Shown here: positions 1-37,015 of the stretch, one piece after another | Numbering within the stretch: position 1 is the stretch's first letter | Layout: the number at the start of each line of letters is the position of its first letter | Source of the DNA: a virus | Reading direction: 5' to 3' (one strand) | DNA: 37,015 nucleotides | IMG/VR virus record: IMGVR_UViG_3300042503_000072 | Location: 1 to 37,015 of that record | Notes under the pieces: model-generated | What the model was told of the DNA's origin: nothing | Database searches by the model: none | The model's input: the letters and a program-made list of their open reading frames with translations, nothing else | Translations under genes and position numbers: made by a program

Positions 1-126
1 TTATCTAATATAATCAAGCACTTATAATAGATAATCGGATTATATATGCTGCTTACATATTGGCATCTGGCATCTGGTCTGGCATCTGGTCTGGCATCTG
101 GTCTGGCATCTGGTCTGGCATCTGGT
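1..126. repeat. Left copy of the terminal direct repeat (circular contig overlap)
   Basis: Bases 1-126 are identical to 36884-37009. After that the two copies differ only because the right end runs on into further 12-bp repeat units. This is the usual signature of a circular or circularly permuted phage genome assembled as a linear contig. A true short terminal repeat cannot be excluded. The segment also contains a TATAAT at 23-28 and the odd palindrome ATAATC-G-GATTAT at 31-43. Confidence 0.9.
62..126. repeat. 12-bp tandem repeat, unit GGCATCTGGTCT
   Basis: A partial unit at 62-68 is followed by four exact copies of GGCATCTGGTCT (69-116) and a partial copy (117-126). The tract then degrades into CTGG-rich sequence up to about 180. 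It lies between two operons that converge on the genome junction. Read on the plus strand it would give a Leu-Ala-Ser-Gly repeat peptide from an ATG at 46, but with no Shine-Dalgarno and a terminator downstream I do not call that a gene. Copy number is probably misassembled because the contig ends inside the repeat. Confidence 0.9.
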
Positions 127-206
127 GTCTGGTGCTGGTCTAACAGTTTTAAGGGCATCTGGCTGGTTTTTCTGGGGCTGGTGATACCTACCCATCAAGC
201 AGTCGT

Positions 207-234
207 AAAAAAACCCCTAGAGGGCATCTAGGGG
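207..234 (-). terminator. Rho-independent terminator of the amidoligase operon
   Basis: Stem CCCCTAGA (214-221) pairs perfectly with TCTAGGGG (227-234) around a 5-base loop. Seven A residues at 207-213 become a U-run on the minus-strand RNA. It lies 21 bases past the stop of the last small minus-strand gene, so it closes the operon that starts at 3151. Confidence 0.85.
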
Positions 235-254
235 TTAGTTGTGGGGCTGGTTAT

Positions 255-317
255 CTAAAGTCTGAATACCAGTGTAAGCAGAGCCACAGTGCAGATCACG
301 ACTAGGGTAATAATCAT
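255..317 (-). CDS. Tiny hydrophobic peptide, 20 aa
   Basis: ATG at 317 overlaps the TGA of the preceding gene as ATGA, and a GGGG tract lies about 10 bases upstream. The product is 20 residues, almost all hydrophobic (MIITLVVICTVALLTLVFRL), long enough for one membrane span with a positive C-terminal end. It is the last gene before the terminator at 207-234. Coupling and composition support translation, but at this length chance cannot be excluded. Function unknown; possibilities are a membrane regulator, a small lysis or superinfection factor, or a partner of the amidoligase genes. Confidence 0.4.
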   Translation of the reverse strand: MIITLVVICTVALLTLVFRL

Positions 318-400
318 GCTAAGACCCCATAAGCCATCATTGCACCCAGTACCGCACCCAGTAAGCATGCGCACAGTAAATCAAAATAAGTCGGTTGCAT
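314..400 (-). CDS. Tiny hydrophobic peptide, 28 aa
   Basis: ATG at 400 overlaps the TAA of the upstream gene as TAATG, and GGGGAG lies about 9 bases before the start. The 28-residue product has a short polar N-terminus (MQPTYFDLL), two cysteines, then a Gly/Ala/Leu-rich stretch that could cross the membrane once (LLGAVLGAMMAYGVLA). Its stop overlaps the next start as ATGA. The run of start/stop overlaps (400, 317) and the good ribosome site make it more credible than its length suggests. No family recognised. Confidence 0.5.
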   Translation of the reverse strand: MQPTYFDLLCACLLGAVLGAMMAYGVLA

Positions 401-573
401 TATGTTATCTCCCCATCAAATTTGTAATCTATATCCATATCACCCATACCCCAGTCAATGTGGTCTGAATATATAAATTCCTCGACAATCTCGTTTGCCT
501 CATAGCGATCTTTTGCCTCGATCTCCTTGTAAATCGTTGTCTTTTCAATTAACCAATATCCATATTTAGGCAT
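400..573 (-). CDS. Small acidic hypothetical protein, 57 aa
   Basis: ATG at 573 is preceded by GAGGG about 8 bases upstream, just after the TAA (576-578) of the preceding gene. The product starts MPKYGYWLIEKTTIYKEIEAKD and has an acidic, aromatic C-terminal half rich in Asp, Met and Tyr. The N-terminal pattern of short strands with a helix (YEANEIVEEF) resembles small phage proteins with an 'xIEAKDRYEA' segment, but I cannot assign a family. It sits mid-operon, tightly coupled to its neighbours. Confidence 0.65.
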   Translation of the reverse strand: MPKYGYWLIEKTTIYKEIEAKDRYEANEIVEEFIYSDHIDWGMGDMDIDYKFDGEIT

Positions 574-575
574 TT

Positions 576-722
576 TTATATTCCCTCGTATTTATAAAGT
601 TCACAGTTAATAATCGTCCTGTAAGACTGCATAGCCAGCATGTCACTGAATGTCCCCAGTGACATGCCGTAGGTCTTACTGGGGGCTGAATACCAGTCGA
701 TCACATATAGTCTTGAGAGCAT
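576..722 (-). CDS. Small hypothetical protein, 48 aa
   Basis: ATG at 722 lies just behind the amidotransferase stop (725-727), with GAGG 8 bases upstream. The 48-residue product (MLSRLYVIDWYSAPSKTYGM...CELYKYEGI) has no membrane segment and mixes aromatic and polar residues. It ends 2 bases before the next start. No family recognised. The ribosome site and tight packing within the operon support it as a real gene. Confidence 0.6.
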   Translation of the reverse strand: MLSRLYVIDWYSAPSKTYGMSLGTFSDMLAMQSYRTIINCELYKYEGI

Positions 723-724
723 GA

Positions 725-1708
725 TTAAACCTCGCTATATGAGTTATATGGCTTTAGGGCAAAGTCCACTCTGGCACACTTGTGGTCTGTTATGCCCTCA
801 ATAAACCATTCTTCATTGATCTCCCCAGACATCAGCATTTCTGCCAAGTCCAGAAAAGCATTGACCCCAAAGACATCCACAAAGGCATCCAGTTTGCGAG
901 TGCTGATCTTACTGGCATCTTCGAAACCCATTATTAGTAGATCGTCCAGAGTGTTCTCCAGATCGTAGTAGTCTGGATAGTAGTACTCTCTGGAGTTGTA
1001 CACACTGCCAGAGCCTACGCCGTACCCAGTGCTATACGCCACTGGCAGTCTGGTGTCTGGCACTTCTTTGGATTGCTTGATTGCTTGTGATTGTGCCTTT
1101 TTGCTTTTCTTTGCTGGTGTCTTACTGGCACTTAGACTGGCAGTCCATGCGTAGGTGTTGGAGAGCCACAAGCCAGCCCAATACACTCCAGAGGTCTGGT
1201 TCACGACTGCTTGTCTGCCGTTATTATCCATCAGCACAAACTTATTGCTTGAGCCAATATGCGTACCAATAATGGCCGCAAATTCTGGAGTGAACGCATA
1301 GTCTGGATTACCAGCCAGCATAGGTCTTAGATAGTCCCTAATGTAGTGCCATGTATCCGACTTGCTGGTGTCTGCCTTATTGCCAGTGGACAAAATGCCA
1401 TTGTGCATGAGCCAGAGTTCAATACCATGCTCTTGCTGGTTCAGCACTTCATACGGATGACAGTTGGTCAAGTCCGTATCTCCATGCGTACGCATGCGGA
1501 GATGGAACGCACAATTTTTGCCAGCAATGTGATTTTGATAAAACTGGACAAAATCGTCTGCCGATACTGGCAGGATTTTCTCGACAATCAATGCGCCATC
1601 TTTGGCATACATAACGCCTACGCCGTCTGAGTTGTAGTCGTAAAAATCTGCCAGCCAGTCACGGGATAGTGCTGGAGAGTTTTGGTTTTGGGTAATGAGT
1701 AAACACAT
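725..1708 (-). CDS. Class II glutamine amidotransferase-like protein
   Basis: The 327-residue protein starts MCLLIT. In N-terminal-nucleophile amidotransferases Cys2 becomes the N-terminal nucleophile after Met removal and releases ammonia from glutamine. Family-like signals follow in order: DYNSDGVGVMY (about 24-34), LRMRTHGDTDLTNCHPYEV (about 70-88) and LWLMHNGIL (about 98-106, the Asn-Gly oxyanion loop). The last 130 residues are Lys/Ser-rich, then Tyr-rich (REYYYPDYYDLEN), and match nothing I know. AAAAGGA precedes the start. It lies 30 bases downstream of the amidoligase gene, a pairing described for phages in comparative studies of amidoligases. It probably supplies ammonia to, or reverses, the amidoligase reaction. 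The substrate is unknown. Confidence 0.8.
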   Translation of the reverse strand: MCLLITQNQNSPALSRDWLADFYDYNSDGVGVMYAKDGALIVEKILPVSADDFVQFYQNHIAGKNCAFHLRMRTHGDTDLTNCHPYEVLNQQEHGIELWLMHNGILSTGNKADTSKSDTWHYIRDYLRPMLAGNPDYAFTPEFAAIIGTHIGSSNKFVLMDNNGRQAVVNQTSGVYWAGLWLSNTYAWTASLSASKTPAKKSKKAQSQAIKQSKEVPDTRLPVAYSTGYGVGSGSVYNSREYYYPDYYDLENTLDDLLIMGFEDASKISTRKLDAFVDVFGVNAFLDLAEMLMSGEINEEWFIEGITDHKCARVDFALKPYNSYSEV

Positions 1709-1738
1709 ATTTTTTAAGTCCTTTTCGTGAGTTGATTT

Positions 1739-3151
1739 TTATACTTCTACTGCTAATGATGGTTTTACAGTCTGGCGTAAGTTGTCTGCCAGCGCATATC
1801 CCTTTTCTTTTAAATACACTCTTAAAAAACGAGTGTCCTTCCTATGCTCTGGCATGCAGATAAACTCCAGAAACTTTGCCGTTGTCAATTCACTGGCACT
1901 GGCACTGGCAGTAAAGTGCCAGCATGCAAAACTAAACTCTAGACATGCGATCATTGTTTCGTACTTGAGTGTCCCCTTGAATAAGCGAAACTCAATCGTC
2001 CGATCATTTTTAAAATTCAGTGCTTCGTATCGGTCTGCATTTAAACGCCGTATCTGCTCGTCCTTGTCCTTGCTAGAGTGAACGCTATCCCTTAGCCAGT
2101 GCTTATCTTCTTTTTTGTTTTTGATCTTGCTATATGACGCATCAGACCTACGAGCAATGGCTTTGACCAAACCGATATTGTCAGGATCATTGATAAAAAG
2201 CACCATCTTTGCCGCATGCAATGTAGTCATACTGGACTTGCATACATGGACATGCAGTCCGCATGTGCTGGTATCGTGACTGGTAAGACCTGCCGTCCTG
2301 TTTTTAAAATACTGGAGTTGTGCCTTATGGACATCCAGACCAGTGTAGGCAGTCACCATCTCGAAACCATTGTCCAGACTGCCGTCCTCCTCCATCAGAC
2401 AATATGTGTGCCTTATGCCGTCCTCGTCCTTGTAATCAGACATGCCATCTAGCAGGACTTTGGCTCTGGTGTCCTTGTCGTAATCGTCTGATACTTCGAT
2501 CTCCAACTCCAGACCTAGTAAGACCCTCGGAGAGCGCATGTCATAACTGGACGGTATATGACCCAGATTGCGCTTGCTGGAGTGATAACTGCCAATGTAC
2601 TCATACTCTGGCTCATCCTCCTCCTCCTGCTCTTGATCCTCCTCGTAGTCTTGATTAGTGATGTAGGTGTCCCGACTGTCTGAGTAGGTGTAATTCTCAT
2701 CTATGCAGTTGTCGCATACCCTGTAATCCCCATCATAAGTCGGTCTGCCATCATCCCACTGAAAATAGTCTGAGCAGTCCTCGCAACAGAAAAACGAGTA
2801 TCCAGTAAACCTTCTCTCCAGCATTGCTGATATGTCTGAGTGAAAACTAATCCGTGTCCCAAACTGGTTAAGGGCTTCCAAAGCACTTCCCCAGTCATCT
2901 TCCGCAATGGCTTGCGCTAAGTCTTTGCCTACTGTCTGATACATGCGCTGAGTTTCCAGAATTGAAAAGCCAGACATATTGCGAAAACGATTGCGCTGGA
3001 GTGACTGCCAGTCCTTTCCCAGTTGCTTTTCAATAATGCTTCGTCCAGTGTTAAGCAAATTACTTTTCACTTCTGAGAGAGTGTAGTAGTTGGTATTGCT
3101 GAGCATATGCTCTCGTAATTCACGCCATCTCTGCATTAGGTTTCGAGCCAT
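1739..3151 (-). CDS. Putative amidoligase with zinc-ribbon-like insert
   Basis: The 470-residue protein carries the blocks of the putative amidoligase family (COOH-NH2 ligases with a glutamine-synthetase/GCS-type fold): GLELEIE (213-219), EEDGSLDNGFEMVT (254-267), CGLHVHV (297-303) and RYEALNF...RTIEFRLFKGT (374-394). These supply the acidic metal and ATP ligands and the His-x-His. The family is predicted to join carboxyl and amino groups using ATP. The N-terminal third is helical, then comes a CCEDC (122-126)...CDNC (146-149) cluster that looks like a zinc ribbon, then a strongly acidic linker (about 168-185). GGGA lies about 8 bases before the start. First gene of the minus-strand operon, followed by the amidotransferase. 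Substrate unknown; peptide, protein or cell-wall modification are all possible. Confidence 0.8.
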   Translation of the reverse strand: MARNLMQRWRELREHMLSNTNYYTLSEVKSNLLNTGRSIIEKQLGKDWQSLQRNRFRNMSGFSILETQRMYQTVGKDLAQAIAEDDWGSALEALNQFGTRISFHSDISAMLERRFTGYSFFCCEDCSDYFQWDDGRPTYDGDYRVCDNCIDENYTYSDSRDTYITNQDYEEDQEQEEEDEPEYEYIGSYHSSKRNLGHIPSSYDMRSPRVLLGLELEIEVSDDYDKDTRAKVLLDGMSDYKDEDGIRHTYCLMEEDGSLDNGFEMVTAYTGLDVHKAQLQYFKNRTAGLTSHDTSTCGLHVHVCKSSMTTLHAAKMVLFINDPDNIGLVKAIARRSDASYSKIKNKKEDKHWLRDSVHSSKDKDEQIRRLNADRYEALNFKNDRTIEFRLFKGTLKYETMIACLEFSFACWHFTASASASELTTAKFLEFICMPEHRKDTRFLRVYLKEKGYALADNLRQTVKPSLAVEV

Positions 3152-3178
3152 TTTAAGTCCCTTACTTTAGTTGATTGA

Positions 3179-3211
3179 ATGAGATTGCTCTCATGGTTTT
3201 GCACTGCTCTC
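3179..3211. promoter_or_regulatory. Operator-like repeats downstream of the amidoligase promoter
   Basis: ATGAGA (3179-3184) and TCTCAT (3189-3194) form a perfect 6-4-6 inverted repeat. TGCTCTC occurs twice, at 3186-3192 and 3205-3211, 19 bases apart, about two helical turns. The second copy falls at the predicted transcription start of the minus-strand operon. This looks like a repressor site, though the inverted repeat could also act as an RNA hairpin in the leader. Confidence 0.45.
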
Positions 3212-3214
3212 GTG

Positions 3215-3244
3215 ATTGTAATCAAATTGTCCATCATGTGTAAA
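3215..3244 (-). promoter_or_regulatory. Predicted promoter of the amidoligase operon
   Basis: On the minus strand TTTACA (3244-3239) and TACAAT (3220-3215) are separated by 18 bases, a good match to a housekeeping sigma-70 promoter. Transcription would start near 3208, giving a leader of about 57 bases before the ATG at 3151. Confidence 0.55.
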
Positions 3245-3285
3245 CAATTCTTTTGCAGTTCTGGGGGCTTCATGTCCTGGACATG

Positions 3286-3709
3286 TTGTGGACAGTTTGA
3301 GTGGTGTTGTGGACTGATTGTGGATAGTGTTGTGGACTATGGGTATTTGGCTTGAGAGCCATAGCCAGTCTGCTTGTGGACAATGTGGATAGTTTTGAAA
3401 GACCTATTCTATGGATTTGTATATTTGTATAGGACTTCGGCGGCAATGTTATAAGCCAGCGATTTATTTGACCCGTCCAAATTGTCCATGTTGTCCACAC
3501 TTTGCCAGAGCGCCGCCAGCACTTTGCCAAAATGTTTCCCAGTTGTGGACAATGTGGACAATATAAAAACCATTAGTCCACAATACCCACAATAGATAAT
3601 CCGACATAATGATTATCTGGATTATGTAGATAATGACTTAATAATAAAAGCCTAAGTTAATATAATATAATCCCTGATAATGTTGTGTGTCTGCTCTTGC
3701 TTGTGGACA
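3286..3709. other. Putative replication origin: DnaA-box-like cluster
   Basis: TGTGGAY-type sites lie at about 3286-3294, 3307-3315, 3318-3326, 3330-3338, 3374-3383, 3384-3391, 3491-3499 (reverse), 3543-3552, 3553-3561, 3575-3583 (reverse) and 3701-3709. The best, TGTGGACAA/TTGTCCACA and TGTGGATA, differ from the DnaA box TTATCCACA by about one base. An AT-rich stretch (3560-3690) that could serve as the unwinding element follows. Seen: the repeats and the AT-rich block. Inferred: origin function through host DnaA. Confidence 0.6.
3593..3634. repeat. TAGATAAT repeats in AT-rich DNA
   Basis: TAGATAAT occurs at 3593-3600 and 3627-3634 in direct orientation, with ATTATCT inverted at 3612-3618. 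AGATAATC and GATTATCT therefore form an inverted repeat. The same element occurs near the contig ends (TTATCTA at 1-7 and 251-257; TAGATAATC at 28-36). They could be binding sites for a phage or host protein at the origin. Confidence 0.45.
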
Positions 3710-3738
3710 GCCCAGATTGCCCACATCTGCCAGCCCAC

Positions 3739-3811
3739 TGGCTCACGCTATGAGCCACTAGGGTTTACCCTAAGTGCTTAAAGTTTAGGCAGCCCCCCCC
3801 AGGGCCGGGGG
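3739..3811. other. Stacked inverted repeats and C/G tract before the terminase genes
   Basis: TGGCTCA (3739-3745) pairs with TGAGCCA (3751-3757). TAGGGT-TT-ACCCTA (3759-3772) is a perfect palindrome that extends to CACT/AGTG with one bulged base (3756-3776). A run of eight C (3793-3800) and GGGGG (3807-3811) can form a third hairpin. This dense dyad block directly ahead of the small terminase gene is where a packaging (cos or pac) site is often found. It could equally belong to the origin or be a transcription-control structure. Confidence 0.35.
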
Positions 3812-3890
3812 TGATGGTCATGTGTCGGTGTAGGTTCCGCGAACAATTTTTTTTCTTTTATGGAATCAGCCCACCCCCCCATTTTTAAAA

Positions 3891-3926
3891 TTTATTTTTT
3901 GCAAAAACTTTGATACACTCACGCGT
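3891..3926 (+). promoter_or_regulatory. Predicted late promoter giving a leaderless transcript
   Basis: An extended -10 element TGATACACT (3911-3919) ends 7 bases before the ATG at 3927, with TTTATT as a possible weak -35 at 3891-3896. Transcription would start at or next to the ATG. This agrees with the absence of any Shine-Dalgarno there. Motif match only. Confidence 0.4.
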
Positions 3927-4379
3927 ATGTTCCAAAGCTTCCACTACGAACCTCGCAAGCTCGAAGCCACAGAAGCCCGGCTCGAAGCCATCATGAAAGC
4001 CGCCAAGCTCGGCCTAAAGGGTGACTCGTTGGCGTTAGCCGCAGGGATGACGCCTACCGAATACAGGCAACTGATCTTGTTTGACCCAATCGCTGAATAC
4101 GCAGAACTCAAAGGGAGAGCAGATGGAGAGCGTGAAATGTCTGAAGTCTTGCATCTTGCTGCAAAAGAAGGTGACGCCAAAGCCGCCCTCGCCGTCTTGC
4201 AACACCAGCACGGGTGGGTTGCCAAGCAACAGCTTTCAATCGACGTTGAACAACGAATATCTATCACGGCAGCGCTTGAATCAGCGCAATCAAGAGTTAT
4301 CAACGCTCTGGAAAGCCAACCCGCCCAAACTGTAGACTTTAAAGAACTACCCACCAAACAGGAACAAAAAGCAGCCTAA
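3927..4379 (+). CDS. terS: Probable terminase small subunit
   Basis: The 150-residue protein sits directly before the large terminase, and the stop and start overlap as TAATG (4377-4381). Residues 12-55 form helices around an expected helix-turn-helix (GLKGDSLALAAGMTPTEYRQL), as in small terminase subunits that bind the packaging site. A central helical part (EREMSEVLHLAAKEGDAKAALAVLQHQHGW) is typical of terS-like and transposase-like HTH phage proteins. The C-terminus is polar and may contact the large subunit. No ribosome site is visible before the ATG, which follows a promoter-like element closely. An alternative start at Met23 also lacks one. Assignment rests mainly on position and the HTH. 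Confidence 0.7.
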   Translation: MFQSFHYEPRKLEATEARLEAIMKAAKLGLKGDSLALAAGMTPTEYRQLILFDPIAEYAELKGRADGEREMSEVLHLAAKEGDAKAALAVLQHQHGWVAKQQLSIDVEQRISITAALESAQSRVINALESQPAQTVDFKELPTKQEQKAA

Positions 4380-5905
4380 TGCAGACTACCCGCTATTCCG
4401 CGCAAGATGAACAAGAACTCATGGCGCGGCTGTGGGCGCCAACCATTAAGGACAATCCCCTAGCGTTTGTGATGTTTGCCTTCCCGTGGGGGCAAGCAGG
4501 CACACCGCTTGAACACTTCGCTGGCCCACGCAAGTGGCAGCGCCAGGTACTAACGGACATCGCCGAACACATCAAAAAGAACGACGGTAAATTAAACTTT
4601 GACGTACTGCGCCTAGCGATTGCGTCAGGTCGCGGTATTGGCAAGTCGGCGTTAGTCAGTTGGCTAGTGCTGTGGATGATGACCACCCGCATCGGATCGA
4701 CCGTGATTGTGTCGGCCAACAGCGAATCACAGCTCAGAAGTGTCACATGGGCCGAGATTACCAAGTGGTCGTCTATGTCCATCAACACCCACTGGTGGGA
4801 GATCAGTGCAACCCGCGTCATGCCTGCCAAATGGCTGACTGAGCTAGTCGAGCGCGACCTCAAGAAAGGCACCCGCTACTGGAACTTAGAGGGGCGCCTG
4901 TGGTCGGCTGAGAATCCTGATGCCTTCGCTGGTGTGCATAACTACGACGGGGTAATGGTCGTGTTTGACGAGGCGTCAGGTATTGACGACTCCATCTGGG
5001 CGGTGACAAGCGGGTTCTTTACGGAGAATACGCCGCACCGCTTTTGGTGTTGCTTTAGCAACCCACGGCGTAATACGGGTTATTTCTACGAAGCGATCGA
5101 GGGTAGCAAGCGTGACTTTTGGCAGTCTAGGCAGGTAGACGCTCGGGATGTTGAAGGCACGGACAAGAACGTCTACAACCAGATCATTGAAGAATACGGC
5201 GCGGATTCGTACCAAGCGCACGTCGAGGTCTACGGTTCGTTCCCTTCAGAAGGGGACGATCAGTTCATTCCGTCAACCTTGGTGGACGAAGCCATGAAGC
5301 GAAGCAAGCATCAGGATGACTCCGCGCCCATCGTCATCGGCGTAGATCCTGCAAGATTCGGCTCAGACAGTACAGTTATTGCCGTGCGGCAGGGGCGGGA
5401 CATTGTGGAGATCCGCAGGTTCAAGGGCGACGACACCATGACTGTAGTCGGCCACGTAATTGAAGCAATCGAACAGTACCAGCCAGCGGTGGTTGCCATC
5501 GACGAAGGTGGCCTAGGCGCTGGGGTAGTCGATCGGCTCAAGGAGCAGCGGTACAAGATCAGGGGCGTAAACTTCGCAAACAAGAGTAAAAACCCCATGA
5601 TGTACGGCAACCTGCGGGCGCAGATTTGGGGGATTATGAAGGATTGGCTCAAGACGGCAAGCATCCCGAATGAGAAAATGCTCAAGACCGACCTGATCTC
5701 GCCTATGATGAAACCCGACAGTAAAGGCGCAATCTACTTGGAAGGCAAGAAAGAGATGAAAGCGCGGGGGTTGGCCTCGCCTGACTCGGCTGACGCCATC
5801 GCGCTGACGTTTGCGTTTCCCGTAGCGCATCGCGAATATGTTGACAAGCGTCCTAATCGGTCTTATTCTCAGCATGGAATCGTAAACTCTTGGATGGGCG
5901 CGTAA
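4379..5905 (+). CDS. terL: Terminase large subunit (packaging ATPase-nuclease)
   Basis: The 508-residue protein has the two-domain plan of large terminases. The ATPase domain has a Walker A-like SGRGIGKS (83-90) and Walker B VMVVFDEAS (192-200) whose last acidic residue is the catalytic Glu. CCFSNPRRNTGYF (224-236) fits the coupling motif. The RNase H-like nuclease domain starts at VIGVDPARFGSDST (319-332), with Asp323 the likely metal ligand, and further acidic residues follow in VVAIDEGGLG and SPDSADAIALTFAF. It pumps DNA into the prohead through the portal and cuts concatemers. It is translationally coupled to the small subunit. Length is normal for the family. Confidence 0.95.
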   Translation: MQTTRYSAQDEQELMARLWAPTIKDNPLAFVMFAFPWGQAGTPLEHFAGPRKWQRQVLTDIAEHIKKNDGKLNFDVLRLAIASGRGIGKSALVSWLVLWMMTTRIGSTVIVSANSESQLRSVTWAEITKWSSMSINTHWWEISATRVMPAKWLTELVERDLKKGTRYWNLEGRLWSAENPDAFAGVHNYDGVMVVFDEASGIDDSIWAVTSGFFTENTPHRFWCCFSNPRRNTGYFYEAIEGSKRDFWQSRQVDARDVEGTDKNVYNQIIEEYGADSYQAHVEVYGSFPSEGDDQFIPSTLVDEAMKRSKHQDDSAPIVIGVDPARFGSDSTVIAVRQGRDIVEIRRFKGDDTMTVVGHVIEAIEQYQPAVVAIDEGGLGAGVVDRLKEQRYKIRGVNFANKSKNPMMYGNLRAQIWGIMKDWLKTASIPNEKMLKTDLISPMMKPDSKGAIYLEGKKEMKARGLASPDSADAIALTFAFPVAHREYVDKRPNRSYSQHGIVNSWMGA

Positions 5906-6187
5906 ATGGCTACGAAAAAATCACATGACAAACCCATTCCCCGTACAACTACGGGCAAGAGTCGCAACTACAAATCAACTGCTGAAGGTGCAGGCATGAC
6001 CGCAGCAGGTCGAAAGGCCTACAATGCAAAGAATAATGCAAATCTTAAAGCGCCTGCTCCAAATCCTAAGACTAAAGCGGACGCCGAACGTAAAAAATCT
6101 TTCTGTGCAAGAATGTCAGGAGTTGTCAAAAACGCCAAAGGCGACGCCCCGCGTGCGAAAGCCGCCCTCAAAAGCTGGAACTGTTAA
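5906..6187 (+). CDS. Small basic phage protein (DUF6321-like)
   Basis: The 93-residue, Lys/Ala-rich protein starts directly after the terminase stop. The segment KAYNAKNNANLKAPAPNPKTKADAERKKSFCARMSG followed by KGDAPRAKAALKSWNC resembles a family I recall as DUF6321, common in phages with this gene order; this is from memory. It is strongly basic and probably mostly unstructured outside the conserved part. Role unknown. Position between terminase and portal and its charge suggest a DNA- or virion-associated protein. Confidence 0.75.
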   Translation: MATKKSHDKPIPRTTTGKSRNYKSTAEGAGMTAAGRKAYNAKNNANLKAPAPNPKTKADAERKKSFCARMSGVVKNAKGDAPRAKAALKSWNC

Positions 6188-6200
6188 AAGGAAAACTACT

Positions 6201-6377
6201 GTGGCTACTAAACCTGGATTGTATGCAAATATTCATGCTAAACAAAAGCGCATTGCGGCTGGTAGTGGTGAGAGGATGCGTAAAGTTGGCGCTAAGGGCG
6301 CGCCTACTGCGAAGGATTTTAAAGAATCAGCTAAAACGGCTAAACCCGCAAAAGCTGCTGCTAAGAAAGCGAAGTAA
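6201..6377 (+). CDS. Small basic phage protein, 58 aa
   Basis: I place the start at GTG 6201, with AAAAGGA about 10 bases upstream. The open frame extends to 6024, but that part overlaps the previous gene and looks like its shadow. The product (ATKPGLYANIHAKQKRIAAGSGERMRKVGAKGAPTAKDF, then a Lys/Ala tail) matches a small protein type often seen beside terminase or portal genes in environmental phages. It is highly basic, with an AKPAKAAAKKAK-like histone-tail end. Function unknown; DNA binding is plausible. Confidence 0.75.
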   Translation: MATKPGLYANIHAKQKRIAAGSGERMRKVGAKGAPTAKDFKESAKTAKPAKAAAKKAK

Positions 6378-6379
6378 TC

Positions 6380-6538
6380 ATGCCCCTTAAAAAATCGACA
6401 AGCAAAGAAGCCTTCCGTTCTAACGTTAAGGCTGAGGTCAAGGCAGGCAAACCCGTCAAACAGGCTGTGGCAATCGCTTATGCGACCAAACGCGCTGCGG
6501 CTAAACCCATGAAACGTGCAAGTGGACGTGGTAGATAA
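6380..6538 (+). CDS. Small basic phage protein, 52 aa
   Basis: The gene runs from ATG 6380 to TAA 6536-6538, and the stop overlaps the portal start as TAATG. The protein (MPLKKSTSKEAFRSNVKAEV, then a GKPVKQAVAIAYATKRAA segment and a basic GRGR end) belongs to a recurrent small phage protein type with a conserved 'KQAVAIAYATKR' helix. It is the third basic mini-protein in a row. Function unknown. Coupling to the portal suggests expression with head genes. Confidence 0.75.
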   Translation: MPLKKSTSKEAFRSNVKAEVKAGKPVKQAVAIAYATKRAAAKPMKRASGRGR

Positions 6539-8787
6539 TGCCGACAATCAATCAAGACCCAACAGGCATTAACAAAGCGGGGCAAGTGTCTGCGCGGGGT
6601 GGCCCACAGGGTGATCCAGCCGACCACCGCGATACATTAGATGAAATGCGTTCACGCTATACGATGGCGATTGCTGCGTTTAGCGACAGCCGTGAGGACG
6701 AGCTAGACGATTTGCGCTTTATGGCAGGTTCGCCAGACAACCAATGGCAATGGCCTGCGGACGTATTGGCTACCCGTGGTGCAGTGCAAGGTCAAACGAT
6801 CAACGCGCGCCCATGCCTGACAATCAACAAGCTGCCGCAGCACGTCCGTCAAGTCACGAACGAACAACGTCAGAACCGCCCATCGGGTAAGGTCATCCCT
6901 GCGGACGACAAGGCCGATGTAGAAGTAGCGGCCATTTATGACGGCATGGTGCGCCACATTGAGTACATGAGCGACGCCGATGTAGCCTACGACACCGCCT
7001 GCGAGAACCAGGTCACCTACGGTGAAGGTTACATTCGCATCCTAACAGAGTACTGCGACGAGGATAGCTTCGATCAAGACCTCCGCATTGGACGGGTACG
7101 CAACAGCTTTAGCGTGTACATGGATCCGATGTCCCAAGACCCTACAGGCGCAGACGCCGAGTGGTGCTTCATTACGCAAGACATCACCAAAGCGGAGTAC
7201 GAACGGGATTACCCCGACGCCGCGCCCCTGAGTTCCATATTGGCAAGCGGTGTAGGCGATCAGTACCTGAGCCAGTGGCTCACCGAGGACACCCTGCGTA
7301 TTGCAGAGTATTTCTATTACAAGCATGAGGAAGCAACGCTCAACTTGTACCCAGGCAATCAATCGTTCTTTGACGGATCGCCTGAAGATAAAAACATGAA
7401 AGAGATGGGCTTAAAACCCATCAAATCACGCCGCGTAGACCGCAAAAAAGTCATGTGGATGAAAACCAATGGCTTTGAGTCCTTAGAAGAACGCGAGTGG
7501 GCGGGCAAGTGGATTCCTGTCGTGCGCGTGATCGGTAACGAATTTGAAGTAGAAGGTCAGATTTACATATCTGGCTTGGTACGTAACGCTAAAGATGCAC
7601 AGCGGATGTACAACTACTGGACTAGCCAAGAGGCTGAGATGCTTGCCCTTGCGCCAAAAGCACCGTTTATCGGCTATGGCGGTCAGTTTGAAGGTTACGA
7701 AATGCAGTGGAAAACAGCCAATACGACCAACTGGCCGTATTTGGAAGTAAACCCCGACGTGACGGATGGCATGGGCGCTGTATTGCCTCTGCCCCAGCGC
7801 GCCGCGCCCCCGCTGCCCCAAACTGGCCTGATTCAAGCCAAGATGGGCGCGTCCGATGACATCAAGTCCACCACTGGACAGTACGACTCGAGCTTAGGAG
7901 CCACAAGCAACGAACGCTCAGGTCGCGCTATTCTGGCACGGGAAAAGCAAGGTGATACAGGTACGTATCACTACGTAGACAACCTTGCCCGTGCAATTCG
8001 CCACATCACACGTCAGTTAGTTGACATGATCCCTAAGATTTACGACACCGAGCGCATTGCTCGTATCGTTGGCTTAGACGGCGAAGTCGATATGGTTAAG
8101 ATTAACCCGCAACAACCTAATCCAGTTAACGAAATCCGCGACGTTAACACCGGCATTTTGATTGAGAAGATTTATAACCCTGGCGTTGGTCGTTACGATG
8201 TCGTAGTCACCACAGGCCCAAGCTACATGACCAAGCGTCAAGAAGCAATGGACGCCATGAGCCAGATTTTGCAAGGCAACCCACAGTTGTGGTCGGTTGC
8301 AGGCGATTTGTTTGTTAAAAACATGGATTGGCCTGGCGCAGAAGAACTGGCTGCACGTTTGGCTAAGACGATTGACCCTAAATTGCTAGAAGATGGCGAT
8401 AAAGACCCTGCTTTGCAAGCTGCTGAACAACAAATGCAAGCAATGGGCGCCGAATTAGACCAAATGGCTCAAATGATGCAGAATTTCCAAAAATCCGTTG
8501 AAGTTCAGGACTTGGAACGCAAGAATTTTGAGGCTGAAATCAAGGCGTATCAGGCTGAAACACAGCGTATTAGCGCCGTTTCAGCAGGTATGACTGCCGA
8601 GCAGATCCAAGACATCGTGATGGGTACGATCGCCGCTGCTTTAGATACTGGCGATCTTGTTGGTCAAGAATTGCAACGTGAGCCAATAGAAATACCGCCC
8701 GAAGCGCTTGCGCCGATGCAACCTGAGATGGCTTCTGAGATGATGCCCCCAGAACAAATGCCACCTGAAGGGATGATGCCACAATGA
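6538..8787 (+). CDS. P22-like portal protein
   Basis: The 749-residue protein is close in length to the P22 portal (725). The N-terminal half is typical of podovirus portals: LDEMRSRYTMAIAAFSDSREDELDDLRFMAGSPDNQW, a LTINKLPQHVRQVTNEQRQNRP helix, then VTYGEGYIRILTEY and RNSFSVYMDPMSQDPTGADAEWCF. The segment SSLGATSNERSGRAILAREKQGDTGTYHYVDNLARAI is the conserved stem/crown region. The C-terminal 150 residues are helical, Gln/Met-rich, and end in a Met/Pro tail. It forms the dodecameric vertex through which DNA enters and leaves, and docks the terminase and the gp4-like adaptor. It is coupled to genes on both sides (TAATG upstream, ATGA downstream). Confidence 0.93.
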   Translation: MPTINQDPTGINKAGQVSARGGPQGDPADHRDTLDEMRSRYTMAIAAFSDSREDELDDLRFMAGSPDNQWQWPADVLATRGAVQGQTINARPCLTINKLPQHVRQVTNEQRQNRPSGKVIPADDKADVEVAAIYDGMVRHIEYMSDADVAYDTACENQVTYGEGYIRILTEYCDEDSFDQDLRIGRVRNSFSVYMDPMSQDPTGADAEWCFITQDITKAEYERDYPDAAPLSSILASGVGDQYLSQWLTEDTLRIAEYFYYKHEEATLNLYPGNQSFFDGSPEDKNMKEMGLKPIKSRRVDRKKVMWMKTNGFESLEEREWAGKWIPVVRVIGNEFEVEGQIYISGLVRNAKDAQRMYNYWTSQEAEMLALAPKAPFIGYGGQFEGYEMQWKTANTTNWPYLEVNPDVTDGMGAVLPLPQRAAPPLPQTGLIQAKMGASDDIKSTTGQYDSSLGATSNERSGRAILAREKQGDTGTYHYVDNLARAIRHITRQLVDMIPKIYDTERIARIVGLDGEVDMVKINPQQPNPVNEIRDVNTGILIEKIYNPGVGRYDVVVTTGPSYMTKRQEAMDAMSQILQGNPQLWSVAGDLFVKNMDWPGAEELAARLAKTIDPKLLEDGDKDPALQAAEQQMQAMGAELDQMAQMMQNFQKSVEVQDLERKNFEAEIKAYQAETQRISAVSAGMTAEQIQDIVMGTIAAALDTGDLVGQELQREPIEIPPEALAPMQPEMASEMMPPEQMPPEGMMPQ

Positions 8788-9146
8788 GTTGCGAAAAATT
8801 TATAGGAATGTTGTTTTTAGCACGGGATGTGACCCATTCGGTGCATTTAAACACCCGTAGCTATTCCAAACACAAGGCGCTACAGAAGTTTTACGAGAAC
8901 ATTATCGACCGCGCTGATACTTTTGCCGAAGCCTATCAAGGCCGTCATGGTTTAATTGGCCCAATTGCGTTAATGTCCGCTAAAAAGACTGAAAACGTGG
9001 TGGCTTTTTTAGAAGATCAACTTGCCGAATTAGAAGCGATGCGTTACGATGTCTGTGACAAGACAGACTCGCCGCTTCAGAATTTAATTGATGGGATTAT
9101 TGAGTTATACCTGTCAACTTTGTACAAATTGAAGTTTTTGGCATAA
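8784..9146 (+). CDS. Hypothetical helical phage protein (possibly DUF5856)
   Basis: The ATG at 8784 overlaps the portal stop as ATGA. The 120-residue protein is almost entirely helical: MSCEKFIGMLFLARDVTHSVHLNTRSYSKHKAL, then FYENIIDRADTFAEAYQGRHGL, and a C-terminal SPLQNLIDGIIELYLSTLYKL. The pattern of spaced His, Asp and Glu in four helices resembles Dps/ferritin-like bundles, and I recall similar proteins as DUF5856. Neither is proven. A ferritin-like fold would be unusual between portal and tail-fibre genes. Real gene, function unknown. Confidence 0.8.
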   Translation: MSCEKFIGMLFLARDVTHSVHLNTRSYSKHKALQKFYENIIDRADTFAEAYQGRHGLIGPIALMSAKKTENVVAFLEDQLAELEAMRYDVCDKTDSPLQNLIDGIIELYLSTLYKLKFLA

Positions 9147-9155
9147 GGAGCCATT

Positions 9156-9458
9156 ATGGATTTTTTAAACCCCCTAGCAGACGCAAATTACCCTGCTGAT
9201 TCCGACAATACTAGCGGTACAGCGGTTAGTTTAGGCCCTTGGCCTCCTGGCCCACAAGGTGTCATGGTGTGGTGTACGGAAGATGCGTATATTGCCGTTG
9301 GTCAAGGTGCAACAGCAACAAGTGCTAGTACCCCAATCCCAGCCTACACCCCAATTCCGTTTGTTGTAGCCAATACCATTACGGGTCAATGGCGTGTTAG
9401 TGCCTTGCAAGTTAGCATGGCAGGTGTTGTTTACGCTAAACCGATCAATTTCAGATGA
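9156..9458 (+). CDS. Hypothetical structural-like protein, 100 aa
   Basis: AAGGAG lies 7 bases before the ATG. The 100-residue protein is rich in Pro, Ala, Val and Thr, with PWPPGPQGVMVWCTEDAYIAVGQGATATSASTPIP followed by a beta-rich end (QWRVSALQVSMAGVVYAKPINF). This resembles small beta-sandwich virion proteins. It opens a tail-fibre block and its stop overlaps the next start as ATGA. No family assigned. Confidence 0.75.
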   Translation: MDFLNPLADANYPADSDNTSGTAVSLGPWPPGPQGVMVWCTEDAYIAVGQGATATSASTPIPAYTPIPFVVANTITGQWRVSALQVSMAGVVYAKPINFR

Positions 9459-9613
9459 GTTTTGGAATTAACGGCCGAGTTGGACTAGCTTTAGGGCTAG
9501 GTAGTCTGCTTTCGTATGCTTCAGGCTACCGCCGTGATGCATCGCTTAGTAATCTTGAAACCGAATCTGGCGCAAACCTCGTCCAAGAGGACGGCGGGTT
9601 TATTTTAGTTTAA
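9455..9613 (+). CDS. Small protein with ESGxNLVQEDGGFILV tail, 52 aa
   Basis: ATG 9455 overlaps the previous stop as ATGA and the frame ends at TAA 9611-9613. The product has a Gly/Leu-rich, possibly membrane-inserting N-terminal half (GRVGLALGLGSLLSYASGY) and a C-terminal LETESGANLVQEDGGFILV. That end matches a short 'E-G-x-L-x-x-E-x-G-x-x-L' module seen in many phage virion proteins and again in the gp10-like protein at about 18.9 kb. Function unknown; it may associate with the virion. Confidence 0.7.
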   Translation: MSFGINGRVGLALGLGSLLSYASGYRRDASLSNLETESGANLVQEDGGFILV

Positions 9614-9622
9614 GGATACGTA

Positions 9623-10126
9623 ATGCCAACAGTTACCCTTTCAATATTTGCTGGCGTAGGCGCGCAACTGTTTGACGACGCTGGAAACGTATTAACTGGC
9701 GGTAAAATTTATACATATGAAGCGGGTACTTCTACGCCGCTTGCTTCGTACACATCTAGCGATGGCAACACAGCGCACTCAAACCCCATTATTTTAAACG
9801 CGGCGGGTAGAGTACCTACAGGCGAAATTTGGCTTGACTATGAATATTTATATAAATTTGTAGTAACTACAGCTAACGACGTTTTAATAGCTACGTACGA
9901 CAATGTTGGCGGTAGCTTTAATGCGTCGCCTATTATTGCTAACTTTATAGGCACAGGATCGCAAACAAACTTTAGCTTATTGTCAAATCCCGCTAGTGAA
10001 AATAGCACGCAGGTGTACATTAACGGCGTATATCAACAAAAAAATAGCTATTCTGTTGCAGGGTCTGTTGTTATTTTTTCAGAGGCTCCGCCATTTACAT
10101 CAACAATCGAAGTTAATTATGTTTAA
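9623..10126 (+). CDS. Tail fibre/tailspike N-terminal adaptor-like protein
   Basis: The 167-residue protein begins with a module common at the start of podovirus tail fibres: GVGAQLFDDAGNVLTGGKIYTYEAGTSTPLASYT, then AHSNPIILNAAGRVPTGEIWLDYEYLYKFVV. It ends with a small beta domain (NFSLLSNPASENSTQVYINGVYQQKNSYSV) known from fibre proteins. Such modules anchor fibres to the tail. Here it is a separate short protein rather than the head of a long fibre, followed at once by two more fibre genes. AAGGA precedes the ATG. Confidence 0.8.
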   Translation: MPTVTLSIFAGVGAQLFDDAGNVLTGGKIYTYEAGTSTPLASYTSSDGNTAHSNPIILNAAGRVPTGEIWLDYEYLYKFVVTTANDVLIATYDNVGGSFNASPIIANFIGTGSQTNFSLLSNPASENSTQVYINGVYQQKNSYSVAGSVVIFSEAPPFTSTIEVNYV

Positions 10127-10137
10127 AGGACTCCATC

Positions 10138-11235
10138 ATGGCTGACGTTAAAATATCGGCATTACCCGCATCAACTACTCCATTAACAGGTACCGAAGTA
10201 TTGCCATTAGTGCAAAGCGGCGTTACTAAAAAAGTTGCGGTTTCTAACTTAACTGGCACAACCGTATCTAACGCGGGTGAAGTTGGCGTCGGCGGTAATA
10301 CAGAAGGTGTAGTTGCTGGCGTAACGGTCATTAGCAAGTTTTGTGTCAAAAACGAAGGCTCTAGCCCCGTGGCTGGGTTTGTACACGTAAATGACACCAC
10401 GGCAGGTTCTGGGTCTGGCACGTTTGCTTGCCGTTCAAGAGGCACGCTTGCAACTCCAACCATAGTGCAAAACAACGACAGCTTGTGGAATATGTATATA
10501 GCTGGAAATGACGGCACTGATTTAGCGCTTGCTGCACAAATTGCGGTAGAAGTTGATGGCACTCCTGGTTCAAACGATATGCCTGGGCGTATTGTGTTTT
10601 TGACTACACCAGACGGCAGTCAGGCTCCTGTTGAGGCTATGCGGATTAACAACGCTCAAAAAGTTACGTTTGTTCAAGCGCCTGTTTTATCTGCGTTAAC
10701 TGCTTCAACTGCTTTGGCTTTAGATGCAAGCAAGAACGTGGTTAGCGTTACAAATACTGGTACTGGAGACAATGTTTTAGCAACAGCTCCAACATTAGTT
10801 GGAGATGTTACGTTATCTACAGGCAATTTAGTTGTAAGCAATGGCAAGGGTATTGATTTTTCAGCCACGCCAGGCACAGGTACAAGCGAACTCCTTGCAG
10901 ATTATGAAGAAGGCACTTGGACACCAACGCAAGGGGCAGGATTAACTGTTGTCGGCACTTTTACATCCAACGGAACTTACACAAAAGTTGGGCGACTTGT
11001 TACTATAAGAGGTGTCCTTCAAGGGTCAACATCTGTTGCTTGTTCTGCTGGCGGCGCTCTTGTTGCTGGTGGATTGCCTTTTACTGTAGCATCAGGAACT
11101 GTGGGCGGTGGTACTGCCGCAAATGGTAATTTAAGTGGGGGCAGCGTTTTATATGTTCTTACTAGCCCTATATATGCCATTACAGCAATAAGTGCTGCAG
11201 GAGCAATTACATTTTTTGCATCTTATTACGTATAA
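10138..11235 (+). CDS. Tail fibre protein
   Basis: The 365-residue protein begins MADVKISALPASTTPLTGTEVLPLVQSGVTKKVAVSNL, a repeat-like opening common to phage fibre and baseplate proteins. The middle is Ala/Thr/Val-rich beta sequence (VSNGKGIDFSATPGTG). LADYEEGTWTPTQGAGLTVVG...GTYTKVGRLVTIRGVLQ is a C-terminal domain found on many fibres. GGACTCC lies before the start. Probably a receptor-binding or fibre-shaft component working with the neighbouring adaptor and tailspike. Confidence 0.8.
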   Translation: MADVKISALPASTTPLTGTEVLPLVQSGVTKKVAVSNLTGTTVSNAGEVGVGGNTEGVVAGVTVISKFCVKNEGSSPVAGFVHVNDTTAGSGSGTFACRSRGTLATPTIVQNNDSLWNMYIAGNDGTDLALAAQIAVEVDGTPGSNDMPGRIVFLTTPDGSQAPVEAMRINNAQKVTFVQAPVLSALTASTALALDASKNVVSVTNTGTGDNVLATAPTLVGDVTLSTGNLVVSNGKGIDFSATPGTGTSELLADYEEGTWTPTQGAGLTVVGTFTSNGTYTKVGRLVTIRGVLQGSTSVACSAGGALVAGGLPFTVASGTVGGGTAANGNLSGGSVLYVLTSPIYAITAISAAGAITFFASYYV

Positions 11236-11244
11236 GGAATCCCT

Positions 11245-13095
11245 ATGTCTTTAACCAAAGTAACCTACTCAATGATTGTTGGTGCGTACACCAACGTTAA
11301 AGACTTTGGTGCAACTGGCGATGGCACAACTAATGACACGGTAGCTATTCAAGCGGCAATTGATAGCCTTACTGCTACTGGCGGTGTTCTTTATTTTCCT
11401 TTTGGCACATATAAAATTGCACGAACTGTTGGTGCAAATGACCATTGGGGGTTAAAAGTAACGGGTAGCAATATTACAATTATCGGCGACGGTGCTTCGT
11501 TGTCTAGGTTTAATACAGACATTAGCACTTATGCTTTGGCTTATCCATTGTTATTTATCGGAACGCCTGATAATAACGCAGCCGCAGCAACACAAAATGT
11601 AAAAGTAACAGGAATTACTTTTGTTGGAAATAACGTTCAGCACAATATTTCGGGTAGTTCACCCAATGATTTTCGTTGCGCTATTTACATGAAAAACACT
11701 AAAAACACAGTTGTGCAAGATTGTGTTTTTACCAATATTGATAGTTCGGTAGTTTTTTACCAACAACCTGTATCGTTTGATTACACAAATTCTGTTTATT
11801 ACAACACAACTAAAAATTACAATAGCAGAATTACTAACTGTCAGTTTTTGGCGGTATCCCATTCGACATTTGGTCGCGCTTTAGTTCATGCAATTGAAGC
11901 GGCGGGTATTGATTATTTAAGCATTGAAAACAACTATTTTGAGTGGTGCGATGATTGTTTTTCTGCTGAAACAACATATAACATTGCTTCTGACGTTGAA
12001 ACCGATACATATACACCTAGCGTTTCAGGTTGGACTTTAGGTGCTGTAAAACGTAGTGGTAGAGGACATACCATTGTTGGCAACACAATGTTTAATTCAT
12101 CAGAGCATTGTGTTTACGCATCCTCAATGGATGTTGTAGTTTCAGGAAATAATTGTCGTATTGAAGACCCTGCTATTTGTCTTGGCGACGTTAAAATTAA
12201 CGCAAAATATGCAGCTGTTACTGGAAATACGATTGTTGCTAGAATAATTTGTATTCAAGTTAGCGAACCAGCCTTTGACGTGGCTGTTACTGGCAATACA
12301 TTGACCCCAATTTTAGAAGGCGAAGGCGGGGCTGTTGCAATTCAATCAGTTAATTTAGTGTCTTATATTGCAAATCGGATTGATTATTTGACATATATCC
12401 CTATGCAAAACATTACTATTTCGGCAAATACGATTGATTTTCCCCCTAGCCCCGCTTCTAGTAACTTAAACGCCGTTGGAGTCCGTTTGTATTCAAGTGA
12501 TGTTACCAACATAAATTTTCCAAACGGCACATTGTTAAGCACAACCATATCTAATAACGTAATAAATAACCATACAATAGGCATTTATTTAGTCGGGTCT
12601 TTAGTCAATATCAAGTATGTCAATGTAATTGGAAACACATTTTATGGTAAGTCTTATGCTGGATCATTTGGCCCAAGCGCAGTTATGAACACATACGCAA
12701 CAATAGCCGTAAGTGCTGGTGATACAGAAGTAATGGCGTCAATTAACTTTACTAGCAATATTGTGACTATTACTAGATATCTAGTAGCCACAGACACAGG
12801 GGGAGGTACTTCGGTGTTTGGGCCAAATCAAATTCAAACAAATGAATTGCGTTATGTTCAAAATTATGGCTCTACTGATATGCGCTCGCCTACTAACGAT
12901 TTAACTCAATTTTCTAACAATAATGGGTATTTTTTCCTTGATCGTACTGGCTGGCTTGGTGATTCATCGCTAAATAACGCTCTTGGTGATTTAACAAGCA
13001 CCGCTAATTCATTTAGGTTATATCGTATCCAATATGACGGTACAAACGTAAAGTTTTTCACTAATGATACTGGTACAGCTATTACATTAGGCTAA
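11245..13095 (+). CDS. Tailspike with pectate-lyase-like beta-helix
   Basis: The 616-residue protein has the classic tailspike opening NVKDFGATGDGTTNDTVAIQAAIDS and GGVLYFPFGTYKIA (about 17-57), marking the pectate lyase/right-handed beta-helix superfamily. Repeated short strands with Asn/Ile ladders (NNTVVQDCVFTNI, ISNNVINNHTIGIYLVGS) continue to about 500. The C-terminal 120 residues (DLTQFSNNNGYFFLDRTGWLGD) differ and may be a trimer or receptor domain. It probably binds or cuts host surface polysaccharide. The codons are A/T-rich relative to nearby head genes, suggesting exchange. Catalytic residues cannot be identified by eye. Confidence 0.88.
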   Translation: MSLTKVTYSMIVGAYTNVKDFGATGDGTTNDTVAIQAAIDSLTATGGVLYFPFGTYKIARTVGANDHWGLKVTGSNITIIGDGASLSRFNTDISTYALAYPLLFIGTPDNNAAAATQNVKVTGITFVGNNVQHNISGSSPNDFRCAIYMKNTKNTVVQDCVFTNIDSSVVFYQQPVSFDYTNSVYYNTTKNYNSRITNCQFLAVSHSTFGRALVHAIEAAGIDYLSIENNYFEWCDDCFSAETTYNIASDVETDTYTPSVSGWTLGAVKRSGRGHTIVGNTMFNSSEHCVYASSMDVVVSGNNCRIEDPAICLGDVKINAKYAAVTGNTIVARIICIQVSEPAFDVAVTGNTLTPILEGEGGAVAIQSVNLVSYIANRIDYLTYIPMQNITISANTIDFPPSPASSNLNAVGVRLYSSDVTNINFPNGTLLSTTISNNVINNHTIGIYLVGSLVNIKYVNVIGNTFYGKSYAGSFGPSAVMNTYATIAVSAGDTEVMASINFTSNIVTITRYLVATDTGGGTSVFGPNQIQTNELRYVQNYGSTDMRSPTNDLTQFSNNNGYFFLDRTGWLGDSSLNNALGDLTSTANSFRLYRIQYDGTNVKFFTNDTGTAITLG

Positions 13096-13104
13096 ATAAC
13101 CGTA

Positions 13105-13121
13105 CCAGTTCGGATAACTGG
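13105..13121 (+). terminator. Weak hairpin after the tailspike gene
   Basis: CCAGTT (13105-13110) and AACTGG (13116-13121) form a 6-bp stem with a 5-base loop, followed by ATTCTTGATTTTAATT. The stem is short and the T-run broken, so it may attenuate rather than stop transcription. Confidence 0.3.
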
Positions 13122-13147
13122 ATTCTTGATTTTAATTGGAGATTAAA

Positions 13148-13396
13148 ATGGCTTTAGAGAAAAAAGTAATAGTAGACTTAATTGAAACTCTTGAAAACGG
13201 CTGCGTACAAGTACGCGCTAAGACTAGCATTTTGGAAGACGGCAAAGAGATCAGCAGTAAATTTCATCGTCACGTAATCGTGCCTGGCGCAGACTACAGC
13301 AAAGAAGACGCTAAAGTACAGGCAATTTGCAAAGCAGTTCAAACGACTGATGTTGTAGCAGCTTACAAAGCAACACTTGACGCGCCTGCCGTTTAA
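13148..13396 (+). CDS. Hypothetical protein, 82 aa
   Basis: I choose ATG 13148, which has GGAG 7 bases upstream, over a TTG further up. The 82-residue protein (MALEKKVIVDLIETLENGCV, then VRAKTSILEDGKEISSKFHRHVIVPGADYSKEDAKVQAICKAV) is predicted to have two or three beta strands and a helix. This 'VRxxTxIxEDGKExSxxFHRxVxxPG' pattern is common in small phage proteins next to tail or fibre genes. Function unknown. It lies between tailspike and scaffold. Confidence 0.8.
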   Translation: MALEKKVIVDLIETLENGCVQVRAKTSILEDGKEISSKFHRHVIVPGADYSKEDAKVQAICKAVQTTDVVAAYKATLDAPAV

Positions 13397-13419
13397 GAAT
13401 ATATTTTGTATCAATCGTA

Positions 13420-13436
13420 CTGGTGCGATACACCAG
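13420..13436 (+). terminator. Hairpin before the scaffold gene
   Basis: CTGGTG (13420-13425) pairs with CACCAG (13431-13436) around CGATA. Only GTTTC follows, so it is a poor terminator. It may be an mRNA-stabilising or processing structure at the boundary between the fibre block and the head block. Confidence 0.25.
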
Positions 13437-13457
13437 GGTTTCTAAGGAAACATCGAA

Positions 13458-14243
13458 ATGGACGAAAGTCAAGAAGTAGTACCAGCGGAAGTATCCGCGC
13501 CAGAACAGGTGGCAACGGCTGCACCTGAAACTGAAGAATTAGCGCCGGAAGCAGTAGAACCAGCAGCAGAAGCACCTAAAACCTTCTCCCAAGAAGAACT
13601 AGATGCCGCTATTGGTAAACGACTTGCTAGAGAGCAACGTAAGTGGGAAAGAGAACAGGCCGCTAGAGCCGCTGAAAAGCAGCTTAAAGCCCCAGCCGAA
13701 ATCCCGCCGATTGAGCAGTTTGCTTCACCTGACGAGTACGCCGAAGTTTTGGCTGAAAAGAAGGCAGAAGAATTGCTTGCTAGGCGTGAACAAGCTAGGA
13801 TGCAGTCTGAGATCATTGAGTCCTACCACGACAGGGAAGAAGATGCGCGGAACAAGTACGACGATTTTGAACAAGTCGCCTACAACCCCAAGCTCCCAAT
13901 CACTGACGCAATGGCTCAAACGATCCAATCTTCCGATATTGGCCCCGATATGGCTTATTACCTAGGGTCTAATCCGAAAGAAGCGGAACGTATTTCTCGT
14001 TTAGCGCCACTCCAGCAGGCCAAAGAATTAGGAAAGATTGAGGCTAAATTAGCTGATAATCCTTCTGTAAAAAAGACTTCGAGCGCTCCAGCACCGATTG
14101 CTCCTGTCACGGCAAGATCCTCTGGATCTTCTAGCTACGATACAACTGATCCTCGTTCTGTAAAGAACATGAGTACATCAGAGTGGATCGAAGCGGAACG
14201 CCTAAGACAGATCAAGAAGTGGGAAGCGCAGAGAAACCGCTAA
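13458..14243 (+). CDS. Probable capsid scaffolding protein
   Basis: The 261-residue protein lies immediately before the coat protein, the normal place for a scaffold. It is highly charged: an acidic Glu/Ala/Pro N-terminus, then a long coiled coil (EELDAAIGKRLAREQRKWEREQAARAAEKQLKAPAE and EYAEVLAEKKAEELLARREQARMQSEIIESYHDREEDAR). A basic C-terminal helix follows (SEWIEAERLRQIKKWEAQRNR), like the coat-binding helix-loop-helix of P22 scaffold. AAGGAAAC precedes the start. It should direct prohead assembly and leave before or during packaging. Confidence 0.82.
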   Translation: MDESQEVVPAEVSAPEQVATAAPETEELAPEAVEPAAEAPKTFSQEELDAAIGKRLAREQRKWEREQAARAAEKQLKAPAEIPPIEQFASPDEYAEVLAEKKAEELLARREQARMQSEIIESYHDREEDARNKYDDFEQVAYNPKLPITDAMAQTIQSSDIGPDMAYYLGSNPKEAERISRLAPLQQAKELGKIEAKLADNPSVKKTSSAPAPIAPVTARSSGSSSYDTTDPRSVKNMSTSEWIEAERLRQIKKWEAQRNR

Positions 14244-14265
14244 CTATTTTTATTAGGACTTAATT

Positions 14266-15474
14266 ATGTCAAATTCGATCTTAACCATCGACATGATTAC
14301 CCGGAAAGCTCTTGAGATTCTCGAGAACAACCTGGTACTCACACGTAACGTAAACCGCGCGTACGATGACAGCTTTGCTGTTGAAGGCGCAAAAATCGGT
14401 TCCACACTCCGTATTCGTCTACCAGACCGCGCTTTGGTAACTGACGGCGCCGCCCTGCAAGTTCAGGACGACAACGAGCAGTTCACCACGCTGACTGTAT
14501 CGAATCAAAAGCACATTGGTGTTAACTTCACCACCGCTGAGATGACCATGCAGTTAGATGACTTCGCAGAGCGTGTTCTAAAGCCACGTATTAGCCAGTT
14601 GGCATCGTCAATCGACGCTGACGTAGCGAACAGCTTTAGAAACATTTACCAATCCGTTGGTACTCCAGGCGTTACCCCAGCGACTTCTGCTGTTTTGTTG
14701 GCTGCTCAACAAAAGCTGAACGAAGCTGCTGCCGTAATGTCCCCACGCTATGCAACTGTTAACCCAGCCGCTAACGCTGGCTTAGTAGAAGGCATGAAAG
14801 GTCTTTTCAACCCAACCGATACTATTTCACGCCAGTTCAAGAATGGCATGATGGGTATGGGTGTATTGGGCTTTGACGAGATCAACATGAGCCAATCTAT
14901 CAAGCAGTTCACAACTGGTACTCGTAACGCAACTGGCACAACTGGCGCTGCTGTTACTGCTCAAGGTTCTAACACCATCGTATTAGCTGGTGTTGGTAAC
15001 GCATTGACCATCAAGGCTGGTGACGTATTTACCGTAGCTGGCGTATTTGCAGTTAACCCACAAACCCGCGAGTCCACTGGTTCACTCCAGCAGTTCGTAG
15101 TGGTAGCTGACGTAACATCGTCTGCTGGTGGCGCTGCAACTGTAACTGTTAGCCCAGCAATGTACACTTCTGCCCACGCGCTTGCAACGATTGATTCGTT
15201 CCCAGCTAGTGGTGCAGTAACTACATTTGTTGGCGCAGCAAACAGCCAGTACCCACAGAACTTGATTTATCACAAAGATGCGATCACTTTTGCGACCGCT
15301 GACTTGTTGATGCCTCAAGGTGTAGACATGGCTTCCCGTCAAGTGCATAACGGTATTTCGATGCGTATTGTTCGCCAATACGACATCAATAACGACCGTT
15401 TACCATGCCGTATTGACGTGTTGTATGGCTACTCCGTGATTCGTCCACAAATGGGCGTTCGCTTGTGGGGTTAA
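14266..15474 (+). CDS. P22-like major capsid protein
   Basis: The 402-residue protein starts SNSILTIDMITRKALEILENNLVLTRNVNRAYDDSFAVEGAKIGSTLRIRLPDR, a clear match to the P22 coat protein family (HK97 fold; P22 gp5 is 430 residues). ISQLASSIDADVANSF and the NGMMGMGVLGFDEINMSQ region follow, then a Thr/Val/Gly-rich insertion-like domain (about 225-315), and DLLMPQGVDMASRQVHNGISMRIVRQYDINNDRLPCRIDVLYGY at the end. It forms the icosahedral shell. AGGAC lies before the start and a strong terminator follows at 15483, consistent with high expression. Confidence 0.93.
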   Translation: MSNSILTIDMITRKALEILENNLVLTRNVNRAYDDSFAVEGAKIGSTLRIRLPDRALVTDGAALQVQDDNEQFTTLTVSNQKHIGVNFTTAEMTMQLDDFAERVLKPRISQLASSIDADVANSFRNIYQSVGTPGVTPATSAVLLAAQQKLNEAAAVMSPRYATVNPAANAGLVEGMKGLFNPTDTISRQFKNGMMGMGVLGFDEINMSQSIKQFTTGTRNATGTTGAAVTAQGSNTIVLAGVGNALTIKAGDVFTVAGVFAVNPQTRESTGSLQQFVVVADVTSSAGGAATVTVSPAMYTSAHALATIDSFPASGAVTTFVGAANSQYPQNLIYHKDAITFATADLLMPQGVDMASRQVHNGISMRIVRQYDINNDRLPCRIDVLYGYSVIRPQMGVRLWG

Positions 15475-15482
15475 ACCTAATT

Positions 15483-15506
15483 GCTCCCGCGCAAGCGGGG
15501 GCTTTT
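15483..15506 (+). terminator. Terminator after the capsid gene
   Basis: GCTCCCGC (15483-15490) pairs with GCGGGGGC (15495-15502), with one G-T pair, around a GCAA tetraloop, and TTTT follows. It is stable but has a short U-run. Because no clear promoter follows, it probably lets some transcripts through and lowers expression of genes beyond the coat gene. Confidence 0.75.
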
Positions 15507-15531
15507 CAACTTATTTTGTAAAGGAATTATT

Positions 15532-15957
15532 ATGGCTCTCCCAAATGGTGCAGGTGGCTATCAACTAGGCGATGGTAATCTTAATGAAGTCGTCCTTGGA
15601 TATAGTGCAACACCCCCTACGTTAACTGGCGTTACTTCTGTAACTTTAACCGCAGACCAACTTGAATCTGGCATTATTGTTGCTAATCCTGGCACAACCG
15701 CTACCGATTACGTTTTACCAATCGTTGTAACGGCGGGTGGTGTGGAAGGTGTAAACGACGTTATTTCTAGCGCTAAAGTTGGCAGCACTTTCGGACTAAC
15801 TATTGTCAATATTGGTACTACAACTGGTGATGTAACCATTGTTGCTGGTACTGGTTGGACTCTTGTTGGCGCCGTAGTTGTTAATAACGAAACTTCAGCC
15901 CAGTTTATCGCTCGTAAAACCAGCGACACAACTTGGACTTTGTATCGTTCGGCTTAA
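15532..15957 (+). CDS. Probable capsid decoration-like protein, 141 aa
   Basis: I start at ATG 15532, preceded by AAAGGA, not at an upstream TTG inside the terminator. The protein is Gly/Thr/Val-rich and beta-structured (LGDGNLNEVVLGYSATPPTLTG, VTLTADQLESGIIVANPGTT, SAKVGSTFGLTIVNIGTTTGDVTIVAG...TWTLYRSA), resembling small head-decoration or surface proteins. It follows the coat gene and is bracketed by two terminators, suggesting a separately tuned level. Decoration role inferred from place and composition. Confidence 0.7.
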   Translation: MALPNGAGGYQLGDGNLNEVVLGYSATPPTLTGVTSVTLTADQLESGIIVANPGTTATDYVLPIVVTAGGVEGVNDVISSAKVGSTFGLTIVNIGTTTGDVTIVAGTGWTLVGAVVVNNETSAQFIARKTSDTTWTLYRSA

Positions 15958-15965
15958 TGTAATAT

Positions 15966-15995
15966 CCCGCCCTTCGGGGCGGGTTAACTTTTTTT
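15966..15995 (+). terminator. Strong terminator after the decoration-like gene
   Basis: CCCGCCC (15966-15972) pairs perfectly with GGGCGGG (15977-15983) around a UUCG tetraloop, an especially stable loop. TTAAC and seven T (15989-15995) follow. The classic form makes this the best terminator in the window. Confidence 0.88.
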
Positions 15996-16018
15996 GGAAC
16001 TGATAAAGGAGTTTAAAA

Positions 16019-16615
16019 ATGGCAAATAATAAACCGATTGGCGTAGCGTACGCTGATCCTTTGCTTGATTCTGTGCAAGTTGGTACTTCTAACGCGCCGA
16101 TTGAAATCAATACTTCAGGCGTACTAAATGGTGCTTATGCAACAACCTCGGCCACTTCAGGCGACACTCGTCTTAACTTTAGCCGTTTAACCTTTACCTC
16201 TACAGGTTCAGGCGAAACTGCTCGTATTTTGACCCGTGTAACTGGTGCTAACGGTGCTACAGCCGGAACTATTAACGGCGCTCACATTACTTGTGCAATT
16301 AATACTGGCGGCACAATTAGCGGTGCAGCTAACGCTTTACGTGCAACAATTGGTGGCTCGTCTACTAATCCAGGCGGTACGCTTGCTGCGTTGCAATTGG
16401 ATTCTGATATTGCGTCTGGCGGTACTTGGTCTAACGCGTCTTTCTTGCGTGTAACCAACTCTGGCACTGGCATACTTGGTAACTTTGCAGCTTTCCCCGC
16501 AGCCGCTACAACAGGTGTATTCCGTGCGGCCGTTGGTATCCCAGCAGCTACACACACTATCCCTGTAACTAGCGGTGGTGTAACGTATTACATTATGGTT
16601 TCTACCATTGCGTAA
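16019..16615 (+). CDS. Hypothetical virion surface-like protein, 198 aa
   Basis: AAGGAG lies 8 bases before the ATG. The 198-residue protein is almost wholly Gly/Thr/Ala/Ser-rich beta sequence (TSGVLNGAYATTSATSGDTRLNFSRLTFTSTGSGETARILTRV), with no membrane segment, and ends GVTYYIMVSTIA. It resembles head-fibre or decoration proteins. It lies directly after a strong terminator, so its expression depends on read-through or an unseen promoter. The stop overlaps the next start as TAATG. Confidence 0.7.
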   Translation: MANNKPIGVAYADPLLDSVQVGTSNAPIEINTSGVLNGAYATTSATSGDTRLNFSRLTFTSTGSGETARILTRVTGANGATAGTINGAHITCAINTGGTISGAANALRATIGGSSTNPGGTLAALQLDSDIASGGTWSNASFLRVTNSGTGILGNFAAFPAAATTGVFRAAVGIPAATHTIPVTSGGVTYYIMVSTIA

Positions 16616-16773
16616 TGCAAATCACTAAAGAATTTTTAGTGGCAGAAATCCAGTCGCTAGAGTCTGAAACAAATAAGGCGCAAGTCTTTTTAATTCAGGC
16701 TCAAGCGACTATTACTGCGTATAAAATGCTAGTGGATAAGCTAGACCAACCCGAACCTACCGAGGAACCCTAA
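16615..16773 (+). CDS. Small helical hypothetical protein, 52 aa
   Basis: The start overlaps the previous stop and the stop overlaps the next start, both as TAATG (16613-16617 and 16771-16775). The 52-residue product (MQITKEFLVAEIQSLESETN, then KAQVFLIQAQATITAYKMLVDKL and a Pro/Glu tail) is one long helix, probably a coiled coil. Similar mini-proteins are frequent in phages beside head-tail joining genes. Function unknown. Confidence 0.75.
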   Translation: MQITKEFLVAEIQSLESETNKAQVFLIQAQATITAYKMLVDKLDQPEPTEEP

Positions 16774-16985
16774 TGGCGGTTATTTATTTAAAGCACCCTG
16801 TACATGGCCATAAAGTCGCTTGTAGCGATATGGAAGCCGACCATGATGAAAGTCACGGCTGGGAACGGTATACTGTTGCTACGCCGGTAGAAGTAATTGA
16901 GGTTGAAGAAGTAGAACCCGAAGTCGAGGCGGCTCCTGCTAACGCGCTGGAAGTAAAGACAAGACGCCGTAAAACAACCGCATAA
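16773..16985 (+). CDS. Small hypothetical protein, 70 aa
   Basis: Coupled to the previous gene by TAATG. The 70-residue protein starts MAVIYLKHPVHGHKVACSDMEADHDESHGWERY, a compact beta segment with His and Cys, then an acidic Val/Glu linker (VIEVEEVEPEVEAA) and a basic end (TRRRKTT). Proteins beginning 'MAVIYLKHPVHGxKVA' are common just before gp4-like genes in P22-type phages. Role unknown, possibly a head-completion or connector accessory. Confidence 0.75.
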   Translation: MAVIYLKHPVHGHKVACSDMEADHDESHGWERYTVATPVEVIEVEEVEPEVEAAPANALEVKTRRRKTTA

Positions 16986-16996
16986 GGAGTTACGCC

Positions 16997-17725
16997 ATGA
17001 CCACGGCAAACGACCAAATTAACGGCGCATTGCGCGTACTAGGGGTTTTAGCCGAAGGCGAAACACCATCCGCAGCCACATCGCAAGACGCTTTAATGGC
17101 GTTAAATCAGATGATCGACTCATGGAATACCGAGCGTTTAGCTGTGTTTTGTACCCAAGATCAAGTGGCATTATGGCCTGCTGGCGCTAAAGATTTAACC
17201 TTTGGCCCAACTGGAACATTGCCTTTAGTTAATTTAAGCACACCTAAGCGCCCTGTATTGGTTGACGATGCGACCTATTTTAGAGATCCAGCAACCAATA
17301 TTTCATACGGTCTTAAACTAATTAACCAACAACAATACAACGGTATTGCTGTTAAAACGGTGACTTCGACCTACCCTCAAGTCCTGTGGGTCAACATGAC
17401 TTTCCCTGACATTGAAATGTACGTCTATCCCGTACCTATCAAGCCGTTAGAGTTTCATATTGTTTCGGTAGAAAAGCTTATGGAAGTGCCAAGTCTATCG
17501 ACTGACATTACTATGCCGCCAGGATACCTACGGGCGTTCAAATACAACCTTGCTTGCGAGATCGCAACCGAGTTTGGTATCGAGCCACCCCCGAACGTTG
17601 CAAGGCTTGCTATGACCTCTAAACGCAACCTGAAGCGTATTAACAATCCTGACGACATCATGGCGTTGCCATACAGCTTGGTAGGCACACGTCAGCGGTT
17701 TAACATCTATGCGGGTAATTACTAA
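16997..17725 (+). CDS. P22 gp4-like tail accessory factor (head-tail adaptor)
   Basis: The 242-residue protein opens DQINGALRVLGVLAEGETPSAATSQDALMALNQMIDSWNTERLAVFCTQDQ, the signature of the P22 gp4-type tail accessory family that plugs the bottom of the portal and joins it to the tail. P22 gp4 is 166 residues, so this is longer. LLTFGPTG-like and YVYPVPIKPLEFHIVSVEKL segments follow, and a helical end (FKYNLACEIATEFGIEPPPNVARLAMTSKRNLKRIN). AAGGAG precedes the start. The next gene, its usual partner, overlaps as TAATG. Confidence 0.85.
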   Translation: MTTANDQINGALRVLGVLAEGETPSAATSQDALMALNQMIDSWNTERLAVFCTQDQVALWPAGAKDLTFGPTGTLPLVNLSTPKRPVLVDDATYFRDPATNISYGLKLINQQQYNGIAVKTVTSTYPQVLWVNMTFPDIEMYVYPVPIKPLEFHIVSVEKLMEVPSLSTDITMPPGYLRAFKYNLACEIATEFGIEPPPNVARLAMTSKRNLKRINNPDDIMALPYSLVGTRQRFNIYAGNY

Positions 17726-19254
17726 TGAAAACCCCAATCTTGGGGCAAGCGTATGTAGCCCGTAGCGTCAATGCGGCAGATAACCGCATGGTTAATTTGT
17801 TTCCTGAAGCCATCCCCAATGAAGGTAAAGAAGCGGGGTTTCTTAACCGCGCCCCAGGCTTGCGTTTGTTAACCACCGTAGGCACTGGCCCTGTACGTGG
17901 CTTATGGACGTTTAACGGCGTTGGTTATGTAGTGTCAGGCAATCAACTGTTTCGCATTACTTCCGCTTACGTAGCCACGCTAATCGGTACTGTAGCAGGT
18001 ACAGGCCCCGTGTCTATTGCGGACAACGGTACGCAACTGTTTATTGCCGCCAATGGCCCTAGCTACATCTACAACTCGGTAACTTTAGCGTACGGCCCGA
18101 TTACCGACCCTGACTTTCCTGGCGCTGTTACTGTGTCTTACTTAGACGGCTATTTTGTGTTTAACGAGCCAAACAGTCAAAAGGTATGGGTTACTCAGCT
18201 ACTTGACGGCACATCCATTGATCCGCTTGACTTTGCTAGTGCTGAAGGTTCGCCCGACGGCCTTATAGCTTTAATAGTAAACAACCGTGAGGCATGGCTG
18301 TTCGGTACTAATTCCATTGAAGTTTGGTATAACGCAGGTACACCTGATTTTCCACTTGCCCGTATTCAAGGCGCAAGCAATGAAATTGGTTGCGTTGCAC
18401 CATTCTCCGTTGCCAAGTTAGACAACTCGGTGTTTTGGCTAGGACAAGACGCTAGGGGCCGTGGTATCGTTTACCGCAACAATGGTTACACAGGCGTCCG
18501 CGCGTCTAATCATGCAATCGAATGGCAAATCCAGCAGTACGGCAATATCGGCGATGCCATAGCCTACACCTATCAGCAAGACGGCCATAGCTTTTACGTG
18601 TTGACATTCCCCACCGTACAAAAAACATGGGTTTACGATGTTGTAACCCAATCGTGGCATGAACGTGCAGGTTGGTCAAACGGTAACTTTGTGCGTTACC
18701 GTCCTAATTGCCAAATGACATTTAACAACGAAATAATTCTTGGCGATTACGAAAACGGCAATTTGTATGCTTACGATTTAGAAGTCTATTCAGAAAATGG
18801 ACAAGTTCAAAAATGGTTGCGTTCTTGGCGTCCAATTCCTAGCGGCCAAAACAACCTGCGCCGTACTGCTCAACATAGCCTACAACTAGACTGCGAAACA
18901 GGTGTAGGACTTAACGGTGTTGATCCGCAAGACATCATTATTAATTATTTACTTGCTGAAAACGGCGATATTTTAGAAGCCGAAAACGGCGATAACCTTA
19001 TATTAAATTACGCAACTACGCAAGGCGCTAACCCCGAAGTCATGTTGCGTTGGTCAGACGATGGCGGTCATACCTGGTCAAACGAACATTGGGCATCAAT
19101 GGGGCGCATTGGTCAATACGGTCGCCGTGTCTTTTGGCGTAGGCTTGGCATGACTATGAAGCTGCGTGATCGGGTTTATGAGGTGTCAGGCACCGATCCA
19201 GTTAAAGTTGTCATTGTCGGCGCTGAACTGCTATTGAGTCCAACTAGAGCTTAA
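17725..19254 (+). CDS. P22 gp10-like packaged-DNA stabilisation protein
   Basis: The 509-residue protein matches the P22 gp10 type (472 residues): VARSVNAADNRMVNLFPEAIPNEGKEAGFLNRAPGLR (11-47), GLWTFNGVGYVVSGNQLFRI, GYFVFNEPNSQKVWVT, GTNSIEVWYNAGTPDFPLARIQGA and ARGRGIVYRNNGYTGVRASNHAIE, a beta-propeller-like fold. It forms the lower tail tube with gp4 and blocks DNA leakage. Residues about 397-432, between CETGVGL and GANPEVMLRWSDDGGHTW, look like an insertion carrying LLAENGDILEAENGDNLIL. Its start overlaps the gp4-like stop. Confidence 0.9.
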   Translation: MKTPILGQAYVARSVNAADNRMVNLFPEAIPNEGKEAGFLNRAPGLRLLTTVGTGPVRGLWTFNGVGYVVSGNQLFRITSAYVATLIGTVAGTGPVSIADNGTQLFIAANGPSYIYNSVTLAYGPITDPDFPGAVTVSYLDGYFVFNEPNSQKVWVTQLLDGTSIDPLDFASAEGSPDGLIALIVNNREAWLFGTNSIEVWYNAGTPDFPLARIQGASNEIGCVAPFSVAKLDNSVFWLGQDARGRGIVYRNNGYTGVRASNHAIEWQIQQYGNIGDAIAYTYQQDGHSFYVLTFPTVQKTWVYDVVTQSWHERAGWSNGNFVRYRPNCQMTFNNEIILGDYENGNLYAYDLEVYSENGQVQKWLRSWRPIPSGQNNLRRTAQHSLQLDCETGVGLNGVDPQDIIINYLLAENGDILEAENGDNLILNYATTQGANPEVMLRWSDDGGHTWSNEHWASMGRIGQYGRRVFWRRLGMTMKLRDRVYEVSGTDPVKVVIVGAELLLSPTRA

Positions 19255-19256
19255 GC

Positions 19257-19982
19257 ATGGCTTCGTACACTATTACCCAAATACCAGCGCCCCGCACACC
19301 AGTGATTGACGAAACCACTGGACTGTTGTCCCGTGAGTGGTTTAGGTGGTTTAACAACGTCAACAACATAATTGGCGAAGGGTTAGGCGTTATTGCGGTT
19401 ATTAACGGCGGTACAGGTCAATCTACCTACACCAACGGGCAACTGCTTATTGGTAATAACGCAGGGAATACCCTGAGTAAAAACACCCTAACGCAAGGCG
19501 CAGGGATCGGTATTACCAACGGCCCTGGCTCAATAGCCATAGCTAACACGGGCGTATTGTCCATTATTGCTGGCGCAGGCATATTAGTCGATCAAGCTAC
19601 AGGCGACGTAACTGTAGATAACGACGGTGTATTAAGTTTTAGCGGCGGTGCTACTGGGCTAACCCCCACTACCGCAACCACAGGTGATGTAGTGCTTGCA
19701 GGCACGCTCGACGTTAACAACGGCGGTACGGGTCAAACAAGCTACACCAATGGTCAACTGCTGATTGGCAACACTACAGGCAACACCTTGGCTAAAGCAA
19801 CCTTGACGGCTGGCGCTAACATAACCATTGTTAATGGCCCAGGCACTATCACCATTAGCGCTGCGGCTGCGCCTAGCGGGGTAACAGCTACCATTACAAC
19901 CGCCAAACTGACGGTTGCAGGCGCAAACGGCAGTATGACCTTTACTAACGGCATTTTAACGGCGCAAACGCCAGCGACATAA
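19257..19982 (+). CDS. Repeat-containing tail needle/fibre protein
   Basis: The 241-residue protein starts ITQIPAPRTPVIDETTGLLSREWFRWFNNVNNIIG, an N-terminal segment common in phage tail proteins. It then has two copies of a module of about 47 residues (about 49-95 and 157-203) built on NGGTGQxxYTNGQLLIGN...GNTL...GxxIxIxNGPGxIxI. These are short beta repeats of fibre shafts. It occupies the place of the P22 tail needle (gp26) after gp10, but is not a coiled-coil needle. It probably projects from the tail tip. Confidence 0.75.
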   Translation: MASYTITQIPAPRTPVIDETTGLLSREWFRWFNNVNNIIGEGLGVIAVINGGTGQSTYTNGQLLIGNNAGNTLSKNTLTQGAGIGITNGPGSIAIANTGVLSIIAGAGILVDQATGDVTVDNDGVLSFSGGATGLTPTTATTGDVVLAGTLDVNNGGTGQTSYTNGQLLIGNTTGNTLAKATLTAGANITIVNGPGTITISAAAAPSGVTATITTAKLTVAGANGSMTFTNGILTAQTPAT

Positions 19983-20506
19983 TGGATATTACGGTAGCTC
20001 AAGACGTTGCTATGTTTGCTAACATGGGTGTAGCCACGTTAGAAGTTACGCCTGATAAAATTGACCGTTTGCAAGATGAATTGCTGCAAATGGAACAAGC
20101 GGACATTGTAACCGAGCATATTTTTACGCCAAATCTGTATGAGCGCAAAATTATTGTGCCGCCTTGGACGGTATTAACGGGCGCGCCGCATAAAACAGCT
20201 TACAAAGTTAGGCTTGAAAAAGGTACAATCGCTGTAAACATAGGTACAGACGTCAAGATATTGACGGCGCCGTTAGAATTTGACGCCCCAGCAGGCGCAC
20301 AACGAGTAGGACGCGTGTTTGAAGATGAAGTGGTTTGGGTAGATATTTATGATAATCCAGACGATTGTACGGATATTCCGACGCTTGAAGATCGTTTATA
20401 TGTTGTGCCTGCGTGTGGATTAGGTGAAAATAGGAAAAAGTTGCTAGCTAAAGAAAAGGCAGAATTGCCTAAATTGCAAGGAGAATTACTATGTCAGGTT
20501 GGGTAG
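19982..20506 (+). CDS. Hypothetical protein with cupin-like middle, 174 aa
   Basis: Starts at ATG 19982 overlapping the previous stop. The 174-residue protein has a helical N-terminus (VTPDKIDRLQDELLQME) and a middle that reads like a cupin/jelly-roll (VPPWTVLTGAPHKTAYKVRLEKGTIAVNIG...KILTAPLEFDAPAGAQRVGRVFEDEVVWVDIY), without a full metal-binding His motif. The end (CTDIPTLEDRLYVVP, then a Lys-rich tail) is charged. It lies between the fibre gene and the internal virion genes. Cupin fold is an inference. Confidence 0.7.
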   Translation: MDITVAQDVAMFANMGVATLEVTPDKIDRLQDELLQMEQADIVTEHIFTPNLYERKIIVPPWTVLTGAPHKTAYKVRLEKGTIAVNIGTDVKILTAPLEFDAPAGAQRVGRVFEDEVVWVDIYDNPDDCTDIPTLEDRLYVVPACGLGENRKKLLAKEKAELPKLQGELLCQVG

Positions 20507-21231
20507 CTGGAGCCGTAGCCGTAGGCACAATAGGCGGCGCAATTATATCAAGCCAAGGCGCCAAAAGCGCCGCGCAAACTCAAGCAGACGCAGCGGGGCG
20601 CGCTACTGATGCGCAACGTGATATTTTTGAGCGCCAAGTTGAACTGCAAGAACCGTTTAGAGAAGCGGGTCTTAAAGGTCAAAATCGGTTAATGGAGCTA
20701 CTTGGGCTTAGTGAAGATAAAACTGCACCAGGCTACGGCAAATACGCTTCGGCTGAGTTTGGCATGGATAAATTTCAAGCCGACCCTGGCTACGCTTTCC
20801 GTATGTCTGAAGGCATGAAGGCCTTAGAGCGCTCGGCTGCGGCTAGAGGCGGTCTATTGTCAGGCGCAACCCTAAAGGGTACGCAACGCTTTGGGCAAGA
20901 CCTAGCGTCACAAGAGTACCAAAACGCGTTTAACCGTTACCAAGCCGAACGTACAGGTACGCTAAACCCATTCCAAGCCCTTGCTGGCACCGCGCAAACA
21001 AGCGCTAATACGCTAGGCCAACAGGCAGGCGCCTATGGTAACGCAATGGCGTCTAACATCATTGGCGCAGGCAACGCGCAGGCAGCGGGTCAGATTGGTC
21101 AAGCCAACGCATACAGCAGTGCTTTAGGACAAGGTATTAACTTCTACCAAAACCAACAGCTTTTAAATAGGATGCCTACTTATAACGCGGCTAGCGCAAG
21201 CGCGCCTAGCGTTATTGGTGGTGGTTTTTAA
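20491..21231 (+). CDS. Probable internal virion/DNA-injection protein, 246 aa
   Basis: It overlaps the previous gene by 16 bases, with AAGGAG upstream of the start. Residues 4-21 (WVAGAVAVGTIGGAIISS) are a hydrophobic segment. A helical region follows (ATDAQRDIFERQVELQEPFREAGLKGQNRLMELLGL), then FQADPGYAFRMSEGMKALERSAAARGGLLSGATLKG, and a Gln/Ala/Gly-rich end. This pattern is widespread in podovirus proteins in the place of P22 gp7, an ejected protein that helps DNA cross the envelope. It is the first of three likely injection proteins. Confidence 0.8.
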   Translation: MSGWVAGAVAVGTIGGAIISSQGAKSAAQTQADAAGRATDAQRDIFERQVELQEPFREAGLKGQNRLMELLGLSEDKTAPGYGKYASAEFGMDKFQADPGYAFRMSEGMKALERSAAARGGLLSGATLKGTQRFGQDLASQEYQNAFNRYQAERTGTLNPFQALAGTAQTSANTLGQQAGAYGNAMASNIIGAGNAQAAGQIGQANAYSSALGQGINFYQNQQLLNRMPTYNAASASAPSVIGGGF

Positions 21232-21245
21232 TTTAAGGATTAGTC

Positions 21246-22526
21246 ATGGCACAAATTGACCCAAGTATTCCCCTTCAGGCTAAGATGCCTCAAATTGAAA
21301 ACCCAGTTAATGTACTTGGTCGGGCGCAAGAAGTAAGTATTAATGCCTTAAAAATGGGCGAGATGCAACGTGGAATTGAATCGCAAAACAAATTGCGTCA
21401 GCTATATTCGCAAGGCGTTGATGTTAGTACGCCTGAAGGTTTTAAACAGTTGGCTGCGATTGACCCCGCTACAGCTATGAAGCTGAGAACGGACGCGTTG
21501 CAAAGCCGTAAGCTAGAAGGTGACATTAAAGAAACAGGGTTAAAAATCACCGCAAAAGAAATGGATATTGCGCGTGAAGGGTATAAAAACCTAGAGTTTA
21601 ATCCTTCAGATAATAATTTTAAGTCTTTTTTAGAAGATGCGGTAATAAGTGGAAAAATGACGCCAGCACAAGCGCAACAGCAATTTGCAGAAATAGCGCC
21701 ATTAAACGTAGACCAACGTAGACAATTTATTAAAAATCGAGCTTTAAAAGCAGAACAGCTTTTCAATGACATAACGCAACGCCGTGGTCAGGACATCAGC
21801 GCAACTACAACGCGGCGCGGTCAAGATATTAGCGCTCAAACAACCATGCGTGGTCAAGATATGCAGCGTATTCCTGTTGGTTTCCGCATGACCAAAGAAA
21901 ATACGCTTGAAGCAATCCCTGGTGGCCCAACAACAACTAATTTGTCGCCTAAAGAAATGCAACAACGCGAAGCCAAGTTCCCACAGGCAACGCAAGCGGT
22001 TAAGACTTTTGAGGCTAAAACAACCGAGCTTGAAAAAGATTTAATTGCGCTTAGAGATCACCCTGGTTTAGCTAGTATTACAGGTATTGCTGCTGGCCGC
22101 GCGCCTGGTATTACTAAAGACGGCCGCGCTGCACAAGTAATATACGATCGAATTTTAGCGCGTGGTGGATTTAAAGAACTTCAAGATATGCGCGCTGCAT
22201 CCCCAACTGGCGGTGCTTTGGGTAACGTATCTAACCAAGAAGGCCAGTTCTTACGACAAGCGTTTTCAGGTATAGATCGCGTACAAGATAAATCAGACGT
22301 ACAGAAAGCCATTGACCAAACAATTACTGATCTTCAAGGGTCTAAATCACGCGTTCGTGAAGCTTACGATATGACTTACGATTACAAAGGTTTGGGGGGT
22401 AGCAATACTCCACCCCCACCACCGCCCGGCCCTAGTGGTAATACTGTAACAATTCCAGGCGGTAAAGTATTAACTTTCCCAACACCAGAAGCGGCAGCAG
22501 CGTACAAAAAAGCAGCGGGGTTATAA
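21246..22526 (+). CDS. Probable internal virion protein, 426 aa
   Basis: The 426-residue, mostly helical protein follows the gp7-like gene. It contains a triple RGQDISA-type repeat (about 179-206: RRGQDISATTT, RRGQDISAQTT, MRGQDMQRIP), then a helical C-domain (SNQEGQFLRQAFSGIDRVQDKSDVQKAI). A polyproline linker and a short PGGKVLTFPTPEAAAAYKKA end finish it, resembling the C-termini of other phage injection proteins. P22 gp20 would be at this position, though I see no direct similarity. Virion role inferred from position. Confidence 0.75.
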   Translation: MAQIDPSIPLQAKMPQIENPVNVLGRAQEVSINALKMGEMQRGIESQNKLRQLYSQGVDVSTPEGFKQLAAIDPATAMKLRTDALQSRKLEGDIKETGLKITAKEMDIAREGYKNLEFNPSDNNFKSFLEDAVISGKMTPAQAQQQFAEIAPLNVDQRRQFIKNRALKAEQLFNDITQRRGQDISATTTRRGQDISAQTTMRGQDMQRIPVGFRMTKENTLEAIPGGPTTTNLSPKEMQQREAKFPQATQAVKTFEAKTTELEKDLIALRDHPGLASITGIAAGRAPGITKDGRAAQVIYDRILARGGFKELQDMRAASPTGGALGNVSNQEGQFLRQAFSGIDRVQDKSDVQKAIDQTITDLQGSKSRVREAYDMTYDYKGLGGSNTPPPPPPGPSGNTVTIPGGKVLTFPTPEAAAAYKKAAGL

Positions 22527-22527
22527 C

Positions 22528-24783
22528 ATGGCTGTAGACTACGAAGCCCTTGCAAAGCAATTTGGTGGTTCGGCAGCGCCTGCGCCTGATACTAAGATTG
22601 ATTACGAAGCGTTAGCCAAACAATTTGGCGGCGGCGTAGCAGAACAAGTTAGCCCCCGCCGTAAGATGGTTGAAGCAGAGCTGCGTACCGTTGCTGCCCC
22701 TTTTGCTGGTCTTAGCAAAGGTGCTGGCAACATCATGTTTGGTGGTCAGCGATTGGTTGGTAAAGGTTTAGAAGCCCTTGGCGCTACCGAAACAGGTCAA
22801 GCTCTTATTCAAGACGCTGCACGTCGTCAAGCCGAACAAGAAGCGTTTATTGCGCCTTATAGAGAAGTTGCCCCCGCCATGACAGGCGCAGGCGAGTTTA
22901 CAGGTGAAGTTATTGGTACGTTGCCTGTTGGCGGTGTAATTGCCAAAGGCGTTAGCAAGATACCAGGCGCAGGTACCGTAGCAGAAGCCATTAGAACAGG
23001 CGGTTTTAGAACAGGCGCGCCCGTAGCTACTACGGCAGGTGGCCGCGCTGCTGACATAGCTACACGCGCGGCAGGCGGCGCTGTTGTTGGCGGTACATCC
23101 GCAGCCTTAATTAACCCCGAAGAAGCAGGTACAGGCGCAGCAATTGGCGCTGCCGCACCGTTTGCATTGCCTATCGTTGGCAAGTATGTATCTATTGGCG
23201 GTGGCAAGATTGTAGACGCGTTTACAGGTAAGTTAGCCCCAGTCAAAGCAGGTAAAGTTGCCCGTGAGATGGCAGGCGACACAATTAACCAGATCCGTGC
23301 GGCTAACAACTTAGCGCCTGTAGACATAAACGCAGCGCAAGCGGCTGCGGGTATTGATAACGACGTGTATCAAGCGTTCTTAGACTTTTACGCTGGTAAA
23401 GATAAGACTTCGTTCCAGCGCATTTTAAAAGACACGCAAAAAGCAAGTCAATTAAATCGTTTAGCGCAATTAGCCGGTGGCCCTAATTTGACCGAAAACA
23501 TTGAGTCGGTCAAACAAGCCAAAAATGTGCTTAATCAATTAATGACACCGATTCGTGAAACTGAGCTAACAGCCGCAAATATCGCCGGTACAACGGGTCG
23601 TAAGCTACAACAAGAAGCCGATGTATTAGCACAAGCTGCTGGTCAAAAGGTTGGGGATGTACGGCGTTTTACCGCCGCGCAAGGTCGTGCTATTAACCCT
23701 GCTACCAACAACTTAACTACAGACCAACAATTAATGAAATTAGCGGCTAGAGCTGATGACGTAGCAGCGCAGGCGGCTGAAGGTTCGTTAGCGTTTGGTG
23801 AAGCTGCGCGGTTTAAGCAAGCCGCTGTAGACAGTTTGGCAGACTATGGCTTAAAACCATTGAAATCAGACGCTATTCTTGGTCGTTTAGGTGGTATTTT
23901 AAATAACCCTGAATTTGCGGGTAACGACGTTATTGAAGGCGCTGTCAAAGCATTTGGCGACGATGTTGTTAAATGGACAAAAAACGGTGGTGTAATTGAT
24001 GCGTTTGCTTTGGACAGCTTACGCAAGAACTCCGTTAACGCTGCCATTGAAAAGCTACGTCCAGGACTAGACCAGACATCTAAAAAGAACTTGGCTGCTG
24101 GCGTTATTGCCCAACTAAAAACACCTATCATTAACGCCATTGAAGAAGCAGGCGGTACAGGTTACGGCAAGTATTTAGGTGATTACGCCGCAAACGCCCA
24201 GTTAATTGACCGCCGTCGTTTGGCGGGTAAAGCCTTAGAAATGCTAGATAAGTCGCCTGACGAGTTTAGACGATTAGTTGCAGGCAACAACCCCGACGCC
24301 GTAGAATCCGTATTTGGCCCTGGCAGCTTTAATATTCTTAAAGAGATGGGCGCAGACGTTAAACCTATGCAACAGATTGCGGACGAGCTAACGCGTGACA
24401 TAACTCTTAAAGGGCAAGCCAAATCAGGCCGTCTTGCGCTAGGTTTAGAAGATCAGTATGGCAGCCCGTCCGAGTTAATCCCAGGCTTCGTAGGCTACAA
24501 AACCGCTATCGCCAAAAAAGTAGCGCAAATATTAACAGGTAAAGTAAACGAAAAAGCGCAGACCTTGCTTACAGAAGGCGCTCGTTCGGGTAAAGCCATG
24601 AATGAAATCTTAAATACTTTCCCCGCTGAGGAGCGTATTAAGGCAGTAAAACTACTTACGGAATTGGCTAAAACCGACAAAGACTTGCAACGGGCTATTG
24701 CATCGGGCGCAATTATACTTACAACGCCCCCAGCTAACGCTTTGTCACCTACCCAACAAAACCAAAATGCACTGGCTCGATAA
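22528..24783 (+). CDS. Large internal virion/DNA-injection protein, 751 aa
   Basis: The 751-residue protein starts with two copies of DYEALAKQFGG (about 4-14 and 25-35), a repeat frequent at the front of large podovirus ejection proteins. Long Ala/Gly-rich, amphipathic and partly membrane-like stretches follow (VIGTLPVGGVIAKGVSKIPGAG; RAAGGAVVGGTSAALINPEEAGTGAAIGAAAPF), then charged helices to the end. It is in the position of P22 gp16, and is probably ejected with the DNA to build a conduit through the cell envelope. No lytic transglycosylase motif is obvious. Confidence 0.8.
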   Translation: MAVDYEALAKQFGGSAAPAPDTKIDYEALAKQFGGGVAEQVSPRRKMVEAELRTVAAPFAGLSKGAGNIMFGGQRLVGKGLEALGATETGQALIQDAARRQAEQEAFIAPYREVAPAMTGAGEFTGEVIGTLPVGGVIAKGVSKIPGAGTVAEAIRTGGFRTGAPVATTAGGRAADIATRAAGGAVVGGTSAALINPEEAGTGAAIGAAAPFALPIVGKYVSIGGGKIVDAFTGKLAPVKAGKVAREMAGDTINQIRAANNLAPVDINAAQAAAGIDNDVYQAFLDFYAGKDKTSFQRILKDTQKASQLNRLAQLAGGPNLTENIESVKQAKNVLNQLMTPIRETELTAANIAGTTGRKLQQEADVLAQAAGQKVGDVRRFTAAQGRAINPATNNLTTDQQLMKLAARADDVAAQAAEGSLAFGEAARFKQAAVDSLADYGLKPLKSDAILGRLGGILNNPEFAGNDVIEGAVKAFGDDVVKWTKNGGVIDAFALDSLRKNSVNAAIEKLRPGLDQTSKKNLAAGVIAQLKTPIINAIEEAGGTGYGKYLGDYAANAQLIDRRRLAGKALEMLDKSPDEFRRLVAGNNPDAVESVFGPGSFNILKEMGADVKPMQQIADELTRDITLKGQAKSGRLALGLEDQYGSPSELIPGFVGYKTAIAKKVAQILTGKVNEKAQTLLTEGARSGKAMNEILNTFPAEERIKAVKLLTELAKTDKDLQRAIASGAIILTTPPANALSPTQQNQNALAR

Positions 24784-25037
24784 TGGAACAGACTCTTATA
24801 AACTGGGTCTTTGCAGGCGCTGGTGCTGCTCTTGGCTGGATACTTAAAGTAGTGTGGGATGCTATTCAAGATCTCAAGAAGGACATTCGGCAGATCGAGC
24901 GTGATTTGCCCGAAGTCTATGTGCGCCGTGATGATTTTAAAGATGCGGTCAAAGAAATTAAAGATGATATGAAAGCTGGGTTTGCTAGTGTTGACTCTAC
25001 CCTACGTTTAATTTTTAAAAAACTTGACGAAAAATAA
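24783..25037 (+). CDS. Small membrane protein with coiled coil (spanin- or holin-like)
   Basis: The start overlaps the previous stop (TAATGG). The 84-residue protein has one N-terminal membrane segment (WVFAGAGAALGWILKVVW, about 8-25) and a long charged coiled coil (DLKKDIRQIERDLPEVYVRRDDFKDAVKEIKDDM). This topology resembles inner-membrane spanin subunits or haemolysin XhlA-like lysis accessories. First of four membrane-protein genes before the endolysin. Exact role not resolved. Confidence 0.75.
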   Translation: MEQTLINWVFAGAGAALGWILKVVWDAIQDLKKDIRQIERDLPEVYVRRDDFKDAVKEIKDDMKAGFASVDSTLRLIFKKLDEK

Positions 25038-25075
25038 CTGCCACACTTTTAAAATGACCTACGTTAACTTAATTT

Positions 25076-25531
25076 ATGGCAGACGAACTTGGACTATCGG
25101 CAGGAGCCAAAGGACTTAGTACAGGTCTAGACTCTGCGCGTGAAGCGGGTAAGACCGTAAGCAAGCAGATTGAAAACATACAAAAAGACGCGGTTGATGT
25201 AGCGCAGCAGAAAGCCCAAGAACGCATACGGGCAAGACGAGAGGCAGAGTTTAAGAAGGAACGGGCGCTGATTAAAGCGCTTGACGAGTGGAAAAGAAAG
25301 AAGCAAATCTCCGATGAGGAGGCTGATTTAAAGATTAAGTTTGTAAAGCAATATGGTGCAAAAGAGTGGGATGCGTTACTTAGAATCAAACTAGACATTG
25401 AGAACATGGAACGCAAGAATAACGAGGAATTTCAGCATGACCTAAAGGCAGTAAGGAAGGTGCAGTTTTATTGTTTTATGGCAGCGCTAGTTGTGACATT
25501 ATGGCTTAAATTTATTTTGAAGGCATTTTAA
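25076..25531 (+). CDS. Helical protein with C-terminal membrane anchor, 151 aa
   Basis: The 151-residue protein has a long charged helical part (SAREAGKTVSKQIENIQKDAVDVAQQKAQERIRARREAEF) and ends with one membrane segment (QFYCFMAALVVTLWLKFILKAF, about 129-150). No Shine-Dalgarno is visible before the ATG. A possible promoter, TTGACG (25024-25029) and TTTAAA (25048-25053), sits just upstream. It lies in the lysis cassette. No family recognised. Confidence 0.75.
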   Translation: MADELGLSAGAKGLSTGLDSAREAGKTVSKQIENIQKDAVDVAQQKAQERIRARREAEFKKERALIKALDEWKRKKQISDEEADLKIKFVKQYGAKEWDALLRIKLDIENMERKNNEEFQHDLKAVRKVQFYCFMAALVVTLWLKFILKAF

Positions 25532-25888
25532 ATGAGTGAATACATAGAAACCGCAAAAGAAGTCGCTGGTAAAGCGATTGGCAGACATGGACTAATTTAC
25601 ATCACCATCATTGTGGCGATGGGTGTAGGGGCTTCAGTAGTCCTAGAAGAAGGCAAAATGGCTGCCGTAATGGGATTGCTAGGCGCATCCTTAACTGCGC
25701 TTATATCCATGCTTAACGGCGTTGCAGGGGCTACCCCAAAGCAAGACAAGCCTGAGTTTGAGATTATGAAGCAGCTCATTGAGCGTTTAGACAAGATGGC
25801 AGACCGTGATCCTATGAGCGTGCAGGTTGAAGGCGACAAGGTTACTGTTCGCAAAGGCGATAACGAAACCTCGGTAGGGAGAAAATAA
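25532..25888 (+). CDS. Two-span membrane protein, holin-like
   Basis: The 118-residue protein starts one base after the previous stop. Two hydrophobic spans, LIYITIIVAMGVGASVVLEE (about 21-40) and AAVMGLLGASLTALISMLNGVAG (about 44-67), are followed by a charged cytoplasmic-type tail (EIMKQLIERLDKMADRDPM...). Two spans plus a charged C-tail is a class II holin-like topology. A second holin-type gene follows immediately, so this could be a holin, an antiholin or an unrelated membrane protein. Confidence 0.7.
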   Translation: MSEYIETAKEVAGKAIGRHGLIYITIIVAMGVGASVVLEEGKMAAVMGLLGASLTALISMLNGVAGATPKQDKPEFEIMKQLIERLDKMADRDPMSVQVEGDKVTVRKGDNETSVGRK

Positions 25889-26298
25889 TGTTAGGACTAG
25901 ACACCATCGTTGGCGTAGGAATGAAGCTAATTGACAAATTGATACCTGACCCACAAGCCAAAGCACAAGCCCAGCTAGATCTAGCCAAATTAGCCCAAGA
26001 AGGCAAATTGGCTGAAATACAGGCTGATACGGCAGAAGCGCAAGAAGTAACCAAACGGGCGCAAGCGGACATGGCAAGCGATAGTTGGCTATCCAAAAAC
26101 ATCCGTCCTATGACGCTAATCTTCATTCTTGGTGGTTATTTTATATTTGCCATGATGTCTGCTTTTGGCAACAATGCCAATGAAAAGTACGTTGAGCTGC
26201 TAGGGCAGTGGGGTATGCTAGTCATGTCGTTTTACTTTGGTGGCCGCACCCTTGAGAAAATCATGGATATGAAAGCGAAAGAAAAAGATGCAAAGTAA
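25888..26298 (+). CDS. Holin (3TM, GTA-type holin family)
   Basis: ATG overlaps the previous TAA. The 136-residue protein opens with an amphipathic segment (DTIVGVGMKLIDKLIPDPQAKAQAQLDLAKL), then a charged helix, then WLSKNIRPMTLIFILGGYFIFAMMSAF and ELLGQWGMLVMSFYFGGRTLEKI. The 'W-x(4)-RP' ahead of two spans is characteristic of the holin family found in gene transfer agents and Gram-negative phages. It should form the inner-membrane lesion that releases the endolysin encoded in the next, overlapping gene (11 bases). Confidence 0.85.
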   Translation: MLGLDTIVGVGMKLIDKLIPDPQAKAQAQLDLAKLAQEGKLAEIQADTAEAQEVTKRAQADMASDSWLSKNIRPMTLIFILGGYFIFAMMSAFGNNANEKYVELLGQWGMLVMSFYFGGRTLEKIMDMKAKEKDAK

Positions 26299-26812
26299 CT
26301 TTGACAAGTGCTTGGCGCTTATGTTGGCGCATGAGGGCGGCTTTGTAAACCACCCCCAAGACCCAGGCGGTATGACAAACCTTGGCGTGACCAAGCGAGT
26401 GTGGGAAGAATGGGTAGGGCATGACGTTGACGAAAAGCAAATGCGCGCCCTAACCCCTGAAACCGTTGCACCACTTTATAAGAGGAAATACTGGGATGCT
26501 TGCCGATCTGATGAGCTTGTGGCTGGTGTTGATTATTGCGTTTTTGATGTCGCTGTTAATTCAGGCCCCGGACGCGCCATTAAGTTTTTGCAGTCGTGCG
26601 TTGGGGTTACTGCTGATGGCGGTTTTGGGCCTGCTACTCTTGCTGCCGTAGAAAAAGCGGAAGAAGATCCTGAGCGTTTGATCGAGCTTTACTCTGCCAA
26701 ACGCCTTGAGTTCCTGCAATCCCTAAAGACCTTTGAAACCTTTGGTAAAGGCTGGAGCCGCCGGGTTGCAGAAGTCAAAGACAAAGCTCTAACTATGGTC
26801 GCCAAGCCCTAA
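26288..26812 (+). CDS. Endolysin, glycoside hydrolase family 108 with PG-binding domain
   Basis: The 174-residue protein begins FDKCLALMLAHEGGFVNHPQDPGGMTNLGVT, the GH108 (N-acetylmuramidase) signature, with Glu16 in HEGGF the likely catalytic acid. A peptidoglycan-binding type 3 domain follows (CVFDVAVNSGPGRAIKFLQSCVGVTADGGFGPATLAAV, about 76-113). There is no signal peptide, so it depends on the holin for export. It degrades the cell wall at lysis. Its end overlaps by 24 bases the end of a minus-strand gene (26789). Confidence 0.93.
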   Translation: MQSNFDKCLALMLAHEGGFVNHPQDPGGMTNLGVTKRVWEEWVGHDVDEKQMRALTPETVAPLYKRKYWDACRSDELVAGVDYCVFDVAVNSGPGRAIKFLQSCVGVTADGGFGPATLAAVEKAEEDPERLIELYSAKRLEFLQSLKTFETFGKGWSRRVAEVKDKALTMVAKP

Positions 26813-27007
26813 ATACTGCTCAAGCCGTTTGATGCGCTGCGTTTCAAAGTTGCACAATACCGTGTAGTACTCAGCGTGGGTCTTGTTTGCAAGGTAGCTA
26901 CGCTTGGCTTCCTCTAACTCCTTGGCGGCAAGTTCTTGCGCCTGGGGCGGGTGAGTAACGTACTGCCATAGGGTTCTAATCTTGCTCAGGCTCATGCTTA
27001 TGTTCAT
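26789..27007 (-). CDS. Hypothetical helical protein, 72 aa
   Basis: I choose ATG 27007, preceded by GGAAGG, rather than an upstream TTG. The 72-residue protein (MNISMSLSKIRTLWQYVTHP..., EAKRSYLANKTHAEYYTVLCNFETQRIKRLEQYLGL) is helical with an Ala/Glu-rich middle. The LLAKTHAEYYTVLCNFE-like segment recalls small phage proteins sometimes annotated near lysis genes. It overlaps the endolysin gene tail-to-tail. Last gene of the minus-strand module. Function unknown. Confidence 0.7.
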   Translation of the reverse strand: MNISMSLSKIRTLWQYVTHPPQAQELAAKELEEAKRSYLANKTHAEYYTVLCNFETQRIKRLEQYLGLGDHS

Positions 27008-27011
27008 AGTC

Positions 27012-27338
27012 CTACCTTCCAAATACCGAATCAAACATCGGCGTTAATGACTGTTGCGGTGCAATAATTGTTGGCGGCACTATTACGGTGTTGCCCATCG
27101 TCTGCCCCTGGTATTGCCCGTTAGCGTTGTACAACGACGTAATATTGCCTGATTGTAAGGCTTGGCCTTGGTATTGACCATTAGCGCCATAGAAGTATTG
27201 CGTGTTGCCCGAACGCATGGCTTGACCTTGGTACTGCCCGTTGGGGCCGTAGAAATACTGCGTCTGCGCGTAGGCGTCGGTTACGGCGGTGAAATAGCCA
27301 AGGGTAAAGCTAATTAACGCTACTATCAGTTCTTTCAT
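27012..27338 (-). CDS. Secreted protein with three GQYQGQ repeats
   Basis: The start at ATG 27338 is preferred because AAAGGA is well spaced; an ATG at 27344 is too close to it. The N-terminus (KELIVALISFTLGYFTAVTDAYA) is a signal peptide with an AYA cleavage site. Three repeats of about 19 residues follow (YFYGPNGQYQGQAMRSGNT, YFYGANGQYQGQALQSGN, LYNANGQYQGQTMGN), then a Pro/Thr tail. This YFYGxNGQYQGQ type is seen in secreted proteins of many bacteria and phages, with unknown role. A phage protein sent out of the cytoplasm may act in the periplasm. Confidence 0.8.
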   Translation of the reverse strand: MKELIVALISFTLGYFTAVTDAYAQTQYFYGPNGQYQGQAMRSGNTQYFYGANGQYQGQALQSGNITSLYNANGQYQGQTMGNTVIVPPTIIAPQQSLTPMFDSVFGR

Positions 27339-27477
27339 GTTCATCTTCCTTTGTGTTTAAGTGACGGTATGCTGCAATTGCCGCTTTTAAATCGGCTCTC
27401 AACTCTAAAATCTCTGCGTGGCTCTGTTGTGCAAAAGCAACAAGGTTAGCGTGGCTCCAAGTACTAAAGTCGGTCAT
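27310..27477 (-). CDS. Small helical hypothetical protein, 55 aa
   Basis: ATG 27477 overlaps the preceding stop as ATGA, and the frame ends at TAG 27310-27312, inside the secreted-protein gene by about 29 bases. The product (MTDFSTWSHANLVAFAQQSH, then AEILELRADLKAAIAAYRHLNTKEDEHE) is a single amphipathic helix with a polar tail, a common style for small phage proteins. The overlap at both ends supports a real, coupled gene. No function assigned. Confidence 0.65.
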   Translation of the reverse strand: MTDFSTWSHANLVAFAQQSHAEILELRADLKAAIAAYRHLNTKEDEHERTDSSVN

Positions 27478-27668
27478 GGCTTAACGGCCTCCTTGAGTAG
27501 CTCAATGCGCTCCCTAGCGCACCGTAGCATGGTGTAACGCTGGTGCAGACGTTGCAAGACCGACACGCGGCGGCTGCCTGTACGCTCCTCGTTTAGCATG
27601 GTTAGTATTTGTTCTTCGCTTAATTGGCTAAGAATGTCATTCAGCTTGCGCCAGCTTAGATCGCTCAT
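27474..27668 (-). CDS. Small helical hypothetical protein, 64 aa
   Basis: The 64-residue protein (MSDLSWRKLNDILSQLSEEQ, then ILTMLNEERTGSRRVSVLQRLHQRYTMLRCARERIELLKE) is helical and basic in the middle, with a 'LSxEQLLxMLxEERxGxRRxSVLxRLHQRY' pattern that recurs in phages. This suggests RNA, DNA or protein binding. Its start lies inside the preceding gene and its stop overlaps the next as ATGA. Function unknown. Confidence 0.75.
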   Translation of the reverse strand: MSDLSWRKLNDILSQLSEEQILTMLNEERTGSRRVSVLQRLHQRYTMLRCARERIELLKEAVKP

Positions 27669-27813
27669 ATTGCTCTACCTTGGTTTGTAAGTTAATTACT
27701 TCTTTAGTCACCCGTGCTAACGCTCGCATGGCTTGGTTGTACTCTTTGACGCGGATCGTTTCCTCTGCCTGCGCCGCCTTGAGCTTGGCTTTAAAGTGAA
27801 TAAGCCTGTCCAT
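27637..27813 (-). CDS. Small coiled-coil protein, 58 aa
   Basis: ATG 27813 overlaps the preceding TAA as TAATG, so I prefer it to a GTG at 27819. The 58-residue product (MDRLIHFKAKLKAAQAEETI, then VKEYNQAMRALARVTKEVINLQTKVEQYERSK) is one long coiled coil. It overlaps the next gene by 32 bases. No family identified; probably an oligomerising accessory of the early module. Confidence 0.7.
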   Translation of the reverse strand: MDRLIHFKAKLKAAQAEETIRVKEYNQAMRALARVTKEVINLQTKVEQYERSKLAQAE

Positions 27814-27962
27814 TAGCACCGTCCGTCCATGTCAAACTTATCTTCGTCGTTTAGCCGGTCAATCTCGGCCACCAAACGGCGAATTATCACTTCAATGTTG
27901 GTGTCAGGTGCGTATTCAGAGATGTCCTCTGCTAGTTGTAGCGCTTCTTCACGTAATGTCAT
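27813..27962 (-). CDS. Small acidic hypothetical protein, 49 aa
   Basis: ATG 27962 overlaps the helicase stop as ATGA and the stop overlaps the next start as TAATG. The product (MTLREEALQLAEDISEYAPD, then TNIEVIIRRLVAEIDRLNDEDKFDMDGRC) has two helices and an acidic end. Coupling at both ends makes it a credible gene. Function unknown. Confidence 0.7.
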   Translation of the reverse strand: MTLREEALQLAEDISEYAPDTNIEVIIRRLVAEIDRLNDEDKFDMDGRC

Positions 27963-29293
27963 TTCAATTCCTCCAATGCTATGTCGCTAATCGCCCGTTT
28001 GTCCTTCAGGGCATCCCAAATCTTCAAATCAATCGTTTTATTGGTCAATAAAAGGTAAACCCATACGTCGTGCTTCTGACCGCTGCGGTGCAGGCGCCCC
28101 ACCGTTTGCTCGTACAGTTCAAGGCTCCACGGCAGCGATACAAAGACCATTTTATTACCGCCATGCTGTAGGTTTAACCCATGCCCGGCTGACTTGGGGT
28201 GGATCAAGAGTAACTCAATCTTGCCCTCGTTCCAACGCTCAATGGCCTTGGGGTCGTTAATCGTCTGGGCGTAAGGATAGCGGCGCTTGAGTTCAGCCAG
28301 TTCCTCAACGTAGTTGTAGACAATGATAGTGTTGTCATGCTGGTTTTCCTCAATTAGCTCGTCTAGCAAGTCAAACTTGTGGGTGCTAAACCAAATGGGA
28401 GTCTTGCTTACGTTCATGCGTCCAGGCGTGTTAGATGCGGTCGTAACCGTTTCGTAGACCCAGCCCCCTGCCATCTGCTGTAACTTGCCTGTGACCACGC
28501 CTGCGTTGACAGCGGTGATCTCCACGTCCTTGAACTCGATAACAAAGTCCTTCTTCATCTTTTCGTATGGGGCGCGGTCTTGTAAGTCGCATTTCATCTC
28601 AACCGTGTGGCAGGGCGGCAGCTTGTCAGCGTATTCGCCAGCGTCAAGCAAAAAGGTTGCAGGCTTGATCCGAGCCATGACCTGCGCCAGCGATCCTACG
28701 CGTGGCTCCCACTCGCCAAAGTCCTTGTTGACCAGGACAAAGTACTGCTGCATAAACGCGCCCTTAGCCCGTCCTAGCAGGTCTTGATTGACGATCTTGC
28801 ACTGCCCAAACACGTCCTCAAGGCCGTTGCTCGTAAACGAACCCGTCAAGCCCCAACGGATGTTGATCTTATCGACGATCTTAGCCAAGGCTTTGTAGCG
28901 TTTGCCGGATGGGTTTTTGAGCTTGGTCAGCTCGTCAAACACGATGCCGTCAAAGTCTAGCTCTTGGTCAGCAAGCCATTGAATGTTGTCGTAGTTAGTA
29001 ACAACTACGGGAAAACCCGAATGTAGGGCTTGGCTGCGCTGGGCAGGTGTACCCACCGCCACCGCTATCGGCGTATCAGTAGCCCACTTAGGCTGCTCGA
29101 CAGGCCATACGTCGGTACAGACGCGCTTAGGAGCCAGCACAAGCCACCGTTTGACAAAGTTATAGCGCAGCATATCTTGCATGGCAGTCAGCGTCAGCGC
29201 TGTCTTTCCCGCGCCCACAGGGGCAAGAATCATGGCTCTGTTGTTTTCATACAAAAAGTCAGCGGCTTTCTCTTGGTAGTCGCGCAGCTTCAT
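27959..29293 (-). CDS. SNF2-family DNA helicase/translocase
   Basis: The start is set at ATG 29293: AAGGA is 7 bases upstream and the ATGA overlaps the nuclease stop (29290). An in-frame ATG at 29311 exists. The 444-residue product shows superfamily 2 motifs: LRDYQEKAADFL (Q-like), APVGAGKTALTL (Walker A), GIVFDELTKLKN (DEAH-type box), WGLTGSFTSNG (III), then LIHPKSAGHGLNLQHGG (V) and YEQTVGRLHRSGQKHDVWVY (VI). Such phage SNF2 proteins are small and lack extra domains. They probably remodel or move DNA during replication or recombination, commonly beside VRR-NUC nucleases as here. Confidence 0.9.
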   Translation of the reverse strand: MKLRDYQEKAADFLYENNRAMILAPVGAGKTALTLTAMQDMLRYNFVKRWLVLAPKRVCTDVWPVEQPKWATDTPIAVAVGTPAQRSQALHSGFPVVVTNYDNIQWLADQELDFDGIVFDELTKLKNPSGKRYKALAKIVDKINIRWGLTGSFTSNGLEDVFGQCKIVNQDLLGRAKGAFMQQYFVLVNKDFGEWEPRVGSLAQVMARIKPATFLLDAGEYADKLPPCHTVEMKCDLQDRAPYEKMKKDFVIEFKDVEITAVNAGVVTGKLQQMAGGWVYETVTTASNTPGRMNVSKTPIWFSTHKFDLLDELIEENQHDNTIIVYNYVEELAELKRRYPYAQTINDPKAIERWNEGKIELLLIHPKSAGHGLNLQHGGNKMVFVSLPWSLELYEQTVGRLHRSGQKHDVWVYLLLTNKTIDLKIWDALKDKRAISDIALEELK

Positions 29294-29577
29294 TGGTTGT
29301 CCTTCATCCATGTGTCAATGTGTTCGATTGACCACAGACAGGCGTAATTCTGATTGAGTTGTTTGAGGTTGCGCGCATGGACTTGTTGCAAGGCCGACAG
29401 CGTACCGCCCTCAGTCTTGAGTTCCACGAACCACGTCACGCCGCCTGGCAAGCAGGCGATGCGGTCGGTTACGCCGCGTTGGGTAGGGGACTTGAACTTG
29501 TACGCTACGCCGCCAAGGTTTTGGACAGCCCATACAAAGTACTTTTCAATTTCTTTTTCGGATATTTTTGAGTTCAT
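29290..29577 (-). CDS. VRR-NUC domain nuclease
   Basis: The 95-residue protein is a minimal VRR-NUC module: EIEKYFVWAVQNLGGVAYKFKSPTQRGVTDRIACLPGG then WFVELKTEGGTLSALQQVH, with the acidic residue of GVTDR and the ExK of VELKTE forming a PD-(D/E)XK metal site. Stand-alone phage versions are linked to Holliday-junction or branched-DNA cleavage. The next gene is an SNF2 helicase overlapping as ATGA. No Shine-Dalgarno precedes the ATG; it lies 7 bases after a promoter-like TGCTAAACT, so the message may be leaderless. Confidence 0.88.
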   Translation of the reverse strand: MNSKISEKEIEKYFVWAVQNLGGVAYKFKSPTQRGVTDRIACLPGGVTWFVELKTEGGTLSALQQVHARNLKQLNQNYACLWSIEHIDTWMKDNQ

Positions 29578-29650
29578 GTAAAAAAGTTTAGCACAAGTTT
29601 AAAAGCTGTGGTAAAGTTTAATCTCAGTCAACTAAAGTAAAGGAAACAAA
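29578..29650. promoter_or_regulatory. Divergent control region with three AAGTTTA repeats
   Basis: This 73-base gap separates the nuclease (minus) and DUF2800 (plus) genes. AAGTTTA occurs at 29584-29590, 29595-29601 and 29614-29620, 11 and 19 bases apart, so roughly on one DNA face. On the minus strand the first copy forms an extended -10 (TGCTAAACT) ending 7 bases before the ATG. The right end carries TCAACTAAAGTAA (29628-29640) and AAAGGA ahead of the DUF2800 start. Likely the two-way early promoter and operator. Confidence 0.55.
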
Positions 29651-30790
29651 ATGAACGAAGTAGTCCAGCACTCCCGTGTTGTCGGTGGTTCTACCGCCAA
29701 GCGGGTCATCAGTTGCCCAGGCTCTGTAGCCTTGTGCGCCAAGATGCCCCCTAAACCTTCAAGCAAATACGCTGACGAAGGCACCCTCTTACACAACGTC
29801 ATGGATTTGATCCTGACTACCAACCAAACGCCTGAGTCATTTGCTGGCATGGAATACGAAGGTATTAAATTAACCCAAGAGCTAATCGACGAGAAGGTGT
29901 ACCCCGCCTTGCGCGCGTTAGACGACATTGATCCAAATAGGGAGATGGAATATGCAACAGAAACAAGGGTGGGTTTCGGAGATTACCTTCCAGGTGTGTT
30001 TGGTTCTACTGATCTTCTTGGTCGTATTGGCAGGCGCGCTTTTATTTTGGATTGGAAATTTGGTAGCGGCGTTGCTGTGGATGCTACCGATAATCCTCAG
30101 CTAATGTTCTACGCAGCCGCCGCTATGCGTACCCCCGAGGTGCAGTGGGTGTTTGAGGAGTGCGACGAGGTCGAGTGCATCATCGTTCAGCCCCCAAGTG
30201 TAAAGCGTTGGGTTACAACCACCAAGCGCATCAAGTCGTTTGAGCAAGAGTTAGCGATGGCGGTCAAGATTAGCCAATCACCTGACGCGCCCCTAAACAC
30301 GGGCGACCATTGCCGTTGGTGCGCCGCCAAGCCTACCTGCCCCAAGATGACAGGTATGGTTGAGCGCAGCCTGCACGCCCAGCTTGACATCCTTGACGTA
30401 GCGCAGATTGCTGACTATCTCAAGAAGGCCGATATGCTTGAGCAATGGATTACAGACGTACGCGCCCTAGCGCATCAAGTGTTAGATGCTGGCAAACCCG
30501 TGCCAGGCTTTAAGCTAGTCGCCAAGCGCGCTACACGCCAATGGGCTGACGACGATCAAGCCTTGGTTGCGATGCTGAATGAGGGTATTCCTGAGAGTGA
30601 GCTGCTCACAAGTAAGGTAATATCACCAGCCCAGGCTGAAAAAGTATTGAAAAAGCATGGCAAGCAATTGCCTGCCAATCAAGTAGTAGCAGTAAGCAGT
30701 GGCAGTACGCTAGTTGAGGACTCTGATCCAAGACCTGCGGTATTACAAATCGGGCAGCAACTCACCGCCGCCCTTTCTAAACTTCAATAA
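29651..30790 (+). CDS. DUF2800 protein, Cas4/RecB-like nuclease
   Basis: The 379-residue protein is a DUF2800-type PD-(D/E)XK protein: SCPGSVAL (21-28), ADEGTLLHNVMDLIL (41-55), GVFGSTDLLGRIGRRAFILDWKFGSG (115-140) with Asp121 and the DWK (134-136) as metal ligands. The Lys is conserved, and the usual Glu is Asp. Cys22 plus Cys221, Cys224 and Cys230 (CRWCAAKPTC) fit an iron-sulphur cluster as in Cas4 and AddB. It is probably an exonuclease for recombination or host DNA degradation. Starts the plus early operon, with AAAGGA upstream. Confidence 0.85.
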   Translation: MNEVVQHSRVVGGSTAKRVISCPGSVALCAKMPPKPSSKYADEGTLLHNVMDLILTTNQTPESFAGMEYEGIKLTQELIDEKVYPALRALDDIDPNREMEYATETRVGFGDYLPGVFGSTDLLGRIGRRAFILDWKFGSGVAVDATDNPQLMFYAAAAMRTPEVQWVFEECDEVECIIVQPPSVKRWVTTTKRIKSFEQELAMAVKISQSPDAPLNTGDHCRWCAAKPTCPKMTGMVERSLHAQLDILDVAQIADYLKKADMLEQWITDVRALAHQVLDAGKPVPGFKLVAKRATRQWADDDQALVAMLNEGIPESELLTSKVISPAQAEKVLKKHGKQLPANQVVAVSSGSTLVEDSDPRPAVLQIGQQLTAALSKLQ

Positions 30791-30801
30791 GGACTCAAAT
30801 A

Positions 30802-31470
30802 ATGTCAAATATCACAACTTTCTCAGGTGCAAACCTTCCTTCTGTTAAGTCATTGGCTACAGCCTTGCGTACCATCGAAGCCGATGTTGGCGGCGCTGGT
30901 ACCGTCATTATCAAGATGGACAAGACAGGCCATTGGGTATTCGGTGCAGATCAGACCGAGATCGAGGATGACTCGACTTGGGCTGTTAACCCTTTCTCGT
31001 TTGTTCACGGCTATATTGCGTGGGGCGACGGTGAAGTGTTAGCCGAGAAAATGGTCAACGTCAGCCAGCCATTGCCTGAACTCGATGCAGCGCCTCCTGG
31101 TGCTAAAAAGGGTTGGGAAACGCAGGTTGGTATGTCGATCAAGTGCCTATCTGGTGCTGACACAGGCATGGAAGCGCGCTATACCACTACATCTGTGGGT
31201 GGTAAAAAAGCGGTTCAAGCATTGGCAGTAGCGATTGCTACGCAGGTAGACAAAGACCAAGACACGCCGGTACCCGTTGTTGAGCTGGGTAAAGAGCACT
31301 ACACCCACAAGTCGTACGGCCGTATCTATACCCCTGTGTTTAAGGTAATTGAGTGGGTCAGTATGGATGTGAACGCATCGGAACCAAACACCGAAGTAGA
31401 GTCGGCGTTTGAGGAAGAAGCGCCAGCCGCCGCGCCAGCGCCAGCGCCAGCACGTCGTCGTCGCGGTTAA
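30802..31470 (+). CDS. Possible ssDNA-binding protein, 222 aa
   Basis: AAGGA is 10 bases before the ATG. The 222-residue protein has a beta-rich body (LATALRTIEADVGGAGTVIIKMDKTGHWVFGADQTEI, VNPFSFVHGYIAWGDGEVL), a middle segment (ETQVGMSIKCLSGADTGMEARYTTTSVGGKKAVQALAVAI) and a low-complexity end: acidic (ESAFEEEAP), Ala-Pro repeats, then RRRRG. The place between DUF2800 and the polymerase is where phages often encode an ssDNA-binding or annealing protein, but I see no family signature. Function is inferred from position. Confidence 0.6.
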   Translation: MSNITTFSGANLPSVKSLATALRTIEADVGGAGTVIIKMDKTGHWVFGADQTEIEDDSTWAVNPFSFVHGYIAWGDGEVLAEKMVNVSQPLPELDAAPPGAKKGWETQVGMSIKCLSGADTGMEARYTTTSVGGKKAVQALAVAIATQVDKDQDTPVPVVELGKEHYTHKSYGRIYTPVFKVIEWVSMDVNASEPNTEVESAFEEEAPAAAPAPAPARRRRG

Positions 31471-31578
31471 CAAATTGGGGTGAACGTGCGTCGTATTCAG
31501 CCAGTATGGTATCTAGTCACCGAACGCTAAGAAACGCACCAGTAGCCCCACCCATAAAGTACAGTCAAGGACAATCAA

Positions 31579-32214
31579 ATGAGCTTTTTAGTAGCCAACA
31601 TCCCGCCCGTCAAGTGCTTTGTACGGAAGGAATTTTTATACAATCAAGAACAAGGCCACGGCGAGTTAGAGCCGTGTGTATGGATGACAGCCAAGGCCAT
31701 CAAGGGTCAAGCGTTTCGTATTGAGTCAATGCTGACCAATTACGGCGCTCTGTACGACAAGCTGCCGATCAGCGCCTATGTATGGAAACCTGTAGAAAAC
31801 CCGCTGCCACTTGACTATTTACAGATATGGGACTGCCTGTCGTATGACATGGCGGTGATTGAGAAGTCCAACTTACGTGGCCTGAAGGTCAAGTATTTTG
31901 GCAAAGATAAACAGTTTCACTTTGGCAACTACTTGTTTACAGTGGACTTTGCTAGCCCTGATACCAATCGCCTAGACACTAGCTTTAGCGAGGGTGTCCA
32001 GGAACACAAGTCGTACAATTTTATTAAATTAGATAATGGGCAGTTTGCCTGCCAACCCAACAATCGTTGCCTCTGGTATGACGTGTCGCTGGTACCTGCC
32101 GAACTCAAGAAGCCTGACTTCCGTATCCCAACAGAGGTATATAGCGTTGAGAACCATGCCAAGTGGAGCGCAAAGGACGAATGGTTCTACAGTTTTGTGG
32201 AGATCAAAGAATGA
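31579..32214 (+). CDS. Hypothetical protein, 211 aa
   Basis: The ATG has AAGGACAA 8 bases upstream. The 211-residue protein (MSFLVANIPPVKCFVRKEFL, CVWMTAKAIKGQAFRIESML, LPLDYLQIWDCLSYDMAVIE) is mixed alpha/beta, aromatic-rich and lacks membrane segments. I do not recognise a fold, but the operon context (nuclease, polymerase, primase) suggests a DNA-metabolism or host-takeover role. Its stop overlaps the next start as ATGA. Confidence 0.75.
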   Translation: MSFLVANIPPVKCFVRKEFLYNQEQGHGELEPCVWMTAKAIKGQAFRIESMLTNYGALYDKLPISAYVWKPVENPLPLDYLQIWDCLSYDMAVIEKSNLRGLKVKYFGKDKQFHFGNYLFTVDFASPDTNRLDTSFSEGVQEHKSYNFIKLDNGQFACQPNNRCLWYDVSLVPAELKKPDFRIPTEVYSVENHAKWSAKDEWFYSFVEIKE

Positions 32215-32453
32215 ATAATGAACCAGTAGCGTACATCAATGTGGAAGAACGTAAACTGGAGTGGGCAAAGCCTGTAGTGTGGAACACGCCTACCGTAGCG
32301 CAGATGGATAAAGTGCCGCTTTACACGCGCCCAGCAAGAGAGCTAACCGATGAGGAAATAGACAGCTTAATTATGGATGTTGCTGAAAAGCCTACGGATG
32401 AAGATTTGTATGATTTTGCTAGAGCAATCCTATTTAAGGCGCAAGAGAAATGA
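32211..32453 (+). CDS. Small acidic hypothetical protein, 80 aa
   Basis: ATG 32211 overlaps the preceding stop and the stop overlaps the polymerase start as ATGA. I use this start rather than an in-frame ATG at 32163 that overlaps the previous gene. The 80-residue product (MNNEPVAYINVEERKLEWAK, then PLYTRPARELTDEEIDSLIMDVAEKPTDEDLYDFARAIL) has an 'VPLYTRPxRELTDEEI' pattern found in many phage proteins with unclear role. Tight coupling suggests shared translation with the polymerase. Confidence 0.75.
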   Translation: MNNEPVAYINVEERKLEWAKPVVWNTPTVAQMDKVPLYTRPARELTDEEIDSLIMDVAEKPTDEDLYDFARAILFKAQEK

Positions 32454-34417
32454 TTCTTTGGTTGGATTACGAAACCCGTAGCCGTTGTGACCTGCCTAGC
32501 CGTGGCGGGTACAACTACGCGCAAGACCCTAGCACCGAAATCATCTGCATGGCGTATGCCATCGGCGATGAGGAGGTGTCCTTGTGGACGCCCGATCAGC
32601 CGTTCCCGCAAGCGATTGTGAAGCATATTAACGCAGGCGGTCAGATCAGGGCGCACAACGCAGGCTTTGACCGCTTGATTACTGAGTTCGTCCTTTGCCC
32701 TGACTTCGGCGTCCCTGTACCTTGGCTAGAGCAGTGGTATTGCACGGCAGCGCAAGCCCGTGCCAACTGCGCTCCAGGCTCACTTGAGGACGTTGGACGC
32801 TTTGCCAGTAGTAGCATGAAGAAAGACCATCGGGGCAAGCAACTGATCCGTTTGTTGTGCATCCCCAAGGCAGATGGTACATTTAGTACAGACCCCACCT
32901 TGATGGCAGAAATGGCTAACTACGCCCTGCAAGACGTGCGGACGATGCGCGCCATCTCACAGGCCATGCGCCAGTTATCCCGTGATGAATTGATTGATTA
33001 CCACGTCAACGAGCGTATCAATGACCGCGGCGTGATGTTAGACAAACCCTTGGCGCAGGCGGCGATCCGCTACGCAGGGGAAGAATTAGACGAAATACAG
33101 ACGCTTGTTACCGAGATTACCGAAGGTGAAATCACCTCCGTTCGAAGCCCTCGCATGAGAGAATGGGTCTTGGCTCGGGTCGGTGACGAAGCCAAAAAGT
33201 TAATGGAAATGTATAAAGATGGCGATAAAAAATATTCGATCGACAAAACAGTTCGAGCTAACCTACTTATTCTTGCTGAAGAAAACCCCGATGAAATACC
33301 AGCGGAAGTTGCTGATGTTATCCAATGTGCGGACGACCTATGGGCGTCTAGTGTTGCAAAATTCAAGAGATTAACGGAGTTAGCCGATGAAGAAGATCAC
33401 CGAGTACGTGGGGCGTTTGTGTTCGCTGGTGGGTCTGCCACAGGCAGAGCAAGCAGCTACGGCGCCCAAGTCCACAACTTCACCCGCAAATGCGCTAAGG
33501 ATCCTGATGCCACTCGACAAGCTATGGTTAGAGGCCACGCAATTGTCCCTGCCTTTGGACGCCGAGTTACCGACGTCCTCAAAGGTATGCTCAGGCCAGC
33601 TTTGGTACCCGCTGTGGGAAAGTCCCTCGTCGTTGCCGACTGGTCAGGAATCGAAGCTCGAGTTAACCCCTGGCTATCCAATTCCGACGCCGGTGTTCAG
33701 AAGCTATCGCTTTTTGAGCGAGGGGAGGACGTCTATAAAGTTAACGCCAGCGCAACCTTCCACGTCCCTGTCGCTGACGTTGACGGTGAACAGCGGCAAA
33801 TTGGAAAAGTCCAAGAGTTAGCCTGTGGTTTTGCAGGCGGTGTGGGCGCGTTTGCTGCGATGGGTAGAGCCTATGGCATCTTGTTACCTGAACCCCAAGC
33901 CAAGCGCATGGTGGCAGGGTGGCGCCTAGCAAATCCGTGGGCTGTCCCGTACTGGCAGAACTTAGAATCAGCGTACACAAGGGCTATGCGTAACAAAAAC
34001 CATGAGTTCTCTGCGGGTAGGGTTACCTATATGTACGACGGTCAACATCTTTGGTATGCTTTACCTTCTGGGCGCGTTCTCTGTTATCCGTTTGCCAAGT
34101 TAGACGCCGATGGCGTCACCTACGCCAAGGCAGCATGGAAACCCGCAGTCGATGCGAAAGAATGGCCTAGAGCAAGACTATGGAAAGGACTAGCCTGTGA
34201 AAACATCACCCAAGCGGTTGCCAATGATCTACTTAGACATTCTTTGCGTGAATTGGATGGTGTGGTATTACACGTCCATGATGAAATTGTGGTCGAAACA
34301 GATAGACCCGAAGCAGTAGCCCTTGAGATGGAGCGCATAATGTGTACCCCACCTGAGTGGGCAAAAGGCATCCCTTTGGGCGTAGAAATAGCAACAATGC
34401 AGCGGTACGGTAAATAA
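32450..34417 (+). CDS. Family A DNA polymerase with 3'-5' exonuclease
   Basis: The 655-residue protein has an exonuclease domain (LDYET 5-9 for Exo I, RAHNAGFDRL 68-76 for Exo II, YALQDVRTMRAIS 158-170 for Exo III). The polymerase domain has motif A VVADWSGIEARV (394-405, Asp397), motif B RQIGKVQELACGFAGGVGAF (449-468, with R449 and K453) and motif C VVLHVHDEIVVE (605-616). There is no 5'-3' exonuclease domain. It should replicate the phage genome with the primase-helicase encoded next. Motif A is an acceptable variant of DYSxIExR. Start overlaps the previous gene as ATGA. Confidence 0.93.
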   Translation: MILWLDYETRSRCDLPSRGGYNYAQDPSTEIICMAYAIGDEEVSLWTPDQPFPQAIVKHINAGGQIRAHNAGFDRLITEFVLCPDFGVPVPWLEQWYCTAAQARANCAPGSLEDVGRFASSSMKKDHRGKQLIRLLCIPKADGTFSTDPTLMAEMANYALQDVRTMRAISQAMRQLSRDELIDYHVNERINDRGVMLDKPLAQAAIRYAGEELDEIQTLVTEITEGEITSVRSPRMREWVLARVGDEAKKLMEMYKDGDKKYSIDKTVRANLLILAEENPDEIPAEVADVIQCADDLWASSVAKFKRLTELADEEDHRVRGAFVFAGGSATGRASSYGAQVHNFTRKCAKDPDATRQAMVRGHAIVPAFGRRVTDVLKGMLRPALVPAVGKSLVVADWSGIEARVNPWLSNSDAGVQKLSLFERGEDVYKVNASATFHVPVADVDGEQRQIGKVQELACGFAGGVGAFAAMGRAYGILLPEPQAKRMVAGWRLANPWAVPYWQNLESAYTRAMRNKNHEFSAGRVTYMYDGQHLWYALPSGRVLCYPFAKLDADGVTYAKAAWKPAVDAKEWPRARLWKGLACENITQAVANDLLRHSLRELDGVVLHVHDEIVVETDRPEAVALEMERIMCTPPEWAKGIPLGVEIATMQRYGK

Positions 34418-34445
34418 AAAAACCCCCTAGTGTTGAGCTAGGGGG
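34416..34445 (-). terminator. Minus-strand terminator-like hairpin between two plus genes
   Basis: CCCCCTAG (34423-34430) pairs perfectly with CTAGGGGG (34438-34445) around TGTTGAG, with seven A at 34416-34422. The U-run is present only in minus-strand RNA, so it acts best as an antisense-direction terminator. On the plus RNA it is a hairpin between polymerase and primase. Its layout closely copies the terminator at 207-234. Confidence 0.6.
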
Positions 34446-34468
34446 ATATCCCTCACGAAAGGAATTTG

Positions 34469-36769
34469 ATGAACTTTTTAGAATATATCACGAACTTAGC
34501 CCCTGAAGGCGAAACAGCCTTAATTGTGCGTCAAAAACCACAGTTAGACGGCAACGGGCTGATGCAGAGCCATGCCGATGGCACGATCAAGTGTACGTGG
34601 CCTGCCTTTTTGCCTACCGCCAAGATCAAGCCCGACTGGGCAATCTACGGCAACACAGGCTCGTTTATTCTTGACCGCTTTGCCGATGGCAAGGTGTCAG
34701 CTTCTGCCGCCAACTGTGAGTACGTCCTTGTAATGATGCTTGATGACATCGGCACTAAGTCTAAAGAACCACCGCTTGCGCCTACATGGATCATGGAAAC
34801 GTCTGAGGGTTCTTACCAATGGGGCTACGCGTTTAGTGAGCAACCATCCAAGGGCGACTTTACCGCAGCGATCAAGGCGATTGCCAAGGCAGGCTTTACC
34901 GACCCCGGCGCTACCAACGCCGTTCGCAATTTCCGTCTGCCCGGATCAGTCAATCTCAAGCCTGGGCGCGGTAACTTTGCCTCCGTCCTAGTCGAGTTCC
35001 ACCCCGAGCGTGAGTACACTCTTGCTGACATCTGCACCGCCCTTGACGTGGTGCCTGATCCAACCGACACCGCACAAAACAATCCTATCCGTCTTGCTGA
35101 CACTGGCAAGGACTCGGTGATGACGTGGCTCAATGAGCAGGGCTTGGTGTTGTCTGCCCCCAACGGTGAGGGCTGGATGGGTGTGGTTTGCCCTAACAAC
35201 GGTGAGCATACCGATGGCAACATTGAAGGACGCTATAAGCCGCTTGACCGTAGTTACTGCTGCCTGCATGGGCATTGCGTCGACTTTAGTTCGCAGATGT
35301 TCCTTGACTGGGTAGCCGACAACGGTGGCCCCGAAGTCGATCATGGCTTGCGTGACGAGTTGATTGCCGAAAAGATGAACCTTGCCTTGTCCAAGATCAC
35401 CCCCAACGAGGTGTTTCGAGATACCGCAGCCGAACTGATCGCTGAGGTCGAGCGCAAGGAACTGGGTCGCATTGAGAAGGCGCAGTGGTACGAGCGTTTT
35501 GCCTACATCCAAGACGATGAGTCTTACTTTGATATGCAAGATAGGCGTGAGATAGGGCGCCAGACGTTCAATGCGTTGTTCCGTCATATTCCCTGCAAGT
35601 CGATCCATACCGCCCGTAAGGTCGAAGCGTCCATCTGCTTTGATGAGAACAGGCAAGCGATGGGCGCAAAGGCGCTGGTTGGCGTTACCTACGCTGCTGG
35701 CGAGGACGTGATTGTTACCCGTGATGGCGATCTCTTTGGCAATCGCTGGCGTAACGCTAGGCCAGACGTTCAGAATTTGCGTGATGGTGACATTTCTATG
35801 TGGATGAACCATTGCCAAGAGCTTGTACCTGAACAGGCAGAGCTAGAGCATATCCTTGATGTCATGGCTTTCAAGGTGCAACACCCTGAGATCAAGGTCA
35901 ATCACGCTATCTTGCATGCTGGCGATGAGGGGTCGGGCAAGGACACGTTTTGGGCGCCGTTCATCTGGGCAGTCTGCGGCGATCACTTAAAGAACCGTGG
36001 AATCATGGACAACAACAGCGTGAACAGCCAATGGGGTTATCAGCTTGAGTCCGAGATTCTAATCATTAACGAACTTAAAGAGCCGGACGCTGCCACTCGC
36101 CGCCAACTGGCTAACCAACTCAAACCGATCATTGCAGCGCCGCCTGAGATGCTGCCAATCAATCGCAAGGGCTTGCACCCTTATTACATGGCTAACCGCC
36201 TGTTCGTCTTAGCGTTCAGTAACGATCCAGTACCTATCAGCCTTGCAAGTCAGGATCGGCGCTGGTTCTGCGTGTGGTCTACCGCACCCCGCATGGACTC
36301 ACGCCAAGCCAAGAAGATATGGGATTGGTACAGAAGCGGCGGTTTTGGTATGATCGCTCGCTTTTTGCGTGCCAGGGACGTTTCGCAGTTCAATCCTAGC
36401 GCACCGCCAATGTGGACGGAGTTCAAAGCCAACTTGGTTGAGCATGGTATGAGCATGGCCGAGTCGTACTTGGTTGATATGCTGCGTGAGCGCAAGGGCG
36501 ACTTTACTAAGGGCGTGATCGGCTCACCGTTCCATAGCTTATGTGATCGCTTGGCAGGGCAAGCGCCTGCTGGCGTGAAAGTGCCGCAAGCAGCGTTACT
36601 CCATGCCCTTAAGGAAGCAGGCTGGATTGACCGTGGGCGTATCAAATCAAGGGAGTTTGATACCAAGAAGCATGTGTTCTGCGCGCCTGATTTAGAGGAC
36701 GTTAGCAAGTCAGACTTGCGCCGCATGGTAGAGGAGAACCCTGCACCGCGCATGGTGGTTGTAAAGTAA
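34469..36769 (+). CDS. Primase-helicase with RepB-like primase and DUF5906-type helicase
   Basis: ATG 34469 is preferred over a TTG just before it, since AAAGGA is well placed. The 766-residue protein has an archaeo-eukaryotic-type primase N-terminus (DWAIYGNTG, MLDDIGTK, ETSEGSYQWGYAFSEQP, TNAVRNFRLPGSVNLKPG; about 57-167). A small zinc-binding-like segment with CPNNGEH and CCLHGHC (about 242-271) follows, then a superfamily 3/AAA+ helicase with Walker A GDEGSGKD (486-493), Walker B LIINE (532-536) and SNDPVPISLASQDRRW (585-600). It should start synthesis and unwind DNA for the polymerase. A plausible initiator at the origin. Residue numbers count from the upstream TTG. Confidence 0.88.
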   Translation: MNFLEYITNLAPEGETALIVRQKPQLDGNGLMQSHADGTIKCTWPAFLPTAKIKPDWAIYGNTGSFILDRFADGKVSASAANCEYVLVMMLDDIGTKSKEPPLAPTWIMETSEGSYQWGYAFSEQPSKGDFTAAIKAIAKAGFTDPGATNAVRNFRLPGSVNLKPGRGNFASVLVEFHPEREYTLADICTALDVVPDPTDTAQNNPIRLADTGKDSVMTWLNEQGLVLSAPNGEGWMGVVCPNNGEHTDGNIEGRYKPLDRSYCCLHGHCVDFSSQMFLDWVADNGGPEVDHGLRDELIAEKMNLALSKITPNEVFRDTAAELIAEVERKELGRIEKAQWYERFAYIQDDESYFDMQDRREIGRQTFNALFRHIPCKSIHTARKVEASICFDENRQAMGAKALVGVTYAAGEDVIVTRDGDLFGNRWRNARPDVQNLRDGDISMWMNHCQELVPEQAELEHILDVMAFKVQHPEIKVNHAILHAGDEGSGKDTFWAPFIWAVCGDHLKNRGIMDNNSVNSQWGYQLESEILIINELKEPDAATRRQLANQLKPIIAAPPEMLPINRKGLHPYYMANRLFVLAFSNDPVPISLASQDRRWFCVWSTAPRMDSRQAKKIWDWYRSGGFGMIARFLRARDVSQFNPSAPPMWTEFKANLVEHGMSMAESYLVDMLRERKGDFTKGVIGSPFHSLCDRLAGQAPAGVKVPQAALLHALKEAGWIDRGRIKSREFDTKKHVFCAPDLEDVSKSDLRRMVEENPAPRMVVVK

Positions 36770-36805
36770 GCCGTTCGCTTTTTGCGTGCCGTTCGCTTTT
36801 TGCGT
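36770..36805. repeat. 18-bp tandem duplication after the primase-helicase gene
   Basis: GCCGTTCGCTTTTTGCGT occurs twice back to back (36770-36787 and 36788-36805). A 16-base part, TCGCTTTTTGCGTGCC, also occurs inside the primase-helicase gene at 36358-36373, where it encodes part of ARFLRAR. The 3' flank therefore appears to derive from the gene by duplication, or the motif has a shared function. Confidence 0.75.
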
Positions 36806-36830
36806 TGCCAAAAGTTTTTAATACGCAAAT

Positions 36831-36867
36831 CTAAAAAAAATACCTGCCTGACAAACGGGTATTTTTT
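36831..36867. terminator. Bidirectional terminator after the primase-helicase
   Basis: AAAAAATACCTG and CGGGTATTTTTT form a hairpin with one T-G pair around CCTGACAAA, with an A-run on one side and a T-run on the other. It can end transcripts from both strands, closing the plus early operon at 36769 and stopping any reading-through from the junction side. Confidence 0.75.
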
Positions 36868-36883
36868 ATTATAATAAATAATA

Positions 36884-37015
36884 TTATCTAATATAATCAA
36901 GCACTTATAATAGATAATCGGATTATATATGCTGCTTACATATTGGCATCTGGCATCTGGTCTGGCATCTGGTCTGGCATCTGGTCTGGCATCTGGTCTG
37001 GCATCTGGTCTGGCA
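36884..37015. repeat. Right copy of the terminal repeat with 12-bp tandem units
   Basis: Matches bases 1-126 exactly through 37009. It then continues with further GGCATCTGGTCT units to the contig end (full units at 36952-37011, then a partial unit). The contig therefore stops inside the tandem repeat, and the true copy number is unknown. Confidence 0.9.

What the first reader, a model, noticed from the sequence alone, without database searches (positions are those of the whole stretch)
255..3151. Amidoligase + class II amidotransferase + micro-gene operon: candidate uncharacterised modification system
Seen: a six-gene minus-strand operon with its own promoter, operator and terminator. Known: amidoligases form carboxyl-amine bonds with ATP, and are sometimes paired with N-terminal-nucleophile amidotransferases in phages. 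Inference: the pair builds or edits an amide on a phage or host molecule, with the tiny hydrophobic peptides as substrate, anchor or effector. The target of this phage enzyme pair is, as far as I know, undetermined.
Basis: partly seen in the sequence, partly recalled or inferred. Interest (0 to 1): 0.8.

Follow-up and report, generated by a model that had tools for sequence, protein, structure and literature searches.

The report
Phage amidoligase–glutaminase gene pair
A freshwater phage carries an inseparable pair of enzymes, one that makes amide bonds and one that releases ammonia from glutamine, in a self-regulated operon that ends in two tiny membrane peptides; the enzymes are of known types, but what they modify is unknown, and the DNA of the operon is written in an odd, phage-specific set of short words.

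Summary
Window 255-3151 (-) is a six-gene operon: a glutamine-synthetase-fold amidoligase (PF12224 type), a class II glutamine amidotransferase with an intact active site, two small soluble-looking proteins, and two overlapping single-helix membrane micropeptides (28 and 20 aa). It has a conserved operator-like palindrome, a plausible promoter and a covarying terminator. The two enzymes are an obligate pair: in four searches, every locus with room had them adjacent in the order amidoligase-GATase (78/78, 72/72, 74/74, 76/76). The pair occurs in at least seven phage gene backgrounds, and in Polynucleobacter integrated elements beside SIR2-HerA. The micropeptides are real but lineage-specific. 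The kind is known: homologous enzymes belong to the phage 'peptidoglycan modification cassette' predicted in 2009. This is a stripped-down variant, without a detectable GGCT. The likeliest role is glutamine-dependent amidation of a membrane-proximal carboxylate, perhaps a wall precursor; the target is undetermined. Unexpected: each phage's amidoligase and GATase share a private vocabulary of synonymous short words (window CCAG/CTGG) far above codon usage, neighbouring genes, T7 or lambda. In the window's clade it persists after synonymous sites saturate. I cannot explain it.

The parts
1739..3151 (-). amidoligase (GS-fold carboxylate-amine ligase, Amidoligase_2 type) with N-terminal helical region and CxxC...CxxC zinc-ribbon-like module (C123, C126, C146, C149)
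   Evidence: PF12224 E=0.0043 for the window protein and 42/42 relatives match, best 1.6e-9; PHROG 16683, 2443, 7469; invariant ExE, DGS...GFE, CGxHxH, TxExRxF motifs; AlphaFold pLDDT 86.5, VIA Z 11-11.7 to YbdK, glutamate-cysteine ligase and GS over residues 202-453
725..1708 (-). class II (Ntn, Cys2) glutamine amidotransferase
   Evidence: GATase_4 E=0.0038, 28/36 relatives match; invariant C2, R71, T74, H75, G76, N103, G104, D118; AlphaFold pLDDT 83.5; Foldseek best to GlmS glutaminase domain, EgtC, PurF
576..722 (-). 48 aa accessory micro-gene
   Evidence: homologue in L015 at the same place (MNMLSQLYLIDLYDQ...)
400..573 (-). 57 aa accessory micro-gene
   Evidence: similar small proteins in L015, and of the same type in L004 and L017, at the same place
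314..400 (-). TM1: 28 aa single-helix membrane micropeptide MQPTYFDLLCACLLGAVLGAMMAYGVLA
   Evidence: counterparts of 26-32 aa in all 12 members of the phage group inspected; TM-like micro-ORF next to GATase in 23/59 loci vs 9/288 other gene ends
255..317 (-). TM2: 20 aa membrane micropeptide MIITLVVICTVALLTLVFRL, overlapping the TM1 stop (ATGA)
   Evidence: identical in L004 with 10 nt differences, all synonymous; counterparts in all 12 inspected members
212..236 (-). intrinsic terminator of the operon
   Evidence: 10-bp stem, T tract; covarying stem in relatives
3215..3244 (-). candidate promoter TTTACA-18-TACAAT
   Evidence: 10/12 consensus match, conserved in L004 and L008
3179..3194 (.). 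operator-like palindrome ATGAGA-N4-TCTCAT between promoter and start codon
   Evidence: single perfect copy in the window; kept in L004, L005, L007, L008
1..3900 (.). word-dialect island: region sharing the CCAG/CTGG-rich 5-mer vocabulary, ending near the terminase small subunit start (3927)
   Evidence: sliding score z 2.8-5.8 inside, drops to 0.3 at 3901-4200; the far side (primase, to 36769) is also outside
66..126 (.). 12-bp tandem array TCTGGCATCTGG just 3' of the operon
   Evidence: arrays also seen 3' of the operon in L005, L007, L008

Best explanation
The two enzymes work as one glutamine-dependent amide synthetase split over two polypeptides. The GATase hydrolyses glutamine at Cys2 and gives ammonia (or a glutamyl-derived amine) to the GS-fold amidoligase, which activates a carboxylate with ATP and converts it to an amide. 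The substrate is most likely at the inner face of the cell membrane, for example a carboxylate of a peptidoglycan precursor. In this phage group the two membrane micropeptides would hold or tune the complex there. The operon is probably expressed from its own repressible promoter, apart from the late genes, and the modification would alter the wall, for example against competing phages. Shown here: enzyme families, intact active-site residues, obligate pairing, regulatory anatomy and the reality of the micropeptides. Inferred: ammonia transfer (about 0.6), envelope target (about 0.35), benefit in superinfection or wall protection (about 0.3).
For: Absolute adjacency and order in four searches from both sides. 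All residues that define a class II glutaminase site and a GS-type ligase site are invariant; best fold matches are GlmS/EgtC/PurF and YbdK/GCL/GS. Near-touching genes in many loci (gap often 2 nt) fit a complex. Micropeptides are hydrophobic enough to span a membrane, and two of them follow the pair in the window's phage group. Precedent for a wall-amidating ligase with a partner GATase: MurT/GatD (PMC3267633). Homologous phage enzymes were predicted to act on the wall (PMC5498523). Occurrence next to SIR2-HerA on Polynucleobacter integrated elements fits a phage-exclusion benefit.
Against: No substrate evidence of any kind. The GATase also resembles EgtC, which cleaves a gamma-glutamyl bond rather than feeding a synthetase. 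No natural fusion of the two genes was found. Membrane peptides are missing in most distant relatives. SIR2-HerA is absent from the third Polynucleobacter element (L089), so that neighbour is variable cargo.
Confidence: 0.4

Rival explanations
1. Make-and-edit pair: the ligase attaches an amino acid or peptide through a (gamma-)glutamyl amide, and the Ntn enzyme is an amide hydrolase that trims or reverses it, as EgtC does in ergothioneine synthesis.
For: Foldseek places EgtC next to GlmS for the GATase; YbdK and glutamate-cysteine ligase are top fold matches of the ligase.
Against: The residues that define glutaminases (R71, T74, H75, G76, N103, G104, D118) are all invariant; no third enzyme (GGCT) was found in the window genome.
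Confidence: 0.2
2. Counter-defence or defence: the pair modifies a host or competitor protein or nucleotide signal and is carried by phages and mobile elements for conflict.
For: Mostly phage-borne, rare in bacterial genomes (3/186 in the Polynucleobacter genus sample, 2/398 in its family sample); carried by integrated elements with SIR2-HerA in two of three.
Against: No PADLOC family matches either enzyme; the neighbour differs between elements.
Confidence: 0.2
3. Nitrogen or amino-acid metabolism gene set that helps the host or phage assimilate ammonia.
For: Proposed for a deep-sea Planctomycetes phage with amidoligase, GATase, GGCT and glutathione-synthase-like genes (PMC10945688).
Against: The pair lacks those partners here as far as tested; the ligase diverges faster than packaging and replication genes (L014: ligase 49% vs terL 75%, primase 75%), unlike housekeeping metabolism.
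Confidence: 0.1
4. RiPP-like system: the ligase modifies the hydrophobic micropeptides encoded at the end of the operon, which are the effectors.
For: Micropeptides are encoded directly after the GATase in many relatives and carry a frequent Asp at the membrane edge.
Against: Distant relatives have the enzyme pair without them (5/126); other lineages carry a zinc-ribbon or an amphipathic micro-protein at the same place; no obvious leader/core pattern.
Confidence: 0.07

Closest known systems
Phage 'peptidoglycan modification cassette' (phiEco32, LUZ24, RIO-1/PSA-HP1; Iyer et al. 2009 as cited in PMC5498523)
   Same: Amidoligase_2-type ligase upstream of a class II GATase in phiEco32 (genes 84, 83) and LUZ24 (18, 19); recognisable shared motifs in phiEco32; placed near replication genes
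   Different: No GGCT detected here; COOH-NH2 ligase and ATP-grasp not seen; operon opposite in direction to the terminase genes, with its own terminator and membrane micropeptides; sequence similarity very low (no reliable hhalign hit to LUZ24)
Amidoligase + GATase of OM43 phages MEP401/402 and Caudoviricetes sp. MW202733
   Same: Same two-gene unit, same order; reported as auxiliary metabolic genes of unknown role (PMC10580990)
   Different: Only 32-39% identity; no TM1/TM2 peptides seen next to the GATase
MurT/GatD lipid II amidation (Staphylococcus aureus, PMC3267633)
   Same: Works like: ATP-dependent ligase plus a separate GATase that together amidate a carboxylate of the wall precursor
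   Different: Unrelated folds: Mur ligase plus class I GATase
EgtC / GlmS / PurF class II amidotransferases
   Same: Fold and active-site residues of the GATase
   Different: Stand-alone phage protein with extra C-terminal helices

Membership tests
Amidoligase_2 / GS-like carboxylate-amine ligases | GS/GCS-like fold of the catalytic domain | tested here: met
   VIA Z 11-11.7, 183-219 aligned residues, YbdK, GCL and GS; Foldseek E 8.5e-5
Amidoligase_2 / GS-like carboxylate-amine ligases | ExE, DGS...E, HxH and ExR catalytic motifs | tested here: met
   Invariant or nearly so in 67 sequences and kept in 7 very distant ones
Amidoligase_2 / GS-like carboxylate-amine ligases | Pfam score above curated cut-off | tested here: inconclusive
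   Window 17.4 vs 22 bits; all 42 aligned members match, best E 1.6e-9
Amidoligase_2 / GS-like carboxylate-amine ligases | ATP-dependent ligase activity | not testable with these tools
   needs biochemistry
Class II glutamine amidotransferase | Cys after initiator Met; Arg, Thr-His-Gly, Asn-Gly and Asp of the glutamine site | tested here: met
   C2, R71, T74, H75, G76, N103, G104, D118 invariant in 69 sequences; correspondence to GlmS residues is from family knowledge
Class II glutamine amidotransferase | Ntn-hydrolase fold | tested here: met
   Foldseek GlmS 1.7e-5, EgtC 7e-4, PurF 2.7e-3
Class II glutamine amidotransferase | glutaminase activity | not testable with these tools
   needs biochemistry
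Phage peptidoglycan modification cassette (full) | Amidoligase_2 plus class II GATase | tested here: met
Phage peptidoglycan modification cassette (full) | gamma-glutamyl cyclotransferase (PF06094) | tested here: not met
   none in the window genome; control rang in 9 genomes
Phage peptidoglycan modification cassette (full) | second ligase PF14395 | tested here: inconclusive
   none in the window genome, but the control rang nowhere
Phage peptidoglycan modification cassette (full) | ATP-grasp enzyme | tested here: inconclusive
   none among the window proteins scanned; R2K_2 search without ringing control
Phage peptidoglycan modification cassette (full) | acts on peptidoglycan | not testable with these tools
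   prediction only, also in the literature found

The most novel reading that the evidence does not exclude
The amidoligase-GATase operon is a DNA-marked mobile island. Both strands carry a dense, phage-specific set of short words (CCAG/CTGG here; other words in other phages). In the window's clade their density is upheld after synonymous positions have been randomised, although individual sites turn over, so either an undescribed local templated-mutation process or selection for a self-label acts on this island and not on neighbouring genes.
Probability: 0.2. Interest if true: 0.75.

Novelty: new variant of a known kind. Interest (0 to 1): 0.5.

Why it matters
The search turned up hundreds of viral loci that encode this enzyme pair, and no reaction is known for it. 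The obligate pairing, the minimal two-enzyme form, its spread through many phage backbones and into integrated elements, and defined candidate membrane partners make it a good unit for finding the product. The private word vocabulary of the island, if confirmed by others, would be an unusual property of a phage gene pair and is directly testable.

Tried and rejected
Search of solved structures by sequence profile: no hit for either enzyme. Amidoligase-GATase fusions: none in 160 distant loci. Membrane peptides as a universal third component: rejected (5/126 in distant loci). Micropeptides as the phage holin: unlikely, because a holin and an endolysin match at 25888-26812. SIR2-HerA as a fixed partner: rejected, because L089 has other cargo. 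Codon usage, protein composition or dinucleotide bias as the cause of the word sharing: the signal stays with nulls that preserve protein plus codon usage and also codon-junction dinucleotides. A general feature of phage genes: rejected with T7, lambda and MEP402. A universal feature of the pair: also rejected; the MEP402 pair is ordinary (3.9-4.7), as are phiEco32 and LUZ24 (1.8, 3.1) and the Polynucleobacter copies (2.4-2.5). TGTGGAC repeats as a general operator of the family: rejected, found only in part of the window's phage group. Iyer et al. 2009 and the Marvin phage paper could not be read, so their content is cited only through later papers.
Full report
WHAT IS THERE. The minus strand of window 255-3151 carries six ORFs read in one direction. 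The first two are enzymes. The 470 aa protein is an Amidoligase_2-type ligase: the single sequence scores below the Pfam cut-off (17.4 vs 22 bits), but all 42 members of its alignment match that family, best 1.6e-9, and two of its four PHROG matches are named amidoligase. The AlphaFold model (pLDDT 86.5) has a GS/GCS-like catalytic domain at residues 202-453: VIA Z 11.7 to a YbdK-like protein, 11.0 to plant glutamate-cysteine ligase, 10-11 to glutamine synthetases; PafA and Dop appear in Foldseek. In 67 related sequences ExE, DGSL..GFE, CGLHVH and T-x-E-F-R-x-F are invariant or nearly so. The 327 aa protein is a class II glutamine amidotransferase: Cys2, R71, T74-H75-G76, N103-G104 and D118 are invariant in 69 sequences, and its model matches the glutaminase domain of GlmS, then EgtC and PurF.

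REGULATION AND MICRO-GENES. Upstream lies a promoter-like site kept in close relatives and a palindrome ATGAGA-N4/5-TCTCAT between it and the start codon; downstream a terminator whose stem pairs change together between relatives. The four micro-genes are not artefacts. L015, whose GATase is about 60% identical, has homologues of the 48 aa and 57 aa proteins in the same order, then a membrane peptide. In the window and all 11 relatives inspected of the same phage group (terminase and primase neighbours), two hydrophobic micropeptides follow, one of 26-32 aa and one of 19-21 aa that starts at or next to the stop of the first. The 20 aa peptide is identical in L004 although 10 of 60 bases differ, all silently; 1 of 200,000 simulations gave that.

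THE PAIR IS OBLIGATE; THE MICROPEPTIDES ARE NOT. Loci found through the GATase always have the amidoligase directly upstream where there is room (78 of 78). Loci found through the amidoligase always have the GATase directly downstream (72 of 72, of which five come from a GATase search of genomes). Two further searches aimed at distant relatives, down to about 25% identity, gave 74 of 74 and 76 of 76. The sets overlap in part, but they were seeded from both genes. The close set covers at least seven different gene backgrounds, typically with packaging or structural genes transcribed away on one side. The GATase tree does not follow those backgrounds: L015 and L017, which have the window's terminase and primase neighbours, group with L086 and L032, which do not, so the unit has moved between phages. 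A membrane-type micro-ORF starts next to the GATase stop in 23 of 59 close loci against 9 of 288 other gene ends, but in only 5 of 126 distant loci. Other lineages have a zinc-ribbon or an amphipathic micro-protein there.

OUTSIDE PHAGES. Five genome contigs encode relatives. Three are Polynucleobacter chromosomal contigs in which integrase, amidoligase and GATase are followed by variable cargo and a relaxase; the cargo is SIR2 plus HerA in L090 and L091 and something else in L089 (L091 by DNA match to L090). The gene is rare in bacteria: 3 of 186 genomes of that genus sample and 2 of 398 of the family sample.

HOW IT MOST LIKELY WORKS. A GS-type ligase makes an acyl-phosphate from a carboxylate and ATP and then an amide; a class II GATase makes ammonia from glutamine (established knowledge of the families). 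Total co-occurrence, fixed order and near-touching genes make it likely that they form one glutamine-dependent amide synthetase. The membrane peptides of the window's group suggest work at the membrane, and the best known precedent of a ligase plus partner GATase there is the amidation of lipid II by MurT/GatD (PMC3267633; unrelated folds). Papers that mention related phage genes repeat a 2009 prediction of cell-wall modification against superinfection (PMC5498523, PMC10580990) or suggest nitrogen metabolism (PMC10945688); I found no experimentally shown reaction. The envelope target is therefore an inference.

COMPARISON WITH THE KNOWN. phiEco32 (genes 84, 83) and LUZ24 (18, 19) have the same two enzyme kinds in the same order within a larger cassette with GGCT-like and ATP-grasp/RimK genes. 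The window genome has no GGCT hit, and no ATP-grasp or second ligase was seen, although those two searches had no ringing control. The window ends overlap within the identical contig L003 by about 126 bases, so the genome is essentially complete. Verdict: a stripped-down variant of a known kind.

THE UNEXPECTED PART. The operon is far richer in CCAG and CTGG than the rest of the genome (27 vs 8 per kb). Shuffling synonymous codons (protein and codon usage kept) shows that the amidoligase and GATase of the same phage share 5-mers strongly (mean z 7.8), the same amidoligase with GATases of other phages much less (2.1), and with other genes of its own locus hardly (1.1). Among length-matched adjacent gene pairs, amidoligase-GATase has median z 7.8 against 2.3 (P 5e-20), and in distant relatives 3.7 against 2.4 (P 3e-14). 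With codon-junction dinucleotides preserved as well, the means are 4.7 against 1.3 (P 1e-18). T7, lambda and MEP402 pairs average 2.2-4.0, maximum 6.0; the window pair has 13.1. The sharing also holds against the reverse complement (5.2 vs 1.4), which points to double-stranded DNA rather than RNA. Words differ by phage: CCAG/CTGG in the window's clade, CGAC in L019, GCGC/CGCG in L028, GCTC in L024, GATC in L073-L078. In the window the shared vocabulary covers about 1-3900, including non-coding flanks and the tandem array, and stops near the terminase small subunit and at the primase. Between the window and L014, four-fold sites differ at 64-71% (near random), yet CCAG/CTGG stays about twofold enriched in both, with 5 of 28 ligase sites and 10 of 21 GATase sites shared. 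Caveats: controls are mostly core genes, so other accessory operons might behave alike; the window primase also has a high internal repeat score (z 11); phages in the set are related, so the P values overstate independence; MEP402, phiEco32, LUZ24 and the Polynucleobacter copies do not show it. I have no supported mechanism.

Noticed in passing
window 1-3900; also L004-L008, L014, L017, L019, L024, L028 and others: Private short-word vocabulary of the amidoligase-GATase island, beyond codon usage and dinucleotides, different in each phage lineage.
   Followed up: partly
window 3286-3708: About 11 copies of TGTGGAC/TGTGGAT between the amidoligase and terminase small subunit genes (TTGTGGAC: 10 in the window vs 1 expected, 7 of them here); some resemble DnaA boxes. 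Candidate origin or control region; only part of the window's phage group has it.
   Followed up: partly
window 66-126 and 36949-37015; L005, L007, L008, L092 3' of the GATase: 12-bp tandem array directly after the operon terminator; relatives have other short tandem arrays at the same place.
   Followed up: no
L090 2931-11571, L091, L089: Polynucleobacter integrated elements: integrase, amidoligase, GATase, then SIR2-HerA (L090, L091) or other cargo (L089), then a relaxase.
   Followed up: partly
L092 4655-6001: Amidoligase whose N-terminal region is replaced by a long FNADGFDEDG-type repeat instead of the CxxC module.
   Followed up: no
window 34466-36805: Primase gene with unusually repetitive synonymous word use (z 11) and an 18-bp tandem duplication just after it (36770-36805).
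   Followed up: no
L024, L030, L034, L035, L036, L060 directly after the GATase: A 29-40 aa zinc-ribbon micro-protein (CPICxxxKRWG...CxxC) takes the place of the membrane peptide.
   Followed up: no
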